Assembly (NCBI RefSeq): GCF_000337595.1
Contig: NZ_AOIL01000067.1
Coordinates: forward strand, 127,203-191,202
Length of the DNA stretch: 64,000 nt
Direction: 5' to 3'
From: Natrialba taiwanensis DSM 12281
GTDB taxonomy: Archaea > Halobacteriota > Halobacteria > Halobacteriales > Natrialbaceae
The notes under the pieces are model-generated. The model ran no database searches. It was given only the letters and a program-made list of their open reading frames with translations, and was not told the DNA's origin. The position numbers and the translations under genes are program-made. Shown here one piece after another: positions 1 through 64,000 of the stretch (position 1 is the first letter of the stretch; the number at the start of each line of letters is the position of its first letter).

Positions 1-278
1 AGTTCACCAGACTCGTCGTAGGAAATCTCCTCGAGCGCGTGGGGATCGGCCTCGCCGTCGATCGCCGCGCCGACGGACGCCGCCACGTCCTCGGTCGCCG
101 AAAACTCGGCGTCGATGTCGATTGCGTCCGCGACCTCCTCGTCGATGTTGTCGATCAGGAACTGCAACGCGTCTCGCTCGCGAACGAACCCGTACCGGCC
201 GACAACGTCTCGAGAGATTTCCTCGCGGAGTCGTTGGATGAACTCGTACTGTTCGTCGGTAACTTCGAGCGTTTGCAT
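1..278 (-). CDS. Acidic conserved-type protein, 3' end cut by the window
   Basis: The first 92 residues are visible and the C-terminus lies beyond the left edge. The protein opens MQTLEVTDEQYEFIQRL, has a helical N-terminal half with paired charged residues (about residues 8-50) and then an Asp/Glu/Ala-rich stretch. No catalytic motif is recognisable. The ATG at 278 was chosen because a TATA-like palindrome at 301-312 lies about 27 nt upstream, which fits a leaderless transcript. It looks like a small cytosolic haloarchaeal protein; I do not recognise a function. Confidence 0.75.
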   Translation of the reverse strand, partial: MQTLEVTDEQYEFIQRLREEISRDVVGRYGFVRERDALQFLIDNIDEEVADAIDIDAEFSATEDVAASVGAAIDGEADPHALEEISYDESGE

Positions 279-300
279 ACCCCATCGATGCGGCGGCGGG

Positions 301-312
301 TACAAATATGTA
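301..312 (-). promoter_or_regulatory. TATA-like promoter element of the leftmost gene
   Basis: TACAAATATGTA is self-complementary and sits 23-34 nt upstream of the ATG at 278 on the minus strand, the spacing expected of an archaeal TATA box for a leaderless mRNA. Confidence 0.5.
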
Positions 313-448
313 GGTTGTCGTGGAACACACGAGCGCTGACCAGTCGCTCGCGCGTACTCTCGTTTCGCTCACTCTCCCGGCACGGAACCTCGTCTCTCCG
401 CTCGCCTGCGCGGCCCGCCGTTCATACTCGCGCCCTTGCGTCGGGAGT

Positions 449-454
449 TATATG
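449..454 (+). promoter_or_regulatory. TATA-like element for the thioredoxin-fold gene
   Basis: TTATATG lies about 27 nt before the ATG at 479. It favours 479 over the in-frame ATG at 452, which overlaps the element itself. Confidence 0.45.
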
Positions 455-478
455 ACGGAACCTGACAAAACGATTCGT

Positions 479-1072
479 ATGGCGAAAGAATCCGATACCG
501 AACTCTCGGCCGGCGATACCGCCCCCGCGTTCGAACTCGAGGGCACGGACGGCGAGACGTACACGCTCGAGTCGTTCGCCGACAACGAGGCGCTGCTCGT
601 CGTCTTCACCTGTAACCACTGCCCGTACGCGCAGGCGAAGTTCGACCTGTTGAACGACCTCGCCGCCGAATACGACGAGGTCGCCGTCGTCGGCATCAAC
701 CCCAACGACGAGGTGGAGTATCCGGATGACTCCTTCGAGCGCATGCGCGAACTCGTCGACGACGGAACGGTCCGGTACGACGCCTACCTCCGCGACGAGT
801 CCCAGGATGTCGCCGCGGCCTACGGTGCAGCCTGCACGCCGGATCCGTTCCTCTTCCGTCGGACCGACGGCGACGGGAGCGACAGCAGCAGTGACGACAC
901 CACCGCATTCAGTCTCGCCTATCAGGGTCGACTCGACAACGCCCTGAACCCGGACGAGGAGCCGACGCGCTTTCACATCCGCGAAGCCATCGACTCGGTC
1001 CTCGCCGGCGAGGAGGTGGAACTCGAGTGGCAGCCCTCTCGCGGTTGTTCGATCAAGTGGGCGGACGAGTAG
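479..1072 (+). CDS. Thioredoxin-fold (AhpC/TSA-like) redox protein
   Basis: The 197-residue product has the N-terminal pattern of peroxiredoxin/Tlp-like proteins (GDTAPAFEL near residues 12-20) followed by VVFTCNHCPYAQ, a CxxC pair at Cys45/Cys48. It is probably a cytosolic thiol-disulfide oxidoreductase or thioredoxin-family protein. A Gly/Ser/Asp-rich insert lies near residues 125-140, and the C-terminus has another Cys in a RGCSIKW motif. An in-frame ATG at 452 would add nine residues, but TTATATG at 449-454 looks like the TATA box for a leaderless start at 479. No signal peptide is visible. The substrate is unknown. Confidence 0.85.
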   Translation: MAKESDTELSAGDTAPAFELEGTDGETYTLESFADNEALLVVFTCNHCPYAQAKFDLLNDLAAEYDEVAVVGINPNDEVEYPDDSFERMRELVDDGTVRYDAYLRDESQDVAAAYGAACTPDPFLFRRTDGDGSDSSSDDTTAFSLAYQGRLDNALNPDEEPTRFHIREAIDSVLAGEEVELEWQPSRGCSIKWADE

Positions 1073-1093
1073 CTGAGAAAAGGCCCCGCGGCG

Positions 1094-1681
1094 TCACTCA
1101 CTTACGATCCGAACGTCACCTTGCATGGTGTCGTGTGGCTCACACCGATAGGTGGCGATTTCCTTGCTCGCCGTGACGCCGTTCAGTGTCTGCGTTTCGC
1201 CCTGTTTTTGCATCAGATCGGTTCCATAGTCGTCATCGACGAGTTCACCGGTTTCGTCCCAGAGTTCGATGTTGTGCGGGAGGCCGTCGGCGTTGGTCCA
1301 GGTGAACGTGTACTCCTGGCCGGCAAAGAGAACGAGCGTCGGGTTGGTCTCTCCGGCGATTGGATCGGGAGCGACGCCCTCCCAGCCGTTCATGACGGCG
1401 CGGAGTTCGATCGTCTCAACATCCATCCATGCATCGGGATCGATGTCCTGGTTGGTCTCGTTCTTGCCCTCGCCGTCGTCGTTTCCGTTGTCGTCCCCGT
1501 CGGCTGTTTCGTTGCCGTCCGCCGTTGTCGTCCCGTTCCCATCGTCGTTCTGGGTTTCGGTCTCGTTTTCGGTTCCGTTCCCGTCGTCAGCCCCGCTCAG
1601 ACAGCCGGCCGCGAGGACGGTTCCCGCCGCCACACCGGCAGTTCGGAGGACGGTCCGCCGATGCTGGTATCGATCGGTCAT
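1094..1681 (-). CDS. Halocyanin-like blue copper lipoprotein (Tat-exported)
   Basis: The 195-residue protein begins with a twin-arginine region (QHRRTVLRT) and a lipobox LAAGC with Cys27, so it should be exported by Tat and lipid-anchored outside the membrane. A long Asn/Thr/Gly/Asp linker (about residues 30-80) precedes a cupredoxin domain. Likely copper ligands are His136 (GLPHNIEL), Cys180, His183 and Met186 (YRCEPHDTM). Halocyanins are small electron carriers; the partner is unknown. An upstream in-frame ATG exists nine codons earlier, but the Tat motif places the start at 1681. It is convergent with the thioredoxin-fold gene. Confidence 0.88.
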   Translation of the reverse strand: MTDRYQHRRTVLRTAGVAAGTVLAAGCLSGADDGNGTENETETQNDDGNGTTTADGNETADGDDNGNDDGEGKNETNQDIDPDAWMDVETIELRAVMNGWEGVAPDPIAGETNPTLVLFAGQEYTFTWTNADGLPHNIELWDETGELVDDDYGTDLMQKQGETQTLNGVTASKEIATYRCEPHDTMQGDVRIVSE

Positions 1682-1781
1682 TGTCTCGTCCCCGACTAGC
1701 TTCCCCACGTAATTGAAGCGCCGTGGATATTCTCAGCAGCTGTAACATCCGTCGATAACGGATCGGCCGCCGCTCCGCGGT

Positions 1782-2897
1782 CTACTGAACCGCCCGGCGA
1801 TACTGGATCGGCCACGCCGATTCGCCCTCCTCATCGAGTTCATCCGCGGCCCGCAGGCCGAAGTACGGATCGCGCAGGAACTCGCGACCGACGAAGACGA
1901 GGTCGGCGCGCCCGTTTCGTACGAGCGCGTCCGCCTGTTCGGGTTCGGTGATGCCGCCGACGGTACCGACGGCCAACTCCGCGCCGTCGTCGACTCGTTC
2001 GGCCAGCGGCACCTGGAAGTTCGGCCCGCCATCGATTTGCTCGTCGGGATGGAGGCCGCCGGAGCTGACGTCCAGCAGGTCGATACCGATTTCGCTGAGT
2101 GCAGCCCCGAGACGGACGGACTGCTCGGCGTCCCACGACTCGCGGTCGTCGAGCCAGTCGGTTCCCGAGATGCGGACGAAGACCGGCTTGTCATCCGGCC
2201 AGACCTCGCGGACGGCCGCTGCGACTTCGCGGACGAACCGTGTTCGGTTCTCAAAGCTGCCGCCGTAGTCGTCCTCGCGGTGATTCGTCACCGGCGAGAG
2301 GAACTCGTGGAGCAGGTAGCCGTGTGCGGCGTGGACCTCGGCGATTTCGAACCCGGCGTCGAGCGCCCGTTCTGCGGCGTCGCGGTAGGCGTCGATGACG
2401 CCCTGGATGTCTTCGACGGTCGCCTTTCGCATCGCCGGCCGATCGCCGGGGAAGGAGGGGTAGGCGTCGGGCGACGGCGAGAGCACTTCCCAGCCGCCGT
2501 CATCGGGCTGGAGCGGTAGGTTACCCTCCCACGGTTTTGCTTTGCTCGCCTTCTGCCCGGCGTGGGCGAGTTGAATCGCTGGGACAGACCCCTGCTCGCG
2601 GATGAACTCGGTGATCGGCTCGAGTTCGGTGGCGTGTTCGTCCGTCCAGATGCCGAGGTCGTGAGGGGTGATCCGTCCGCGCGGTTCGACGGCGGTGGCC
2701 TCGGTCATAACGATGCCCGCGCCGCCGACGGCGCGACTGCCGAGGTGGACGCGGTGCCATTCGGTCGGGAGACCGTCGGTGTCACAGGAGTACTGACACA
2801 TCGGCGAGACGGCGATCCGGTTCGGGATGTCGAGTTCGCGAAGCGAAAGCGACGATTGCAAATCGGCATCGTCGACATCGGAGTCGGTGGTTGCCAT
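1782..2897 (-). CDS. Old Yellow Enzyme family NADH:flavin oxidoreductase (YqjM-like)
   Basis: The 371-residue protein has the FMN-binding TIM-barrel pattern of OYE enzymes. SPMCQYS at residues 31-37 carries the Cys (34) that tunes FMN in YqjM-type ene-reductases. HAAHGYLLHEFLSP with NHREDDYGGS further on is the family signature, and GREFLRDPYF is the C-terminal phosphate-binding region. It should reduce activated C=C bonds with NAD(P)H; the physiological substrate cannot be read from sequence. The start at 2897 follows from the acidic N-terminus MATTDSDVDDADLQ; an upstream extension is arginine-rich and not haloarchaeal in character. It is divergent from the BtpA-family gene. Confidence 0.92.
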   Translation of the reverse strand: MATTDSDVDDADLQSSLSLRELDIPNRIAVSPMCQYSCDTDGLPTEWHRVHLGSRAVGGAGIVMTEATAVEPRGRITPHDLGIWTDEHATELEPITEFIREQGSVPAIQLAHAGQKASKAKPWEGNLPLQPDDGGWEVLSPSPDAYPSFPGDRPAMRKATVEDIQGVIDAYRDAAERALDAGFEIAEVHAAHGYLLHEFLSPVTNHREDDYGGSFENRTRFVREVAAAVREVWPDDKPVFVRISGTDWLDDRESWDAEQSVRLGAALSEIGIDLLDVSSGGLHPDEQIDGGPNFQVPLAERVDDGAELAVGTVGGITEPEQADALVRNGRADLVFVGREFLRDPYFGLRAADELDEEGESAWPIQYRRAVQ

Positions 2898-3027
2898 CGA
2901 CGGGTCTAGCGATGGCGCGAAGAAAACGCCCGGGGACGGCGATGACCTTGCCGACTCGCGATCACGTCGGCATGGCGCACGCCAGAGAGTCCCCCTCATT
3001 TATCGGTCCCACGACGGAGTCTGCAAC

Positions 3028-3858
3028 ATGGCACCACGGATTTCGCTTTCGGACCGGTTCGACAGCGACCGGCCGGTGATCGGCATGCTTCACCTCCCAG
3101 CGCTCCCCGGCGCTCCCGACTCGAGCGGAGATCGGGATGCGATCCGCGAACGCGCACTCGAAGACGCAAGACGGCTCGAAACGGGCGGCGTGGATGCGAT
3201 TCTCGTCGAGAACTTCGGCGACGCGCCGTTCTATCCCGACGACGTACCCGCTCACGTCGTCGCCGATATGACCGCGCTGGCGTCGGCCGTTCGGCGCGCG
3301 GTCAATGTGCCGCTCGGTATCAACGTTCTCAGAAACGACGCAGACGCGGCGCTCTCGATCGCGGCCGCAGTCGACGCCGCCTTCGTTCGCGTCAACGTCC
3401 ACGTCGGCACGGCCGCGACCGACCAGGGGGTTCTCGAGGGACAGGCGCACGATACCGTCCGACTCCGCGACCGAATCGCACCTGCCGTGGCGATTCTCGC
3501 GGATGTACACGTCAAACACGCCACACCCGTTGGCACGCCCTCTCTCGAGCGGGTCGCACGCGAAACCGTCGACCGCGGCAAGGCCGACGGCGTCATCGTC
3601 TCCGGATCGGGGACCGGCTCCCAGACCGATCGCGGCGACATCGAACGCGCCGCCACCGAACTCGCGGCACAGGATAGCCACGCTCGGCCACCGGTCTTCG
3701 TCGGCAGCGGCGTCACCGAAGACACCGCTGCCACGTACTTCGATGCCGGCGCGGACGGCGTTATCGTCGGCACGGCGCTCAAGGAAGACGGCGAGACGAC
3801 CAACCCCGTGTCGTCGGACCGTGTCGAGGCGGTCGTCGCAGCCGCACGTAACCCCTAG
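3028..3858 (+). CDS. BtpA/SgcQ family protein
   Basis: The 276-residue protein carries the family hallmarks PVIGMLHLPALPG at residues 16-28, GVDAILVENFGDAPF, and the C-terminal GADGVIVGTALK of a phosphate-binding TIM barrel. In cyanobacteria BtpA affects photosystem I stability, but archaeal members cannot have that role and their function is unknown; a sugar-phosphate or nucleoside-related barrel enzyme is plausible. The ATG at 3028 gives MAPRISLSDRF directly before the conserved core. It is divergent from the OYE gene and convergent with the permease gene that follows. Confidence 0.88.
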   Translation: MAPRISLSDRFDSDRPVIGMLHLPALPGAPDSSGDRDAIRERALEDARRLETGGVDAILVENFGDAPFYPDDVPAHVVADMTALASAVRRAVNVPLGINVLRNDADAALSIAAAVDAAFVRVNVHVGTAATDQGVLEGQAHDTVRLRDRIAPAVAILADVHVKHATPVGTPSLERVARETVDRGKADGVIVSGSGTGSQTDRGDIERAATELAAQDSHARPPVFVGSGVTEDTAATYFDAGADGVIVGTALKEDGETTNPVSSDRVEAVVAAARNP

Positions 3859-3964
3859 CCGCTCAGACGGACTGCTAGCACCGGCAGTCAGTTCCGAACA
3901 GCCGCGACCGTCGTGCCCGTCTGCGAGTGCACCGGCAACTGACAAATCGGTACCGCAGACCGTC

Positions 3965-5206
3965 TCAGAAACCGACCACCAACGGGCCGATCAGAACGCC
4001 CATCAGGTGAACTCGGCGGGCGCGCAACCGGACCGGGACCAGCCCGACCACGGTCGCGACGACGAATATGGCGATGCCGAGCGGCCCCGTGAACAGATAC
4101 GAGAGCGCGAGCAGCAGTCCCAGGACGGCCGTCGAAATCTTCCAGTACGCAACGCGGCCGGCGAGTTCGAGATACGTCTCGCCGACGACGATCACGAGAA
4201 CGAACCCGATCAGCCCGGCGAGGACGACAGCCACAAGGAGGATCGGTAGTTCGAGCGGCGCGTTCACGTTCTCGAAGGCGACCATGACGCCAGTGCGTGG
4301 CTGGCCGATGGCGACCAGTGCGAACAGCGCGAAGATCGTATTCGCGGTGTCGACGCCGCTCGTCGCGACGATGTAGCCGCGATCGCCGGCGTTTCCAGGA
4401 ACGAAGACGAGCACTGCAACGGCGGCGATAGCGGCCGAGATCCCCGGTATGTAGCCGACGATCGCACCCGCCAGCGCGCCGGCGAGAGCCGTCGCACCGA
4501 CGAGTCGACGAGACATCGCAATCTCGCCGTCGTGCTGTGGTGGAATGCCCGACCCGACGAGTGCATCGATCAACACCGGCGCTCCGAAGAGGCCGGCGAA
4601 CAGCGGTGCGAGGGTACCACCCGCCTCGAGCGGTGCATCCGGCGAGAGATCGAGCGTCAATAGTCCCAGGCCCGCCGCGAGCGAAAACGAAAGCAAGCCG
4701 GCGAGGCGAGCCCGCCAGGTGAACTCCGAGGCAATTAGCGCGACGACGACCATGGCCAGCACGAGCGACAGATTCGCTCGAATCGTCGGATATACCGCCG
4801 TCATCACCCGGGTGACCGGAATCGCGAGCGGCACCGCAACGAGGACGGCGAGCACGCTCCCGAGCGCCGACAGCCGGATCGCCTCGTATCCGCGTCCGTC
4901 ACGCACCATTCGATGTCCCGGTAGCGCCGTCACCGCCATTTCTGCATCCGGCACGCCGAGTGCCATCGCCGGAACAACGTTGAGAAAGGTATGGACGACG
5001 CCGGCTGCAAGCATCGCACAGCCGATGAACAACGGCGGTCCAGGGACCGAGACCGCGACGCCGGCAAGCAGGAGTGCGAAATTGTTCGCATGGAGACCGG
5101 GAACCAGCCCACTCAGACTGCCCAGGCCTGCCCCCGCGACCGTCCACGCGAGCAGTTGCAGGGTCAGGGTTGGGTTCGTGACGAACTCGACCGGGGCAAC
5201 AGCCAT
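3965..5206 (-). CDS. TctA-like (tripartite tricarboxylate transporter type) membrane permease
   Basis: The 413-residue, very hydrophobic protein has about ten predicted membrane segments. Two glycine/proline motifs (GLVPGLHANN near residues 31-40 and GYIPGISAAI near 253-262) are typical of the TctA/DUF112 permease family. No TctB or TctC partner is visible nearby, so it may act alone or with distant partners, as archaeal homologues often do. The substrate is unknown. The start at 5206 gives MAVAPVEFVTN just before the first helix. The gene is convergent with the BtpA-family gene. Confidence 0.8.
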   Translation of the reverse strand: MAVAPVEFVTNPTLTLQLLAWTVAGAGLGSLSGLVPGLHANNFALLLAGVAVSVPGPPLFIGCAMLAAGVVHTFLNVVPAMALGVPDAEMAVTALPGHRMVRDGRGYEAIRLSALGSVLAVLVAVPLAIPVTRVMTAVYPTIRANLSLVLAMVVVALIASEFTWRARLAGLLSFSLAAGLGLLTLDLSPDAPLEAGGTLAPLFAGLFGAPVLIDALVGSGIPPQHDGEIAMSRRLVGATALAGALAGAIVGYIPGISAAIAAVAVLVFVPGNAGDRGYIVATSGVDTANTIFALFALVAIGQPRTGVMVAFENVNAPLELPILLVAVVLAGLIGFVLVIVVGETYLELAGRVAYWKISTAVLGLLLALSYLFTGPLGIAIFVVATVVGLVPVRLRARRVHLMGVLIGPLVVGF

Positions 5207-5302
5207 CGCTTCATCTGGCTGCGTCTTCGGATTTAAACTCGCGCCCGCGGCGCGCACTCTCGCCGATTCGCTTCCGCTCGGCTCGTCCCGACCCGCCTAC
5301 GC

Positions 5303-5986
5303 CTACGATGCGAACGGCCCCTCGAGCGCCGCGGGAAGCGGATCGTCGTCGAGCAACTCACCGATGCTCGAGACGATGCCGTCCGCAGCGGCGGCGTCCT
5401 CGACGGCGACCGAGCCGCCGTCGACGTACACGGTCCGAAAGCCGGCCTCGCGAGCCCCGACAATATCCTCGTCGTAACTATCGCCAACGTAGATGAACTC
5501 GTCCGCATCGAGGCACTCTTTCGCGAGTTCAAAGAGTTGGCGGTCGGGCTTTCGCACGCCGCAGTCGTTCGAGACGAGGACTTCGTCGACCCGGTCGGCG
5601 AGTTCGTGGCGGTCGAGTTTCGCTCGCTGGTGTTCGCCGTCGCCGTTGGTGATGATGCCGGTCGGATTCGTCGCGGCGACAGTATCGAGTACACGTTTTG
5701 CGTCCGCTGTCACGACCGTTGCCTCGAGTTCACGCTCGCAGTACTCTGCGGCGAGTGTCGTTGGCGTCACGTCGAGGGTGATCGTTTTCGTGACGGGTTC
5801 GAATGCACGACGGTATGGATCGGATTCACAGCGATCGAGTGCGGTGAGCAGTCGGTCGACATATGTTTCGTGCGCTACGTCGGTCGGCTCACCGTAGAGG
5901 GAGACGGTTCGTCGGAACAGGGCCTCGAAGGAGGTGTCGTATGAACAGAGCGTCCCGTCGAGGTCGAAGTACACTGCGGATGTCAC
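5303..5986 (-). CDS. HAD-superfamily hydrolase
   Basis: The 227-residue protein shows the HAD motifs in order: motif I DLDGTL at residues 8-13, motif II IITNGD near 116-121, motif III Lys in GVRKPD near 145, and motif IV GDSYDEDIVGAREAGF near 168-183. The helical cap between motifs I and II places it with subclass I phosphatases (phosphoglycolate phosphatase or nucleotidase type). It is probably cytosolic and Mg2+-dependent. The substrate cannot be assigned. It lies downstream of rpl12 on the same strand but is separated by about 90 nt. Confidence 0.9.
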   Translation of the reverse strand: MTSAVYFDLDGTLCSYDTSFEALFRRTVSLYGEPTDVAHETYVDRLLTALDRCESDPYRRAFEPVTKTITLDVTPTTLAAEYCERELEATVVTADAKRVLDTVAATNPTGIITNGDGEHQRAKLDRHELADRVDEVLVSNDCGVRKPDRQLFELAKECLDADEFIYVGDSYDEDIVGAREAGFRTVYVDGGSVAVEDAAAADGIVSSIGELLDDDPLPAALEGPFAS

Positions 5987-6079
5987 GAGTACGCAGTTAC
6001 GCGAAACCGAGAAGTAACTGTCGGCGGTGGACGTCGAAAGAAGTTGGAATTGACCGTGTCGTCGCGATAGCGAGCCGAC

Positions 6080-6427
6080 TTAGCCGAAGAGTTCGCCGAG
6101 GCCTTCGCCGTCTGCCTCGTCGTCCTCCTCGTCTTCGTCCGTGGTGTCCGGGACGTCGCTGGTTTCTTCTGCTTCGTCTTCGCCCTCGTCAGCAGCCTCG
6201 TCGGCTGCGGCGGCACCGCCTGCAGCGCCACCGGCACCGGCGGCGGGGACGGCGGCGGCCTCGGAGACGGCGTCGTCGATGTCGACGTCTTCGAGTGCGG
6301 CGACGAGCGCCTTGACGCGGGATTCTTCGACGTCGACGCCGGCGGCGTCGAGTACGTCGGTGAGGTTGTCTTCGTTGATCTCTTCGTCCGATTCGTTCAG
6401 GATGAGTGCAGCGTAAACGTATTCCAT
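6080..6427 (-). CDS. rpl12: Large ribosomal subunit stalk protein L12 (archaeal P1)
   Basis: The 115-residue protein starts [18 protein letters not shown], has the dimerisation helices in the first 60 residues, an Ala/Gly hinge, a very acidic tail and the conserved C-terminal GEGLGELFG that recruits translation factors. It binds the C-terminal spine of L10 to form the stalk. A GGAGG sequence about 10 nt upstream of the ATG serves as a ribosome binding site, and only 24 nt separate it from rpl10, so it is co-transcribed with rpl1 and rpl10. Confidence 0.97.
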
Positions 6428-6451
6428 TGGTGTATCCTCCAGTTGTGTTGA

Positions 6452-7507
6452 TTAGCCGAACATTGCGCCGAGTCCTTCCGCGCCGTCGCCGTCGTCTTCG
6501 TCGTCGTCATCGTCGGTGTCGACGTCGTCGGTCTCAGCGCCTTGGTCGTCTGCCGATTCGTTTTCATCTTCGTCCTCGTCCTCGTCTGCGCTCCCGGCCG
6601 CGCCTGCGGCGGGTGCGGAGACGTCCTGCAGTTCCGCGGGCAGGGCCTCCTCGTCGTCAATCTGGGCGGCGAGCGCACGGAGTTGTGCGTCGGCCTTGCT
6701 GACGAGGTCGGGCATGAGGTCTTCGTCCTCGATGGCGGCCTGCAGGCCGAGGCTCTTGGCCTCGCCCGTGGCCTTGGCGATGAGCGTCGGTGCCGTCGTC
6801 GCGGTCGGGAACGGTGCGTTGAGCGAGAGGTTCCGAGCGCGAGCGGCGGCCGTCTGCACGTCGCTCTCGTAGGCCTCGATGTCGATGTCGAGGTCTTCGG
6901 GGTCGAAGAGCACGCCCTCGGCGACGACTGCGCGAAGGTCGAGCCCGACTTCCTTGGGCTCGATGCCGAGTTCGTTGAGGACGTTCGCCAGATCCGCAGA
7001 GACTTCCCCGCCGGCCTCTAAGACCGTCGAGTCCTCCATGACCTGGATCGAACCGTCCTCGATGCGTGCGTTCGCGCCGATGCTCTGGAGTTCACCGACG
7101 AACGGCCCCGGGTCGACACCGGTGTCACCCTCGGGGATGACGATGTCGTTCGGGGCAACTTCGCCCTCGTTGATCGGGGCCGGCGTCTTCGAGGCCTCGA
7201 GTTCCTTGTAGAGGGTGAACGGATTGTCGTTCGTTCCGATCAGGCCGACCTGGCCCTCGACGTTGTCGACGAGATCGTCGAGACCAGCGGTTTCGAGCGC
7301 ACGGACTTGCAGCGTGTTGCGGCTGACGCGCAACTCTGCGGTGCCGTGGAGATCACGGCGCATGTCCTGGAGCTGCTTCGAGGGAATGCCGGCGATGCCG
7401 ACGATGCCGACGCTCTCGTAGTTCTCGATGAGTGCTTCGAGGTCGTCGACTTCCTCTTGCTTCCACTGGGGAAGGTTCTCCGTTTTGCGATCTGCCTGGG
7501 CGCTCAT
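6452..7507 (-). CDS. rpl10: Large ribosomal subunit protein L10 (P0)
   Basis: The 351-residue protein has the rRNA-binding N-terminal domain ([22 protein letters not shown] near residues 29-50, kept here in two parts: [10 protein letters not shown] and [12 protein letters not shown]), the archaeal insertion domain, the L12-binding helices and the acidic tail ending [10 protein letters not shown]. It is the base of the ribosomal stalk. The start codon follows the rpl1 stop by one base, so rpl1 and rpl10 are translationally coupled. Length and acidic tail match haloarchaeal P0. Confidence 0.97.
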
Positions 7508-7508
7508 A

Positions 7509-8141
7509 TTAGGCCACCTCCACGGATGGGCCCATGGTCGTCTTTATGTAGACGGCATCGATATTCTGGGGCCCTTTCTCGAGGTCGGCGTGCAGGCGAC
7601 GCAGGATGACGTCGATGTTGTCGGCGATGTCTTCGGCATCCATGTCTTCAGCGCCGACGAGCGTGTGGAACGTCCGCCGATCGCCGGAGCGAAGCTGCAC
7701 GGTGTTCTTGAGTCGGTTGACGGTCTCGACGACGTCGTCGTCGGGCGAGAGCGGGTCCGGCATCTTCCCTCGCGGACCGAGGATAGTACCGAGATGCCGG
7801 GCGATGTCTTGCATCATCGCCTCTTCGGCGATGAAGAAGTCGGTCTCGTCCGCCATATCTTTGGCGTCGTCGTCGTCCAGATCCGCGACGTCGTCGACCG
7901 AAAGGACCTCGTCCGCTGCCTCTTCGGCGCGGACACCGGTCTCTCCTTCGGCGATAACGACGATACGCGTCTCCTGTCCGGTGCCGGACGGGAGGACGAC
8001 GGACTCGTCAACACGATTCGACGGTTCGTTCAGGTCAAGGTCGCGCAGATTTATCGCGAGGTCGACCGTCTCGGTAAAGTTCCGATCGGGCGCGTCCTCG
8101 AGTGCGCGATCCACTGCGGTTTCGATATCCGAATCTGCCAT
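7509..8141 (-). CDS. rpl1: Large ribosomal subunit protein L1
   Basis: The 210-residue protein has the L1 core, including [18 protein letters not shown] near the N-terminus and [11 protein letters not shown] in the central domain. It forms the mobile L1 stalk on 23S rRNA, and archaeal L1 also represses its own operon by binding the mRNA. A perfect GGAGGTGA lies 4 nt before the ATG, unusual among the mostly leaderless genes here, and the promoter is about 90 nt upstream. The resulting leader contains hairpins, so this operon is SD-led and probably autoregulated. Confidence 0.97.
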
Positions 8142-8205
8142 CGTTCACCTCCGTAGTACGCAGGAGTGCTCCTACGGGTCAGTGAAACAGGCAATGCCTG
8201 TCTCT
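8142..8205 (-). promoter_or_regulatory. Structured 5' leader of the L1-L10-L12 operon
   Basis: Between the TATA-like element (8228-8235) and the rpl1 ATG the leader would be about 60 nt. It contains a palindrome ACAGGCAATGCCTGT at 8187-8201, a second hairpin built on AGGAG/CTCCT at about 8162-8174, and the Shine-Dalgarno GGAGGTGA. Archaeal L1 is known to bind its own mRNA near the start; that this leader is the site is an inference. Confidence 0.45.
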
Positions 8206-8227
8206 GTTGAGAGAAGTGCCATGTCGA

Positions 8228-8235
8228 ACTTAAAC
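8228..8235 (-). promoter_or_regulatory. TATA-like element of the rpl1 operon
   Basis: On the minus strand it reads GTTTAAGT, 87-94 nt before the rpl1 ATG. No better element lies nearer, and the strong Shine-Dalgarno agrees with a leadered transcript. Confidence 0.4.
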
Positions 8236-8365
8236 CCGTCGAACTGGAGTCCCGACCGGTTCAGTGTTCGACTCTCGGTCTCCGAAGCGCATGCACCGAC
8301 CAGAAGTTCTATGAAGAGTGACAGTGATGAATTCGAATATGTGGCCAGCAGATTTATACGTGGGG

Positions 8366-8956
8366 ATGGGTGCAACCGAGTCCGGGTCCGAGTCCGCGGT
8401 CATTGAGGTGCTCACGTCGGGGGCAGCGGTTGAGGCGTATCGGTCACTCGGGTCGCTCGGGCGGGTCGGGTTTCAGTTCGCCGCAACGGTCGTTCTCGCG
8501 TTGGTCGTCCTGGGGTTGGTTCAGGGATACGGCACGCGGACCGTCGAAACGGCGCGACGAAGTCCCGTTATTTCGATCTGTATCGGCCTTCCGAGTGGGC
8601 TGGTCCTCGCCGGGCTCGCAAGTACCGGCTATATCCTCGTCGGACAGAGCGTCGGGATCTTCTTTGGCATTCCACTGGTTCTCCTCGGTGGAACGACCCT
8701 CCCGATACTCCTGGTGCTCGGATTCGTTGCTGTCGGACGGGCAACGATGGCCCGACTCGGTCGAGACCGGCTCGGCTCCGGAATTCTTGCCGGGAGTGTC
8801 CTCTGTGGAGTTGCAGGGTTCTCGATAGGGGCCACCATCCTTCTCGCCGTCCTGGTTGCCTCGCTCGGTATCGGCGCGTTCGTTCGCGTGCTGATGAGTG
8901 CCGGCGGCACGACTGCTCCGGATGAGCGCACCGTTCCGCCCGCGAACAAGATTTGA
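8366..8956 (+). CDS. Multi-pass membrane protein of unknown function
   Basis: The 196-residue product from the ATG at 8366 has a short polar N-terminus, then about four hydrophobic segments (roughly residues 35-55, 70-90, 95-125 and 145-170), with an Arg-rich loop after the first. The GRVGFQ...VLGLVQGYG-type first helix and alternating Gly-rich helices resemble the membrane part found downstream of bactofilin domains in haloarchaea, but no bactofilin domain is present; this is an impression. It is on the opposite strand from the flanking ribosomal genes. Upstream ATGs at 8318 and 8333 are alternatives. Confidence 0.7.
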   Translation: MGATESGSESAVIEVLTSGAAVEAYRSLGSLGRVGFQFAATVVLALVVLGLVQGYGTRTVETARRSPVISICIGLPSGLVLAGLASTGYILVGQSVGIFFGIPLVLLGGTTLPILLVLGFVAVGRATMARLGRDRLGSGILAGSVLCGVAGFSIGATILLAVLVASLGIGAFVRVLMSAGGTTAPDERTVPPANKI

Positions 8957-9165
8957 GAAATCGATCGCCGCCTCTTTCCAGACACCTGTGTTCTGCAGAT
9001 CCATCTTTTACCGCTTCTGCGGCGCTATTCCAGCGGTTTACATCCGCGACGTGGGTGGCCGTGACAGACGAGTCTCGGCCCTCGATCTCGACGGGCGAAA
9101 AATGAAATGACTCGTGATCACAGCCCGCCATCACGCGCCGTTACTAGCGGTCAGCGGTATCCCGA

Positions 9166-9639
9166 TCAGGCGAGTGCGTCGTCGTACTCGCCGTCGTCGA
9201 CTTTCGCTTTGAACTCGCGGGCGTCCACGCCTTCGATGGTGACGCCCATCGAGGCGCAGGTGCCGACGACTTCCTTTGCGGCGTTTTTCGTATCGTACGC
9301 GAGCAGGTCGGGATGTTTCTGCTCGGCGATCGTCTTGACCTGGTCGATCGAGAGGTCCGCGACGAAGTCCTCCTGAGGTTCGCCACTCCCTGTCTCGAAG
9401 CCAGCCTCGTCCTTGACGAGTGCCGCCGTCGGTGGGACACCAACGTCAATTTCGAAGGAGCCGTCGTCCTCGTAGTCGACGGTGACGGGCACTTCCGTGC
9501 CGTCGAACGCTTCCGTCTGGTCGTTGATATCCTGTACGACCGCCTGCACGTCGACGGGGGTCGGTCCGAGCTCGGGACCGAGCGGTGGGCCAGGGTTGGC
9601 CTGGCCACCCGGAACGAGCACTTCGATGGTTCCAGCCAT
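9166..9639 (-). CDS. rpl11: Large ribosomal subunit protein L11
   Basis: The 157-residue protein has the L11 signature GQANPGPPLGPELGPTP near residues 12-28 and the C-terminal rRNA-binding domain with LLAYDTKNAAKEVVGTCASMGV. It binds the GTPase-associated centre of 23S rRNA. The start at 9639 is set by homology (MAGTIEVLVPGG) and by a TATA-like CCTTAAAA about 27 nt upstream. It is on the same strand as rpl1 but is transcribed separately, with a membrane gene on the other strand between them. Confidence 0.96.
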   Translation of the reverse strand: MAGTIEVLVPGGQANPGPPLGPELGPTPVDVQAVVQDINDQTEAFDGTEVPVTVDYEDDGSFEIDVGVPPTAALVKDEAGFETGSGEPQEDFVADLSIDQVKTIAEQKHPDLLAYDTKNAAKEVVGTCASMGVTIEGVDAREFKAKVDDGEYDDALA

Positions 9640-9662
9640 ACCCGTCACAACCCGTGCGCGAG

Positions 9663-9670
9663 TTTTAAGG
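9663..9670 (-). promoter_or_regulatory. TATA-like element of rpl11
   Basis: Reads CCTTAAAA on the minus strand, 24-31 nt before the ATG, consistent with a leaderless mRNA. Confidence 0.5.
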
Positions 9671-9743
9671 GTTGCTTTTTCGGGCAGTCCTCGTCTGTGA
9701 CGATCTGACGCACGACTCGGTGAACCGCGGGTACGTGACGGTG

Positions 9744-10046
9744 TTACTCGACGCTCTCCGCACGCCACGCCGCGAACGACTCGAGTTCAGCCGTCTCGTC
9801 GAAGCGTTCGATACACGGAACATCGTAGGGATGTTCCGCCTGGACGCGGGCGACGAGTTCGTCGTAGGCGTCGTCGGTGGTCTTCGCGAGGAGGATGGCC
9901 TCCTCATCGCGGTGCACGTCGCCGTCCCAGCGGTACGTCGAGGTCGTCGAGAGGCGGTTGACACAGGCGGCGAGGCGCTCATCGACGAGCATCTCGGCGA
10001 GTTCAGTGGCCGATTCGGGCGGTGCGGTGATGTAGACGGTTGGCAT
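9744..10046 (-). CDS. cutA: CutA divalent-cation tolerance protein
   Basis: The 100-residue protein matches CutA over its full length: PTVYITAPPESATELAEML at the N-terminus, LAACVNRL with the conserved Cys, TYRWDGDVHRDEEA in the middle and HPYDVPCIERF near the C-terminus. CutA proteins form trimers and are linked to copper tolerance or signalling. The ATG at 10046 is preceded by a TATA-like CTTTGTA at 10071-10077. Confidence 0.95.
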   Translation of the reverse strand: MPTVYITAPPESATELAEMLVDERLAACVNRLSTTSTYRWDGDVHRDEEAILLAKTTDDAYDELVARVQAEHPYDVPCIERFDETAELESFAAWRAESVE

Positions 10047-10243
10047 CGGGCGCCATGTACGGCGTCGGGATACAAAGATGGAGCCACGGAGACGATCGGG
10101 TCGGTGCGAGAGCGACCGACGGGCATCGACGGACGCGGCTGTTCGAGTGAACTCGAGATAACTAGCGCCCCGGAGGAAGAATCGATTGCTGCCGGCTGTC
10201 GGGCGTCAGCGATCGGCTGTCGCCTGCCGCAGCCGTTCTCTCG

Positions 10244-10432
10244 TTACTCGTCTGTCGCGACCGGGTTGAAGTTCCCGTTGATGTCCCACTCGTGGAGACA
10301 GTGCGGGCTGCCGACCTGTTTTGTGCCGCTCTCGCGGGCGATCTGCCAGGCTTCGAGGTCGTCGTCCCAGTGCTCAGCGCGCCCGCACGACTCACAGATT
10401 CGTGCGGTTGGTTTCCGCAACTGTGCGCTCAT
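10244..10432 (-). CDS. HEWD family small zinc-binding-type protein
   Basis: The 62-residue protein contains ICESCGRAEHWDDDLEAWQI and CLHEWDINGNFNPV, the HEWD motif for which this haloarchaeal family is named. One CxxC pair plus downstream Cys and His residues suggest a small metal-binding fold. Function is unknown. The start at 10432 gives MSAQLRKPTARICE; a longer reading frame continues upstream but has an arginine-rich, non-haloarchaeal composition. Confidence 0.85.
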   Translation of the reverse strand: MSAQLRKPTARICESCGRAEHWDDDLEAWQIARESGTKQVGSPHCLHEWDINGNFNPVATDE

Positions 10433-10615
10433 TACCGGTGATGGGAACTGGACGCACATAACAGTATGGCTGTCCGGCAAGGTCTGCCTTCGACGTTCGT
10501 GAACTCGACGCCGGGTTTCGAAATCGATCGTCACGTTTCGGACGCCGTTCTGCGTGCCGGGACGCCTGGATCTCATTCGCGTCCCGAACCACCCCACCGT
10601 TCGACCGTCCGTCGC

Positions 10616-12127
10616 TCAGTAGACGGCGTCGACGATGTCGTCGCGAAGGTCCTCGAACTGGGCGAGATACTCCCGTCGTTCGGCGCGGAGTTCAGCGATT
10701 GCTTCGTCGTAGTCGTCGACGTGATCGGGGACGTAGTAGTCCTCGATATCGAGTTCGGGAACGGATTCGGGGATGGTCAGGTCGGTTCGGTCGTCGTCGG
10801 TCCACTCGATCGTGCCGCGGGCGGCTTCGGTGAGGATCGTGACCGATTCGGTAACGCCGATGTCCTGGGATTGTGCACCGAGATAGCCGGTGTTGATGAC
10901 GTAACAGTCGACATCGAGGATGCCGATCAGGTCGTGGAAGATGTTGCCCTCCTCGCCCTCGGAGCCGATGATGAACGGGTTCGTCCCGACGACGCGGATC
11001 GACTCGCCGGCCCGCGAGGGATCGCCGGCGCTGGTTTCGATCGATTCGCCGAGCATGAACGCGACGGCGGCCTGGTCGTTGCTGAGCTTCGCGACGGGGG
11101 GCATCAACGGGTTGCGGGTGATGAAAAAGACCTGGTCGATGTCGTCCAGATCGATCTCGTCGTCCGCGCTCTCGAGTTCGTCGCGGCGGACGACCGCGCG
11201 CGAGTTCGTTGTGTATCGGTCTTCCTCGAAGTGGACAGTGCCGTCGTCGTCGACGGCGACGTTCTCGAGAATGGCGGAGTCGTCGGTGGCGGCGCGGTAG
11301 AGACCGGGCTGTTCGTCCTCGTCGAGGCCGATGGTTTTGATGAAGAGTCCGGTGGCCTCGCTACCGGCGACCGAGCCGTCGGGGAGGAGCGCACAGACGT
11401 CGTCCTGGCGCATCGAGGCGTCTTCGGGGTCGTCGAGCCAGCAGCCGTGGGAGGTAAGCGTCGATTTGCCGGTCGCGGAAAGGCCCATGAATGCCTGGCC
11501 GACGCTCTGGAGGTTGCCGTCTTCGTCGCGGACGCGAACGTGCTTGCTCCCGGCGTGAAGGCCGAGTCCGCCCTGTTGCTTGATCCGGTACATGAACAGG
11601 CGGAGGAACGACTTCTTGGCCTCGCCGATGTAGTCGGTTCCGAGCACGGCGGTAAAGCCGGTCTCGGGAAGGACGCGGATCGCCCGCTCCTCGTGGTCCG
11701 GCAGGTGGACGGTGTACAGATCGGGCTCGCGGCCGCCGGATGGCTCGAACAGGTTCGCCCAGCCGAGCGCGAGGCGGGCGTGTTCGACGGGCACGAACAG
11801 CCGGCAACAGAAGGTCGCCTCTGGGTGTCGCCCCATCAGCCGATCGACGCAGACCAGTTCGCGCTCACCCGCGAGTTCGACTGCATCCTCGACGAGCGCG
11901 TCGTCGGCCGCGGTGAACTCGTGGTCGACGGCGTTTTTCGTCCGGTCTGAGCTCCGCGAGCGGACGTCGCTGACGTAGGACGGCGATCCGAACTCGGTGG
12001 TCGTCTCCTGGTGGGAGGCGAGGTCGCGAAGTTCGGTGAGCGATAGATTGTGCCGAACGTTCGACGCTGTTACTGGGTCGGGAAGCTGTTGATCCAGCGG
12101 ACGGGGTTCCGTCCCGGTTTCGGACAT
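10616..12127 (-). CDS. pckA: Phosphoenolpyruvate carboxykinase (ATP)
   Basis: The 503-residue protein is an ATP-type PEP carboxykinase, which converts oxaloacetate and ATP to PEP and CO2 in gluconeogenesis. The P-loop GLSATGKST is at residues 215-223, the kinase-2 region reads FIKTIGLD, and the substrate region includes FLRLFMYRIKQQGGLGLHAG. The ATG at 12127 was preferred to the one two codons upstream because a TATA-like GTTTATA at 12154-12160 lies about 28 nt away. A second, palindromic TATA element further upstream may give a second promoter. Confidence 0.96.
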   Translation of the reverse strand: MSETGTEPRPLDQQLPDPVTASNVRHNLSLTELRDLASHQETTTEFGSPSYVSDVRSRSSDRTKNAVDHEFTAADDALVEDAVELAGERELVCVDRLMGRHPEATFCCRLFVPVEHARLALGWANLFEPSGGREPDLYTVHLPDHEERAIRVLPETGFTAVLGTDYIGEAKKSFLRLFMYRIKQQGGLGLHAGSKHVRVRDEDGNLQSVGQAFMGLSATGKSTLTSHGCWLDDPEDASMRQDDVCALLPDGSVAGSEATGLFIKTIGLDEDEQPGLYRAATDDSAILENVAVDDDGTVHFEEDRYTTNSRAVVRRDELESADDEIDLDDIDQVFFITRNPLMPPVAKLSNDQAAVAFMLGESIETSAGDPSRAGESIRVVGTNPFIIGSEGEEGNIFHDLIGILDVDCYVINTGYLGAQSQDIGVTESVTILTEAARGTIEWTDDDRTDLTIPESVPELDIEDYYVPDHVDDYDEAIAELRAERREYLAQFEDLRDDIVDAVY

Positions 12128-12153
12128 ATACATAACCCACCACCATCCTGATG

Positions 12154-12160
12154 TATAAAC
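12154..12160 (-). promoter_or_regulatory. TATA-like element of pckA
   Basis: Reads GTTTATA on the minus strand, 27-33 nt before the ATG at 12127. Confidence 0.5.
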
Positions 12161-12434
12161 GTGGAGGATTTTGCGCTGAGTGTGTCATGACTTCCCGAAC
12201 CGGGATTCAGTGTTTGGCGTCTCATACGTCTCTACGACCTATATATAGTCTCTCCCTTCCCAGCGGAATGATTGTCTGAAATCAGAGGTGTTGCGATGAG
12301 AACTCACATCAGAAATAATTCTAACTCCGAGGGAAAGACGTGCCGTTGTTTCGCGGTCTGCTGTGTTCACCCCGGCAGTAATATGTGCTTTCTGGTCTGT
12401 GCTGCGTTATCAACCACCAACTGAAACTAATGTG
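12161..12434. other. Intergenic region between pckA and the MOSC gene
   Basis: This is the main part of a 342-nt divergent spacer. It is AT-richer than the surrounding genes and holds a perfect palindromic TATA-type sequence CTATATATAG at 12239-12248. A Cys-rich 42-codon frame at 12296-12424 follows it, but its third positions are AT-rich, so I do not call it a gene. No RNA gene or repeat is recognised. Confidence 0.5.
12239..12248. promoter_or_regulatory. Palindromic TATA box CTATATATAG
   Basis: A symmetric 10-bp sequence that could drive transcription in either direction: leftward into pckA with a leader of about 80 nt, or rightward into a stretch with no recognised gene before the MOSC gene. 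Confidence 0.4.
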
Positions 12435-12469
12435 CATACATAAACGATAGTATCTCGTTACTACGCGCG

Positions 12470-13342
12470 ATGGCCTCCCTGGATCGAATCCGTATTCACC
12501 CGATCAAGTCCCTCGATGCAGTGACGCTCCGGACAGCCACAATTCGGACCGGCGGTGGGCTGGCGTGGGATCGGCGCTACGCGATCGTCGAGCGAAACGG
12601 TGAGGATGAGCCCCTCGACGACACGCCGCCGATTTCGAGTTCGGATCACGCTCTGCAGGCAAGCGATACCTACGTCAACGGCAAGCGCGAACCGGCGGTT
12701 CACGGACTGTGCACCGAGTACGATCTTGAGCGCGAGACGGTGACCCTCTCGGATACCGGCGACCCGACTGTAGACGGCGATACGTTTCACCTCGAACTCG
12801 ACCGGGACTGTCTCGCCTCGTGGCTCTCCGAGTATCTCGGCTATCCCGTTGAACTCGTTCGCAACGAGGCGGGCGGATTTCCGGACGATACGGACGCGTC
12901 CGGCCCGACTATAATTGCCAAAGCGACGCTCGAGACGGTGGCATCGTGGTACGACGACATCGATTCGCCGGAGCTGTGTCGCCGGCTTCGGCCGAACCTC
13001 GTGGTCGAGGGCGTTCCAGCGTTCTGGGAAGACCGCCTCTACGGCCCGCCTGGCCAGGGAGTTTCGTTCACTATCGGAGCAGTCACATTCCAGGGGATCA
13101 ACCCGTGCCAGCGGTGTGTGGTTCCGACGCGAAACCCCGACACCGGCGAGCAGACCGACGGGTTCCGAGAGACCTTCATCGAGCGCCGCCGGGAGACGCT
13201 GCCGGACTGGGCGAGCGAGGCGTGGTTCGATCAGTACTTCCGGTTGATGGTCACCACGAACGTCACCGAGTCGTCGTGGGGAACAGCGATTGAGACCGGG
13301 GACGTAGTTTCGGTCGGTGAGCGCCAGCGCGTCCCGCAGTAA
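12470..13342 (+). CDS. MOSC domain protein (molybdenum-cofactor sulfurase C-terminal type)
   Basis: The 290-residue protein has the MOSC N-terminal beta barrel (RIRIHPIKSLDAVTL at residues 6-20, then LAWDRRYAIV) and the MOSC domain with the conserved Cys region NPCQRCVVPTRNPDTGEQ. The family includes YiiM- and mARC-like proteins that handle sulfur or N-hydroxylated substrates via molybdenum cofactor. It is probably cytosolic. CATACATAAAC at 12435-12445 is a TATA-like element about 29 nt before the ATG, fitting a leaderless transcript. Confidence 0.92.
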   Translation: MASLDRIRIHPIKSLDAVTLRTATIRTGGGLAWDRRYAIVERNGEDEPLDDTPPISSSDHALQASDTYVNGKREPAVHGLCTEYDLERETVTLSDTGDPTVDGDTFHLELDRDCLASWLSEYLGYPVELVRNEAGGFPDDTDASGPTIIAKATLETVASWYDDIDSPELCRRLRPNLVVEGVPAFWEDRLYGPPGQGVSFTIGAVTFQGINPCQRCVVPTRNPDTGEQTDGFRETFIERRRETLPDWASEAWFDQYFRLMVTTNVTESSWGTAIETGDVVSVGERQRVPQ

Positions 13343-13423
13343 CTCCGTCAGCAGCCCCGCCCCCGTTTTCACATCTGGTACTCACGGGCAAAGTACCAAG
13401 AGTAACCCCTGGGTTGTCGTCGC

Positions 13424-15844
13424 ATGGACTACGGTCTCGATATCGGTGCGGACGCGATCCGGCTGGCGAGCGGCCAGCCTGCCTCACCGTCCGTCGCGTC
13501 GACACCCGCGCTCGTGCTCGCGACCTCGACGCTCGAAGCGACGCCGCCAGCGAGCAATGCTGAACTCGTCGAAACCGCTGACGCGGCGTATCACGTCGGT
13601 TCGGACGCCCTCGCAGCGGCGGAGACGGAAGACGACGAACCCGGGTCGCTGTTCCGGAACGGCGTGCTCCCGCCCGACCCTCACGGCGACGCGGCGTTTG
13701 CCGCACTCGTTGAGAGCGTCTTCGCCGAGCAGGAGACCCAGGGGCAGGCACAGGCACAGTCGGCCGAAACCGGCGGTCGGCTCTGTTACACGACGCCGGG
13801 CACGCTCGTCGACGCCGACGCACCGACCGACGCCCACCGAGAGACCGTCGCCTCGACGCTCGAAACTGCCGTGAATCGTCACGGGAACGGAAACGGAAAC
13901 GAGAACGGGGACGGAGACGGGAACGAGTTCAGTGTCAGTGTGACGCCGATCAGCCGGGGCTTTGCGGTCATCTACGACCAGTTCGCTGCGGACAACTACA
14001 CCGGACTTGGAATCTGTTTGGGACCGCAGACGACGAGCGTCGCGCTGGCGTACTACGGCGTCCCGGTCCTCGCGTTCGCCGTTCCGCGGGGCACCGACTG
14101 GATCGTCGACCGGGCGACCGATGAAACCGGTCACGCACCCGAACGGGTCCGCAGCGTGCTCGAAACGTTCGAACTCGACCCCGACGCGGACCCCGGCCCG
14201 GTCGAGCGCGCACTCGCCACGGCGTTCGACGACCTCGTCGGTGAACTCGGCGACGCGCTCGGTGTGCAGGCGACCGAGGCCGACCTTCAGCGGGGCGTCG
14301 CTGTGCCGATCGCAGTCGCAGGCTCGGGTGCCGTCGAGGGACTCGAGTTCCTGCTAGGCGGTCGATTCGATGCGGCAGGGCTGTCGCTCTCGATCCGCGG
14401 CGTGCGACTCGCCGACGATCCCAAGGCGAGTCCGGCGCGAGGCGCACTCGCAGCCGCTGCGGACGAGGTCGAGCCCTACGAGGACGTGACGTGGGGCGAT
14501 GCGCCGAAGGACGGACCATCGGGCGAGACGTCGGAAAGCGAGCACGCAGCGCCGACGGCACAGGCCGATGACGCGACGCTGTCGTTCGACGACACGGCTC
14601 CCGATAGCGACGCCGTCGGAGATGCCGCGGATGACGCTATCGACACCCTGTTCGACCGACTCGCGAACCGGGACGACGAGATTCAGGGCCTCACGGCCGA
14701 CCTCGATCGGCTCGAAGCCACCGTCGAAACCGTCGGCGATCGAACGGCCGACGCTACCGACCTCGATGCCGTCGAAACCGAACTTGAGCGCGTCCGGGAG
14801 CGCATCGACGACCTCGAAGCCCGCGTCGACGAGTGCAGAACCGACCTCGACGACAATCGGGAGCGAGCCGACGACCTGGAGGAGACTCTCGAAACAACGA
14901 CGACCCTCGACGCAGTCGAGACCAGGACCGATGACATCGCGGCCGATACCGACCGCCTCGCCGACGAGTTCACCGCACTTGCCGATCGCTGTCCGGAGGG
15001 TGACCTCGCAACCCGAAGCGCGGTTACGGCGCTCGAAGACGAACTCGAATCCGTTCGGACGACCCTCGAAGAACTCGAGGAACTCGAGGATCGCGTCGAC
15101 ACGGCCGAAGCGGACAGCGAAACCGCGGACGCGGCATTCGAGGACCGATTCGCGGCCCTGACCGATCGACTCGACGCGATCGACGAGCGAGTGATCGACT
15201 CCAGTGACCGCCTCGAATCCGTCGCCGCTGACGCGGATTCCGTCGAAGCGGCCGTGACGGGCGTTGCCGATGACGTAGACGACATTGAGAGTGAACTCGC
15301 CACCGTTGTGGCCGACGTTGCCTCTCTCGATGATGACGTAACGACGCTCGACGAGCGGATAACCGCTCTCGAGGACTCCGAAACGGCGCTTGACGACTCC
15401 GAAACCGCACTCGACGAGTTCAATCGTGAACTCGAGACGCTCTCGGCTGCCGTCGAGTCCACCCCCGACGCCGCAACGGTCGACGACCTCGCTGCTGAGA
15501 CGGACCGGGTAGCCGCCGATATCGACTCGGTCCGCGAAACTGTCTCGGCCGTCGACTCCGAGCAGACCGCAGTCGAGGAGCGACTCGACGACCTGGACGA
15601 GACCCTCGCGGATACCGTGAGCCAAGACGAGTTCGCCGCGCTTCGTTCGGAACTCGAAGACCGCGAGGAACAGGCGTCGTCGCCGAGTTCACTCGGCGGC
15701 CCGCTGCTCGCCGGTGGCGGTGGCGCTGGTGTCGTCGCTGGCGCGCTCATCGCACTCGCAGTACCCGGAACAGGCGGGGTCGGTGTCGCCGCAGCCGCGG
15801 TCGGTGCCGCGTTGCTCGCGGCTGCCGTCGCGGTGACTCGGTAG
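13424..15844 (+). CDS. Actin-fold/coiled-coil/membrane-anchored protein
   Basis: The 806-residue protein has three parts. Residues 1-350 look like an actin/Hsp70-type ATPase: MDYGLDIGADAIRLA at the N-terminus, GLGICLGPQTTSVALAYYGVPVLAFAVPRG as a second phosphate-loop-like strand pair (given in parts: GLGICLGPQTTSVALAY, GVPVLAFAVPRG), and VPIAVAGSGAVEGLEFLLGG as the adenosine-region motif. Residues about 400-750 are an Asp/Glu/Arg heptad-rich coiled coil with repeated DDLE/DALD units. Residues 751-806 form a Gly/Ala hydrophobic hairpin ending VTR, a likely membrane anchor. A 9-10 residue GNGN-type linker interrupts the first domain near residue 155. Function is unknown; a scaffold or polarity protein is plausible. 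Confidence 0.8.
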   Translation: MDYGLDIGADAIRLASGQPASPSVASTPALVLATSTLEATPPASNAELVETADAAYHVGSDALAAAETEDDEPGSLFRNGVLPPDPHGDAAFAALVESVFAEQETQGQAQAQSAETGGRLCYTTPGTLVDADAPTDAHRETVASTLETAVNRHGNGNGNENGDGDGNEFSVSVTPISRGFAVIYDQFAADNYTGLGICLGPQTTSVALAYYGVPVLAFAVPRGTDWIVDRATDETGHAPERVRSVLETFELDPDADPGPVERALATAFDDLVGELGDALGVQATEADLQRGVAVPIAVAGSGAVEGLEFLLGGRFDAAGLSLSIRGVRLADDPKASPARGALAAAADEVEPYEDVTWGDAPKDGPSGETSESEHAAPTAQADDATLSFDDTAPDSDAVGDAADDAIDTLFDRLANRDDEIQGLTADLDRLEATVETVGDRTADATDLDAVETELERVRERIDDLEARVDECRTDLDDNRERADDLEETLETTTTLDAVETRTDDIAADTDRLADEFTALADRCPEGDLATRSAVTALEDELESVRTTLEELEELEDRVDTAEADSETADAAFEDRFAALTDRLDAIDERVIDSSDRLESVAADADSVEAAVTGVADDVDDIESELATVVADVASLDDDVTTLDERITALEDSETALDDSETALDEFNRELETLSAAVESTPDAATVDDLAAETDRVAADIDSVRETVSAVDSEQTAVEERLDDLDETLADTVSQDEFAALRSELEDREEQASSPSSLGGPLLAGGGGAGVVAGALIALAVPGTGGVGVAAAAVGAALLAAAVAVTR

Positions 15845-15881
15845 GTCGACTCCCGTTCCGGTTGCGGGTGGTCGCTTCCTC

Positions 15882-16271
15882 TCAGCTTCGAGCCGTCGTT
15901 TCATCCTCGACGATCGAATCGTCCGCGACGTTCGGCGCGCCGATCGCAAGCACGCGACTCTCCTCGACGGCCTCGAGTTGCCGCCAGGACTCGGGCGGGA
16001 CGACCATGAACTCGTGTTCCGTGAGCGTGACGACATCGCGTTCGGTCTCCCGTTCGACCGTCACATCGACGGTTCCCTCGAGAACGACGTACAGTTCCTC
16101 CTGCTCGTCTTGCCGGTGGTAGGTGCTTTCCTCGCCGCGTTCGTAGTGCCAGACGCTCGGACGCATCTGCTCGGGTTGCAATTCGAGTCCGACGGGAAGC
16201 AGCGTCGGTTCGAGTTCGTCCAGCTCGCGCGACTCGACGGTATCGAGGGACACAACCGAGTATAGCGACAT
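15882..16271 (-). CDS. Cupin domain protein
   Basis: The 129-residue protein has a single cupin barrel: motif 1 around YHRQDEQEELYVVLEGTVDVTV with His, Glu residues of a metal site, and motif 2 around LTEHEFMVVPPESWRQLEA. Small single-domain cupins have many roles, so none is assigned. The start at 16271 gives MSLYSVVSLDTVESRELD; an in-frame upstream ATG adds an arginine-rich region and was rejected. It is convergent with the coiled-coil protein gene. Confidence 0.85.
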   Translation of the reverse strand: MSLYSVVSLDTVESRELDELEPTLLPVGLELQPEQMRPSVWHYERGEESTYHRQDEQEELYVVLEGTVDVTVERETERDVVTLTEHEFMVVPPESWRQLEAVEESRVLAIGAPNVADDSIVEDETTARS

Positions 16272-16327
16272 GGGCGATGGTTCGACGACCGGGTGCAAAA
16301 AACCGCGGCAGGGACGAGACGGTCCAC

Positions 16328-16459
16328 TCAGTCGTGGATCGGTTCGACGTTTCGCATCTCGCCCCCGCACTGTCGACAGGTACTGACGAGTGCGTCGGCG
16401 ACCGCTTCCCGGCGGCCGCACTGGACGCACTCGAACTCGACCGGTTCGACGAGTGTCAT
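16328..16459 (-). CDS. 43-residue zinc-ribbon (rubrerythrin-like domain) protein
   Basis: The frame encodes MTLVEPVEFECVQCGRREAV followed by STCRQCGGEMRN, two CxxC pairs about 15 residues apart, a classic small zinc ribbon. The composition is acidic and codon choice GC-rich, so it is credible despite its length. The family is widespread in haloarchaea; function is unknown. It lies between the cupin gene and the MFS gene on the same strand. Confidence 0.8.
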   Translation of the reverse strand: MTLVEPVEFECVQCGRREAVADALVSTCRQCGGEMRNVEPIHD

Positions 16460-16483
16460 ACCACTTGTAGGGATTGAGGTGTG

Positions 16484-17728
16484 TTAACTCTTTTCGTGAT
16501 GTGCGGGTCGGTCGGTATGCCAGAGAACGATGGCGAGACCCGTCGCGACGATAATGGAGGCGGTCAGCAGCCAGAACGCCGGCTGGAAGCCGGCGGCGTC
16601 CGAAATCACGCCGACGATCGCCGGCGAGATCGCACCGGCCGCCATGAGCAGCGTTCGGACGACGCCGAGTCCCCCGCCGGCCACGTCGTCCGGAATCGCC
16701 GACATCAGATACGCACCCCTGACGGGCCGAAACCCGTGTGAGCCGATGCCTGCAGCGATGAGCGCGCCGCCAAGCACGATCGGACCGGCGGTGTTCGTCA
16801 GCGAGACGAACGCGATCAGCGCAAGCGACGCGAGACCAAGGGTTGCGGTAATAAGCGGCAGTCGGCCGACCCGATCGCTCAGATCGCCGGTCACCAACTG
16901 CACCAGACTCGCCAGAAAGAGCCCGCTGAAGAGGACGTTCGCCGTCCCGTCGGTCAACCCGGCTTCCGTCGTCAGATACTGCGGCGCGAACGAGACCAGG
17001 CCGTTGTACGTGAACGAAAACAGCACGGTCACCAGTGCGAAGGCCGCAAACCGCGGATCGCGAAAGAGCGACGCGTACTGCCTGAACTCGTCGAGACTGA
17101 CGCCGCTGGTCGTGCCGCCATCCGTCGTTTCGTCCGGGATGCGCTGTGGCACGCGGATCCAGAAGAGCACGGTCAGGACGAGTCCACAGAGCCCGGCACT
17201 CAGGAAGACTAGTCGCCAGCTTGCCCCGAGTACGAACGGCACGCCTGCAACGAGCACGACGGCCCAGGGCGCGACGACACCGGCGAACGCACCGAACGTA
17301 TCCAAAACCCCGAGCGCGCGGCCGGTTCGCGCCGGATACGCTCGCGAGAGCAGCCGGACGGCGACGGTTTTGTGCGCGCCAGTTCCCGCGCCCATAACGA
17401 GCATCACGCCGACGAGGACGAGAAACGACGAGTCGACGACGAGGGCGAGCGAGGAAACCGCGGCGACGAGCACCCCGGTCGTGATGACCGTCACCGAGCC
17501 GAGGCGGTCGGCAAGCACGCCGGAGGGAAACTGCATCGCCGCGTACACCAGCATGAATCCGGAAAACGCCGTCCCTAAAGCGGTGTTCGAGACGTGATAC
17601 GTCTCCTGAAACGAACCGAAAAGCGGCGGGAAAACGTATCGCAGAAACTTTGCCAGAAACCAGATTCCGGCCGTCAACAACAGCGCATCGAAGTGGCCGA
17701 CTCGTCGTACCGCCGTCCTAACCGACAT
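16484..17728 (-). CDS. MFS family transporter
   Basis: The 414-residue protein has 12 predicted membrane helices and the MFS pattern: the loop 2-3 motif appears as FPSGVLADRLG and the second half as GDLSDRVGRLP. MSVRTAVRRVGHFD precedes the first helix and fixes the start at 17728; the longer frame upstream is not transporter-like. The substrate is unknown. The gene is divergent from the small zinc-finger gene at 17928. Confidence 0.9.
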   Translation of the reverse strand: MSVRTAVRRVGHFDALLLTAGIWFLAKFLRYVFPPLFGSFQETYHVSNTALGTAFSGFMLVYAAMQFPSGVLADRLGSVTVITTGVLVAAVSSLALVVDSSFLVLVGVMLVMGAGTGAHKTVAVRLLSRAYPARTGRALGVLDTFGAFAGVVAPWAVVLVAGVPFVLGASWRLVFLSAGLCGLVLTVLFWIRVPQRIPDETTDGGTTSGVSLDEFRQYASLFRDPRFAAFALVTVLFSFTYNGLVSFAPQYLTTEAGLTDGTANVLFSGLFLASLVQLVTGDLSDRVGRLPLITATLGLASLALIAFVSLTNTAGPIVLGGALIAAGIGSHGFRPVRGAYLMSAIPDDVAGGGLGVVRTLLMAAGAISPAIVGVISDAAGFQPAFWLLTASIIVATGLAIVLWHTDRPAHHEKS

Positions 17729-17893
17729 TCGGTTCTCGTTTCCCGTAGGACGCCCGCCGGACGAGAAGCCTCCGGTCCCGGCAGATCTCTTGGCTACCGC
17801 CACGGGGACAGTGACGCATCGCGATGGGCGCTCGATCTGAAATGGTGGTGTGATTAAATCACATATTATTGTATTCTTCCCTAGCAGGCAGTA

Positions 17894-17902
17894 TTTATAT
17901 AC
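17894..17902 (+). promoter_or_regulatory. TATA-like element for the zinc-finger gene
   Basis: TTTATATAC is a near-consensus haloarchaeal TATA box, 26-34 nt before the ATG at 17928. Confidence 0.6.
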
Positions 17903-17927
17903 GGGTTCGTCGTACTCCGCTCTACGC

Positions 17928-18107
17928 ATGGCAGTAACTACAACCGACTGGTCCGATCCCGTTTCGTGTCCGTTCTGCGGCGACGAGCTCGCCTCGCCGG
18001 GCGCTGGCTTCGTCGACCACATTCACGAGAACGAAGCCTGCGAGGACGAGTTCACGTTCTGGCGCGAGAACGTAAGCGGGGACCTAGCGGGAGAGTGGTC
18101 GGGCTAA
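17928..18107 (+). CDS. 59-residue zinc-finger-type protein
   Basis: The protein reads MAVTTTDWSDPVSCPFCGDE, then a central FVDHIHENEAC and a C-terminal acidic tail. CPFC plus HIH and Cys gives a C2-H2C type metal site. The ATG at 17928 fits the TATA box at 17894-17902 and excludes a longer frame that starts inside the promoter. It is probably a cytosolic small metal-binding protein; function unknown. Confidence 0.85.
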   Translation: MAVTTTDWSDPVSCPFCGDELASPGAGFVDHIHENEACEDEFTFWRENVSGDLAGEWSG

Positions 18108-18141
18108 GCCGAGACTGGACCGACGACAAACCACCGAGCCG

Positions 18142-18609
18142 TCAGTCGAAATCCGGCAGGTCCTCCGGCGGTTCGTACGCCGCCTCCCAGTCGATATACT
18201 CCTCTTTTAAGATCACCGAGACGACCTGTCCGAACTCGGTCAGCGCGGCGTTGATCGCCGAGACGGTGCCCCAGGTATCGAGTTCGGGATGGTACTCTCT
18301 GGCCTGCCAGTCCTCCGGAATGCCGGGCGCGTGGTAGCCGACTCGGTCGGCGAAGTCGTCCCAGAAGAAGTCAAATTCCGCGAAGAGATCGAGGTCGCGA
18401 GCGATGCCGAACTCGCGTTGATCGAGGTTGGTGTCGGCTCGCCACTCCTCGAAGGCTTCCTCCCAGGCACCGTTCTCGAGGAACTCCTGGAGTTCTTCGC
18501 GGCGGTAGTCGATTTCCTCGGAGCCGCCGCTGATCGTCGCGTCCTCGTACTCGTTGGGATCGACGAAATCGAGCGTCGGCGGTTCTGGGATGTCGACCTC
18601 GAGTGTCAT
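18142..18609 (-). CDS. Acidic haloarchaeal protein of unknown function
   Basis: The 155-residue protein is strongly acidic and rich in Trp, Phe and Tyr in its second half (FAEFDFFWDDFADRVGYHAPGIPEDW). It has no signal peptide or membrane segment. The N-terminus MTLEVDIPEPPTLDFVDPNEY looks like the conserved opening of a haloarchaeal family, but I cannot name a function. It is convergent with the zinc-finger gene and divergent from the SHOCT gene. Confidence 0.8.
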   Translation of the reverse strand: MTLEVDIPEPPTLDFVDPNEYEDATISGGSEEIDYRREELQEFLENGAWEEAFEEWRADTNLDQREFGIARDLDLFAEFDFFWDDFADRVGYHAPGIPEDWQAREYHPELDTWGTVSAINAALTEFGQVVSVILKEEYIDWEAAYEPPEDLPDFD

Positions 18610-18742
18610 ACGTCACGCTCGGACTGCCGAGGGGTAAATACCATCGGTCGTTCGCCGAGTTCGACGTTCGTTCGGCGAGTCGGTCGGAAGACCGTTCGAC
18701 GGTTTCCCCCACAGTTATTCGGCTCGCCCGTGACACTCTCGT

Positions 18743-19192
18743 ATGGGCAATCGTAGCGGGCGCGGCGCTGAGCGGGCCCCCGAAACCGGGAGCCGAGGCT
18801 ACGGTTACAGCCTCCCGGAAATCTTTGCAATTACGTTCGTCCTTGCGGACGTAATCGTCATCGCGGTGGCGCTGTTTGCCGGTCCCCTGTATGCGGTCGT
18901 TCTCACGGTGTTGCTCGTCGCCAGTGCGTTCCTCGTCTGGTTTCTCGCGCGACAGGCGTCCAAACAGGACCGCGAGGCCGAGATCGGTCGGTCCGCCGAC
19001 CGCGAGACGAGCGAGGACGCCGACTCACCAGCCGGAACCGATCCGGTGACGACGCTCCAGCGCCGGTACGCCGAGGGCGAACTGACGGAAGCCGAGTTCG
19101 AGCGCCGACTCGATCGCGTTCTCGACGCGAACGAGCGCGCGGCCGACGCGGACGTCGATACTGCCGATCTTGAACTCGAACGGTCGTCGTAA
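18743..19192 (+). CDS. SHOCT domain membrane protein
   Basis: The 149-residue protein has two adjacent membrane helices (about residues 27-72), a polar linker, and a C-terminal SHOCT helical pair: DPVTTLQRRYAEGELTEAEF followed by ERRLDRVLDANE. SHOCT domains are short oligomerisation or regulatory modules often placed at the end of membrane proteins in haloarchaea. Function is unknown. The frame starts in an arginine/glycine-rich leader. Confidence 0.85.
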   Translation: MGNRSGRGAERAPETGSRGYGYSLPEIFAITFVLADVIVIAVALFAGPLYAVVLTVLLVASAFLVWFLARQASKQDREAEIGRSADRETSEDADSPAGTDPVTTLQRRYAEGELTEAEFERRLDRVLDANERAADADVDTADLELERSS

Positions 19193-19243
19193 CAGGGGTA
19201 CGACGGGGCATCCGTTTCGAACGGCGACATGTAGACTCTTGCT

Positions 19244-19254
19244 AATATTTATGA
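19244..19254 (+). promoter_or_regulatory. TATA-like element for the 19277 gene
   Basis: AATATTTATGA lies 23-33 nt upstream of the ATG at 19277. Confidence 0.5.
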
Positions 19255-19276
19255 TTGGGTAACACGAATCGCAAGT

Positions 19277-19714
19277 ATGGAACGGCTCGCCCGCACGATC
19301 CGAACGAGTTCGTACGCGCTTGCACTCTTCCTGATGGGTGTGATTCCAGGGGGTATCGTCCTCGGCTCGATAGTGGGGTTCTTCGGTTGGTCGCTCGCTG
19401 GCCTCCCGATCGATGGCGAGACGGTGACGCCCATCGTGTTTGTCGTGGTGCCAGCGTTGCTTCCGCTGTCGTTGGTCGCCCGGGCGGCGGTCGGTGGGAG
19501 CGCCGTCGAGAAGGTGTTTGCGGCGCTTTCGGTGCCGTGTCTTTGCGTCTCGCTGTGGGCTGGCTACAGTAGTGTCGCTGCGTCCGGAATCGTCGGCATC
19601 AGCGGGGTACTCTCGTTCGGCGCGGGCGTCTTCCTCGCCCTCATCGTGCTCGCCGACGCCGTCATCGAGTGGCGGCTAGCGGACCCTCGCGCGTCGGTGC
19701 AGCGCTCCGGATAA
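19277..19714 (+). CDS. Small four-helix membrane protein
   Basis: The 145-residue product has four hydrophobic segments (about residues 13-38, 51-68, 78-97 and 101-126) and a short basic N-terminus MERLARTIRTSS. No transporter or enzyme motif is visible. The TATA-like sequence just upstream supports expression from this ATG. Function is unknown. Confidence 0.7.
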   Translation: MERLARTIRTSSYALALFLMGVIPGGIVLGSIVGFFGWSLAGLPIDGETVTPIVFVVVPALLPLSLVARAAVGGSAVEKVFAALSVPCLCVSLWAGYSSVAASGIVGISGVLSFGAGVFLALIVLADAVIEWRLADPRASVQRSG

Positions 19715-19745
19715 ACAGTGTGAACACGGAACAATGGTGCGGTAG

Positions 19746-19754
19746 CATTATACA
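19746..19754 (+). promoter_or_regulatory. TATA-like element of the S66 peptidase gene
   Basis: CATTATACA is centred 27 nt before the ATG at 19777. Confidence 0.5.
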
Positions 19755-19776
19755 ATTCTACTGAGCAGTAGTCGCC

Positions 19777-20829
19777 ATGCCGTCGTTTGTAACCCCACCG
19801 CCGCTCGAACGCGGTGACAAGATTGCGGTGATTGCCCCGTCGTCGAACCCGACGACCGAGTTCAGCGACGTCTACGAACTGGGACTCGAACGCCTCCGCG
19901 AGGTGTTCGACCTCGAGCCGGTCGAGTTCCCGACGGTATCGCACGACGACGAGTTCCTGCTGGAGCACCCGGAAGCCCGTGCACGGGACATCATGGACGC
20001 GTTCGAAGACCCGGATATCAGCGGCGTTATCGCTGTGATCGGTGGGAACGACCAGATTCGAGTGCTCGAACACCTCGATCCCGACATCCTTCGGGAGAAT
20101 CCGACGCGGTTCTACGGCTACAGCGATAACACGAACCTCGCGCTCTACCTCTGGAACCTCGGCATCGTCTCCTACTACGGCCCGACCGTGATGGCTGAAC
20201 TCGCGATGGACGGGCACATGTTCGAGCACACCGTCGAGTTCACCGAGCGCGCGTTGTTCGAGGAGTCGGTCGGCGAGATCCGCCCCGCCGGGGCGTTCAC
20301 GGACGAACCCGGCGACTGGGCGACGCCCGAACTGCTCGACGAGCCCCGCGAGACCGAGCCGAATCCCGGCTGGCGGTGGGCCGGCGGCGACGAGCGCGCC
20401 GCGGGGCGGCTCTGGGGCGGCTGTCTCGAAATCCTCGATCAGCAGTTTCTCGCGGGACGATACCTGCCGGACGAGACCGAACTCGACGGAACGATCCTCG
20501 CGCTCGAAACCTCCGAGGAGTTGCCCGAATCATCCTGGGTCGCGGGCGTCCTTCGGGCGCTAGGCGAGCGCGGACTGCTCGAGCGGTTCGACGGCGTTCT
20601 CGTCGGGCGACCGCCGGCGCGGTCGCATCTCGATGATCGGCCGGCCGAGCGCCGCACGCAGTACCGCACCCAGCAGCGGACGGTGATCACGGAGGCCTTC
20701 GATCGGTACAATCCCACCGCACCGATCGTCTTCAACGTCGACTTCGGGCACACCTGGCCGACGACGCCGATGCCGATCGGTACGCGCGTTGAACTCGATC
20801 CGGGGACCGAGACGGTTCGGTTCTCGTGA
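19777..20829 (+). CDS. S66 family serine peptidase (LD-carboxypeptidase/MccF-like)
   Basis: The 350-residue protein has the S66 triad: Ser116 in FYGYSDNTNL, Glu244 in LALETSEE and His325 in VDFGHTWP, and the N-terminal GDKIAVIAPSS strand. Bacterial members cut murein tetrapeptides (LdcA) or inactivate microcin C and related nucleotide-peptide toxins (MccF). Archaea have no murein, so an MccF-like detoxifying or peptide-salvage role is more likely; the Trp-rich insert near residues 180-205 fits the larger MccF-type subgroup. It has no signal peptide. Confidence 0.9.
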   Translation: MPSFVTPPPLERGDKIAVIAPSSNPTTEFSDVYELGLERLREVFDLEPVEFPTVSHDDEFLLEHPEARARDIMDAFEDPDISGVIAVIGGNDQIRVLEHLDPDILRENPTRFYGYSDNTNLALYLWNLGIVSYYGPTVMAELAMDGHMFEHTVEFTERALFEESVGEIRPAGAFTDEPGDWATPELLDEPRETEPNPGWRWAGGDERAAGRLWGGCLEILDQQFLAGRYLPDETELDGTILALETSEELPESSWVAGVLRALGERGLLERFDGVLVGRPPARSHLDDRPAERRTQYRTQQRTVITEAFDRYNPTAPIVFNVDFGHTWPTTPMPIGTRVELDPGTETVRFS

Positions 20830-20945
20830 GGACACGTTCGGATGGGGTTGCACTCTCCCTGGTGAGTTTCCAAGGGCTTCTCAAGCACTACTGGGACTTC
20901 GAGTTCCGGTGACTGCAGAACTGCAACCGAGCTCAGTTCGAAAGA

Positions 20946-21003
20946 GATCCGGTTCCGGTTCCGATTCCGGCTCTGGCTCCGGTTTCGACTCCGGTTTTGG
21001 TTG
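20946..21003. repeat. Hexanucleotide-type simple repeat
   Basis: A run of about nine imperfect units on the pattern TCCGGT/TTCCGA/CTCCGG lies in the 186-nt spacer between the convergent S66 peptidase and thioesterase genes. It is not part of a credible reading frame. It resembles the repeats at 38191-38240 and 48448-48542. Confidence 0.6.
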
Positions 21004-21015
21004 GATTCGGTGCCG

Positions 21016-21474
21016 TCAGTCCCGGTTCCGATACTCGCGCTGTTCGTTCGCAAGCGCCCGTTCGCGTCGCCGCGCTCCCTCGTCAGTACTGACCGTGAGT
21101 TCGGGAACCGTTGTCGGCTCGTTGTCCTCGTCGATTGCGACGTAGACGAAGTACGACTCGGTCGTCTTCTCGCGTTCGCCGGTTCGAGGGTCCTCGCGCT
21201 CGGTAATCAGGCGAACGCGGACGCTTGATTCGCCCGCATCGTAGACGTAGGCCGTGATGTGTGCCGTGTCGCCGACGGCAATCGGACGTTCGAAGTGCAT
21301 CTGGTTGACGCGGGCGGTGACGCAGGTTTCGCCCGAGAATCGCATGGCCGACATCGCGCCGACCTCGTCCATCCACTTCATGACGTTCCCGCCGTGGGCC
21401 GAGTCGAGCATGTTGGCGTGGTTCGGCTGTACCATCTCTCGATTCTCGACGAGCGTCTCCATCAGATCGGTCAT
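21016..21474 (-). CDS. Acyl-CoA thioesterase (hotdog fold)
   Basis: The 152-residue protein matches the YciA/BFIT-type hotdog family: MVQPNHANMLDSAHGGNVMKW with its Asn-His and active-site Asp region given in parts (QPNHANMLDSAHGG, NVMKWMDEVGA), then VTARVNQMHFERPIAVGD and RTGEREKTTESYFVYVA. It should hydrolyse acyl-CoA thioesters in the cytosol. The start at 21474 gives MTDLMETLVENREM. It is divergent from the TraB-family gene. Confidence 0.92.
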   Translation of the reverse strand: MTDLMETLVENREMVQPNHANMLDSAHGGNVMKWMDEVGAMSAMRFSGETCVTARVNQMHFERPIAVGDTAHITAYVYDAGESSVRVRLITEREDPRTGEREKTTESYFVYVAIDEDNEPTTVPELTVSTDEGARRRERALANEQREYRNRD

Positions 21475-21588
21475 TGCCCGCAGTTTCCCCACGACGACAA
21501 TCAGTCTTGCCGTCGCCGTACACGGCTGGGACGCGCTACCATCGCGCAGTTCGATACTGGTAAAAGTCGTGGCCGAGTTGATCCGGTA

Positions 21589-23379
21589 ATGAGTAATGCA
21601 GGCGACGCCGACGCGCCGGACCCCCCCGATCCCGTCGCGGCCGGCGAGACGGATACGTCGCAGGACGGTTCCGTCACCGTTCTCGGAACTGCCCACGTCT
21701 CGCAGGCGAGCGTCGACGAAGTTCGCGACGCCGTCGCAGAAGAGCAACCCGACGTGGTCGCCGTCGAACTCGACGAAGGCCGATACAATCAGATGCAAGG
21801 CGGCACTCCCGACGACATCGAATCCCAGGACCTCCTCTCGGGAAACACGGTCTTTCAGTTCCTGGCCTACTGGATGCTCTCGTACGTCCAGTCACGGCTC
21901 GGCGATCAGTTCGACATCGAACCCGGTGCCGACATGCGCGCCGCGATCGATGCGGCCGAACGCAACGGTAGCGGTGTCTCGCTCGTCGACCGAGACATTC
22001 AGGTAACGATCCAGCGATTCTGGAACGGCCTCTCATTTACGGAAAAACTGAAAATGGTCGGCGGTCTCGCCCTCGGCATCACCGATCCCCGAACGATCGG
22101 GCTTACCTTCGGGGCCGTCATCGGCCTCCTCACTGGCCTCCTCTTTGCCATTTTTATCGCGCCGATGGTCGGCCTCGGTGATTTCTTCTTGCTCGGGCTC
22201 ACCGACTCGGCGGCGCTTCAGACCGTCGGTGCGCTCGGTCTTGGAACGATCGCCGGTGCGTTCGTCGGGCTCCTCTTTTTCCCCTCGATCAGGGCGGCCG
22301 ACCGCTACGGCGGCGAGTTCATAAACGGCGTTTCGGCTCGCACGCTCGTCGGCATCGTGATCGGGGTCGGCGGGTCGCTGGCGCTTGTCGAGACGGGGAC
22401 GTTCGTCGGCCCGATCTCGGCGACGCTGTTCGAGAACGCCGGCAGCTACTCGCTCCGTAGCGTGGTCGGCGCGCTCACCGGGCTCGGTGTCGGTGTCTCC
22501 GCCGGGGCTCTCCTCGGGATACTCTTTGGCCTGCTTAGCGGCGATGTCGAGGAGGTAGAGGAAATCGATATCGAGGAGATGACCGACGGCGACGTCGTCT
22601 CCGCGATGATGGAGGAGTTCCGCCAGTTCAGCCCGCGCGGGGCGAACGCACTGATCGACGAACGAGACGCCTACATCGCACACAACCTGCAGACGCTGCG
22701 CGAACACGGGTACGACGTGCTGGCGGTTGTCGGTGCCGGCCACAGAGCCGGTATCGAGCGATACCTCGAGCATCCGGACGAACTCCCGCCCATGGAGTCG
22801 ATAACCGGGACTGCCTCAAGTCGACGCTTCTCGCCGTTGAAGATACTCGGCTACCTGGCTATGGTCGGCTTCATCGGCTTTTTCTTCCTGCTGATGATGG
22901 CCGGCGTGCAAGACACGTTCTTGCTCCAGCTGTTTGCGGCGTGGTTCCTGTTCAACGGCATCTTCGCGTTCACGCTCGCCCGACTCGCCGGCGCACGCTG
23001 GACCAGCGCCGGCGTCGGCGGCTGTGTCGCCTGGCTGACCAGCATCAATCCGCTGCTCGCGCCGGGCTGGTTCGCCGGCTACGTCGAACTCAAACACCGC
23101 CCGGTCAACGTTCGCGACATCCAGACGCTGAACGAAATCGTCGGCGACGCCGACCGCCCTATCTCCGAGGCGATCGACGACATGTTCAACGTGCCGCTGT
23201 TCCGACTGATCATGATCGTCGCGCTGACGAACATCGGCAGTCTGATCGCGACCATCCTGTTCCCGTTCGTCGTCCTCGAATGGCTGGCCCCGGGTATCGG
23301 CGGCGTCGACGCCCTCCTCGCCGAACTGCTTCACGGAGCCGAAAACAGCCTCGAACTCCTTCGAGGGTTGCTCCCATGA
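21589..23379 (+). CDS. TraB/PrgY family membrane protein with an inserted transmembrane domain
   Basis: The 596-residue protein carries the TraB halves GTAHVS (residues 33-38) with VAVELDEGRYNQM (57-69), and LIDERDAYIAHNL (355-367) with VLAVVGAGHRAGIERYL (377-393). These belong to one TIKI/TraB-fold metalloprotease-like domain. Between them, residues about 155-320 hold four or five membrane helices, and another three or four follow at 410-580. PrgY/TraB in enterococci limits pheromone activity, and eukaryotic TIKI is a metalloprotease. Here the substrate is unknown. The TGA overlaps the next ATG (ATGA), coupling it to the M50 protease. Confidence 0.88.
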   Translation: MSNAGDADAPDPPDPVAAGETDTSQDGSVTVLGTAHVSQASVDEVRDAVAEEQPDVVAVELDEGRYNQMQGGTPDDIESQDLLSGNTVFQFLAYWMLSYVQSRLGDQFDIEPGADMRAAIDAAERNGSGVSLVDRDIQVTIQRFWNGLSFTEKLKMVGGLALGITDPRTIGLTFGAVIGLLTGLLFAIFIAPMVGLGDFFLLGLTDSAALQTVGALGLGTIAGAFVGLLFFPSIRAADRYGGEFINGVSARTLVGIVIGVGGSLALVETGTFVGPISATLFENAGSYSLRSVVGALTGLGVGVSAGALLGILFGLLSGDVEEVEEIDIEEMTDGDVVSAMMEEFRQFSPRGANALIDERDAYIAHNLQTLREHGYDVLAVVGAGHRAGIERYLEHPDELPPMESITGTASSRRFSPLKILGYLAMVGFIGFFFLLMMAGVQDTFLLQLFAAWFLFNGIFAFTLARLAGARWTSAGVGGCVAWLTSINPLLAPGWFAGYVELKHRPVNVRDIQTLNEIVGDADRPISEAIDDMFNVPLFRLIMIVALTNIGSLIATILFPFVVLEWLAPGIGGVDALLAELLHGAENSLELLRGLLP

Positions 23380-24005
23380 GCGTTCAAACCGGTCGTCGGT
23401 CCGAACCCGAACTCTCCTTTAGCGACAAGGAACTGCTCGACCTGGCGCTTTCCTGGATCACGCTCAGCGTCGCGTTCGCGCTCATGCTCGCCCCGATCCA
23501 CCGCGGGGCCACCATGGGAAGTTTCATCCTAATGGTCGGACTGAGCTTCGTCACCGTTGGCGTCGCCTTCCTGCTTCACGAACTCGCACACAAGGTCGTC
23601 GCCATCGAACACGGCCAGATTGCGGAGTTTCGCGCCGACTACCAGATGCTTTTCATGGCGATCATGAGCGCCCTGATCGGCTTTCTCTTCGCTGCACCCG
23701 GGGCCGTCTACCATCGCGGCCGGATCACGAAGCGCGAGAACGCGATGATCTCGCTCGCGGGCCCGGTCACGAACCTCCTGCTCGCATTGTTGTTCCTACC
23801 GCTGATGATCTTCCCCAATCTTCTCGGGACGATCGGCCAGATGGGCGTCTGGATCAACCTCTTCCTGGCCGCGTTCAACATGATTCCGTTCGGCCCGCTC
23901 GACGGCAAGTCAATTTACAACTGGAACAAGGGCGTCTTCGCACTCGTCTTCATCCCGAGCATTCTGCTCGCGGGGTACGTCGTGTTGTTCGTCGGGCTGT
24001 TCTGA
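23376..24005 (+). CDS. Site-2 protease family (M50) membrane metalloprotease
   Basis: The 209-residue protein has five or six membrane helices with the zinc motif HELAH at residues 68-72 inside a helix and the second M50 motif FNMIPFGPLDGK near 180-191. This is a short, PDZ-less intramembrane protease. Its ATG overlaps the stop codon of the TraB-family gene, so the two are translated together and probably act on the same membrane substrates. The substrate is unknown. Confidence 0.9.
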   Translation: MSVQTGRRSEPELSFSDKELLDLALSWITLSVAFALMLAPIHRGATMGSFILMVGLSFVTVGVAFLLHELAHKVVAIEHGQIAEFRADYQMLFMAIMSALIGFLFAAPGAVYHRGRITKRENAMISLAGPVTNLLLALLFLPLMIFPNLLGTIGQMGVWINLFLAAFNMIPFGPLDGKSIYNWNKGVFALVFIPSILLAGYVVLFVGLF

Positions 24006-24091
24006 TCTGCGCCGGCCTTGATTCTTCCACTTTCCTGCTGTGGCTTCGACGGACCGGTGATCTTTTGCTCGCCCCGCGCGGTCGTTCCCAC

Positions 24092-25096
24092 ATGACGGAG
24101 TCCGCGGACGACGGGAACCAGCACGACGACGAAGAACGGCTCACCTACGCTGATACCGGCGTCGACATCGAGGCCAGCGAGGACGCGACCGCGGCCCTGC
24201 TCGAGGCCTTCGGCAGCGACCTCACGACCGAGTACGCCGGCTTGCTCGACATCGGCGACCGATACCTTGCCCTCGCCACCGACGGCGTCGGCACGAAACT
24301 CCTCGTCGCCGAAGCCGTCGGCGACGCCTCGACCATCGGCATCGACTGCATCGCGATGAACGTAAACGACCTCGTCGCTGCAGGTGTCGACCCCGTCGGC
24401 TTCGTCGACTACCTCGCGATCGACGACCCCGACGAAACGCTGACCAACGAGATCGGCGAGGGCTTGGCCGTCGGCCTCGAACGGGCCGACCTTACCATGC
24501 TCGGCGGCGAAACCGCTGTCATGCCCGATGTCGTCGAGGGCTTCGACCTCGCCGGAACCTGCGTCGGACTCGCCGACAAGGACGCCGTCTTCGACGGCGA
24601 GGCACAGGTCGGGGACGCGCTCGTCGGCTTCCCCTCGAACGGTATCCACTCGAACGGCCTCACGCTCGCCCGCGAAGCCGTCACGCGCGAGCACGACTAC
24701 GACGACGAGTTCCCGCTCGCTCCCGAGCGAACCATCGGCGAGGAACTCCTGCGACCGACCCGAATCTACACGGACCTCCTCGAACCAATGTGCGACCACG
24801 GCGTCCACGCGGCCGCCCACGTCACCGGCGGCGGCTGGACGAACCTGCTGCGTATGGGCGGACGACGATACGTGATCGACGACCCGCTGCCGGCCCAGCC
24901 CATCTTCGAGTTCATCCAGCAGGAAGGCGCGGTGACCGACGCGGAGATGCACCGCACCTTCAACATGGGCACCGGGTTCGTCGTCGCACTTCCCGAGGAT
25001 GCGGCGAGTGAACTCGCGGCCGAGACGGACGGTCGGGTTATCGGTCGCGTTGCGGAAGGAAAGACGGTCGAGATCCGCGGGCTATCGTTGTCCTGA
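24092..25096 (+). CDS. purM: Phosphoribosylformylglycinamidine cyclo-ligase (AIR synthetase)
   Basis: The 334-residue protein catalyses the ATP-dependent closure of FGAM to AIR in purine synthesis. Recognisable regions are LTYADTGVDIEAS near the N-terminus, ATDGVGTKLLVA (the Asp/Gly loop), NVNDLVAAGVDP, GGETAVMPDVV and the C-terminal HVTGGGWTNLLRM with FNMGTGFVV. The ATG at 24092 gives an acidic N-terminus; the earlier ATG is rejected because it codes an arginine-rich extension. Length is normal for the family. Confidence 0.96.
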   Translation: MTESADDGNQHDDEERLTYADTGVDIEASEDATAALLEAFGSDLTTEYAGLLDIGDRYLALATDGVGTKLLVAEAVGDASTIGIDCIAMNVNDLVAAGVDPVGFVDYLAIDDPDETLTNEIGEGLAVGLERADLTMLGGETAVMPDVVEGFDLAGTCVGLADKDAVFDGEAQVGDALVGFPSNGIHSNGLTLAREAVTREHDYDDEFPLAPERTIGEELLRPTRIYTDLLEPMCDHGVHAAAHVTGGGWTNLLRMGGRRYVIDDPLPAQPIFEFIQQEGAVTDAEMHRTFNMGTGFVVALPEDAASELAAETDGRVIGRVAEGKTVEIRGLSLS

Positions 25097-25116
25097 GCGG
25101 TCTAGGAGGGTACTCG

Positions 25117-25656
25117 CTATCGATCGGCAGCCTCGTTATTGTTCATTTCGGACTGTGCTGCCGCGCCGGTCGTAGCGCGAATCGTCTCGTACTCCTCGTC
25201 GCTGTACGCGACGAATCGAACGTCGGTCAGCGAGTTCGGGTCGGAGGCGGCAATTTCGTCGCCGATGATCGCTGCGCCGTCGGCGAGATCGAACCCGGCG
25301 ACGCCGCAGCCGAGCGCCGGGATCACGAGCGACTCGCAGCCGAGTTCGTCCGCTCGCTCGAGCGCGTTTCGGGTCGCATCGCGAATGCTCTCGGCGGTCG
25401 CCTCCCCAGTGCCGTAGTGAGGCATCGCGGCGGCGTGGATGACGTACTCGGCGTCTAAATCGTAGGCGTCCGTGACCACGACCGCGCCGAGTTCGACCGG
25501 TCCACGCTCCATCGCCTCGTCGTTGATTTCCTCGCCCGCGCGCCGGCGGAGCGCTCCGGCGACGCCGGAGCCCATTCGAAGGCTGGTACCGGCCGCGTTA
25601 ACCAGTGCGTCTGCGGACTGTGCGGCGATGTCGCCCTGGATCACGTCGAACTCCAT
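25117..25656 (-). CDS. Macro domain (ADP-ribose-binding/deacetylase) protein
   Basis: The 179-residue protein is a single macro domain: FDVIQGDIAAQSADALVNAAG at residues 3-22 (split here as FDVIQGDIAAQ and SADALVNAAG), LRMGSGVAGAL, YVIHAAAMPHYG and IPALGCGVAGFD. It should bind ADP-ribose or its acetyl ester and may hydrolyse O-acetyl-ADP-ribose or ADP-ribosyl bonds. The start at 25656 is placed just before the first strand. It is convergent with purM. Confidence 0.93.
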   Translation of the reverse strand: MEFDVIQGDIAAQSADALVNAAGTSLRMGSGVAGALRRRAGEEINDEAMERGPVELGAVVVTDAYDLDAEYVIHAAAMPHYGTGEATAESIRDATRNALERADELGCESLVIPALGCGVAGFDLADGAAIIGDEIAASDPNSLTDVRFVAYSDEEYETIRATTGAAAQSEMNNNEAADR

Positions 25657-25743
25657 ACCGTACGTATCCGGACCGAGGCCAATGAATCCGGGTGTCGCTT
25701 CCACCCCGAGAACAGCATTGTCGCTGGCGAATAGCCGGTCCGC

Positions 25744-26070
25744 TTACGCCGTGTGAATCCAGTTCCCGGTCGCCGGCCGGTCGTCGACGTCGTCGTTGGC
25801 GACCCCGTAAAACTTCTCGCGCCCGACCGGCGTCCGGAGTCGCAGTACCATGGTGTACTCGGTGACGGCAAACGCGGTAATCTCCCGATTCGATCCGCGA
25901 TACTCGAGTGTGAACTCGCGGGAGGCGTCGTTGTCAGTGGTCACACGATTGCCGAGGGACCAACTCAGCGATTCGATGTTTCCGGGATCGATTCCGAACA
26001 CCTGGGCGATCGCTGCCCGTCCGCGGTGTCGACTGCCCGACCCCTGTGAGCAGCCATCATGGGAACTCAT
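25744..26070 (-). CDS. Small haloarchaeal protein of unknown function
   Basis: The 108-residue product from the ATG at 26070 begins MSSHDGCSQGSGSRHRGRAA and continues with a beta-rich region (FTLEYRGSNREITAFAVTEYTMVLRLRTP in parts: REFTLEYRGSNREITAF, TEYTMVLRLRTP) and ends GNWIHTA. I do not recognise a domain. Other in-frame ATGs at 26094 and 26109 would add a short hydrophobic N-terminus (MVGFVCLA). The promoter region is shared with the divergent 55-residue gene and holds a TTAGG/CCTAA palindrome. Confidence 0.6.
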   Translation of the reverse strand: MSSHDGCSQGSGSRHRGRAAIAQVFGIDPGNIESLSWSLGNRVTTDNDASREFTLEYRGSNREITAFAVTEYTMVLRLRTPVGREKFYGVANDDVDDRPATGNWIHTA

Positions 26071-26138
26071 AGCCAAACAAACGAAACCAACCATGAAAAA
26101 AGATCCCATTTCGAAAGGCGACCAAAACCCTTTTAGAT

Positions 26139-26152
26139 TTAGGCCCACCTAA
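26139..26152. promoter_or_regulatory. Palindromic operator TTAGG-N4-CCTAA
   Basis: A perfect 5+5 bp inverted repeat with extra symmetry in the flanks (AGAT...ATCT) lies 10-23 nt before the ATG at 26162 and just downstream of its TATA-like TTTTAGAT. DtxR-family metal-dependent repressors bind TTAGG/CCTAA-type half-sites, so an iron- or manganese-responsive operator is plausible; that link is inference. Confidence 0.55.
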
Positions 26153-26161
26153 TCTCTCGTA

Positions 26162-26329
26162 ATGGACGTGCCTGCCCGTAACGTGGACCCGACGACCGAC
26201 GATGAACTCGATCTCCCCGCTGTGGCCGTCTCCTGCCACGAAACCCGGCCCGGCAAGATCGTCTTCACTGAGCAAGACAACAACGACGGGTGGATCGCGA
26301 CGGACCTAACCGTCGACCTCGAGCCGTAA
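26162..26329 (+). CDS. 55-residue acidic haloarchaeal protein
   Basis: The protein runs MDVPARNVDPTTDDELDLPA, then VAVSCHETRPGKIVFTEQDN and a C-terminal GWIATDLTVDLEP. It has GC-rich third positions and an acidic composition, so it is very likely real. I do not recognise the fold; the single Cys-His pair is the only possible metal site. A TATA-like element and a palindromic operator lie directly upstream. Confidence 0.8.
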   Translation: MDVPARNVDPTTDDELDLPAVAVSCHETRPGKIVFTEQDNNDGWIATDLTVDLEP

Positions 26330-26549
26330 GTCCGTCCCAGTCAGACACGCTCGACAATCTGGTACCGCTGGTTGGACCCAGTTATCGCCTTCGTTTCTGC
26401 AACGTTCTCTACCGGGTGGCCACAGACACCGCGACAAGATTTCTCCTTCAGTAGATACTGGATGTCGCCGTGTCGACGGTCTGCCGTCTATTGCAGGCAC
26501 ATAAACGGACAAAAATAATCCACCATCGACGCGGTCGGCTCCCGATTCC

Positions 26550-27095
26550 TTAGTGCGTCGCCTCTTCGAGCACCAGCGAGTCGTCCTCGAGGTAGTGCTC
26601 GAAGTGGTGACCGTCGTCCTCGAGCGTCACGAGGATGTCGCGGAGGATTTCCGCAGTCGCGTAATCGCCGAGGTTCTCGGCGAGTTCAATGCTGTCACGC
26701 ATCGACTCGATGATATCGCCGTACATCTCGAGGTCGTTCTCGAACGCGGACCGGATGTCGAGAACGTCTTCGCCCTCGAACTCGACGGTTGCACGCTCTT
26801 CCTGGTTCGATGGTCCGGAGACCGGGACACCGCCGAGCGCCTGCGCGCGCTCTGCGATTTCGTCTGCACCCTCTTCGACGTGCTCGTAGGATTCCTCCAA
26901 GAACTCGTGGAGCGGCAGGAACTCGGCACCCTCGACGACCCAGTGGTGCTTCTTGAGCTGGTGGTAGAGGACGTACGAGTTCGCCAGTTCGGTGTTCAAC
27001 GCGTCGACGATCTGCTCGGCTTTGTCCTGTTCGAGGCGGAGCTCGTTCTCCTCGACGGCATCGGCCGATTGACGGACAGTCTTCTGAGTGCTCAT
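26550..27095 (-). CDS. dpsA: DNA-protection ferritin DpsA
   Basis: The 181-residue protein matches halobacterial DpsA in length and sequence: LNTELANSYVLYHQLKKHHW, EFLPLHEFLEESYEHVEEGADEI (given in parts: EFLPLHEFLEESY, EHVEEGADEIAER) with the ferroxidase His/Asp/Glu residues at the subunit interface, and a C-terminal His-containing helix. Dodecameric Dps oxidises and stores iron with little DNA protection in haloarchaea. A TATA-like CCTTTAAGTG at 27121-27130 precedes the ATG. The TTAGG/CCTAA palindrome lies about 400 nt beyond its 3' end. Confidence 0.95.
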   Translation of the reverse strand: MSTQKTVRQSADAVEENELRLEQDKAEQIVDALNTELANSYVLYHQLKKHHWVVEGAEFLPLHEFLEESYEHVEEGADEIAERAQALGGVPVSGPSNQEERATVEFEGEDVLDIRSAFENDLEMYGDIIESMRDSIELAENLGDYATAEILRDILVTLEDDGHHFEHYLEDDSLVLEEATH

Positions 27096-27120
27096 CTCAT
27101 TTAGTGATACACGCGCTTTG

Positions 27121-27130
27121 CACTTAAAGG
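27121..27130 (-). promoter_or_regulatory. TATA-like element of dpsA
   Basis: Reads CCTTTAAGTG on the minus strand, 26-35 nt before the ATG at 27095. Confidence 0.5.
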
Positions 27131-27298
27131 TTTCCCCAACACAGAACATTTTTTTGGCTATCCGAAAACAGACTTCTCGTAGTGGTGTTATTATTTTCTA
27201 TAGTGGGATCGACGTATCGGTCGCCACTACGGTCAAAAATTGTGCTGTTTTTTCGGGGCTGAGTAAACATTTTCAGTGTGGGGGTTGAAAGGGAACGT

Positions 27299-28768
27299 AT
27301 GGCAACAAGAGCGGCACAGCGGCGAGAGCGGATCTTCGTCGATGGGGACTGGCTCGAAACCGACGAGACCATCGCAGTCTCGGACCTCGCCGACGGCGGG
27401 ACCTTCGCTCAGGTCGGCGCGACCGGGCCGGCCGCAGCACGGACGGCACTCGAAGCAGCCCACGAGATCAAACCCGAACTGCGCCAGACGACCGTCGTCG
27501 AGCGCGCCGGGTGGTGCGAAGCGATCGCCGAGGGCCTTCGCGAGCGCGAGGAAGAACTCGCCGAGGTTATCGTCCGCGAGGCGGGCAAGCCGATCTCCTC
27601 GGCTCGCGGCGAGGTCGGCCAAGCGGCGGAGCGCTTCGATCGCGCCGCCGAGGAGGCCCGAAACATCGTCAGCAAGGGCGAGTTCCGCGAGGGATCGACC
27701 GCGGGCCACGAGGGCTGGAACGCGATCGTCAAACACGAGCCGATCGGTGCGGTGCTCTGTATCACGCCGTACAACTATCCACTTGCGACGACGGCATTAC
27801 AGGTTGCCCCTGCACTCGCCGCGGGTAACAGCGTTCTGCTCAAGCCCGCGAGTAAGACGCCCGTCTCGGCTGCGATCCTCGCCGATGTCATCGCCGACGT
27901 CGACGGCATCCCGGACGGTGCGTTCAACTTCGTTCCCGGTGACGCGAGCGAGATCGGCGACGTCCTATCCGGCGACGACCGCATCAACGCGATCGCGATG
28001 ACCGGCTCCTCGGGCGCGGGGAAACATGTCGCCGGCGAGAGCGGCATGGTCAATCTTCACATGGAACTTGGCGGCAACGCACCCGCTGTCGTCTTCGACG
28101 ACGCCGACCTCACGGACGTTGCCGGCAACTGTGTCAAGGGCTCGCTGAAATACGCCGGCCAGCGTTGCTCGGCCGTCTCCCGCGTCCTCGCTCACGAATC
28201 GATCCACGACGATCTCGTCTCGCAGATCGACCGCACGATGGACGCCTGGGAAGCCGGCGATCTCTTCGACGAAACCACCGCCTTCGGCCCGCTCATCAGC
28301 GAAGACCAGGCCGAGTGGGTCCAGGAACTCGTCGACGACGCCGTCGAGAAGGGTGCAGACCTCGTCCGCGGCGGCGAGCGACGGGCCCCCGAGGGCGTAC
28401 CGGACGAACTCGCCGATCAGTTCTTCGAACCGACGCTGCTCGCCAACGTTCCGCACGACGCCCGTATCGTCGACGAGGAGCAGTTCGGTCCCGTTGCCGC
28501 GATCACGACGTTCGAAGACGAGGACGAAGCGATCGAACTCGCCAACGGTTCGGATCTCGCCCTCGACGCCGCGGTCTTCACCTCCGACTACGATCGCGCG
28601 ATGCGACTGGCCGATCTGATCGACGCCGGTGCCGTCCGCATCAACGGCGCCCCCTCCCACGGCCTCGGCGACGTTCCCTTCGGCGGCAACAAGGACTCGG
28701 GTATCGGCCGCGAGGGCCTCGACGCCTCGATCCACGAGATGATGCGCAAGAAGAGCATCATCCTGTAG
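27299..28768 (+). CDS. NAD(P)-dependent aldehyde dehydrogenase (possibly GapN-type)
   Basis: The 489-residue protein is a complete ALDH-superfamily enzyme. The catalytic Cys290 sits in YAGQRCSAVSRVL, the general-base Glu256 in HMELGGNAP, and GSSGAG is the cofactor loop. GQRCSAVSRV is closest to the motif of non-phosphorylating glyceraldehyde-3-phosphate dehydrogenases and lactaldehyde dehydrogenases, so GapN is a candidate but not proven. It is divergent from dpsA. The start at 27299 (MATRAAQRRE) was preferred to an earlier in-frame ATG. Confidence 0.92.
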   Translation: MATRAAQRRERIFVDGDWLETDETIAVSDLADGGTFAQVGATGPAAARTALEAAHEIKPELRQTTVVERAGWCEAIAEGLREREEELAEVIVREAGKPISSARGEVGQAAERFDRAAEEARNIVSKGEFREGSTAGHEGWNAIVKHEPIGAVLCITPYNYPLATTALQVAPALAAGNSVLLKPASKTPVSAAILADVIADVDGIPDGAFNFVPGDASEIGDVLSGDDRINAIAMTGSSGAGKHVAGESGMVNLHMELGGNAPAVVFDDADLTDVAGNCVKGSLKYAGQRCSAVSRVLAHESIHDDLVSQIDRTMDAWEAGDLFDETTAFGPLISEDQAEWVQELVDDAVEKGADLVRGGERRAPEGVPDELADQFFEPTLLANVPHDARIVDEEQFGPVAAITTFEDEDEAIELANGSDLALDAAVFTSDYDRAMRLADLIDAGAVRINGAPSHGLGDVPFGGNKDSGIGREGLDASIHEMMRKKSIIL

Positions 28769-28957
28769 TCTGTGTAGCCTCGCGACGATATTGGTCCGCG
28801 TCACTTTCGCCTGTTGAACGCTCTACCAGCCGTTCAACGGGACACAGCTACAGCTCATAGATCGCGGCTTACGGACCGCCCCCACAAATCGCGGCTCAGG
28901 CGGATCACTTCTCGGACCACACTCACCTCTCAGGCGGACGGTCCACTGCGACCCGAG

Positions 28958-29408
28958 CTAGAACGCGACCGATCGGCTGGCAACGACCGTCTCAGTCCCG
29001 CCAGCGACCGCAATCGCCCGTACCGTCGTTTCGTCGCCCTCATCGTACGCAAACGTCACGCTCTCGCCGACCGCAGCGATCGCGTCGCTTCTTCCCGCCC
29101 CGTCGATAATCTCGACTCGGTCGGTGTTCCCGAGCGATGAGACGAACTCGTCGTCGCCGGTCGTTTCGTCCGGTGTGAGCGAACTGGGGACCCACCGTGC
29201 CAGCGCGGAGACGTCAACGCTAGCCCCGATCTCCGTCCCGAGGGATCCAGTCCCGTTCGCGTCGTCCGTCGTTCCGTTCGAGTCGGACTCTGCTTGGCGT
29301 CCCCGACTCGGAACCGCCGAGACAGCCTGCACTGATTGAGAGGGCACCGATACTGCCGATCCCACCGGTCGTCACCAACAATCGGCGACGCGAGTACTCG
29401 TCAGTCAT
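28958..29408 (-). pseudogene. Tat-lipobox protein gene broken by a frameshift
   Basis: The first frame from the ATG at 29408 encodes MTDEYSRRRLLVTTGGIGS and a lipobox SAGC, a Tat lipoprotein signal. It then loses haloarchaeal character. From about 29300 the next frame continues with DSNGTTDDANGTG and a folded C-terminal part (VEIIDGAGRSDAIAAVGESVTF, in parts: VEIIDGAGRSD, AAVGESVTFAYDEGDE) to a stop at 28958. One extra base, possibly in the GGGG run at about 29306-29310, would explain it. A sequencing error or true decay cannot be told apart. Confidence 0.7.
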
Positions 29409-29534
29409 CTCTGCTTCCACAAATTATAATTATAACAGGATATAATTCACCATCAGTCTCTGCGGATAGACGCGGTCCTCGAACGCGAGCGGGAGAGCGG
29501 ACGGGAGGCCGCACCTATCCGATCGTCCTACTCT

Positions 29535-30530
29535 ATGAGTACTGATCCGTCCATCCTCGTCGCTGGCGAAACGCTGATCGACTTCCTGCCGGAACGGCCC
29601 GGATCGCTCACCGAGGTCGATAGCTTCGACCGTCGCCCCGGTGGCGCACCCGCAAACGTGGCCGTCGGCCTCGCTCGACTCGGAACCACACCGCTGTTCT
29701 GGACCCGCGTCGGCGACGACCCGTTCGGCCACTATCTCCGGGAGACGCTCACCGACGCCGGCCTCTCCGACCGATACATCGAGTTCGACCCCGCGGCGAA
29801 GACGACGCTCGCGTTCGTCACCCACGATTCGGACGGCGACCGCGAGTTCACCTTCTATCGCGACGGGACGGCGGACACGCGACTCGAACCGGGTCGGGTC
29901 GACGACGAGACGCTCGCCGCGCTCGAGTGGGTTCACGTCGGGGGCGTCACGCTCGCCAGCGGCCCCGCCCGGGCTGCGACGCGAGACCTCATCGACCGGG
30001 CTGGCGAGGCCGGCTGTACGGTTTCGTTCGACCCGAACGCTAGACCGGAGCTGTGGCACGCCGAGGAGACGTTTGCAAGCGTCTGCCGCGACGCGCTCGA
30101 GGGCGTCGATGTCTGCAAGGCAACCGCGGGTGAACTCGAGGCGCTCGGCTTTACCGGGGCGACGCCGACTGAACTCGGGCAAGCGGTGGTCGCCGGATCG
30201 ACGGGGCCCCACACCGCCTTCGTCACGCGGGGCAGTGAGGGGGCCGTGGCTGTCGCCGGGCCGGATGCACCGTGGGGTGGCGGACACGCGGGAGCATCGT
30301 CACTGGCTGTCGTCGAAACCGATGGCTACACCGTCGAGACGGTCGATACGACGGGAGCAGGCGACGCGTTCGTCGCCGGCATAATCACGGCGCTTCAGGG
30401 CGGCAAATCGGTGTCCGAAACGCTCGCTAGTAGTAGCGCTATCGCCGCGATTACGACGACTGAAACCGGTGCGATGACCGCGTTGCCGGACCGCGAGACG
30501 GTACGGGCGTTCCGCCGAGGGCGCTCGTAG
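29535..30530 (+). CDS. PfkB-family sugar kinase (fructokinase-like)
   Basis: The 331-residue protein has both PfkB signatures: RPGGAPANVAVGLARLG near residues 34-50 and DTTGAGDAFVAGI near 277-289 with the catalytic Asp. The N-terminus ILVAGETLIDFLPE is typical of fructokinase and 2-keto-3-deoxygluconate kinase relatives. It phosphorylates a sugar or sugar acid with ATP; fructose is the best guess but not certain. Codon use and acidity match the neighbours. Confidence 0.9.
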   Translation: MSTDPSILVAGETLIDFLPERPGSLTEVDSFDRRPGGAPANVAVGLARLGTTPLFWTRVGDDPFGHYLRETLTDAGLSDRYIEFDPAAKTTLAFVTHDSDGDREFTFYRDGTADTRLEPGRVDDETLAALEWVHVGGVTLASGPARAATRDLIDRAGEAGCTVSFDPNARPELWHAEETFASVCRDALEGVDVCKATAGELEALGFTGATPTELGQAVVAGSTGPHTAFVTRGSEGAVAVAGPDAPWGGGHAGASSLAVVETDGYTVETVDTTGAGDAFVAGIITALQGGKSVSETLASSSAIAAITTTETGAMTALPDRETVRAFRRGRS

Positions 30531-30614
30531 TCCCCGCTTCGAGAGGCAGACCGCCTGCGCCGTTCGAGGCGATGGCGATAGCACCGACGACGTCTTGTGC
30601 ACATCCAGGCGAAC

Positions 30615-30624
30615 CACATATCTG
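30615..30624 (+). promoter_or_regulatory. TATA-like element of the BrkB-family gene
   Basis: CACATATCTG, centred 27 nt before the ATG at 30646. Confidence 0.45.
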
Positions 30625-30645
30625 GATTGACGGTGTGGCTCCGGT

Positions 30646-31791
30646 ATGGCAACCGAACGTGAAGACAACGGTGTCGCCTCCTTTGGCAAGACCGTAGTCG
30701 CCGGCATACAGGAGAAAAACGTTTCCTTCATGGCCGCTGGAATCGCCTATCAGGCGTTCATCTCGCTACTGCCCCTTCTCGTCCTCGTCTTTTTCGTCGT
30801 CACCGTCGTCGGCGACGAGCAGTTCGCGGCCGAGGTCACAACGGCAACGAGTGGCTTTCTGCCCGAGAGCGGTCAGGTCATGGTCGAGAACGCCATCTCC
30901 GAATCGCCGGCAACGGCGGGATCGACGCTCATCGGCGTCGTCGTTCTCGTGTGGGGGGCACTCAAAATATTTCGCGGACTCGATACGGCGTTCTCCGAAA
31001 TCTACGATTCGGCCGCGGAGAGTTCATTTGTCGGGCAACTTCGCGATGCGGTGATCGTCCTTGGTGCGATCGGTGGTGCGTTGATCGCGGCAGGCGCGGC
31101 GAGTCTCGTCGTCGCGGTTTTCCCGGACGTTCCCCTCCTCGAGTTGGTGAACCCGATCCTTCTCGTGATCGTGCTCACGATCGCGTTCCTGCCGATGTAC
31201 TACTACTTCCCGGATGTCGACGTCTCTCCCCGCCAGGTGCTTCCCGGCGTCGTCGTCGCGGCGGTCGGCTGGACGGTGCTCCAGTCGCTCTTTCAGGTCT
31301 ACGTCTCGTTCGCGGGGAGTTCGGATTCTGCAGGACCGGTGGGTGCGATCTTGCTCTTGCTCACCTGGCTTTACTTCGGCGGACTCATCTTGCTCGTTGG
31401 TGCCGTCGTCAATGCCGTCAGAAGCGGTCACTTCGACCAGTCGGACGCGGACGATCCAGTCCTGGAGACGTCGATTGCCGCAACGGATCGTCCGTCCTTC
31501 GTCGACGACGCACAGCGCGACCGGACCCGTCTCCTCGATCGGATCGACCGCCTCGAACGCGAACGCGACCAACTTCGAAACGACCTCGCCGCCCAGCGCG
31601 CACGGCGATACCGCCTCGAAGACCGCGTCACCCACCTGGAAACGCTCACTCGCGATCTCGAAGACGAGACCGCGACCCTCCACCGTGAACTCGACCAGCA
31701 CGAGGACCCGCCGTGGAAACAACCGTTCCACACGGCTCTCTCGCACGTCGAGACCATCCGTATCGGTGTCGTCGAAGACCGACGTGACTGA
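30646..31791 (+). CDS. YihY/BrkB-family inner-membrane protein
   Basis: The 381-residue protein has six membrane helices in residues about 30-270 with the family motif VSFMAAGIAYQAFISLLPLLV (in parts: VSFMAAGIAYQAF, ISLLPLLVLV) and WTVLQSLFQVYVSF. The C-terminal 100 residues form a charged coiled coil (DRIDRLERERDQLRNDLAAQ and ETLTRDLEDETATLHRELDQ), an addition typical of haloarchaeal members. The family was once called ribonuclease BN by mistake; its real function is unknown. The TATA-like element upstream supports a leaderless start. Confidence 0.88.
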   Translation: MATEREDNGVASFGKTVVAGIQEKNVSFMAAGIAYQAFISLLPLLVLVFFVVTVVGDEQFAAEVTTATSGFLPESGQVMVENAISESPATAGSTLIGVVVLVWGALKIFRGLDTAFSEIYDSAAESSFVGQLRDAVIVLGAIGGALIAAGAASLVVAVFPDVPLLELVNPILLVIVLTIAFLPMYYYFPDVDVSPRQVLPGVVVAAVGWTVLQSLFQVYVSFAGSSDSAGPVGAILLLLTWLYFGGLILLVGAVVNAVRSGHFDQSDADDPVLETSIAATDRPSFVDDAQRDRTRLLDRIDRLERERDQLRNDLAAQRARRYRLEDRVTHLETLTRDLEDETATLHRELDQHEDPPWKQPFHTALSHVETIRIGVVEDRRD

Positions 31792-31845
31792 CGGCGGCCA
31801 CGATTGCGACCGCGCGACCGGACACGGGAGTCGCACTCGAGAGCG

Positions 31846-31853
31846 CTTATTAC
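31846..31853 (+). promoter_or_regulatory. TATA-like element for the 31879 gene
   Basis: CTTATTAC lies 26-33 nt before a GTG at 31879, which decides that start over the upstream ATG. Confidence 0.45.
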
Positions 31854-31878
31854 GCTCCACGCCGACACCCCACACATC

Positions 31879-32304
31879 GTGTCTCACTCAGTACGGGCCG
31901 CCAGGCGACGGCTCTGTGACGACCACGCAGATACTATCGCAGCGATCGACGACTGTGCGGATCGCGTCACTACCTCTTGGGACACCGCTCGAACGACGAA
32001 TCGCGACGCACTCGTCGACTCTCTGCGCGCCGAACTCGTGGCCGCGGACATCTTCGATCGACTTCCAGCGCTCCTGGCGGCGGCCGTCGATGCGACAGCA
32101 TCGGACCTGCGGGCACGTCCCGTCCCCGCAGCGCCGTACGTCGTCGTAACGAGTCGCGGGCCGCTCCTTCGGGCGACGATCGATCCCGGAAGACTCGTCA
32201 TCAGATTCGACGTCTTCGAAATCGTCCGCGCTGACGGTGCCGGCCATCAACCGGAATACCACCGCGTAGATGGCGTCCGACTGCACGTTTCGCTTGAAAA
32301 CTGA
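31879..32304 (+). CDS. Haloarchaeal protein of unknown function, GTG start
   Basis: The 141-residue product reads from a GTG as (M)SHSVRAARRRLCDDHADTIA and has a helical N-terminal half and a beta-rich C-terminal half (PYVVVTSRGPLLRATIDPGR, LVIRFDVFEIVR). The ATG at 31804 lies upstream of the promoter, so the GTG at 31879 is the better start. No motif is recognised. It lies 88 nt after the BrkB-family gene on the same strand with its own promoter. Confidence 0.65.
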   Translation: MSHSVRAARRRLCDDHADTIAAIDDCADRVTTSWDTARTTNRDALVDSLRAELVAADIFDRLPALLAAAVDATASDLRARPVPAAPYVVVTSRGPLLRATIDPGRLVIRFDVFEIVRADGAGHQPEYHRVDGVRLHVSLEN

Positions 32305-32383
32305 GCGGTTGACAGCGGGACCGCGAGTCGGAGTCGAAGACGAGTCAGCGTTTTTACGATGCAGTCGAAAACTGCTGTCGAAC

Positions 32384-32860
32384 ATGCACCCACGCGCACA
32401 GGCGTTCGCCGATCGAGCACGCGCCGAGTTCAGTTTCGAGCCGACGGTCGAGGAGTTCCCGGAGGGGACGAAGACGGCGGCAGACGCGGCGGCGGCAGTT
32501 GGCTGTCGGGAGGCCCAGATCGCGAGTTCGCTCGTCTTCGACGTGGACGGCTCGCTGGTGGTGTCGGTGACGAGCGGCGCGAACCGCGTCAGCGAGGCGG
32601 CGCTCGGCGAGGTCTTCGGCGTGTCGGCGGCTGCGGTGTCGATGGCCGATGCCGAGCGGATTCGAACTGAACTCGGCTGGTCGATCGGCGGTGTGCCGCC
32701 GTTCTGTCACGAGCGGACGGTCCCGGTCGTGCTTGATGAGACGCTGCTCACGTTCGAGACGGTCTGGGCGGCTGCGGGGACGCCGGAGGCGGTGTTTTCG
32801 ATCGACCCGACGGCGTTGCAACAGTATGCAGGGGCAGAGCCGGTGGCTGTTAGTGAGTAG
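32384..32860 (+). CDS. YbaK/prolyl-tRNA synthetase-associated deacylase family protein
   Basis: The 158-residue protein matches the YbaK/ProX fold: VEEFPEGTKTAADAAAAVGC near residues 20-40, QIASSLVFDVDGSLVVSVTSG (in parts: QIASSLVFDVDG, SLVVSVTSGANRVS) and WSIGGVPPFCH. These free-standing enzymes deacylate mischarged tRNA-Pro or related tRNAs. Specificity cannot be told from sequence. The ATG at 32384 gives MHPRAQAFADRARAEF, the expected start of the domain. Confidence 0.9.
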   Translation: MHPRAQAFADRARAEFSFEPTVEEFPEGTKTAADAAAAVGCREAQIASSLVFDVDGSLVVSVTSGANRVSEAALGEVFGVSAAAVSMADAERIRTELGWSIGGVPPFCHERTVPVVLDETLLTFETVWAAAGTPEAVFSIDPTALQQYAGAEPVAVSE

Positions 32861-32980
32861 GCAAGAGTTCAGGTTCTCGTTTTCACCAATGGGCCCCTTG
32901 GTGTGCTACCGTCGAGAAGTTATTAATCCACCAGTCTGTGTGATGGCCGAATTATTAACAGAAAGGTAGTAGATAATAAC

Positions 32981-32988
32981 ATATTTAG
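32981..32988 (+). promoter_or_regulatory. TATA-like element of the metal ABC transporter operon
   Basis: ATATTTAG is centred 27 nt before the ATG at 33011, in an AT-rich stretch with a quasi-palindrome GTTATTAAT...ATTATTAAC at 32919-32960 that may be an operator. Confidence 0.5.
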
Positions 32989-33010
32989 TCGACGGGCAAT
33001 TGGTTCGGAT

Positions 33011-34084
33011 ATGGAACTCGAACGACGGACGTTCCTGGCGGCGAGTTCGGGATCACTCGCGGCCGGGGCACTGGCGGGGTGTCTCGATGACGTGGCTCGC
33101 GGGAGCGAGGGGGTCGAGTCGGGGTATGCCGCATTTTTTGCGCTGTGGGACTGGGCTGATACCATTGGTGGCGATGCGGTTACGTTCGAAAACCCGGTCG
33201 GGACCGGCGAGGTCGGGCACGGCTGGGAGCCCGAAGCGGACTTGCTCGCGGAGATTGCAAAGAGTGATGCGTTCGTCTACCTCGATCTGCCGGAGTTCGC
33301 CTGGGCGCAGGAGGCGGCGGCAACGCTTGAGTCGGACTACGAGACGGTGGCCGTGATCGATGCGCTCGAGGGACTCGACGACGAGTTACTGGCGTGGAAT
33401 CACGAGCACGATTCCGACGAACACGAGGAGGACTCCCACGACCACGCTACCGATGAGGGAGACGACGCTGAGCACGATCACGACCACGACGACGGGGGAT
33501 CTCACGATGGGCACGACCACGGCGCCGTCGATCCCCACGCCTGGGTCGACCCGGTCCTCGCCCAGCGTCTCGTCACGACTATCGCGGACGGCCTCGCCGA
33601 CGCCGATCCCGACAACGAGGAGACGTTCCGGGAGAACGCCGAAACGTACACCGACCGGCTCGCCGAACTCGACGACGAGTTCAGCGCCATCACCGGGGAA
33701 GCCGAGCACGATGTCGCCATCCTCGCCGGACACAACTCCTATCAGTACCTCGAACACCGCTACGATATCGAGGTGCACACGCCGTCCGGCGTGTCGCCGC
33801 AGGATGAACCGAGTATCACCGATATTTCGGGGACGATCGACCGCATCGACGAACACGACATCGACACGATTCTCTACGATCGCTTCGAGGTCACGTCCGA
33901 GGATGAACTCCCGCCACTCGCCGAGACGATCCTGGCGGAGAGCGCCGCGACGAATGCGGTCCCGGTCACGTCCGGAGAGGGGACGCTCCAGTCCTGGCAG
34001 GAGTCGGACTGGGGATACGTCGAACAAATGGAAGAGCTAAACGTTCCCGCGTTCAGAGACGCACTTGGAGCGGATCACCAGTGA
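33011..34084 (+). CDS. Metal ABC transporter substrate-binding lipoprotein (ZnuA-like)
   Basis: The 357-residue protein starts with a Tat motif (ERRTFLAASSGS) and lipobox LAGC with Cys24. It then follows the cluster A-I binding-protein fold: a conserved His in the first lobe, a His-rich loop at residues 131-170 (repeats of HDHD/HEH/GHDH), VDPHAWVDP with a ligand His, AGHNSYQYLEHRY and the C-terminal Asp region. The His-rich loop is typical of zinc importers, though manganese is possible. It is first of three genes; its stop overlaps the next GTG start (GTGA). Confidence 0.93.
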   Translation: MELERRTFLAASSGSLAAGALAGCLDDVARGSEGVESGYAAFFALWDWADTIGGDAVTFENPVGTGEVGHGWEPEADLLAEIAKSDAFVYLDLPEFAWAQEAAATLESDYETVAVIDALEGLDDELLAWNHEHDSDEHEEDSHDHATDEGDDAEHDHDHDDGGSHDGHDHGAVDPHAWVDPVLAQRLVTTIADGLADADPDNEETFRENAETYTDRLAELDDEFSAITGEAEHDVAILAGHNSYQYLEHRYDIEVHTPSGVSPQDEPSITDISGTIDRIDEHDIDTILYDRFEVTSEDELPPLAETILAESAATNAVPVTSGEGTLQSWQESDWGYVEQMEELNVPAFRDALGADHQ

Positions 34085-34821
34085 CCGCAGTCGTCTCTCT
34101 CGAGAACGTCACGTTCGCCTACGGCGAGCAGCCGGCCGTCCGCGACGTGTCCCTTACCGTCGATCAGGGCGACTTTCTCGGCCTCATCGGTCCGAACGGC
34201 TCCGGGAAGACGACACTCTTGCACCTCATGCTCGGTCTGCACAGTCCCGACAGCGGCTCGATCGAACTCTTCGGCGAGCCCGCCTCGGCGTTCTCCGAGG
34301 GCGAACGGATCGGCTACGTTTCCCAGCAGGCGACCAGCCGCGGCGGCACGATGCCCGTTACCGTCCGCGAGGTCGTGACGATGGGCCGGTTTGCCCACGC
34401 GGGCCACAGCCGACTGACCGAGGCAGATCACGACATCGTCACGGACGCTCTGGAGACGGTCGGTATCACCGCACTCGCCGATCGACAGGTTACGCAGCTC
34501 TCGGGCGGCCAGCGCCAGCGGGCGTTCATCGCTCGCGCGCTCGCCTCCGAGGCCGACCTGCTCGCGCTCGACGAACCGACCGTTGGCGTCGACGCCGAAT
34601 CCCGTGACGAGTTCTACCAGTTGCTCGACTCGCTCAACGACTCGGGCATCACGATCATCCTCATCGAACACGATATCGGCGTCGTCACCGACCGGGCGAA
34701 CCGTATCGCCTGTCTCAACACGGAGCTATACCACCACGGCGATACCGAATCGTTCGTCGAGAGCGACGCGCTCACGGAGGCCTACGGGACGACCGGGCAC
34801 GTCGTCGAACACCATCATTAG
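34081..34821 (+). CDS. Metal ABC transporter ATP-binding protein (ZnuC-like)
   Basis: The 246-residue protein starts with GTG overlapping the previous stop by four bases. It has a Walker A GPNGSGKTT near residues 37-45, the signature LSGGQRQR near 141-148, Walker B DLLALDEP near 160-167 and the H-loop His in LIEHDIG. The C-terminus ends in a run of His residues (EHHH), possibly a metal-sensing or accidental tail. It powers metal import with the neighbouring binding protein and permease. Confidence 0.95.
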   Translation: MTAVVSLENVTFAYGEQPAVRDVSLTVDQGDFLGLIGPNGSGKTTLLHLMLGLHSPDSGSIELFGEPASAFSEGERIGYVSQQATSRGGTMPVTVREVVTMGRFAHAGHSRLTEADHDIVTDALETVGITALADRQVTQLSGGQRQRAFIARALASEADLLALDEPTVGVDAESRDEFYQLLDSLNDSGITIILIEHDIGVVTDRANRIACLNTELYHHGDTESFVESDALTEAYGTTGHVVEHHH

Positions 34822-34933
34822 TCGATCGAATGCTGGAGTTCACATCGCTCATTGACAGAGAGACCGATACTGACACTGACGCCAACGCCGACCCGACACG
34901 ACAACCGACACCACTGACACACACCACACACGG

Positions 34934-35944
34934 ATGCACGACACCAGACGACGACTCGAACTCGGCGGAATCGCCCTGACCGGCTTGCTCGCCGTCACGA
35001 TGCTCGGATTTCTCACCCTCGATTGGCTACAGGAGTATCCGTACGCGTCGGCGCTGTACGAGCAGTTCCGGATCGCCGGACGGTTGCTGGACTACTACCT
35101 CGGGACGAACGTCTTCTCTCATCCCTACCTGTGGCGGTCGATGGCGACGGGTGTTCTCATCGGCGTCGTCGGGCCGCTGGTCGGGACCTATCTCGTCCAC
35201 CGCGAGATGGCACTGATCGGCGAAACGCTCGCGCACACGGCGTTCGCCGGCGTCGCGATCGGACTGTTGTTCAGTTCGACGACGGACTGGAGCGGCTCGC
35301 TCTTGCTCGTCGCGCTCGTCGTCGGGATCCTCGGTGCACTCGGCGTGCAGTGGCTCACCGAACGCACGGACACGTACGGCGACGTGCCGATCGCGATCAT
35401 GCTCACCGGCAGTTTCGCCGTCGGCACGCTCATCATCAGCTACGGACGCGGACTCACGGGGCTTAACATCCAGAACTTTCTCTTCGGCAATCTCTCCGTG
35501 ATCACGCCCTCCGGAGCGCGGCTGATGGGAATTCTGAGCGTCGTCGTCGTGGCAGTCGTCGCGGTGACGTACAAGCAACTGCTCTTTATCACGTTCGACG
35601 AGCAGGCCGCTCGCGTCGCCCGGCTGAACGTTACCTGGTACAACACGCTGTTGATCGTGATGACGGCCGTCGTCGTCGTCGGCGCGATGCAGGTCCTCGG
35701 CGTGATCCTCGTCGCGGCGATGCTCGTCATTCCCGTTGCAGCCGCAACGCAACTCGCACACAGTTTCCGCGAGACGCTGTATCTCTCGATCCTCTTCGGC
35801 CAGGTCTCGATCATCGGAGGCTTCGCGCTCTCGATCTCTCAGAGCCTTCCCGCCGGCGGCTCGATCGTCGTCGTCGGAATCGCCGCCTACCTGCTCGCCG
35901 TTCTCGTTTCGGACCGATCCGCAGCTGCGGTTTCAGTTCACTGA
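34934..35944 (+). CDS. Metal ABC transporter permease (ZnuB-like)
   Basis: The 336-residue protein has eight or nine membrane helices and the ABC-3 family motifs PLVGTYLVHREMALIGETLAH (in parts: PLVGTYLVHREMA, LIGETLAHTAFAG) and VLGVILVAAMLVIPVAAA. It forms the membrane channel of the metal importer. The 112-nt gap from the ATPase gene is C/A-rich with GACAC-type repeats and has no gene; the three genes are still likely one operon. Confidence 0.95.
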   Translation: MHDTRRRLELGGIALTGLLAVTMLGFLTLDWLQEYPYASALYEQFRIAGRLLDYYLGTNVFSHPYLWRSMATGVLIGVVGPLVGTYLVHREMALIGETLAHTAFAGVAIGLLFSSTTDWSGSLLLVALVVGILGALGVQWLTERTDTYGDVPIAIMLTGSFAVGTLIISYGRGLTGLNIQNFLFGNLSVITPSGARLMGILSVVVVAVVAVTYKQLLFITFDEQAARVARLNVTWYNTLLIVMTAVVVVGAMQVLGVILVAAMLVIPVAAATQLAHSFRETLYLSILFGQVSIIGGFALSISQSLPAGGSIVVVGIAAYLLAVLVSDRSAAAVSVH

Positions 35945-36091
35945 CTACCGGCACTATTCCCGTTCACTGTCCTGGTTACCGCCGATTCGTCTCGTCAGCA
36001 GTCACCGTCGCGTTTCGATTCAGTACCGCTCATCACCAGTCGGTGGGAACGCACCCTACGTTTAACACGACTCTCGGCGAATTCACTCACG

Positions 36092-38191
36092 ATGGGACGG
36101 TTATCCGAGCTGTTCGCACCCGATACCGTCGGCGTGATTGGCGCAACCGACCGCGAGGGCGCAGTCGGCCGCGCGATCCTCGAAAACCTGCGCGACGAGT
36201 TCAGCGGCGAGGTCGTGCCGATCAATCCGAGCCACGACACGGTGCTTGGTATCGATGCATATTCGGACGTGAAGAGCGCGCCGGCACTCGATCTGGCGGT
36301 CGTCGTCGTCCCGCCGCCCGTCGTCCTCGAGACGCTTCGTGAACTCGGCGAGTCGGGGACCGAACACGTCGTCGTCATCACGGCGGGGTTCGCCGAGACG
36401 GGTGGCGAGGGAGCCGACCGGGAGCGAGAACTCCGTGAGATCGCCGCCGAGTACGCCCTCAATATCGTCGGTCCGAACAGTCTCGGCGTGATGTCGACGC
36501 CGGTCGACCTGAACGCGACGTTCGGGCCGGAGGGCGCGCTGGACGGCTCCATCTCGTTCATGAGCCAGTCGGGGGCGTTCATCACGGCCGTCCTCGACTG
36601 GGCGAACGAGCAGGGGATCGGCTTTCAGGACGTCGTCTCGCTCGGCAACAAGACGGTGCTCGACGAGACGGACTTCGTCCGCGAGTGGGGCGACGATCCG
36701 GAGACGGACGTCGTCATCGGCTATCTCGAAGACATCGACGCCGGCGACGAGTTCATCCGGACGGCTCGCGAGGTCACCGACGACACGCCGATCGTGCTCG
36801 TCAAGTCGGGTCGAACCGACGCGGGGGCGCAGGCGGCCTCCTCGCACACGGGCGCGATCGCCGGGAGCGAACGGGCCTACAAGGCCGGGCTGGAACAGGC
36901 CGGCGTCCTGCGAGCGAACTCGGTCCAGGAGCTGTTCGATGCGGCACGGGCGCTCTCGGGGCTGCCGGAGCCCGACACCGACGGGGTCGCCGTCGTGACG
37001 AACGCGGGCGGGCCGGGCGTGTTGACCACCGATGCGGTCGGCGACTCGACGCTGGGGATGGCCGAGTTCAGCGACGAGACGATCGCGGCGCTGACCGAGG
37101 CGATGCCCGATGAGGCGAACGTCTACAACCCGATCGACGCGATCGGGGACGCGGATTCCGACCGTTTCGGCGACGCGCTCGAACTCGCGCTCGACGATCC
37201 GAACGTCGGCAGCGCGGTCGTCGTCAGCGCCCCGACGGCGGTGATCGAGTACGACGAACTCGCCGAGGTCGTCATCGAGAAGTGCGAGAAGTTCGACAAG
37301 CCCGTCGTCACCTGTATGATGGGTGGCGAGCGGGCTCGCAATGCCGAGTCGGTGCTTCGCGAGTTCGGGATTCCGAACTACTTCGACCCGGCCCGGGCGG
37401 TCGGCGGACTCGACGCGCTCGCGCGGTACCGGGATATTCGCGACCGGACGGTCGACGAACCGGAGCGGTTCGACGTCGATCGCGAGCGAGCCCGAGAGAT
37501 TTTAAAGCGAGTCGAGCGTCGAGACGACAACCGCCTCGGCATCGAATCGATGGAGTTGCTCGAGGCCTACGGCATCCCGACGCCGCCGGGCGAGATCGTC
37601 GACGATCCAGCCCGCGCTCGCGAAGTCGCCGAGGGTATCGAGGGCGATGTCGTCATGAAGATCGTCAGCCCGGACATCACCCACAAGTCCGACATCGGCG
37701 GCGTGAAAGTCGGCGTGAGCGACGATGAGGTGTACGACGCCTACGAAGACGTGGTCGCCAGAGCGCGCAACTACCAGCCCGATGCGACGATCCTCGGTGT
37801 ACAGGTTCAGGCGATGCTCGATCTCGAAGAGACGACCGAGACCATCGTCGGGATGAACCGCGATCCGCAGTTCGGGCCGCTCTTGCTGTTCGGCCTTGGC
37901 GGCATCTTCGTCGAAGTTCTCGAGGATACGTCGGTTCGCGTCGCTCCGATCGGCGAGCGCGGGGCCCGCGAGATGATCGACGAGATTCGGGCGGCCCCGC
38001 TGTTGCGCGGCGCGCGCGGTCGCGAGCCGGCAGCAACCGACGCTATCGTCGAAACGATCCAGCGACTCTCCCAGCTGGTGACCGACTTCCCGGCGATTCT
38101 CGAACTCGACGTGAACCCGCTCGTCGCCGGCCCGGACGGCGTACAGGCGATCGACCTGCGATTGACCGTCGACACGGAGGAACTCCGATGA
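36092..38191 (+). CDS. acd: Acetate-CoA ligase (ADP-forming), single-chain
   Basis: The 699-residue protein fuses the alpha-type (CoA-binding, residues about 1-460) and beta-type (ATP-grasp, about 470-699) parts of ADP-forming acyl-CoA synthetase. Key regions are GVIGATDREGAVGRAILENL, SHTGAIAGSE with the catalytic His252, TNAGGPGVLTTDA, and the ATP-grasp VVMKIVSPDITHKSDIGGVK (in parts: VVMKIVSPDITH, KSDIGGVKVGV). It makes ATP from acetyl-CoA, giving acetate. A TATA-like CGTTTAAC lies about 28 nt upstream. The stop overlaps the next ATG (ATGA). Confidence 0.96.
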   Translation: MGRLSELFAPDTVGVIGATDREGAVGRAILENLRDEFSGEVVPINPSHDTVLGIDAYSDVKSAPALDLAVVVVPPPVVLETLRELGESGTEHVVVITAGFAETGGEGADRERELREIAAEYALNIVGPNSLGVMSTPVDLNATFGPEGALDGSISFMSQSGAFITAVLDWANEQGIGFQDVVSLGNKTVLDETDFVREWGDDPETDVVIGYLEDIDAGDEFIRTAREVTDDTPIVLVKSGRTDAGAQAASSHTGAIAGSERAYKAGLEQAGVLRANSVQELFDAARALSGLPEPDTDGVAVVTNAGGPGVLTTDAVGDSTLGMAEFSDETIAALTEAMPDEANVYNPIDAIGDADSDRFGDALELALDDPNVGSAVVVSAPTAVIEYDELAEVVIEKCEKFDKPVVTCMMGGERARNAESVLREFGIPNYFDPARAVGGLDALARYRDIRDRTVDEPERFDVDRERAREILKRVERRDDNRLGIESMELLEAYGIPTPPGEIVDDPARAREVAEGIEGDVVMKIVSPDITHKSDIGGVKVGVSDDEVYDAYEDVVARARNYQPDATILGVQVQAMLDLEETTETIVGMNRDPQFGPLLLFGLGGIFVEVLEDTSVRVAPIGERGAREMIDEIRAAPLLRGARGREPAATDAIVETIQRLSQLVTDFPAILELDVNPLVAGPDGVQAIDLRLTVDTEELR

Positions 38192-39369
38192 CTGATACTG
38201 ATACCGATACCGACACCGACATCGACACCAACACCAATACTGACACCGGAACTGAAACTGAACTCGACGCGGACGCCACGACGACTGAAGTCGGGACCGA
38301 TACCGATACTGAGACGCTCCTCGTCGCCTCACTCGAGGAAAGCACCGGCAAAACCGCGATCACACTGGCACTTGCCCGCCTCGCACAGGATCGCGGTGAA
38401 CGGGTCGGCTACATGAAGCCGAAGGGCACTCGCCTGCAGAGCAACGTCGGCAAGACCCTCGACGAAGATCCGTTGCTCGCGCGCGAACTCCTCGACATCG
38501 ACGCCGAGATGCACGACTTAGAACCCGTCGTCTACTCGCCGACGTTCATCGAGCAGGCCATCCGAGGACGCGAGGACCCCGCTGAATTGCGCGAGCGGGT
38601 CGTCGAAGCCTACGAGACGCTCGCCGCGGACTGCGATCGCATGTTTCTCGAGGGCGGCGGCCAGTACGACCTCGGCGGGATCGTCGATCTCACCGATGCC
38701 GATATTGGGACAGTCCTCGATGCCAGCATCGTCCTCGTCTCTCCCTACGAGAAACCCGGCGACATCGACACCGTTCTCACCGCCGCCGACGCGTTCGGTG
38801 ATCGCCTCGCCGGCGTCGTCTTCAACCGCGTCTCTGACGTTGCCTACGACCAACTCGAAACCGACGTCGTCCCCTTCCTCGAAGGTCACGGCGTTCCCGT
38901 CGCCGGAATCATCCCCAGCGAACGGTCCCTCTCCGGCGTCACCGTCGCCGACCTTGCGGACGAACTCGGTGGGACACTCGTCGCCGAAGCCGGCACCGAC
39001 AGCTACGTCGAGCGCTTCGCCGTCGGTGCAATGGGTGCCGACAGCGCCCTGCGATACTTCCGGCGAACGAAAGACGCCGCCGTCATCACCGGCGGCGACC
39101 GGGCCGAGATACACACTGCAGCGCTCGAAGCCCCCGGCGTCAAGTGTCTCATCCTGACCGGCGGCCACCGCCCATCCGGCGCTATCATCGGCGAGGCAAC
39201 CGAGCGAGAGATCCCGATCATCTCCGTCCAGACCGACACCCTCACGACCGTCGAACGCGCCGAAGATATCGTCCGAAGCGGTCGAACGCGCGATGCCGCG
39301 ACGGTCGACCGGATGGAGACACTGCTCGCCGATCATACCTCAGTCACGTCGCTGCTCGACTCGACCTAA
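38188..39369 (+). CDS. P-loop/DRTGG-domain protein (phosphotransacetylase-like N-terminal family)
   Basis: The 393-residue protein begins with a low-complexity Thr/Asp tract (TDTDTDTDT and similar to residue 43), then a dethiobiotin-synthetase-like ATPase: LLVASLEESTGKTAITLALA with a P-loop at residues 50-58. The C-terminal part (about 250-370) is a DRTGG domain, as in bacterial Pta N-terminal regions, but the acetyl-phosphate-forming catalytic domain is absent. It is coupled by ATGA overlap to the acetyl-CoA synthetase gene, suggesting a regulatory or partner role in acetate metabolism. Function is inferred only from context. Confidence 0.85.
   Translation: MTDTDTDTDTDIDTNTNTDTGTETELDADATTTEVGTDTDTETLLVASLEESTGKTAITLALARLAQDRGERVGYMKPKGTRLQSNVGKTLDEDPLLARELLDIDAEMHDLEPVVYSPTFIEQAIRGREDPAELRERVVEAYETLAADCDRMFLEGGGQYDLGGIVDLTDADIGTVLDASIVLVSPYEKPGDIDTVLTAADAFGDRLAGVVFNRVSDVAYDQLETDVVPFLEGHGVPVAGIIPSERSLSGVTVADLADELGGTLVAEAGTDSYVERFAVGAMGADSALRYFRRTKDAAVITGGDRAEIHTAALEAPGVKCLILTGGHRPSGAIIGEATEREIPIISVQTDTLTTVERAEDIVRSGRTRDAATVDRMETLLADHTSVTSLLDST
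38191..38240 (+). repeat. In-frame simple repeat (GAYACN)n
   Basis: About eight imperfect units GATACT/GATACC/GACACC at the start of the DRTGG-protein gene encode alternating Asp and Thr. Unit-number changes would keep frame, so length may vary between strains. Confidence 0.7.
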
Positions 39370-39386
39370 GCCATCCTGTGAGGAAA

Positions 39387-39424
39387 ATCCCTGGCGCGTC
39401 GTCGGGCAGCCCACACGCCAGGAT
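39387..39424 (+). terminator. Candidate terminator hairpin after the DRTGG gene
   Basis: CCTGGCG at 39390-39396 pairs with CGCCAGG at 39416-39422, with extra flanking complementarity, shortly after the stop at 39369. There is no long T run right after it. Confidence 0.4.
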
Positions 39425-39654
39425 CTGCCGGTTTGTCAGAGGCACCCCGGCACTGACCGTTGTTCTCGAACTCTTATCCCTTCATCTGTCGAAATCTGAC
39501 CCAGGCCATTCTTCTTCGACTTAACTGTTTCCGTGTTTTATATACTAGTGGACGATTCGAGTTCAGATAGTTCGTTCCAGCGGACCACGATTCACCCGAC
39601 TGCGCCCCTGTCTTCAAACATTGCCTGATAGCACCGACCGCAATCGGTCACCAG
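39425..39654. other. Gene-free spacer with an orphan TATA box
   Basis: This is the rest of a 315-nt spacer before the regulator gene. It holds TTTTATATA at about 39535-39543, a strong TATA-type sequence with no recognised gene in the next 110 nt, so it may drive an RNA or a longer leader. No repeat or known RNA fold is seen. Confidence 0.4.
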
Positions 39655-39663
39655 CCTTATACC
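39655..39663 (+). promoter_or_regulatory. TATA-like element of the regulator gene
   Basis: CCTTATACC, centred 26 nt before the ATG at 39685. Confidence 0.5.
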
Positions 39664-39684
39664 GCTGTCACCCGACAACTCCCT

Positions 39685-40770
39685 ATGGTCGGAGCGCCGC
39701 GATTGCTCGCCCTCGTGGACCGACGCGAATCGCTACTCCGCCACCTCGTAACCACTCCCGCCCACCCCAGCGACCTCGCCGCCGCACTCGAGTGCTCCCG
39801 TTCGACGGTCGACAGAGCCCTCTCGGAACTCCAAGATGCCACCCTGGTCGAACGCGACCCCGATCGGAGTTCGTATCACCTCACCGTCGCCGGTGAACTC
39901 GCACTCGAAGAGTTCAGCCAGTTTTCGATGCGACTCGAGCGGACAGCGGCTGCGAGCAGCCTGCTTGCATCGCTGCCGACTGACGGCGATTGCTGGCTGC
40001 CGTGGCAATTCCTCGACGCGGCGACCGTCGTCACGAACGCCCGCGACCCTGCACGACTTGCAGCGTCGCTTCCGCCGGGAATCGACCGGCAGACGCTGCG
40101 AACTCACGCTGATTGTACCGGCGATTCGGATGGAGAGAGCACGACTGGGAGCGACCTTTCAACCCGGACGCTCGAAGCGCTGCTTGACCTCGGACACAGT
40201 CCACACCATCGGGTGCTCGTCCCCGGCCCCATGCCCTGTCTCGCCAGCGCCTACCGCGCCACGGCTCCTCCGACTCCGGTCGCAGCCGCTCCCGACGACG
40301 CTGAACCCACTCGCCGTGAACTCGAGATTATCGGCCCCAGTGCAGTCATCCAGGGCCTGCTCACCGAGTTCCAGACGGCCACCGCCGACGCCCTTTCGAG
40401 GGGCAATCTTTCCCTTCACGAACTCGAATCAGTACAGATACCACCGTATGGGTTGGTCGTCATCACGTGGGAGACAGCGACTGCCATCGGGGCAGCCGAG
40501 ACGCCCAAGACGCCCGAGACATCCAAAACACCCGTAACTACTGACTCGACCGCCGGCAGTCCGTCCTCCGCTCGCCGCCCCTCCTCACCGGCGTCGGCCA
40601 CCCGCTCATCGTCGCCAGCCACTGAACTCGTGATCCTCCTCGTCTGTCCCGACACCGAACTCGAGGGCTTGCTCGTCGCGACGACTCACGAGGCGTGTAC
40701 GTGGGCTCGGGAGTTGATCGAGTCAAGGAAAAAGGCAGCACAACCGCTATCAACGCCCTCTCCGGAGTGA
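39685..40770 (+). CDS. Winged-helix transcriptional regulator
   Basis: The 361-residue protein has an N-terminal winged helix-turn-helix at residues about 5-75 (RHLVTTPAHPSDLAAALECSRS and TVDRALSELQDATLVERDPD, the second helix being the recognition helix), resembling ArsR/MarR-type predicted regulators of haloarchaea. The rest looks like an effector domain with a disordered Pro/Ser/Thr linker near residues 270-305. The effector and targets are unknown. Acetate-metabolism genes lie upstream on the same strand but the gene has its own promoter. Confidence 0.85.
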   Translation: MVGAPRLLALVDRRESLLRHLVTTPAHPSDLAAALECSRSTVDRALSELQDATLVERDPDRSSYHLTVAGELALEEFSQFSMRLERTAAASSLLASLPTDGDCWLPWQFLDAATVVTNARDPARLAASLPPGIDRQTLRTHADCTGDSDGESTTGSDLSTRTLEALLDLGHSPHHRVLVPGPMPCLASAYRATAPPTPVAAAPDDAEPTRRELEIIGPSAVIQGLLTEFQTATADALSRGNLSLHELESVQIPPYGLVVITWETATAIGAAETPKTPETSKTPVTTDSTAGSPSSARRPSSPASATRSSSPATELVILLVCPDTELEGLLVATTHEACTWARELIESRKKAAQPLSTPSPE

Positions 40771-40838
40771 TGGGTGTGGGTAACTACCACGACCACGAGC
40801 ACGAGTTCGTCAGCGAGTGACTGTCGCGTCTGACCAAC

Positions 40839-40846
40839 AATTAAGA
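40839..40846 (+). promoter_or_regulatory. TATA-like element of the PRC-barrel gene
   Basis: AATTAAGA is centred 28 nt before the ATG at 40870 and only about 16 nt before the one at 40858, which favours 40870. Confidence 0.45.
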
Positions 40847-40869
40847 GTTAGCCGCGCATGGACCCAGAC

Positions 40870-41163
40870 ATGGACGACACACCCCAGGAGATCACCTCCC
40901 TCGTCGGGCGCGAGGTCTACTCGAACAGCGGCGTCTTCGTCGGCGAGGTCGAAGACCTGCAACTGAACGTCGACGGCCAGACTGTCACTGGGCTTGCACT
41001 CGGCAGCCTGAACTCGGAGCTATTCGCCGAGGAGTCGACGACTGGACAGGGCGTGATCGTGCCCTACCGGTGGGTTCGGGCGGTCGGTGACGTAATTCTC
41101 ATCAACGAAGTCGTCGAGCACGTTCGGGACCCGGACGAAGAGGAGTCGGAACTGGTGGCCTGA
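40870..41163 (+). CDS. PRC-barrel domain protein
   Basis: The 97-residue protein is a single PRC barrel: ITSLVGREVYSNSGVFVGEV followed by EDLQLNVDGQTVTGLALGSL and VIVPYRWVRAVGDVILINEVVEH (in parts: VIVPYRWVRAVG, DVILINEVVEHV). Haloarchaeal one-domain PRC-barrel proteins include CdpB factors that link SepF to division proteins; whether this is one of them needs comparison. The start at 40870 is chosen from promoter spacing. It is convergent with the DHH gene. Confidence 0.9.
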   Translation: MDDTPQEITSLVGREVYSNSGVFVGEVEDLQLNVDGQTVTGLALGSLNSELFAEESTTGQGVIVPYRWVRAVGDVILINEVVEHVRDPDEEESELVA

Positions 41164-41244
41164 TACGGACTGCTGTCAGTCATTTTTGGAGCGACCGGGA
41201 GCCGTCCTGCGGTCGCTCCGGGAAACAGTGACAGCAATCCGTAT
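41163..41244. terminator. Nested inverted repeat between convergent genes
   Basis: Outer arms ATACGGACTGCTGTCA (41163-41178) and TGACAGCAATCCGTAT (41229-41244) match at 15 of 16 positions. Inside them GGAGCGACCG (41188-41197) and CGGTCGCTCC (41210-41219) are perfect complements. This could be a bidirectional terminator or a palindromic repeat element. Confidence 0.65.
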
Positions 41245-41255
41245 GGGTCGGGTCG

Positions 41256-42704
41256 TTAGCTGCCGTTCGATCCTTCCGTTCCGTCGACGCCCATCGCATC
41301 GAACAGCGTTCGCTTGACCGCTTCCTCGGTCAACTCGAGCAGCGTATCTCGCGTGTCCTCCGAAATTTCGATGCCGGTAAAGATGCCGAGCGGGATCTCC
41401 GCACTGGCCTGGGTCGAGTGGCCGGCGGTCTCACCCATCTCGCCATAGGCGTCGTCTAACACCTTGCCGATGTTGATCCGGATGTCCTTCGAACGGCCCG
41501 CGAGGAAGATCGTCTCGTCGGCGATGCCGAAGACGGCCGTCGTGGTGACGCCCTCGAGATCCAGCAGGTGACTCGCTGCCTGCGTCAGTGCCTCACGGTC
41601 GCGGACGAGACCGGCGTTAGAGACGAGGTGACTCCCCTGGACATCGCGGTTGGTGATCGCCTCGGCGAGCACGTCCAGCGTCTCCGGGGACATCGACGGT
41701 GATTCGACCTGTTCGAGGGTGTCGTGATTGGCAAACGGATAGAGATAGGCCGCAGCGGTGAGATCGGCGGGGGTTGTGTCGCGTTTGAAATCCAGCGTCT
41801 CCGCGCGGATGCCGTAGAGCAAGGCCGTTGCGACCTCCTCGGAGACGTTCATATCGAACTCCTGGATGTACTTCGTCATGATCGTCGAGGTCGAAGACAT
41901 GTTCGGCCGGATGTCGACGAACTCGGGCTCGAACTCCTGTTCGGCCTCGCGGTGGTCGATCACGGCATCGACGGAGAGATCGAGTGCGGTCGAGGTTTCG
42001 CGGTCGACCAGCGCGACGGTGTCGTAGACCGAGTGGTCCTCGATTTCGTCCCACTGGACGAGGTCGATGCCGAGGAGATTGACGAACGCGCGGTTTTCCT
42101 GATGGCCGACGTCGCCCAGGTAGATGATATCGGATTCGACGCCGAGATGACTGGCGATCGCCTGTAATGCCGCGGCGCTCGCGATGGAGTCCGGATCGGG
42201 GCTGTCCTGGGTGATGATTCCGAGCCGCGTGCCGGTTTCTTCGACGAGTTGGGCGAGTTTGCCCGCGTTGTACTCGAGTTCACCAGACTCGAGGGCGCGG
42301 AGTGCGGATTCGGCGATGACGGAGGAGGGATTGATGACGATGTCAGCGCCGAGGTCGGCGAGTTCGTCGCCGGAGACGGGATCGCTCGCGCGGGCGACGA
42401 GGAACTGGTTGTCGTTGTTGGCGCGGATGTGTTCGACGGCCTGTTTGTTCGATTCGACGTTGGAAGCGAGGATGAGGACGACGTCGCGATCGGCGACGAG
42501 GTCGGCGGCTTCGGGTTCGCGGATGTCGGCGGTACGTGCGTCTAAGTCCTGATCACGGAGGGATTCGACGCGGCTTTCGTCGCGGTCGATGATCAGAACG
42601 TCCTTGCCCTGTTCGACAAGTTCTTCTGCGACGGCATACCCGACGCTCCCGCAGCCTAAGATAGCGTAGTCAGAGATCGATGAAATGGTTACCCCCGTAC
42701 TCAT
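41256..42704 (-). CDS. TrkA-N/DHH family phosphoesterase
   Basis: The 482-residue protein has an N-terminal Rossmann TrkA-N domain (YAILGCGSVGYAVAEELVEQG at residues about 13-33, in parts: YAILGCGSVGYAV, AEELVEQGKDVLIID) and then a DHH-type phosphoesterase: SPDPDSIASAAAL for the first Asp motif, VDAVIDHRE for the DHH motif, and DHHA1-like GHSTQASAEIPLG near the end. Related proteins hydrolyse c-di-AMP or nano-RNA; the TrkA-N domain suggests nucleotide-regulated control. The exact substrate is unknown. The start at 42704 is chosen by homology. Confidence 0.9.
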   Translation of the reverse strand: MSTGVTISSISDYAILGCGSVGYAVAEELVEQGKDVLIIDRDESRVESLRDQDLDARTADIREPEAADLVADRDVVLILASNVESNKQAVEHIRANNDNQFLVARASDPVSGDELADLGADIVINPSSVIAESALRALESGELEYNAGKLAQLVEETGTRLGIITQDSPDPDSIASAAALQAIASHLGVESDIIYLGDVGHQENRAFVNLLGIDLVQWDEIEDHSVYDTVALVDRETSTALDLSVDAVIDHREAEQEFEPEFVDIRPNMSSTSTIMTKYIQEFDMNVSEEVATALLYGIRAETLDFKRDTTPADLTAAAYLYPFANHDTLEQVESPSMSPETLDVLAEAITNRDVQGSHLVSNAGLVRDREALTQAASHLLDLEGVTTTAVFGIADETIFLAGRSKDIRINIGKVLDDAYGEMGETAGHSTQASAEIPLGIFTGIEISEDTRDTLLELTEEAVKRTLFDAMGVDGTEGSNGS

Positions 42705-43008
42705 GTGAACGTGTGGTCGGACCGACCGCACTTAACCTTCCCGAAGAGCGTGACGTTATGATACAATGGATAGTTCTCAGATCGTGAGTTGGTGTTATCT
42801 ATAGCATTTTAGTAGGTTTTGTGACTCTGGCGTATGCGCGTTTCTGGGTTGGTTTCTGGCACAGATTAGAGACGGTGGCGCTCGTGTGAGTGGAGACGTG
42901 ACGATGGGCACTACCGAGCGATACGGTGTGTGATGTGCGTGGGCCCCTCTGTCATAACGGTCCTCAAGGGAAACGTATTTTACCGGCCGAGAAAAAGTCG
43001 GGGGTGAA
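42705..43008. other. Spacer between the DHH gene and tRNA-Lys
   Basis: A 304-nt gene-free region. It contains the DHH gene promoter and, near its right end, the TATA-like GTATTTTA of the tRNA gene. Nothing else is recognised. Confidence 0.5.
42975..42982 (+). promoter_or_regulatory. TATA-like element of tRNA-Lys
   Basis: GTATTTTA about 27-34 nt before the mature tRNA 5' end at 43009. Confidence 0.45.
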
Positions 43009-43082
43009 GGGCCGGTAGCTCAGTCCGGCAGAGCGTCTGACTCTTAATCAGACGGTCGCGTGTTCAAATCGCGCCCGGCCCG
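43009..43082 (+). tRNA. tRNA-Lys, anticodon CUU
   Basis: The 74-nt sequence folds as a cloverleaf: acceptor GGGCCGG pairs with CCGGCCC, the D-arm lies around AGCTCAG, the anticodon loop ACTCTTAAT gives CUU for lysine, and the T-arm GCGTG-TTCAAAT-CGCGC has five pairs. The discriminator is G and CCA is not encoded. Its 3' half is repeated downstream, which marks it as an integration target. Confidence 0.97.
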
Positions 43083-43088
43083 CTTTTG
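43060..43088 (+). repeat. Direct repeat copy 1 (tRNA-Lys 3' end)
   Basis: A 29-bp sequence from the T-arm through 6 nt past the tRNA end, identical to 43177-43205. It is a typical att-site core: the intact tRNA copy. Confidence 0.9.
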
Positions 43089-43430
43089 CTCCGAGCAATC
43101 ACACGAGGAGCGAAGCGACTATCGTGATTTGAATCGCAGGGAGGTCGCGCGCAGCGGAGCGAGCACGTCCGACCGTGTGTTCAAATCGCGCCCGGCCCGC
43201 TTTTGTGACGACCAGTTTCGTGAGGAGTAACGTGGCCAGAGCGATTTGACGTAGACGAGTCGCAGCCGGTGAACAAGCGGAGCGAACGAACCACGTTGAT
43301 AGTCCGGTGCACACTATTCCGCATCGCGCTCAACACACCACCAGCGACACGCAAGAATATAGCTCTGCTGTCGCCAATCACTTCGAGTTCAAAAAATCGA
43401 GTGAATTGTCAGTCGAGTTTCGAAGGCTGG
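43083..43430. other. Spacer downstream of tRNA-Lys with tandem att-like modules
   Basis: A 348-nt gene-free stretch holding two degenerate 117-nt modules, each starting with the 29-bp repeat. GATTTGAA at 43126-43133 is the reverse complement of the T-arm TTCAAATC. No integrase or remnant of one was found in the window. Confidence 0.55.
43177..43205 (+). repeat. Direct repeat copy 2 of the tRNA-Lys 3' end
   Basis: Identical over 29 bp to 43060-43088 but without the rest of a tRNA, as left by site-specific integration. GAGGAG and GATTTGA blocks follow both copies at the same offsets (17 and 38 nt after the repeat), so the whole unit repeats with a 117-nt period. Confidence 0.85.
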
Positions 43431-44942
43431 TTACCGGTCGTCTCGAACGCCGGCGGGGAACTCGTTGCCCGATAACTGCACGGCATCGGAGTCGCTCGTG
43501 ATGCGAAGCGAGTTGGCGTTCGCGATCGGTTGGGCGGCGGAGTTTTCGATCGTCACGTCGGCCGCGCCGTTGACGACGATCGGGGTGTCACGTGTTTCGA
43601 ACTCGCTGTCGGAGATGGTGTAGTTCTCGCCGCGGAGTTCGATGCCGCGCCGTTTGGTGTCGCCGGGTTGGTCGATGTCGAGTCCGGTGAACTGGCAATT
43701 GTGGCGCTGACAGAAGATTGCGTGCCGAAGCGTGGTCCCGGGTGCATCACCGGTGACGCGGACGTTCGACAGGTCGACGCCGCCGCCGTCCTCGCCGAGG
43801 ATGCGAACGGCATTTGCGCTCCCGGCCATGTCGACGGTGACGTTTTCGATGGTCGTCGGCCCGTTGCCGGAATCGAGTCGGATCCCGTTTGCGGGTTGTG
43901 CACCGACGCTGATATCGGTGTTCGAAATGGTTGTTTCGTCGACGTCGCTCATGACTCTGATGGCGTCGCCGTTTGGTTCCGGGACGGCGATCGTCGCGTC
44001 TTCGATGGTAAATCGATCGCCGCCGTCGAGTCGAATCGCGTGTTGGCCCGCCGAGCCGTGCGGGTCGTCGTCGACGACGACCGTTGCGCCACTGACCGCG
44101 GCGGTCGAGCCGTTGAGCCGGATCGAGGCAGTCCCGCTGTTCCGGTAGTAGCCGCCACTGATGCCGACTCGTCCCGTCTGGTTCGAGGAGTACAATCCGT
44201 TATCCGGGAAGCCGCCCAGAATACAGTTCTCAAACACGAGCGTCCCGCGGTGGTTCCCGTTGACGTGGATGCCGGTTGCGCCACGCCACATGTTGCCCTC
44301 GTTCGGCGTCTCGTCGACGTGGACGGCACCGTCAGGCGCCTGGAAACAGTTGACGATCCCCTCGCCATCGGGGTCGAGCACGTTGAACAGACCGGGACCC
44401 CAGGTTCCGCTATCGTGGACGCCGTCTATCCTCACGTTCCGAACGATAAGGCCATCCTCGACCTCCGCGTTGATGACGCGAATACCCGTCTCCGATGCGG
44501 TCTGGTCGACGTCGAACCCTTCGAACCGAAGATCGTTGCCGGGTACCTCGTGCGTACCCAGTCGGAACAGCCGGTATTGTGGACCGTCGAACTCGTGATA
44601 GTTTGCCGGAACGAGTGTCGCGTCCTCCCCCACGAAGCCGACGTTTTCGAAGCCGGTGAACCGGAGCTGTTCGTCCATGTAGTATCGCCCTTCGGGGAAC
44701 TCGAGGAGCGTATCGTCTCCAACGTGCTCTCGAAGGACGGGCGTGATTGATTCGTTTCCGTCGGGGTCTGCACCGGCTTCGACGACGTCGATGACGGTGT
44801 CGTACTGACTCCGTACATCGTCGTCGGCCGCTGCTACCGAGCCGACGCTGGCAAGCGAGGCCACCGACCCGGCCGCAACGAGACTGCCTTTCAGATACGA
44901 TCGTCGACTGAACTGCTGACTGCGTCCGTCGTTTGAAGTCAC
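43431..44942 (-). CDS. Tat-exported right-handed beta-helix protein
   Basis: The 503-residue protein from a GTG at 44942 starts TSNDGRSQQFSRRSYLKGS with a twin-arginine motif and an SVAAA cleavage region, so it is secreted by Tat. The mature part is a parallel beta-helix of about ten coils with repeated NVRI/TIENVTVDMAG/NTDIS patterns and many Asn/Asp turns, as in pectate-lyase-like and surface glycan-active proteins. No catalytic set is clear. A longer frame from a GTG at 45002 is possible. A TATA-like GAATATA lies at 44973-44979. Confidence 0.8.
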   Translation of the reverse strand: MTSNDGRSQQFSRRSYLKGSLVAAGSVASLASVGSVAAADDDVRSQYDTVIDVVEAGADPDGNESITPVLREHVGDDTLLEFPEGRYYMDEQLRFTGFENVGFVGEDATLVPANYHEFDGPQYRLFRLGTHEVPGNDLRFEGFDVDQTASETGIRVINAEVEDGLIVRNVRIDGVHDSGTWGPGLFNVLDPDGEGIVNCFQAPDGAVHVDETPNEGNMWRGATGIHVNGNHRGTLVFENCILGGFPDNGLYSSNQTGRVGISGGYYRNSGTASIRLNGSTAAVSGATVVVDDDPHGSAGQHAIRLDGGDRFTIEDATIAVPEPNGDAIRVMSDVDETTISNTDISVGAQPANGIRLDSGNGPTTIENVTVDMAGSANAVRILGEDGGGVDLSNVRVTGDAPGTTLRHAIFCQRHNCQFTGLDIDQPGDTKRRGIELRGENYTISDSEFETRDTPIVVNGAADVTIENSAAQPIANANSLRITSDSDAVQLSGNEFPAGVRDDR

Positions 44943-45263
44943 GTCCTCCCTTCCGGAGGTTGGGGTATTACGTATATTCTGCGTAAATTTTCTATTAATC
45001 ACCCGAGTATTCGAACGACGATTGACCGTTCGTCAACAGCGACGATGGCTTGCGATTTTGCGGGTCGCTCGCGTTCGGTTTCGCCGTTCAAAACAACGTG
45101 ACTGTCTCCGCTGCTGTGGTGAGCGAAACAGTTGTGTTTCCAGAACGGTTTTGGCGCGCTGCAGGCCATCGTTTTTCACGCTGATTTCGGCGTAACTGAC
45201 TCTAATGCAGTTTTATATACCACTAACGGTGACTGTCAAGATTGTCATTGCTAATATCTTTGG
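44943..45263. other. Divergent spacer with a strong TATA box
   Basis: This 365-nt spacer carries the promoters of the beta-helix gene and of the Bat-type regulator. TTTATATAC at 45212-45220 is a near-consensus TATA box pointing right. No gene or known RNA is seen in the rest. Confidence 0.5.
45212..45220 (+). promoter_or_regulatory. Strong TATA-like element upstream of the Bat-type regulator
   Basis: TTTATATAC would start transcription near 45243-45248, leaving a leader of about 60 nt that contains a 15-codon frame at 45264-45311. Confidence 0.5.
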
Positions 45264-45307
45264 ATGAGGGGTTATTGCGCTCCTTATCCTACGATTGAAC
45301 CGAATCC

Positions 45308-45976
45308 ATGACATCGATCGCAGACATCGAGTTCACGGCTGACGGGACCGGATTGGGCGACCTCTTCGAGGCCGTTCCCTCACTGACCTGCGAGATGGAG
45401 AGTGTGATCGCCTCGCAAGGGCACGGGCTCTGGCTCTCGGGCCCCTCCCAGGAGATGGTCGACGACGCATTGGCGGCCTCGTCCGCGATCGATGAGTACT
45501 CGCTGATCAACAGCGACGACGACCGCTGGCTGTACGACATCGAGTTCACACCGGAAACGGTCAACGTTTTCGAGCTGGTTATCGAGGAGGGCGGGACCGT
45601 ACTGAGCGCCTCCGCATCGAACGGCACCTGGCTGTTGAGCGTTCGCGTTCTCGAACGGGATCACGTGAGTTCGCTCTATGATCGGCTCACCGAAGACGAC
45701 ATCTCGCCGACGATCGTTCGCCTGTTCGATCTGGAGTCCGAGAGCAACTCCCAGTGTGGGCTGACTGCTCGACAGTACGAGACGCTAGTAGCTGCGATCG
45801 ATCACGGTTACTTCGAGATTCCGCGGGAGGTATCGATGCAAGAATTGTCGGAAGAACTCGATATCTCTCACCAGGCGCTGTCCGAGCGATTGCGTCGGGC
45901 CTATCGAGCGCTCGTCACGTCGGAACTCAACGTCACCGAGGATGCACCGATCACCGAACCGATGCCCTCCGACTGA
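45308..45976 (+). CDS. Bat/bacterioopsin-activator-type HTH-10 regulator
   Basis: The 222-residue protein has an N-terminal beta-rich sensor-type region and a C-terminal HTH-10 domain: CGLTARQYETLVAAIDHGYF near residues 150-170, PREVSMQELSEELDISHQAL and SERLRRAYRALVTSEL. This is the usual layout of haloarchaeal transcription regulators without a PAS/GAF domain. Targets are unknown; the divergent Tat-exported beta-helix gene is one candidate. Its ATG overlaps the stop of a 15-codon leader frame. Confidence 0.93.
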   Translation: MTSIADIEFTADGTGLGDLFEAVPSLTCEMESVIASQGHGLWLSGPSQEMVDDALAASSAIDEYSLINSDDDRWLYDIEFTPETVNVFELVIEEGGTVLSASASNGTWLLSVRVLERDHVSSLYDRLTEDDISPTIVRLFDLESESNSQCGLTARQYETLVAAIDHGYFEIPREVSMQELSEELDISHQALSERLRRAYRALVTSELNVTEDAPITEPMPSD

Positions 45977-46030
45977 CGGACTGACGATGCAGGTGGAACC
46001 GTCGTCGAGGAGCGGGCTGGAACATCACCA

Positions 46031-46037
46031 TTAATAG
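46031..46037 (+). promoter_or_regulatory. TATA-like element of the enoyl-CoA hydratase gene
   Basis: TTAATAG is centred 25 nt before the ATG at 46059, supporting that start over the ATG at 46038. Confidence 0.45.
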
Positions 46038-46058
46038 TTGTCCGTCTGTCTATCCGGT

Positions 46059-46826
46059 ATGGATATCGACAGCGATGGCGGCGTCCTGACAATCACTTTT
46101 GATCGGCCCGAGATCCGCAATGCGATATCTCGCGAGACAGCAACGACGCTGGCGGAGACGATCGCCGACGCCACTCCCGACGACTACCACGCGATCGTTA
46201 TCACCGGCGAAGGCGATGCCTTCAGCGCCGGCGGCGATATCGAGGCGATGGCGACGGAGCCCGACCCGCCGCGTGAGGCCTACGAAGATCTCACGAACTC
46301 GTTCGGCCGCGTCGTCGAAGCCATGCTCGAGTGTCCAGTTCCGATCGTCGCGAAAGTGTCCGGCGACGCGGTCGGTGCTGGCCTCGCGGTCGTCGCTCTC
46401 TCGGATATCGCCTACGCCGCCGCGGAGGCGACCTTCTCCTGTGCGTTCGTCCGCGTCGGCCTCATTCCGGATACCGGCGGCACCTTCATGCTCCCGCACC
46501 TGATCGGCCTGCGCGCCGCGAAAAAACTCGCGTTCACCGGCGAGTTCATCGACGCCGAGCGCGCTGCAGACCTCGACCTGATCAACGAAGCGGTTCCTGC
46601 GAGTGAACTCGACGGGCGAGTGGCCGAAACCGTCGAGCGACTCGGCCGACGACCGACGGATGTGATCGGCATAACGAAACAGGCGCTACACGAGAATCTG
46701 GGCCGTCAGTGGTCCGAGGCGTTAGATTATGAGAATCTGCTCCAGGGACACGCTCGTGCGACCGATTCCCACGAAGAAGGTGTTGCTGCGTTCCTCGAGG
46801 GTCGTGATCCGGAGTTCAACGAGTAG
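46059..46826 (+). CDS. Enoyl-CoA hydratase/isomerase family protein
   Basis: The 255-residue protein is a crotonase-fold enzyme: ITGEGDAFSAGGDIEAMA holds the first oxyanion-hole Gly region, and VGLIPDTGGTFMLPHLIG the second with a Glu/Asp position. It acts on acyl-CoA thioesters in beta-oxidation or related pathways; the exact substrate is not determined. It is complete and typical in length. No neighbouring fatty-acid gene is present. Confidence 0.92.
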   Translation: MDIDSDGGVLTITFDRPEIRNAISRETATTLAETIADATPDDYHAIVITGEGDAFSAGGDIEAMATEPDPPREAYEDLTNSFGRVVEAMLECPVPIVAKVSGDAVGAGLAVVALSDIAYAAAEATFSCAFVRVGLIPDTGGTFMLPHLIGLRAAKKLAFTGEFIDAERAADLDLINEAVPASELDGRVAETVERLGRRPTDVIGITKQALHENLGRQWSEALDYENLLQGHARATDSHEEGVAAFLEGRDPEFNE

Positions 46827-46961
46827 GCTCTAGATTACGATCGATAGAGAGACACTATTCTCACGGTTTCTACTGTCCAGGGGGACTATTGATATGGTAT
46901 GGGCACGCAAGCCAGCGCAAGCAGCACCGTCTTGGTCGTGTTTGACAGACATTTGAGTGCA

Positions 46962-47489
46962 ATGTCTCCACAATTTACGGACGACGACGTCGGCAAGAGC
47001 GTCATTAACGCCGAAGGCGACGAGGTCGGTATCATCGCCGACGTCGACCACGGCACCGCGCACGTCGAACCGGATCCCGGGATCACGGATACCATCAAGG
47101 CAAAACTCGGGTGGGGTGGAACGGACGATGCGTATCCGCTGCAGGAGAGTTCAGTCGCGGATGTCACAGCGGACGAAGTCCACTTGCAGAGTGATCTGTC
47201 CGGAACAGGGGCTGGTATGAGTAGTGACACAGCCGCTGGGGCCGGCACCGGTGCCGGCTCGAGTCGAACGCGCGATACCGGGATGGATACGGACACCGGG
47301 AGGGGTACCGATACGGAAGGACGGACGGAGACGACGCGCGAGGATCGCGAAGACGATAGTGGACTGATGGACGACGATGACGAACTGATCGGCGATAGTG
47401 ACGACGATAGCGGCTTAATGGACGATGACGACGATGATAGCGGGCTGATGAACGATGACGATGACGACCGTCGTAACGACACGGGATAA
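46962..47489 (+). CDS. PRC-barrel protein with acidic repeat tail
   Basis: The 175-residue product from the ATG at 46962 has a PRC-barrel-like N-terminus: DVGKSVINAEGDEVGIIADV then HGTAHVEPDPGITDTIKAKL. The C-terminal half is disordered with Thr/Gly-rich stretches and repeated DDSGLMDDDD units. An earlier in-frame ATG at 46899 would add 21 residues. It is probably cytosolic and protein-binding. Function is unknown. Confidence 0.8.
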   Translation: MSPQFTDDDVGKSVINAEGDEVGIIADVDHGTAHVEPDPGITDTIKAKLGWGGTDDAYPLQESSVADVTADEVHLQSDLSGTGAGMSSDTAAGAGTGAGSSRTRDTGMDTDTGRGTDTEGRTETTREDREDDSGLMDDDDELIGDSDDDSGLMDDDDDDSGLMNDDDDDRRNDTG

Positions 47490-47567
47490 CCCATCGTCCT
47501 CACCCAGCCAGTGAATCAGTTCTCCAGCCAGCAACGATTTCTCACCCGACGCGACACCAGTTGCCGA

Positions 47568-48398
47568 TCACTTCGGCTCGCCGTGTGACACGCCGTCGCG
47601 TTCGTCCGCTCGCCGCCGCCGCAGTGCTGCCCGTGCGTTCGAAGCCTCGTATCCAAAGAGGACGCTCTCGCCGTAGTGTTCTGCCACTTCGAGTGCGCGG
47701 ATCAGGTTCTCGACCTCGACGTTGACCGCGTACAACTCGATACTGAACGGCGTCTCGAGTTCACTTTCGAACCCCTTCGCGATCGTCTCGAGCCAGTAGG
47801 TCGTCTCGTAGGCCATATCGTACAGCGGCACGACGAACTCGTCGACGTAGTCTTCGAGGGCCGCGAGGTCGAGGCCGGCCCGCTCGTAGAGGTGGCCCGG
47901 ATACGGGTCAGGGTAGAGCGTCAGATAGACCCGTCCCGGAATTCGATCGGCGGCGTCCGCGACGAACTCGGTGATGACGCTCGCACGCCACTCGTTTCGC
48001 TCCTCGTACTCGCTCTCTGCAAACGCCTGCTCACAGACGCCACAGCGACAGTATTCGGGACGAGGAAACCCAACGTCGTCGAGTCTCACGTCCTCGTTCG
48101 CCTCGACGCAATCGTCGATGATTTCGAACAGCCCCTCGCGATAGTCCTCGCGCGAGGGACAGATGTAAGCCCAGTCGAAGTACCGGCGATCCCTGGTTGC
48201 GGGACGGCCCATGTCGTCGACCGGAACGAGCGACGGATCGGCGTCTGCGGCCGCGTTGTCGCCAAAACAGGAGACCATGTTCACCCCGTCCGCGATCGGC
48301 TCTGCGGACCGGCCGGTCACGTCCTTGACCTCGTAGAAGCCGCGGTCGAACTCCGGCCACTGGACCTCTTCAGCGTTGCGGGTGACGACGCCGTACAT
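47568..48398 (-). CDS. TIM-barrel-like protein with Cys motifs, possible glycoside-hydrolase-like
   Basis: The 276-residue protein starts MYGVVTRNAEEVQWPEFD and has DDVGFPRPEYCRCGVCEQAF near residues 111-130, a possible metal-binding CxCxxC, and GRVYLTLYPDPYPG with alternating strands and helices that suggest a barrel. The combination CPSREDYREGLFEIIDDC and DDVGFP recalls uncharacterised glycoside-hydrolase-like barrels. No signal peptide is present. The activity is a guess. Confidence 0.7.
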   Translation of the reverse strand: MYGVVTRNAEEVQWPEFDRGFYEVKDVTGRSAEPIADGVNMVSCFGDNAAADADPSLVPVDDMGRPATRDRRYFDWAYICPSREDYREGLFEIIDDCVEANEDVRLDDVGFPRPEYCRCGVCEQAFAESEYEERNEWRASVITEFVADAADRIPGRVYLTLYPDPYPGHLYERAGLDLAALEDYVDEFVVPLYDMAYETTYWLETIAKGFESELETPFSIELYAVNVEVENLIRALEVAEHYGESVLFGYEASNARAALRRRRADERDGVSHGEPK

Positions 48399-48447
48399 AG
48401 CTCACGGTACGACGCCGTCCCCGTAAGCCGTTCGGATCGGGGTGATC

Positions 48448-48542
48448 GTATTCGTATTCGTAGTCGTATCCACACCCGGACGCCTCCGTGTACTCATCCT
48501 CAGCGTCGTAGTCGTACGAGTATGACTATGAGTATGAGTACG
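48448..48542. repeat. Imperfect palindromic TCGTAT/ATGAGT simple repeat
   Basis: Units of CGTATTCG on the left (about 48447-48470) and GAGTATGACTATGAGTATGA on the right (about 48518-48538) are imperfect reverse complements, giving a possible long hairpin in the 262-nt spacer. Confidence 0.55.
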
Positions 48543-48660
48543 CGAACCGACCCGATAACTCGCGAGCGGGTCAACTGTGAACTCGTGTGCGTTCTGTGCG
48601 GGTGTCAGAACGATGTCTCGGGTCGGTTCGGTCGTTTCTGAGACGGTGCAGGGTTCGTTC

Positions 48661-48780
48661 TTACTCGGCTGGCTCGTATTCGATTTCCTCGGTGTCGATC
48701 TCCGACGAGCTGGTGAAGACGACCTTCCAGAGGACGGCGATAACGACCAGGGCAAGCAGGACTTTAACCGTACGTGACAT
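48661..48780 (-). CDS. 39-residue single-pass membrane protein
   Basis: The frame encodes MSRTVKVLLALVVIAVLWKV, a positively charged N-terminus and one transmembrane helix, followed by an acidic tail ending EYEPAE. Composition and third positions fit a real haloarchaeal small protein. Function is unknown. Confidence 0.7.
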   Translation of the reverse strand: MSRTVKVLLALVVIAVLWKVVFTSSSEIDTEEIEYEPAE

Positions 48781-48917
48781 ATCCACCTAGAGTTTCGGTC
48801 GGCACCTATTTAGCTATTCTGGATAGTCCTCTCGATTCGAAAATCCACACGTTCGACACCGGCGTGGGGTGTCGATAGCGCCGCCGATTGACGGGACTGG
48901 TGGGCCAGCCGTTCCGG

Positions 48918-49409
48918 TCAGGCTGTATCGATCAGCGCTGCGATCTCCTCTCGGACGATCGTCTCACAGTACGCACAGCGAACGCCGCCCGGGAGTACCT
49001 CGAACCGTGATGTCACGGGTTCGTCGCCGGTCGTGATGCAGTCTGCGTTCGGACACGACAACACACCTTCGACGTACTCGGGGCGCTCGACGCGATGCTT
49101 TTCGACCACCTCGTAGTCACGAACGATGTTGATCGTTGCGTCGGGCGCGATCAGCGAGAGGACGTCGACTTCGTCTTGACTCAACTCTCGACCTTCGACC
49201 TTGACGATGTCTTTGCGCGCGAATCGATTCGACGGGACGTTCATCCCGACGGAAACTTCCTCGCCATTGGTCCCGTCGATACCGAGAATCGCGAGGACGT
49301 TAAGCGCCTGGCCGCCGCGAACGTGATCGATGACGGTGCCGTCCTGAATCTTGCTTACCCGAAGTTCGTGTGCCGCGTTGTCGTCGTGGTGGTCGTGATC
49401 GTCACTCAT
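48918..49409 (-). CDS. pyrI: Aspartate carbamoyltransferase regulatory subunit
   Basis: The 163-residue protein has the nucleotide-binding domain with [20 protein letters not shown] near residues 12-32 and a zinc domain with CPNADC and CAYC at the C-terminus, four Cys ligands as in PyrI. It binds CTP and ATP and controls the first committed step of pyrimidine synthesis with PyrB. The start at 49409 follows an N-terminal His/Asp-rich tail ([11 protein letters not shown]). Its 5' end overlaps the end of pyrB by eight bases. Confidence 0.95.
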
Positions 49410-50388
49410 CGGCCTCACCTCCGTCACCATTCGCGGCGTCATCCGTCGCTGTCGCTGCCCCTGTCCCTGTTCCGTGATCGCGCAAGAACAGATCGAGCAA
49501 CGCCATCCGTACCGGAACGGCATTGTGTGCCTGTTCGAAGTACGCCGCGTAGTCGGTATCGTCGATCTCGGGGGCGATTTCGTCGACGCGCGGAAGCGGG
49601 TGCATAACCGTCAGCTCGTCGCTTGCAGCCTCGAGCGTCTCGATGTCGATCTGGTACTCACCCGCGACCTTCTGGTACTCGTCTTCGTCCGGAAATCGCT
49701 CCCGCTGAATTCGAGTCACATAGAGCACGTCGAGCGAGGAGAGGACCGGTTCGAGTGTCTCGTGTTCGCGGATCTGCGTGTCTTCTCCCTGCTGGTGGAG
49801 GTCGTAGACAACCTCACGAGGGAGTTGTAGGCTCTCAGGGCTGATGAAGTGCTGGCGCGTCTCGAAGTTAGTCAGTGCGTAGGCCAGCGAGTGGACGGTT
49901 CGACCGTACTTCAGGTCACCCATAATACCGATAGTCAAGTCGTCGAGTCCCGCGTTCTCCTGAATTGTATAGAGGTCGAGCAGTGTCTGGGTCGGATGGT
50001 GACCCGCGCCGTCGCCGGCGTTCAGGAGAGGGACGTCGACGAACTCGCTCGCCATCGCCGCGGCTCCCTGTTTCGGATGACGCAGAACGAGCGCGTCGGT
50101 GTAGCCCTCGATGACCCGAACCGTGTCGGCGAGCGTTTCGCCCTTTTTGACGCTCGAGGATTCGACGGACCCCATGTCGACGACATCGCCTCCGAGCCGT
50201 TTCATTGCGGTTTCGAAGCTCATCTTCGTGCGCGTACTCGGCTCGAAAAAGAGGAGTCCAAGCAGCGCGTTCGCGTGGCGATCGGCGACCGCCTCCGGAT
50301 CGGCGTCGATTTCGGCCGCCCGGTCGAGGACGGTCTCGATGTCCGCCCGCGAGAGTTGTTTGCTCGTGATGAGGTGATCGTGGCGCAT
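49402..50388 (-). CDS. pyrB: Aspartate carbamoyltransferase catalytic subunit
   Basis: The 328-residue protein has [19 protein letters not shown] (carbamoyl-phosphate site), [28 protein letters not shown] (in parts: [23 protein letters not shown]) and [10 protein letters not shown], all standard. It joins carbamoyl phosphate and aspartate. pyrB precedes pyrI in one operon. A short acidic tail is present after the last helix. Confidence 0.97.
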
Positions 50389-50482
50389 TCGTTCGTGTTG
50401 GCTCCTCCATTCCCCTTGAATCCCCCCATTCCGACCGGCGTTGTGACTCGTCAGTCCGCCCCGCAGTACTCCAAAGGCAAAG

Positions 50483-50490
50483 AATTATAC
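50483..50490 (+). promoter_or_regulatory. TATA-like element of the RAD55-like gene
   Basis: AATTATAC, about 29-36 nt before the ATG at 50519. Confidence 0.45.
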
Positions 50491-50518
50491 AGGAACTACA
50501 GAAAGACACCACAACCGT

Positions 50519-51142
50519 ATGGTAGATCGGCTGGAAACCGGGATCGACGTGCTGGACCGAAAACTCGATGGCGGACTCCCCCCGGGCTGTCTCGTCGCGT
50601 ACACCGCTGCCCCAGCCAGCCAATCGGAACTCCTGCTCTACGAGCTCACCGCCGCGCGCGGAACCCTGTATCTCTCGACCGAACGCTCCGAGGAAACCGT
50701 CCGTCACGCCGTTGAGAGTTCACCCTCCGATGTCGGCAACCCGACGATCAGACACGTTTCCAGCGACACACCGATCGAGGAGACCATGCAACTCATCGGC
50801 GCGCTCCCCGACGGCGCAAACCTCATCATCGACACGATGAACGTCCTCGAACGAACGGACACAGACGAGTTCATCTCGTTTCTCGACGACCTCAAAACGC
50901 AGATGCTCGACAAGAACGGGATTGCCGTTCTTCACTGTCTCCGAGGCGATGTGCCCGCGAATCGAACCCGGACCTACCACGCCGTCGACGCCGTGTTCGA
51001 TCTCCAGACGGCGGTGTCCGGCGCTGAACTCGAGAACCATCTGACGATTCCGAAGTTCCGCGGTGGCGGGCAGCCGACGAAGGCGATCAAACTCGAGTTG
51101 GTCGAGGAGGTTGCCATCGATACAAGTCGGGATATCGCGTAA
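50519..51142 (+). CDS. RecA-fold (KaiC/RAD55-like) protein with degenerate Walker A
   Basis: The 207-residue protein starts with the RAD55-like RLETGIDVLDRKLDGGLPPG and has the RecA-type Walker B region ANLIIDTMNVLERTD, so the fold is clear. The Walker A position reads YTAAPASQSELLLYE instead of GPPGTGKS/T, so the ATP-binding Gly and Lys are lost. It probably acts as a regulator or adaptor rather than an ATPase. It is divergent from pyrB and convergent with the next gene. Confidence 0.85.
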   Translation: MVDRLETGIDVLDRKLDGGLPPGCLVAYTAAPASQSELLLYELTAARGTLYLSTERSEETVRHAVESSPSDVGNPTIRHVSSDTPIEETMQLIGALPDGANLIIDTMNVLERTDTDEFISFLDDLKTQMLDKNGIAVLHCLRGDVPANRTRTYHAVDAVFDLQTAVSGAELENHLTIPKFRGGGQPTKAIKLELVEEVAIDTSRDIA

Positions 51143-51195
51143 GGCCGCGCCATACTTCTCGACTCCGCGGCGGGTGATCCGCACCTTTCACCGAG

Positions 51196-52185
51196 TCACT
51201 TCTGCCCCGTCGTAAACGGCGTGATGGCTGCTGTCTGCTCCGCGACCATCGCCGTCCGGAGAATGTACGAAAAGAGCAGTGCAAGTGGTAATCCTCCGAT
51301 TGCGACGGCACTCGGGAAGACGACGAGTCGAACCTGGGATCCGAAGGGCAGGCCCGTCGGTCCCGTCAGTGAGAACAGCACTGCGATCGCGACCCCAATC
51401 GCAGGAACGCCGGCGTAGAACAGGTATCGGGAGAGTCGCGAGAGTTCGACCTGCAGATAGACGGACTTCAGATACTGGCGGGTGATATCCATCTCTCGCA
51501 GCCTGTTTCGAAGGTCCTCGAACGCCGTATCGATGGCCGGGGGCAGATCGCTACCAGCCGTTCGCCGGGCTCGTTCGAGGCGGTAGATCTCGCGTGCAAA
51601 GTTGCTCTCGATCGTCGTTGAGAGGGCGTCGAAGATTCCGGTATCGGATTTGTCGATATGCTGTTCGATTCGGTCGAGTGCGATCGTGAGATCGTCGGTT
51701 ACGTCGCTGATTTCGTCGCGAACGTCCTCCGAGAGTACGTCTGACTTGGTGGCGGCATCATCGAGTCGAACTGTCTCCTGACGGGCGCTCTCGACGACGA
51801 GTCGCAGAAAGCCAGCTGGAACGGCTGGTGCAGCCGTATCCGCGACTTCTTCGACCTCTTGGCGGAAGTCGACCGTTTCCTCGATCTGTGACGTAAGTTC
51901 GCCGGGAGATTGGAGTTCTCGAGACAGCAGCAACTGGTTAATCGAGACGACGACGGTAATGAGCGTCATATTGCCCGCAATAAGGCCGCTGAATACGTAG
52001 AACAGTGGTTGCGTATTCGAAAGCAGTGCAACGTGGGTGAGCGAGAGAAACAGAGAGGCGACGCCGAACGTGATTGCGATGCCGGCAGCGATCACGAAGC
52101 GATTACCGTCGAGCAGAAACCAACGAGTGATCGATCTCGATTCGGGCTGGGATGGAGAGCCCTCGTCGCTCGTCAGATCGACCAT
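51196..52185 (-). CDS. Four-helix membrane protein with a helical cytosolic domain
   Basis: The 329-residue protein has two N-terminal membrane helices (about 30-57 and 62-88), a long charged helical domain of about 150 residues (residues 90-240), and two C-terminal helices (about 250-275 and 285-312). The middle region has no recognised motif. The arrangement suggests a membrane-anchored coiled scaffold or a channel-like protein. Function unknown. Confidence 0.75.
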   Translation of the reverse strand: MVDLTSDEGSPSQPESRSITRWFLLDGNRFVIAAGIAITFGVASLFLSLTHVALLSNTQPLFYVFSGLIAGNMTLITVVVSINQLLLSRELQSPGELTSQIEETVDFRQEVEEVADTAAPAVPAGFLRLVVESARQETVRLDDAATKSDVLSEDVRDEISDVTDDLTIALDRIEQHIDKSDTGIFDALSTTIESNFAREIYRLERARRTAGSDLPPAIDTAFEDLRNRLREMDITRQYLKSVYLQVELSRLSRYLFYAGVPAIGVAIAVLFSLTGPTGLPFGSQVRLVVFPSAVAIGGLPLALLFSYILRTAMVAEQTAAITPFTTGQK

Positions 52186-52385
52186 TGCAGGACGACCAAT
52201 ACGAGTTCACGGGCGAAAAAGGAATCCCGTGCACAGTCGTGTACTGGAGTCGTCAGTCCGGTCCTCAGTCTGATTCTGCCAAAATGTGGCTCTCTACAGA
52301 ATGAGTGACGGGTTTGAGAGACGGATGCGTCTCAGTTGCCGTGGATAACTGGCCGGAACGCTGCTGAGAACGACTGGCTACCGGC

Positions 52386-53369
52386 TTACTCTTCGTCTGC
52401 TGCGCCTTCGAGTTCGTCGACGATTTCGTCGGCGTCGACGTCGGCGTCTTCGAGTGCGTCCTCGATGTCGCCGCCGCCCATACCGCCGCCCATGCCGCCC
52501 ATCATGCCGGGCATGCCCATGCCGCCCATGCCGTCGATGACTTCCTGGACGATGACGCGGTCGACACCGATCTGGTCGATGATGTCCTGGCCGATCTGCT
52601 GTTTGCCCATCATCCACTGCTGGTTCATCGTCATCTGGGGCGTCGCTTCGAGGTACAGCGTCTCCTTCTCGACGAGTTCGGTTTCGAACTCGGGTTCGGC
52701 GTCTTCATCGTCTTCCTCTTCGTCCTCATCGGGTTCGACGGGGACTTCCTCTTCGACTTCGTCGGTCTCGATCCAGAGTTCGGGTTCGAGGCCGAGGTAC
52801 ATCTCGAACAGGCCGGCGGCCTGCTGTTCGCGATCGTCGACTTCGTCGAGGATTTCGTACTCGTACTCGACGTCTTCGCCGGCGAGCGGGTGGTTGAAGT
52901 CAACGCGTGCGCGGCCGCCGATGATCGTGCTGATGTAGCCCTGCTGGCCGTCGACCTGGACGTTCGCACCGGGGTAGCGGTCGTCCTCGTCGATCTTCTC
53001 CGCACTGACGGTTTCGACGTTGTCCGGGTCGTACTCGCCGAAGGCGTCTTCGGCGTCGATCGTCACGGTACCGGAGTCGCCAGGCTCGCTGCCGACGAGT
53101 GCGTCCTCGACGCCCTCGAAGATGTGGCCCTCGCCGATGACGATCGTGCGCGGTTTGAACTCCTGATTCTGGTCTGCGACACCCTCCTCTTCGGCGATAT
53201 CCGGATCGGTCGTGTCGACCAGTTGGTCACCGTCGGTGGTGTATGCAGTGTACTCAAGTTCGACGAAGTCGCCGTTCTGAAGCCCGTCGGCTTCGTCAGC
53301 GTCTCCGTCGGCTTCCGCTTCGACGTCATCGGCCTGCTCATCGAGCTCGGCCTCCTGTTCCTCAGTCAT
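52386..53369 (-). CDS. FKBP-type peptidyl-prolyl isomerase, SlyD-like, with extra C-terminal domain
   Basis: The 327-residue protein has an FKBP domain (GDFVELEYTAYTTDGDQLVD near residues 32-52, EDALVGSEPGDSGTVTI, then YISTIIGGRARVDFNHPLAG, which is the SlyD/archaeal FKBP insert-in-flap region) and a haloarchaeal C-terminal part with QQWMMGKQQIGQDIIDQIGV and a Gly/Met-rich GMGGMGMPGMMGG tract. It should speed proline isomerisation and act as a chaperone. The start at 53369 precedes an acidic N-terminus. Confidence 0.93.
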   Translation of the reverse strand: MTEEQEAELDEQADDVEAEADGDADEADGLQNGDFVELEYTAYTTDGDQLVDTTDPDIAEEEGVADQNQEFKPRTIVIGEGHIFEGVEDALVGSEPGDSGTVTIDAEDAFGEYDPDNVETVSAEKIDEDDRYPGANVQVDGQQGYISTIIGGRARVDFNHPLAGEDVEYEYEILDEVDDREQQAAGLFEMYLGLEPELWIETDEVEEEVPVEPDEDEEEDDEDAEPEFETELVEKETLYLEATPQMTMNQQWMMGKQQIGQDIIDQIGVDRVIVQEVIDGMGGMGMPGMMGGMGGGMGGGDIEDALEDADVDADEIVDELEGAADEE

Positions 53370-53509
53370 ACGTGGTACGTCCCGCCGTCGACATTTAAGT
53401 ACGACGCTTTGGCTTGAGAACGACGAACGGTTTCGGTTGACGACCACTCCGCCCGAGTGCCCAGAGCGACCGATACTTACTGCCGCCGCCCGTTCGCCCA
53501 CCTACGAAC

Positions 53510-54145
53510 ATGTATGAGGTCGAAGTGAAGGTGCCCGCCGAACTCGACCGCGTCCGGGCGCGACTCGAGGATGCACCGCTCGAGGTAACGTCGCAGGGGG
53601 CTGTCGTTCAAACAGACACGTATTACGACGCACCGCACCGATCGTTTCCCGAGACGGACGAGGCGCTTCGGATCCGGAGCGAACACCACCAGTCCGGCCC
53701 GGTCGAACCGAGCGAGGCGGCCGAATCCGACGCCGACCCGCACGCGCACGACGACACCGCCCACGAGACCCGCGTCACCTACAAAGGCCCGCTCGTCGAC
53801 GAGGAATCGAAGACCCGCGAAGAGGTCGAAACCACCGTCGGCGACGCCGAGACGTTCGACGCCGTGCTGACGAATCTCGGCTTCGAGGCCGCCGCAACGG
53901 TTCGCAAGGAACGCGAGCGATACACGGTCGCGCCCGCGGATGGTGCGGCGGACGAGTTCGAGTTCACCGTCACGCTCGACGCCGTCGACGACGTGGGCGA
54001 GTACATCGAAGTCGAAACTGAACTCGCGGACGAGCGTGCGCTCGAGTCTGCCCGGAGCGGCGCGTACAACGTCCTTCGCGCACTTGAACTCGATCCGGAC
54101 GACCAGATTCGGACCTCGTACCTGGGGTTGCTGCTCGAGTCGTGA
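53510..54145 (+). CDS. CYTH domain protein (class IV adenylate cyclase-like)
   Basis: The 211-residue protein begins MYEVEVKVPAEL with the family ExExK motif and continues with TDTYYDAPHRSFPETDEALRIR, VTYKGPLVDEESKTREEVET (in parts: VTYKGPLVDEESK, TREEVETTVGD) and EYIEVETELADE, the charged residues lining the triphosphate tunnel. Archaeal members are thought to be triphosphatases or cyclases. A long acidic insert near residues 63-82 is haloarchaeal. A TATA-like CGATACTTAC lies about 30 nt upstream. Confidence 0.93.
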   Translation: MYEVEVKVPAELDRVRARLEDAPLEVTSQGAVVQTDTYYDAPHRSFPETDEALRIRSEHHQSGPVEPSEAAESDADPHAHDDTAHETRVTYKGPLVDEESKTREEVETTVGDAETFDAVLTNLGFEAAATVRKERERYTVAPADGAADEFEFTVTLDAVDDVGEYIEVETELADERALESARSGAYNVLRALELDPDDQIRTSYLGLLLES

Positions 54146-54215
54146 GCGTGCGGTCGCCGAGAGCGAGGACACCCGGATAACTCCCGGGTATTTTCCGGCG
54201 CAGCACTGTTTCCGC

Positions 54216-54225
54216 AAGTTATAGA
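54216..54225 (+). promoter_or_regulatory. TATA-like element of the methionine adenosyltransferase gene
   Basis: AAGTTATAGA, centred 29 nt before the ATG at 54250; it supports 54250 over a GTG at 54241. Confidence 0.45.
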
Positions 54226-54249
54226 AACTCGCTCCGTTTAGTGCCGGCA

Positions 54250-55455
54250 ATGAGCGAGCGGAACATCCGGGTCGAGCCGATCGACCGGCAGGCCGTCGAG
54301 GATCAGGAGGTCGAAATCGTCGAGCGAAAGGGGATCGGACACCCGGACTCTATCTGTGATGGGGTGGCTGAGAGCGTCGCCGGCGCGCTCGCCCGCGAAT
54401 ATCTCGATCGTGTGGGGGAAGTGCTTCACTTCAATACGGACGAGACGCAACTCGTCGCGGGCGAGGCAGCACCCGCGTTCGGCGGCGGCGAGGTCGTCGA
54501 CCCGATCTACCTGCTGATCGTCGGCCGCGCGACCAAACACTACGAGGGACAGACGATTCCGACCGAGACGATCGCACTGCGGGCCGCACGCGAGTATCTA
54601 GAGGAGACGATCCCGCAGCTCGAATACGGCGAGGACATCGTCGTCGACGTGAAACTCGGCGAGGGAAGCGGGGATCTACAGGATGTGTTCGGCGAGGACG
54701 AGGTGCGCGTTCCGATGGCCAACGACACCAGTTTCGGTGTCGGCCACGCGCCGCTGACCGAGACGGAGCAGATCGTCTCCGAGGCCGAGTCTCGACTCAA
54801 CGGCGAGTTCGCCGCGGAGAACCCCTATCTGGGCCCGGACGTGAAGATCATGGGCAAGCGGGAGGGCGACACGATCGACGTCACCGTCGCGGCGGCGATG
54901 GTCGACGAGTTCATCGCGGATATCGACGCGTACGCGGATGCCGTCGAGTCGGTCCGCGAATTCGTCGCCGAGGTTGCGGGCGAACACACTGACCGCGAGG
55001 TCAACGTCCACGTGAACACGGCCGACGACTACGAGGAGGGGTCGATCTATCTCACCGTCACCGGCACGTCGGCCGAACAGGGCGACGACGGCTCCGTCGG
55101 CCGCGGCAACCGCGCGAACGGGCTCATCACGCCCAATCGGTCGATGTCGATGGAGGCCACGAGCGGCAAGAACCCGGTCAACCACATCGGGAAGATCTAC
55201 AACCTGCTTTCGACCCAGATCGCGGAGGAAGTCGTCGCCGAGGTCGACGGCATCCGCGACCTGCGCGTTCGCCTGCTCAGCCAGATCGGTCGCCCGATCG
55301 ACCAGCCCCACGTCGCCGACGTGCACGTCGTCACCGCCGACGGCGTCGCCCTCGAAGACGTGGAAGACGAGATCAACGCGATCGTCGATACTGAACTCGC
55401 GAACGTCACCGAGATCACGCGCAAGGTTATCGACGGCGAACTGACGACGTTTTAG
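54250..55455 (+). CDS. Methionine adenosyltransferase, archaeal type
   Basis: The 401-residue protein matches the archaeal family distinct from bacterial MetK. Its sequence includes [54 protein letters not shown] (in parts: [23 protein letters not shown]), [21 protein letters not shown] (in parts: [26 protein letters not shown]) and [12 protein letters not shown]. It makes S-adenosylmethionine from methionine and ATP. Full length is normal. Confidence 0.96.
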
Positions 55456-55470
55456 GTCTCGTTCTCGAAC

Positions 55471-56257
55471 CTATTCAGTCGCGTTCTCGGCCGTTGATTC
55501 CGCCGAGTCCGCCGACTTCGATAGTTGGCGTACGGTCGAGCGCACCGCCACAACGCTTTCTCGCTGTTCGCGCGTCGACTCGGAGATCGTCTCGAGTTCG
55601 TCGCGGAGGCTGTTCATTTCGTCGACGGCGAGGTCGACCGTCGCGGCGATTTCCTCGCTGCCGGCGGCCTGATCGTCGATCGCGGTCGCGACTTCGCCGA
55701 CGCCGGCCGCCGCGTCGTCGATCGCAGTGGCGATGTCGTCGAGTCGGGCCAGCGCGTTCTCGACGCGGTCAACGCCGTCGTCGATTCGGTCGGTTGTCGT
55801 CTCGAACTGGTCGGCCGTGGACTCGATTTCCGCCTGCACGTCCTCGATCGTCGCCTCGATCCGGCCCGCCTGTTCCTGGGTCTCTTCGGCCAGCGACTTG
55901 ACCTCGCTGGCGACGATGGCGAAGCCGGCACCCTCCTCGCCGGCCTGTGCGGCCTCGATCTGGGCGTTGAGCGCCAGGATGTTCGTCTGGTCAGCGATGC
56001 CGTCGATGACGTCGACGATCTCGCCGATCTCGTCGATGCTCTCGTGGAGCGTTTCGATATCGGCCGACACGTCTTCGGCGGCGTCCGACACCGTTTCCAT
56101 CGTCTCGATAGCGCCGCTTGCAGCGTCTGCGCCCTGTCACCTCGACCGAGGCGAGATACTGCTCGAGCAGTGCGCTCTCGCCCTGACTGTGGTCGGTTCG
56201 TGTCGAATCCACCGCTTCGGTACCCGTTCGTGTTTCGCGTGCCAACGGCTCGCTCAT
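55471..56257 (-). pseudogene. Methyl-accepting-type signalling gene broken by a frameshift
   Basis: A first frame from the ATG at 56257 encodes MSEPLARETRTGTEAVDSTR and ALLEQYLASVEV, then shifts. In the next frame, from about 56137, QGADAASGAIETMETVSDAA leads into a typical chemoreceptor signalling domain: ILALNAQIEAAQAGEEGAGF and AIVASEVKSLAEETQEQAGR. There is no membrane segment or HAMP domain. Removing one base near 56137 restores one frame. Alternatively the 209-residue second frame could start at its own ATG at 56100 as a stand-alone signalling protein. Confidence 0.65.
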
Positions 56258-56360
56258 TACGCTGGACAGTCCGTCCATCGACTATAATCTCTCTGGCCAT
56301 CTCCGCTCGATGCCGTCGCCGTCTGAGACCGGTTCCCACGAACTCGTCGCTCGTAACCCC

Positions 56361-56367
56361 CTTATGG
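56361..56367 (+). promoter_or_regulatory. TATA-like element of thiI
   Basis: CTTATGG, centred 25 nt before the ATG at 56389. Confidence 0.4.
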
Positions 56368-56388
56368 CCCGCCTCCCTAACGAGGGGC

Positions 56389-57567
56389 ATGCATCCGCCG
56401 GGAGCCGACACCGTCCTCGTCCGCCACGGGGACGTCAACACCAAGAGCAATACCGTCAAGCGGTACATGGAGGACCGCCTCGCCGAGAACATCGAGGCCC
56501 TCCTCGCCGACCGCTCGATCCCCGGCGAGGTCGAACGCCGGTGGAATCGCCCGCTGATCCACACCGACGAGGAGCGCGTCGACGCCGCGACCGACGCCGC
56601 GACCGACGCGTTCGGCGTCGTCTCCGGCAGCCCCGCCCTGACGGTCGACACCGCCATGGGCGAAATCTGTACGGCGCTCGCGGAAACCGCCCGCGCGTGC
56701 TACGACGGCGGCGCGTTTGCCGTCGACGCCCGCCGGGCCGACAAGAGCCTGCCCTACACGAGCGAAGAACTCGCCCGCGAGGGCGGCACCGCCATCTGGG
56801 AGGCCGTCGAGGACGAGTTCAGCCCCGAAGTCGACCTCGATAACCCCGACCTCACCTTCGGCGTCGAGGTCCGCGAAGACTTCGCGTTTATCTACCTCAA
56901 GACGGTCCCGGGGCCGGGCGGCCTGCCGCTCGGAGCCCAGGAGCCCGTCATCGCCCTGATCAGCGGCGGGATCGACTCGCCGGTCGCGGCCTACGAGCTG
57001 ATGAAACGCGGGAGCCCGGTCGTCCCAGTCTACGTCGACCTCGGGGCCTACGGCGGTATCGACCACGAGGCGCGCGCGATGGAGACGGTGCGGACGCTCT
57101 CGCAGTACGCTCCGAACTTCGATATGCAGGTCTACAAGGTCCCCGGCGGCGAGACGGTCGATCACCTCGTGGAGACGATGGAACAGGGCCGGATGCTCTC
57201 GCTGCGGCGCTTTTTCTACCGGGCGGCGGAGCACCTCGCCGAGCGGGTCGACGCCCACGGCATCGTCACCGGCGAAGCCGTCGGCCAGAAGTCGAGCCAG
57301 ACCCTCCAGAATCTCGGCGTCACCAGCCGCGCGACTCAGCTCCCGATCCACCGCCCGCTGCTCACCCGGGACAAACCGGAAATCGTCGCTCAAGCCCGCG
57401 AAATCGATACGTACACGCAATCGACGATCAACGCTGGCTGCAACCGCGTGGCACCCGACCGCGTCGAGACGAACGCTCGGCTCGAACCGCTGCTTGAACA
57501 CGAGCCCGACGACCTCTTCGAGCGGGCCGAAGACGCGGCGAAACGCGCTGAACTCGTCGAACCCTGA
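56389..57567 (+). CDS. thiI: tRNA 4-thiouridine sulfurtransferase
   Basis: The 392-residue protein has the ferredoxin-like/THUMP N-terminal region, the PP-loop ALISGGIDSPVAAYELMKRG (SGGIDS at residues 192-197) and a C-terminal active Cys in INAGCNRV. It adenylates U8 in tRNA for sulfuration. There is no rhodanese domain, as in most archaea, so the persulfide Cys lies within the core. The start at 56389 is set by MHPPGADTVLVRHGDVNTKS. Confidence 0.95.
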   Translation: MHPPGADTVLVRHGDVNTKSNTVKRYMEDRLAENIEALLADRSIPGEVERRWNRPLIHTDEERVDAATDAATDAFGVVSGSPALTVDTAMGEICTALAETARACYDGGAFAVDARRADKSLPYTSEELAREGGTAIWEAVEDEFSPEVDLDNPDLTFGVEVREDFAFIYLKTVPGPGGLPLGAQEPVIALISGGIDSPVAAYELMKRGSPVVPVYVDLGAYGGIDHEARAMETVRTLSQYAPNFDMQVYKVPGGETVDHLVETMEQGRMLSLRRFFYRAAEHLAERVDAHGIVTGEAVGQKSSQTLQNLGVTSRATQLPIHRPLLTRDKPEIVAQAREIDTYTQSTINAGCNRVAPDRVETNARLEPLLEHEPDDLFERAEDAAKRAELVEP

Positions 57568-57624
57568 GTCGAAAACAGCGTCCTCCGCGATAGAGAGATA
57601 TGCTCCCTGTACGAAACGGTATCC

Positions 57625-58062
57625 ATGAACACCGAGTTCACAGAGAAGGAGACCATTTGGGGTCGTCACTCCAATCCGAAGAGTGGCTGGAGTCGATTGG
57701 GTGCCGGATTTGTGATTATTGCCGCCCTCTACTATCGCAACTGGAGGGTGATTGGGCTCACAATTCTGTTCTTGGTGATCAATCCGGTGTTGTTCCGCGA
57801 ACCCTCCGAAGAGCCGGATGACTGGATGTATGCGGTCGTGCGGGCCGAAGAACGCTGGACGAGCGACGGACATCGCCTCATCGGCCTCGGCTATCCGCAG
57901 ATTCTTAATACGCTGAGCGTTCCGGTCGGGCTCTATGGCCTCTACGCTGCGTATAAGCAGAAGCCGGTTTCGACGGTGGCTTTCTCGCTCGCTTCAGCGG
58001 GACTCAACCAGTGGTGTATGAAGGAAATCATCGACCACTACCGAGAACTCGACTCTCGATAA
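57625..58062 (+). CDS. DUF6653-type small membrane protein
   Basis: The 145-residue protein opens MNTEFTEKETIWGRHSNPKS and continues with GWSRLGAGFVIIAALYYRNW, a pattern of the DUF6653 family. It has two or three hydrophobic segments and a Tyr/Trp-rich C-terminus. Function is unknown. It follows thiI by 57 nt on the same strand and may be co-transcribed. A UUCG tetraloop hairpin lies 33 nt past its stop. Confidence 0.8.
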   Translation: MNTEFTEKETIWGRHSNPKSGWSRLGAGFVIIAALYYRNWRVIGLTILFLVINPVLFREPSEEPDDWMYAVVRAEERWTSDGHRLIGLGYPQILNTLSVPVGLYGLYAAYKQKPVSTVAFSLASAGLNQWCMKEIIDHYRELDSR

Positions 58063-58095
58063 ACAGCGGTCCACAGATATCGGCCGCCTACCGCC

Positions 58096-58109
58096 TCTCC
58101 TTCGGGAGA
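58096..58109 (+). terminator. UUCG-tetraloop hairpin
   Basis: TCTCC-TTCG-GGAGA forms a perfect five-pair stem between the convergent DUF6653 and pyrD genes. No T run follows, so terminator function is tentative. Confidence 0.35.
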
Positions 58110-58212
58110 TCCGTATCCTGTACTCGGCACCGCTCGACAACCATCTGCGGTCACGGCGTGATCGCCTCGGCCGGTGTGACCAACTGATCGATTCGACTCG
58201 CACACCGCTAAG

Positions 58213-59283
58213 TCACTCGAGTTCAGCGCCGACGGCGTCCGCGACCGAGTCGAATCCGTCGCGTTCGAGGAGGTCCACGAGCCCGCGGTTGATCCGTTTC
58301 GCGGTCGAGGGGCCCTGGTAGACGAAGCCGGTGTACAACTGGACGAGCGACGCGCCGGCGCGGATCTTTCGGTAGGCGCTCGCGGCCGAATCGACGCCGC
58401 CGACGCCGATGATCGGCAGGTCGCCGTCGGTGTGGTCGGCGATCGTGCGGATGACCGCGGTCGAGCGCTCCTCGAGCGGTTTGCCGCTGAGGCCGCCCCA
58501 CTCTTCGCGCCGCGGCGAGGCGAGATTCTCGCGGCCAGTCGACGTGTTCGTCGCGACGATCCCATCGAGGTCGAACGCCCGGACGATGTCGACGAGTTCG
58601 AGAATCGACTCGGCGGGTTCGTCGGGACCGACCTTCACCAGGATCGGCACGTCCGCGTCGTTTTCGGCTTCGAGCGTCTCGAAAATCTCCCGAAGATGGT
58701 CGGGGGAGGCCTCGTCGAACTCGTCGGGCGTGTTCGGACAGGAGACGTTGACGACGACGTAGTCGGCGAACGGCGAGAGGCGGTCGAAGACGCGCCGGTA
58801 GTCCTCGACGGCTTCGCGCTCCGTCGACGAGTTCATCTTGCCGATGTTCACGCCGAGTGGAAAGTCGGGCGTGCCGTCGGTCTCGAGCCGGGACTTCACC
58901 CGCTCCATCCCCTGGCCGTTGAACCCCATGCGGTTGACCATCGCCTCGTCCTCGCGCAGGCGGAACAGCCGCGGCCGGTCGTTGCCGCCCTGCGAGTATG
59001 GTGTCACGGTGCCGATTTCGACGAATCCGAAGCCGAGCGCGGCGAGCGCGTGGGTCACCTCGGCGTTCTTGTCGAAGCCGGCCGCGATCCCGACCGGGTT
59101 CGGGAACGTCGTGTCGAACAGGTCGATGCAGAGTGCGGGATGGTCGTACTGGTAGGCCGCCGCCATGGCCGCCCGCGTCGGCCGGGTGGACTGTGCCGCC
59201 CGGAGCGTCCGCTTTCCGAGACTGTGGGCCGTCTCGGCCGGAAGCCGGAACGCGAGCGGGCGAACTCGCGAGTACAGCGTCAT
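58213..59283 (-). CDS. pyrD: Dihydroorotate dehydrogenase (quinone)
   Basis: The 356-residue protein is a class 2 enzyme: the N-terminal membrane-contact segment (RVRPLAFRLPAETAHSLGKR), FPNPVGIAAGFDKNAEVTHA, VVVNVSCPNTPDEF and the FMN phosphate site IIGVGGVDSAASAYRKIRAG with IDRGLVDLLERDGF-type ending RGLVDLLERDGF. The class 2 catalytic Ser lies in the VNVSCPN region. It oxidises dihydroorotate and passes electrons to the quinone pool. It is downstream of the [2Fe-2S] gene on the same strand. Confidence 0.94.
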   Translation of the reverse strand: MTLYSRVRPLAFRLPAETAHSLGKRTLRAAQSTRPTRAAMAAAYQYDHPALCIDLFDTTFPNPVGIAAGFDKNAEVTHALAALGFGFVEIGTVTPYSQGGNDRPRLFRLREDEAMVNRMGFNGQGMERVKSRLETDGTPDFPLGVNIGKMNSSTEREAVEDYRRVFDRLSPFADYVVVNVSCPNTPDEFDEASPDHLREIFETLEAENDADVPILVKVGPDEPAESILELVDIVRAFDLDGIVATNTSTGRENLASPRREEWGGLSGKPLEERSTAVIRTIADHTDGDLPIIGVGGVDSAASAYRKIRAGASLVQLYTGFVYQGPSTAKRINRGLVDLLERDGFDSVADAVGAELE

Positions 59284-59382
59284 CGACAGTCCCTCGGTGT
59301 GGCTGGTAGGTAAACGTCCCGGGACGGAGCCGCCAGGGGGCGCGTGCAGGTTCGCGCGCGGAGTCTTACTTCAGCGTGGTTC

Positions 59383-59721
59383 TCAGGAGTCGTCAGGGTC
59401 GCCAATGCAGTCAGCCGCCGGCCCGAACTCGGCCGCGAGTAGCTCCGGAACGTCTTCGGGTGTAACGTCCGAGTACCAGGTGTTTCGCGGCTGGATCGTG
59501 ATCGCGACACCGTCCTCGCTGCACAGGCCGAGACACGAGGTCGTCCCGACGGAAACCGCCGTCCAGAACGCGTCTCGCTCGCGCAACCAGTCTTTGACCG
59601 CCACAACAGTCTCCTCGGCACCGACTGTTCCGCAACTCGCGTGTGCCGACTCGCGGGCGTTGGTACAGACGAAGACGTGCGCGTCGAGGCGTTCGCGCTG
59701 GCGCTCGGTCCGCTCGTTCAT
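59383..59721 (-). CDS. Thioredoxin-like [2Fe-2S] ferredoxin
   Basis: The 112-residue protein has HVFVCTNARESAHASCG and TTSCLGLCSEDGVAITIQPRNT (in parts: TTSCLGLCSEDG, VAITIQPRNTWY), giving the C-x(n)-C...C-x3-C ligands of the thioredoxin-like 2Fe-2S family. Its ATG overlaps the TGA of cbtA (ATGA), so it is translationally coupled to the cobalt transporter genes. Related short proteins occur next to cobalamin-synthesis genes; a role in cobalt or corrin chemistry is inference. Confidence 0.88.
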   Translation of the reverse strand: MNERTERQRERLDAHVFVCTNARESAHASCGTVGAEETVVAVKDWLRERDAFWTAVSVGTTSCLGLCSEDGVAITIQPRNTWYSDVTPEDVPELLAAEFGPAADCIGDPDDS

Positions 59722-60518
59722 GAACGCGAACTCGTGGTGAGGTCTACCCGCCGCTCGGTGCTTGAGTGGGCTCTGGCCCGGGTCTGGAGTCGGTCGAAAC
59801 AGCCGGCGACGAGCACCCAGAGTGCGGCCTGGCTGAGTGCGGTCAGTCCCCGGAACGCGGTGACGAGTTCGCCCGGGATTGCGCCGCTCTCGACGATCGT
59901 CGGTGCTGTGAGAGTCGTCACGGCCGCGAGAGCGACGATCGGGAGGGCTGCAAGACACAGTCCGAGCGGGCGGCTTCGTGTCGACCCACGGCGGTAGCCG
60001 TAGATCGCAGTTGCGGCGATGAGTGCGCCCGCGAGCATGAGTCCGCCGTAGATGGCGATGCGGATCGTCGGGGTGTACGCCTGTTCCGCGCCGGGCGTCG
60101 TCGGCGGCAGAACGAGCCACGGGGCCCCGGAGACGGCGAGAAATCCAGCGCCGGCCAGCACGTAGCCCTTGACCGACCCGCGTCCGGGGAGTGCGGGTTC
60201 GAGGAAGTAGAAGGCGAGTGCGAAGGCGGTTCCGAGCAAGATGCCCCAGAAGACGCCGCTACCGATGCTCACGACGGCAGTCGTCGTTTCGCCGACCGCG
60301 TGGGCGTGCTCGCCGGCAGCGTGGGCATGTTCGCCGGCGGTATGTGCGTGCTCGGCGGCGTGGGCGTGCTCGTGGCCGCTTTCAGCGCCGCCGGCCCCCT
60401 CGGCAAGGGCTTCCATGTACCCAACCAGCGGATTCGCGACCAACATGACGTAGAGGCCGTAGGCGATGCCCGCGATTGCACCCGCGAGCACGCCCCGTTC
60501 GAGGTAGTCGACGAGCAT
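59718..60518 (-). CDS. cbtA: Cobalt transporter subunit CbtA
   Basis: The 266-residue protein has about six membrane helices and the N-terminal pattern LVDYLERGVLAGAIAGIAYGLYVM (in parts: LVDYLERGVLAG, AIAGIAYGLYVM). Residues 49-73 form a His-rich loop of EHAHAAG repeats that probably binds metal. CbtA is the larger part of a predicted cobalt uptake system, often under cobalamin control in bacteria. It overlaps cbtB by one base and the following [2Fe-2S] gene by four. Confidence 0.92.
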   Translation of the reverse strand: MLVDYLERGVLAGAIAGIAYGLYVMLVANPLVGYMEALAEGAGGAESGHEHAHAAEHAHTAGEHAHAAGEHAHAVGETTTAVVSIGSGVFWGILLGTAFALAFYFLEPALPGRGSVKGYVLAGAGFLAVSGAPWLVLPPTTPGAEQAYTPTIRIAIYGGLMLAGALIAATAIYGYRRGSTRSRPLGLCLAALPIVALAAVTTLTAPTIVESGAIPGELVTAFRGLTALSQAALWVLVAGCFDRLQTRARAHSSTERRVDLTTSSRS

Positions 60519-60703
60519 CAGTGACAGGTCACACCGACTGCGTGTCGGAAGTTGTGCAGTGAGTCGTGAACGAGCGGTTCTTGGACGAACAGGAGCGTAA
60601 ACGCCAGTGTCGCAACGAGTGCGAAGACGAGCGCTAATTGGGCGGTCGTGTGATCGTTGCGGGCGGTCCCGATTCGATCGTGGACGGTTTCGGTCGTCTC
60701 CAT
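60518..60703 (-). CDS. cbtB: Cobalt transporter subunit CbtB
   Basis: The 61-residue protein has one membrane helix (ALVFALVATLAFTLLFV) and a C-terminal His-rich motif VHDSLHNFRHAVGVTCH, the metal-binding tail of CbtB. The ATG at 60703 gives METTETVHDRIG. The gene is first in the cbtB-cbtA-ferredoxin operon. A TATA-like TTTACAATTT and a palindrome lie directly upstream. Confidence 0.93.
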   Translation of the reverse strand: METTETVHDRIGTARNDHTTAQLALVFALVATLAFTLLFVQEPLVHDSLHNFRHAVGVTCH

Positions 60704-60706
60704 GAA

Positions 60707-60720
60707 AGTCAATTTTGACT
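60707..60720. promoter_or_regulatory. Palindromic operator AGTCAA-N2-TTGACT upstream of cbtB
   Basis: A perfect 6+6 bp inverted repeat sits 4-17 nt before the cbtB ATG and downstream of its TATA-like element (60731-60740), where a repressor would block transcription. Confidence 0.5.
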
Positions 60721-60945
60721 ATTGAAAGTGAAATTGTAAACCTATCGGTCGCTCTTCGGTCGGCGTGTCCCGCCAGCTGGCGTCCGTTACCCAGTCACGA
60801 GACCGAGGCTGCCCGTCCGACATCGCGATAGCGTCGCCCGATGCGTGCTGGTAGATAACGAAATCGTTTTCCTACAGCTACCGCTTGAATCGACTAACGA
60901 CGAGAGTCATGAGTATTCAACGCCGGTCACCAGGAGGGACGTGCT

Positions 60946-61989
60946 GTGGCGGCTGAACGAGTTCTCGTACCGCTGTCGGACACGGTGACCGTTCGACAGA
61001 CGGTCGGGTACGCCGTCCGAGCCGCACTCGAGGACGCCGATGCTGTCGAGTTCCATCTCGTTGCCGCCCTCCCCTACGATGTAGCGGTCCCGGAGGGGCG
61101 CTCGCTGACCGAGGACGCCGAACAGTTGCTCACCCGCGCCGAAAACTGGGTCGAGGAAGACGTAGACGACACGGACGCGACGGTCGAAATTGAAACCGCC
61201 GTGGTCGGGACGAACGAGTATCTCTTCGGGCCACGGGACTTTGCGGAGGTATTCGAGGCGTACGCGACGAGCCACGATATCGACCGGATCGTTCTCGACC
61301 CGGAGTACCAGCCGGGACAGACGGCACAGCTAATTCAACCTCTCGAACGTGAATTCGACGCCCTCGGCCTCCCTTACGAGGAGGCACCCGTCGACCGTCC
61401 CGCCCGTCACGAACGCCTGATCGGCGGCGGGACCGAACGGTTCGACCAACTGTTTGCAACGTTCTGGATCTCCTACGGATTCTATCTCATCCTCGGCGAT
61501 CCAACCTACCCATTCGACCTCGTCACCGGCGCTGCGGTCGCCGGTATCGTCTCGATTTCGCTCGCGTACGTCACCTTTACCTTTCCACTCGGCCGGCTCC
61601 GGTCGCCGCTGCGGACCGTCCGGTTCGCCCTGTACATCCCGTATCTCCTCTATGAAATCATCAAGGCGAACCTCGCCATCTCGGTCGTCATCCTCCGGCC
61701 GTCGATGCCGATCGAACCCGTCCTCACCCGGGTCAACGCACGCGTCAGGGGCGGTCTTCCACTGCTCGCGCTCGCAAACAGCATCACGCTCACTCCGGGC
61801 ACGCTGACGGTTCGTGCCGACGACCAGCGACTGATCGTCCACACGCTCATCCCCGGCGCTCGAGACGACCTCTTCGACGGCGCGCTCGAACGCGCCGTCA
61901 GATTCGTCTTCCACGGCCGCTCCGGGGCGCGCATCCCCACCCCCCGAGAACGTGACGATACCGAGATCATCGGTGGTGACGACGTGTGA
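60946..61989 (+). CDS. Usp-MrpE fusion subunit of an Mrp-type Na+/H+ antiporter
   Basis: The 347-residue protein starts at a GTG with AGGAGG about 9 nt upstream. Residues 1-145 resemble a universal-stress-protein domain (RVLVPLSDTVTVRQTVGYAV) and residues about 165-320 are an MnhE/MrpE subunit (FWISYGFYLILGDPTYPFDL, PYLLYEIIKANLAISVVILR). The MrpE part is needed for assembly of the antiporter complex; the Usp domain may sense nucleotide. First of six or more coupled genes. Confidence 0.9.
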   Translation: MAAERVLVPLSDTVTVRQTVGYAVRAALEDADAVEFHLVAALPYDVAVPEGRSLTEDAEQLLTRAENWVEEDVDDTDATVEIETAVVGTNEYLFGPRDFAEVFEAYATSHDIDRIVLDPEYQPGQTAQLIQPLEREFDALGLPYEEAPVDRPARHERLIGGGTERFDQLFATFWISYGFYLILGDPTYPFDLVTGAAVAGIVSISLAYVTFTFPLGRLRSPLRTVRFALYIPYLLYEIIKANLAISVVILRPSMPIEPVLTRVNARVRGGLPLLALANSITLTPGTLTVRADDQRLIVHTLIPGARDDLFDGALERAVRFVFHGRSGARIPTPRERDDTEIIGGDDV

Positions 61990-62303
61990 GCCCCGCGCTG
62001 TCTCCGGCGGCGCTTCCGACCCCCGAGAACCTGGCGCTCACTGAACTGTTCGTTCCGGCAGCCGCGCTGTTCGTCGTCCTGGCGATCATGCTGTTCTACC
62101 GCGCCGTCGCCGGGCCGACGACGCAGGATCGGCTCCTCGCGGTGAACGTCCTCGGGACGAACACGGTGGTGATTCTCGCGTTGCTCTCGGTCGGCCTCGA
62201 CGAACCGTGGTTTCTCGACGTGGCCCTGGTCTATGCGCTGTTGAACTTCCTGATGGCGATCGCCATCTCGAAGTTCACCGTCGAACGAGGTGGGGTCCTG
62301 TGA
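61986..62303 (+). CDS. MrpF/MnhF-type antiporter subunit
   Basis: The 105-residue protein has three membrane helices and the MrpF core FYRAVAGPTTQDRLLAVNVL then NTVVILALLSVGL. It starts with GTG overlapping the previous TGA by four bases (GTGA). It is part of the Mrp complex that exchanges sodium for protons at the cell membrane. Confidence 0.92.
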   Translation: MSPALSPAALPTPENLALTELFVPAAALFVVLAIMLFYRAVAGPTTQDRLLAVNVLGTNTVVILALLSVGLDEPWFLDVALVYALLNFLMAIAISKFTVERGGVL

Positions 62304-62698
62304 TCGACCAGCTCCAGTTCTGGGCGGTCTTGCTCTGTCTCGCCTTCGGTCTGTTCTTTACGTTCGTCTCCACCGTGGGCGTGCTCCGCCTGCCGGACGT
62401 CTACTCGCGAGCACACACCGCCTCACAGACGGACACGCTCGGTGCAGGACTCTCGCTGGCTGCCGTTGCACTCGCGCTCGGCTGGGAGAGCACGACGATT
62501 TACACCGTCCTGTTGCTGTTCTTCGTGTTCCTCACCAATCCGACGGCTGCACACGCGATCGCGCGCTCGGCCGCCGAATCCGGCATCACGCCGCTGACGG
62601 CCGAAGATGAACTCGAGTCCGAGACGCCCGACGACGGGGCGTCTGCTCCAGGCGACACCGCCGTCAACGCCGGCGAGGAGGGGGGTGACCACGCATGA
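62300..62698 (+). CDS. MrpG/MnhG-type antiporter subunit
   Basis: The 132-residue protein begins with GTG overlapping the mrpF stop. It has three helices and the MrpG motif TVGVLRLPDVYSRAHTASQT followed by DTLGAGLSLAAVAL. The C-terminal 40 residues are an acidic polar tail. Part of the Mrp operon. Confidence 0.92.
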   Translation: MIDQLQFWAVLLCLAFGLFFTFVSTVGVLRLPDVYSRAHTASQTDTLGAGLSLAAVALALGWESTTIYTVLLLFFVFLTNPTAAHAIARSAAESGITPLTAEDELESETPDDGASAPGDTAVNAGEEGGDHA

Positions 62699-63246
62699 GT
62701 GTCCTCGCGTACACGCTTGCCATCTTTATCCTCCTGACCGCCATTGCGACGGCGCTGTTCAGGGACGTGCTCTCGGCAATCGTCGTCTTCGGTGCCTACA
62801 GCCTCGGGATGGCGATTCTCTATACGTTCCTGCTCGCCCCGGACGTTGCCATGACCGAAGCCGCGATCAGCGCCGGCGTGACGACGATCCTGCTCCTGTT
62901 GACGATCTCGCGGACCACGCGACCGTCGACGGACCGGATCTTCGAACGGGTCAACGTTCCCGCCGTCGTCGTCGTCGGTGCGTTCGTCACGGTTCTCGGA
63001 ACGCTCGTCCTGCCGGAGATGTACGCAGTCGGCGATCAGACGGCACCTATCTGGGGCTGGCCGGGTCTCGACATCTCCCCCTCCGTCTACTACCTCGAGA
63101 ACACGGTCGCCGACACGCACGCTCACAACGCCGTCTCAGCCGTTCTCGCATCCTACCGCGGATTCGACACGTTCGGCGAGGCGATCGTCATCTTTGCCGC
63201 CGCAATTGCGGTTCTCATCGTATTGAAACGGGAGGTGTTCACGTAA
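62695..63246 (+). CDS. DUF4040 (MbhD-like) antiporter subunit
   Basis: The 183-residue protein has about six membrane helices. FRDVLSAIVVFGAYSLGMAI and APDVAMTEAAISAGVTTILL place it with the DUF4040/MbhD family, the segment fused to MrpA C-terminus or MrpB in other organisms. It overlaps the preceding stop (ATGA) and its TAA overlaps the next ATG by one base. Confidence 0.9.
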   Translation: MSVLAYTLAIFILLTAIATALFRDVLSAIVVFGAYSLGMAILYTFLLAPDVAMTEAAISAGVTTILLLLTISRTTRPSTDRIFERVNVPAVVVVGAFVTVLGTLVLPEMYAVGDQTAPIWGWPGLDISPSVYYLENTVADTHAHNAVSAVLASYRGFDTFGEAIVIFAAAIAVLIVLKREVFT

Positions 63247-63749
63247 TGTCACGATCAGAAACCCAGTCCGATACCTACTCGGAGAGCCACGTCATCCTGA
63301 CATCGGTCAGGATTCTCGCCCCGTTTACGCTTACCTACGGGCTGTTCCTGGCTCTCCACGGGACAGACACTCCCGGCGGGAGTTTCCAGGGTGGCGCGAT
63401 CATCGGTGTCACCGTCTTGATGCTCGCGTTCGCCTTCGGGATCGAACCGACCCGCAGATGGCTCAAAAACTCCTTCATCACCGGGCTCGTTACCGGTGGC
63501 GTCGTCATCTTCGCTGCGACCGGTCTCGCAACGATAGCCCTCGGCGGCGCGTTCCTCGAGTTCGACGCGTTCACCGACGCCTTTGGACTCTCTCATCACT
63601 GGGGGATGGAAGCCATCGAAGTCGGCGGCGTTGCGTTGATCGTCTCCGGGGTCGTCGTGACCCTCTTCTTCGCGATGGCGGCGGGCTTTACGCCCGAGCG
63701 CTACAACGCCGTCCAGGAGGACGGTGCCGAGGTGAGCGACGATGATTGA
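63246..63749 (+). CDS. MrpB/MnhB-type antiporter subunit
   Basis: The 167-residue protein has four membrane helices with the MnhB motif LALHGTDTPGGSFQGGAIIG and FTLTYGLFLALHG before it. It starts at the ATG at 63246 (TAATG overlap) and ends with an acidic tail. It belongs to the Mrp complex. Confidence 0.92.
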   Translation: MSRSETQSDTYSESHVILTSVRILAPFTLTYGLFLALHGTDTPGGSFQGGAIIGVTVLMLAFAFGIEPTRRWLKNSFITGLVTGGVVIFAATGLATIALGGAFLEFDAFTDAFGLSHHWGMEAIEVGGVALIVSGVVVTLFFAMAAGFTPERYNAVQEDGAEVSDDD

Positions 63750-64000
63750 CGCTGCCCTCGACATCCTCGCCTCCCGCTACGCCTACGCCCTGCTGTTCGT
63801 CCTCCTCGGGACCGGGCTATACATGGTGATCGCCAACGAGAACCTCGTCAAGAAGCTGATCGGCGTCAACCTCTTTCAGTCCGCGATTTTCCTGTTCTTC
63901 ATCGCGATGGCCTACGTCGACGGCCGCGCCCCGATCATCGAGGGCAAATCACACGGCGTCGGCGAAATTGCAAGCCCGCTGCCACAGGTGATCGTCCTGA
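63742..64000 (+). CDS. MrpC/NuoK-like antiporter subunit, 3' end cut by the window
   Basis: The visible 86 residues have ILASRYAYALLFVLLGTGLY, NENLVKKLIGVNLFQSAIF and GEIASPLPQVIVL, the MrpC/NuoK core with the conserved NLF and LPQ motifs. The ATG at 63742 overlaps the end of mrpB by eight bases. The rest lies beyond the right edge. Confidence 0.92.
   Translation, partial: MIDAALDILASRYAYALLFVLLGTGLYMVIANENLVKKLIGVNLFQSAIFLFFIAMAYVDGRAPIIEGKSHGVGEIASPLPQVIVL

Follow-up and report, generated by a model that had tools for sequence, protein, structure and literature searches.

In haloarchaea, the actin relative volactin controls both cell shape and tissue-like development. In Haloferax cells, it forms dynamic filaments whose tips bind the membrane and which bridge the cytoplasm, and binding factors have been proposed (PMC10869688); the literature describes one known actin homolog in Haloferax volcanii (PMC7617734). 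Here, we analyzed a 64,000-nucleotide stretch of DNA from Natrialba taiwanensis DSM 12281 (the window), which encodes a longer relative of this protein, called long volactin below. The open reading frame picked out by an earlier model-made note on these letters (the sequence-only reading) was confirmed at 806 aa on the forward strand, with an ATG start. The protein has four parts: an actin-fold head (residues 1 to 350), a linker, an acidic coiled coil of ∼350 residues, and a C-terminal hairpin of two hydrophobic segments (Table 1). The closest named relatives are those of Natrialba asiatica (head 93% identical) and N. aegyptia (head 90% identical). This architecture is established computationally, and from it we infer a function.

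Table 1. Features of the long volactin gene and protein, in positions of the window
Feature	Residues	Position	Strand	Basis
Long volactin gene	806 aa + stop codon	13424..15844	+	Stop-free open frame, ATG start; long open frames in 75/101 family genomes
Actin-fold head	1-350	13424..14473	+	PF25216, 329 bits; AlphaFold pLDDT 86; Z 27 to MamK, 25 to MreB
Phosphate-1 motif YGLDIGADAIR	3-13	13430..13462	+	Aligned to GLDVGTMNIL of ordinary volactin; D6 in 31/32 long forms, G8 in 28/32
Degenerate phosphate-2 motif GLGICLGPQTTSVALA	194-209	14003..14050	+	Ordinary volactin GLGISFGAGMTNVCLS nearly invariant (12 sequences); long forms G/E, S/A/P, Q/E
Connect-2 motif AVPRGTDWIVD	219-229	14078..14110	+	Ordinary volactin RGGDW[VI]DE; Asp to Val in 27/32 long forms
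Adenosine motif AVPIAVAGSGAVEGLEFLL	293-311	14300..14356	+	Long clade [AG]GxxAxEGxE versus TGGTS in ordinary volactin
Disordered acidic linker	351-397	14474..14614	+	pLDDT <50; variable in alignment
Acidic coiled coil	398-750	14615..15673	+	Helical in model; heptad periodicity z 17; length highly variable, total protein 575-1313 aa
Conserved coil start (around DAIDTLFDRLANRDDE)	403-420	14630..14683	+	A405, L413, R416, D417 invariant; L409, F410, R412 nearly so (29 full-length relatives)
C-terminal membrane hairpin	758-806	15695..15841	+	Hydropathy; layout same in 33/33 complete relatives tested
Glycine zipper GxxxGxxxG	765-773	15716..15742	+	G769, G773 invariant, G764 nearly so (29 full-length relatives); pattern in 28/31 tails

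Neither the head by itself nor a profile of its family had a significant match among the sequences of solved structures, and the fold assignment therefore had to come from a model. AlphaFold was run on residues 1 to 352 with 32 relatives aligned (mean pLDDT 86.1; pTM 0.87). Foldseek matched this model to BeeR, MreB, and MamK (E values of 10−11 to 10−13), and VIA-align gave Z scores of 27.0 for MamK (294 residues, 3.5 Å), ∼25 for MreB, and 24 for both crenactin and eukaryotic actin. Over the fold matches as a whole (MamK, MreB, BeeR, crenactin, and actin), 276 to 314 residues were aligned at Z 23 to 27. The two related domains of the Actin superfamily are thus present, and the actin fold that had been called from motif pattern for residues 1 to 350 is right. 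The sequence-only reading had also implied an isolated new actin. Instead, the head matches the Pfam family PF25216 (“Volactin”) at 329 bits against a cutoff of 35 (4 × 10−98) in two stretches, the better of which spans profile positions 143 to 321 of 321. The protein thus belongs to the volactin family as a divergent member, and its genome encodes an ordinary volactin as well.

The nucleotide site of this head is degenerate. GLDVGT, GISFGAGMTN, and RGGDW[VI]D were invariant in the 12 ordinary volactins compared, whereas the consensus of the second phosphate loop in Natrialbaceae long forms is GICLGxQTTS: its first loop Gly is replaced by Glu or Asp in 13 of 32 sequences and the next Gly by Gln or Glu in 26 of 32. 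The connect-2 Asp is gone in most, and the phosphate-1 motif is loose too, although its first Asp is kept. An adenosine-region motif expected near residue 290 was found slightly downstream (Table 1). Membership in the Actin superfamily is therefore carried by the fold rather than by intact motifs, and nucleotide hydrolysis, implied when the protein was first called an ATPase, is doubtful because the phosphate-2 glycines and the connect-2 Asp are lost and the first motif is loose. Among the divergent long volactins of two other haloarchaeal families (L131 to L135), the phosphate-2 loops look intact (LGAGTTD and LGTGTSE) or are different (VDGTRT), and those of one family retain the connect-2 Asp together with the better loop (LGAGTTD, LGTGTSE). 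Since some of these proteins keep intact-looking loops, the fusion did not necessarily bring about decay of the nucleotide site; judging from the motifs, hydrolysis was likely lost within the Natrialbaceae clade, after the fusion took place.

The acidic coiled coil of ∼350 residues seen in the sequence-only reading was borne out. The full-length model builds residues 398 to 750 almost entirely as helix, and their net charge is −91, with 2 Pro and 5 Gly. Hydrophobic residues recur every 3.5 positions in this region (z = 17 versus composition-preserving shuffles; z = 0.4 in the control region, residues 60 to 350), and the same periodicity was seen across 33 complete relatives (z of 8 to 33). Between species, coil length changes severalfold (L083 to L115; whole protein of 575 to 1,313 aa) with head and hairpin of constant size, as expected for a spacer. 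A coil of this kind could alternatively serve as an SMC-like tether joining the chromosome or other cargo to the membrane. In line with such a tether, archaeal SMC-related and Rad50 models give scores in the coil, and DNA partitioning is affected by salactin, a further actin of haloarchaea (PMC10746226). However, the NCBIfam matches lie in the coil only, as for any acidic coil, and fall far under their cutoffs (best, 67 versus 300 bits), and the protein has no SMC head domain. An identity of the SMC or Rad50 type was accordingly rejected, and we consider a DNA or cargo tether improbable.

Beyond the coil, residues 758 to 806 are hydrophobic (Kyte-Doolittle peak of 2.41). The uncharged C-terminal stretch ends within 4 residues of the C terminus in all 33 complete relatives; their tails consist either of two stretches of ∼20 to 30 residues separated by a polar or charged residue or of one stretch of 42 to 55 residues, and they are usually split once. 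The pattern GxxxGxxxG occurs in 28 of 31 tails, compared to 29% of shuffled tails. Searches of Pfam and of the genome returned no family for the hairpin and no second significant copy. The C-terminal hairpin of the sequence-only reading thus held up in its hydropathy and conserved layout but only partly in structure: in the AlphaFold full-length model, the second segment is helical (residues 789 to 805) and the first (approximately residues 758 to 780) is unstructured, with pLDDT <50. The case for a hairpin therefore rests on hydropathy and conservation.

The genes next to long volactin include pckA and those for a MOSC protein, a cupin, an MFS transporter, and the ribosomal stalk (some names were read from sequence), a gene content that suggests no common pathway. 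An operon or functional link with the upstream MOSC gene was considered and rejected because only roughly half of the loci have MOSC nearby and pckA directly adjoins the gene elsewhere. We also rejected contamination or an assembly artifact, since a comparable locus with similar flanks occurs in Natrialba, Natronorubrum, Natrinema, Halobiforma, and other genera. No secretion, pilus, or division genes were found among the neighbors in the loci compared. This absence bears on the idea that long volactin is a nonpolymerizing actin-fold scaffold at the membrane, like the actin-like domains of PilM or GspL in principle, around which an envelope or division machine is assembled. The degenerate nucleotide site would suit such a scaffold, as would the structural match of the head to 3jc8_Ma (E = 2.4 × 10−10), one chain, probably the actin-like component, in a model of the type IVa pilus machine. 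Nevertheless, the locus lacks the gene context of PilM and GspL, and the head sequence is clearly that of a volactin and not of PilM, leaving a scaffold rather unlikely.

To define the distribution of the long form, a profile of its head was searched against 391 haloarchaeal genomes. The first 75 matches all lay in frames of 649 to 1,564 residues and all came from Natrialbaceae; the remaining matches listed were short volactins. Within Natrialbaceae, 75 of the 101 sampled genomes carry the long form and 26 do not. It was also found in at least 5 of 290 haloarchaeal genomes outside the family, a lower bound because few candidates were scored per genome; these proteins (775 to 878 aa) come from two families and are more divergent, with the same architecture. 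Head, coil, and hairpin were all present in every complete member examined, and genomes in which the long form was found had, in addition, a second match of the ordinary volactin type. Volactin-domain proteins from other classes of the phylum are short (∼326 to 371 residues). In a tree rooted on these proteins, the Natrialbaceae and divergent long forms fell together on one side of a branch that separates them from all short volactins (support of 98/97), and the long forms other than the divergent ones made up a clade of their own (100/100). The tree fits a single origin of the fused form, with the caveat that fast-evolving sequences may attract each other.

Gain and loss at the locus were examined in nine Natrialbaceae genomes without the long form. 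At the syntenic site, most of these genomes still had pckA adjacent to some of the genes for MOSC, cupin, MFS, and p155, and no volactin head was detected between them; the gene was therefore either lost from this fixed position or moved into and out of it. Where long volactin is absent (L137 to L145), the neighbors are eroded in several genomes to short fragments of the MFS or cupin gene, suggesting repeated deletions at the site. The head also evolves fast: tip branches are mostly 0.2 to 0.8 in the long clade versus 0.00 to 0.16 in ordinary volactin, which is ∼93 to 97% identical across Natrialbaceae. Repeated absence and fast evolution are what a functionless, decaying volactin duplicate might display; however, long frames without internal stops are kept in 75 of 75 carriers, and residues of the head, the coil start, and the hairpin are invariant across 29 to 32 relatives, making decay very improbable.

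The evolutionary rate also bears on whether long volactin polymerizes on its own account, an idea of the sequence-only reading, to form filaments tethered to the membrane or a lattice at the cell cortex; in this scheme, the coil would be a spacer and the hairpin an anchor, and nucleotide would either merely stabilize the fold or not be needed. The head has a full actin fold nearest to those of the filament formers MamK, MreB, and BeeR, and coil and hairpin together would concentrate heads at the membrane. A precedent among actin relatives is FtsA, which is attached to the membrane and assembles into short filaments. However, the phosphate-2 and connect-2 motifs are degraded, unlike those of dynamic actins, and the head has diverged quickly while ordinary volactin has stayed nearly constant. 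We regard self-made filaments as unlikely, albeit with a chance that deserves attention.

Ordinary volactin (340 residues) is encoded ∼70 kb from the long form in the same genome. It lies directly downstream of the gene for a DUF7139 membrane protein (PF23600; L002:290-2367, contig C67 near 69 kb). DUF7139 was adjacent to ordinary volactin in 45 of 48 loci checked, and because of this adjacency the protein may be a candidate, perhaps general, membrane partner of volactin; a literature search for DUF7139 found nothing. In one Natrialbaceae genome without the long form (G373), the ordinary volactin gene is split by an insertion of ∼8.9 kb (L136:3990-12900) flanked by a 13-base direct repeat, GATGAAACTCATC. 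In contrast to this interrupted gene, Haloferax volactin is reported to be probably essential.

Our preferred reading, which we put forward tentatively and at somewhat less than even confidence, is that long volactin is a pseudo-actin anchored in the membrane, where it would tether the filaments of ordinary volactin by binding or capping them. The glycine-zipper hairpin would be inserted in the cytoplasmic membrane so that both ends face the cytoplasm, because the protein lacks a hydrophobic segment at its N terminus and the chain stops at or just past the second segment. The coil would form dimers or small bundles, holding the head tens of nanometers off the membrane, and the volactin-derived head, poor at or incapable of ATP hydrolysis, would dock on ordinary volactin filaments or cap them. 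The filaments would thereby be fastened to the membrane, probably by their ends, and the protein might act in cell-shape control or filament positioning, a role that would be dispensable in some species. This tethering role is favored by a head that is a volactin paralog with an actin fold and degenerate nucleotide motifs, by the ordinary volactin in the same genomes, and by a head-coil-hairpin layout common to two branches, the Natrialbaceae and the two other families. Counting against it are another likely membrane partner of volactin (DUF7139), the absence of the gene from 26 of 101 genomes, and a first hairpin segment that was not modeled as a helix. Long volactin cannot be a universal anchor, because Haloferax volcanii, in which tip anchoring is seen, is described as having one known actin homolog (PMC7617734); it would be an extra, lineage-specific linker, with DUF7139 as a possible general partner. 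A more specific version, a nucleotide-dead pseudo-actin dedicated to linking that caps or seeds volactin filaments from a coiled-coil stalk of evolving length on a glycine-zipper anchor, is conceivable, and we hold it more loosely.

As a widespread paralog with its own membrane anchor, long volactin is a concrete candidate for what anchors the tips of volactin filaments in Natrialbaceae. If the tethering role is true, an actin relative has been turned into a cytoskeletal linker in archaea. The protein merits interest for its wide occurrence, its conserved build, and its amenability to direct tests.

Other systems also have actin folds that function at a membrane, including FtsA, which attaches by a C-terminal amphipathic helix, and the actin-like domains of PilM and GspL, which attach by membrane partners or one transmembrane helix; unlike long volactin, these are not known to have a long coiled coil. 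MreB attaches to the membrane via a loop or an amphipathic helix. MamK and MreB are the closest solved folds (over ∼290 residues at ∼17% identity), and neither is known to have a long coiled coil with a C-terminal hairpin like that of long volactin. Crenactin, an archaeal actin of the same fold, is a larger single-domain actin without a membrane tail and is 14% identical in the structural alignment. Salactin of Halobacterium salinarum has a haloarchaeal actin fold published as closest to MamK and MreB (PMC10746226), which are also the best fold matches of long volactin; it is set apart by its description, which gives a charged disordered N-terminal tail and pole-grown filaments and mentions no coiled-coil or hairpin extension. 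Our literature searches retrieved work on ordinary volactin and on salactin, but none describing a coiled-coil, membrane-anchored, or long volactin, and they yielded no system that combines an actin head, a long coil, and a two-pass membrane anchor in a single chain; the new arrangement proposed from the sequence thus has no published counterpart in those searches. The nearest relative remains volactin itself (VolA, HVO_2015), to whose family the head belongs by profile score, aligned along its length. Ordinary volactin is a single domain of ∼340 to 360 aa with intact GLDVGT, ISFGAGMTN, and GGDWVD, whereas the long form adds a coil and a hairpin, loses motif residues, and falls outside the ordinary clade, so that it is not an ortholog of ordinary volactin. 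Long volactin is an unreported, fast-evolving branch of the volactin family.
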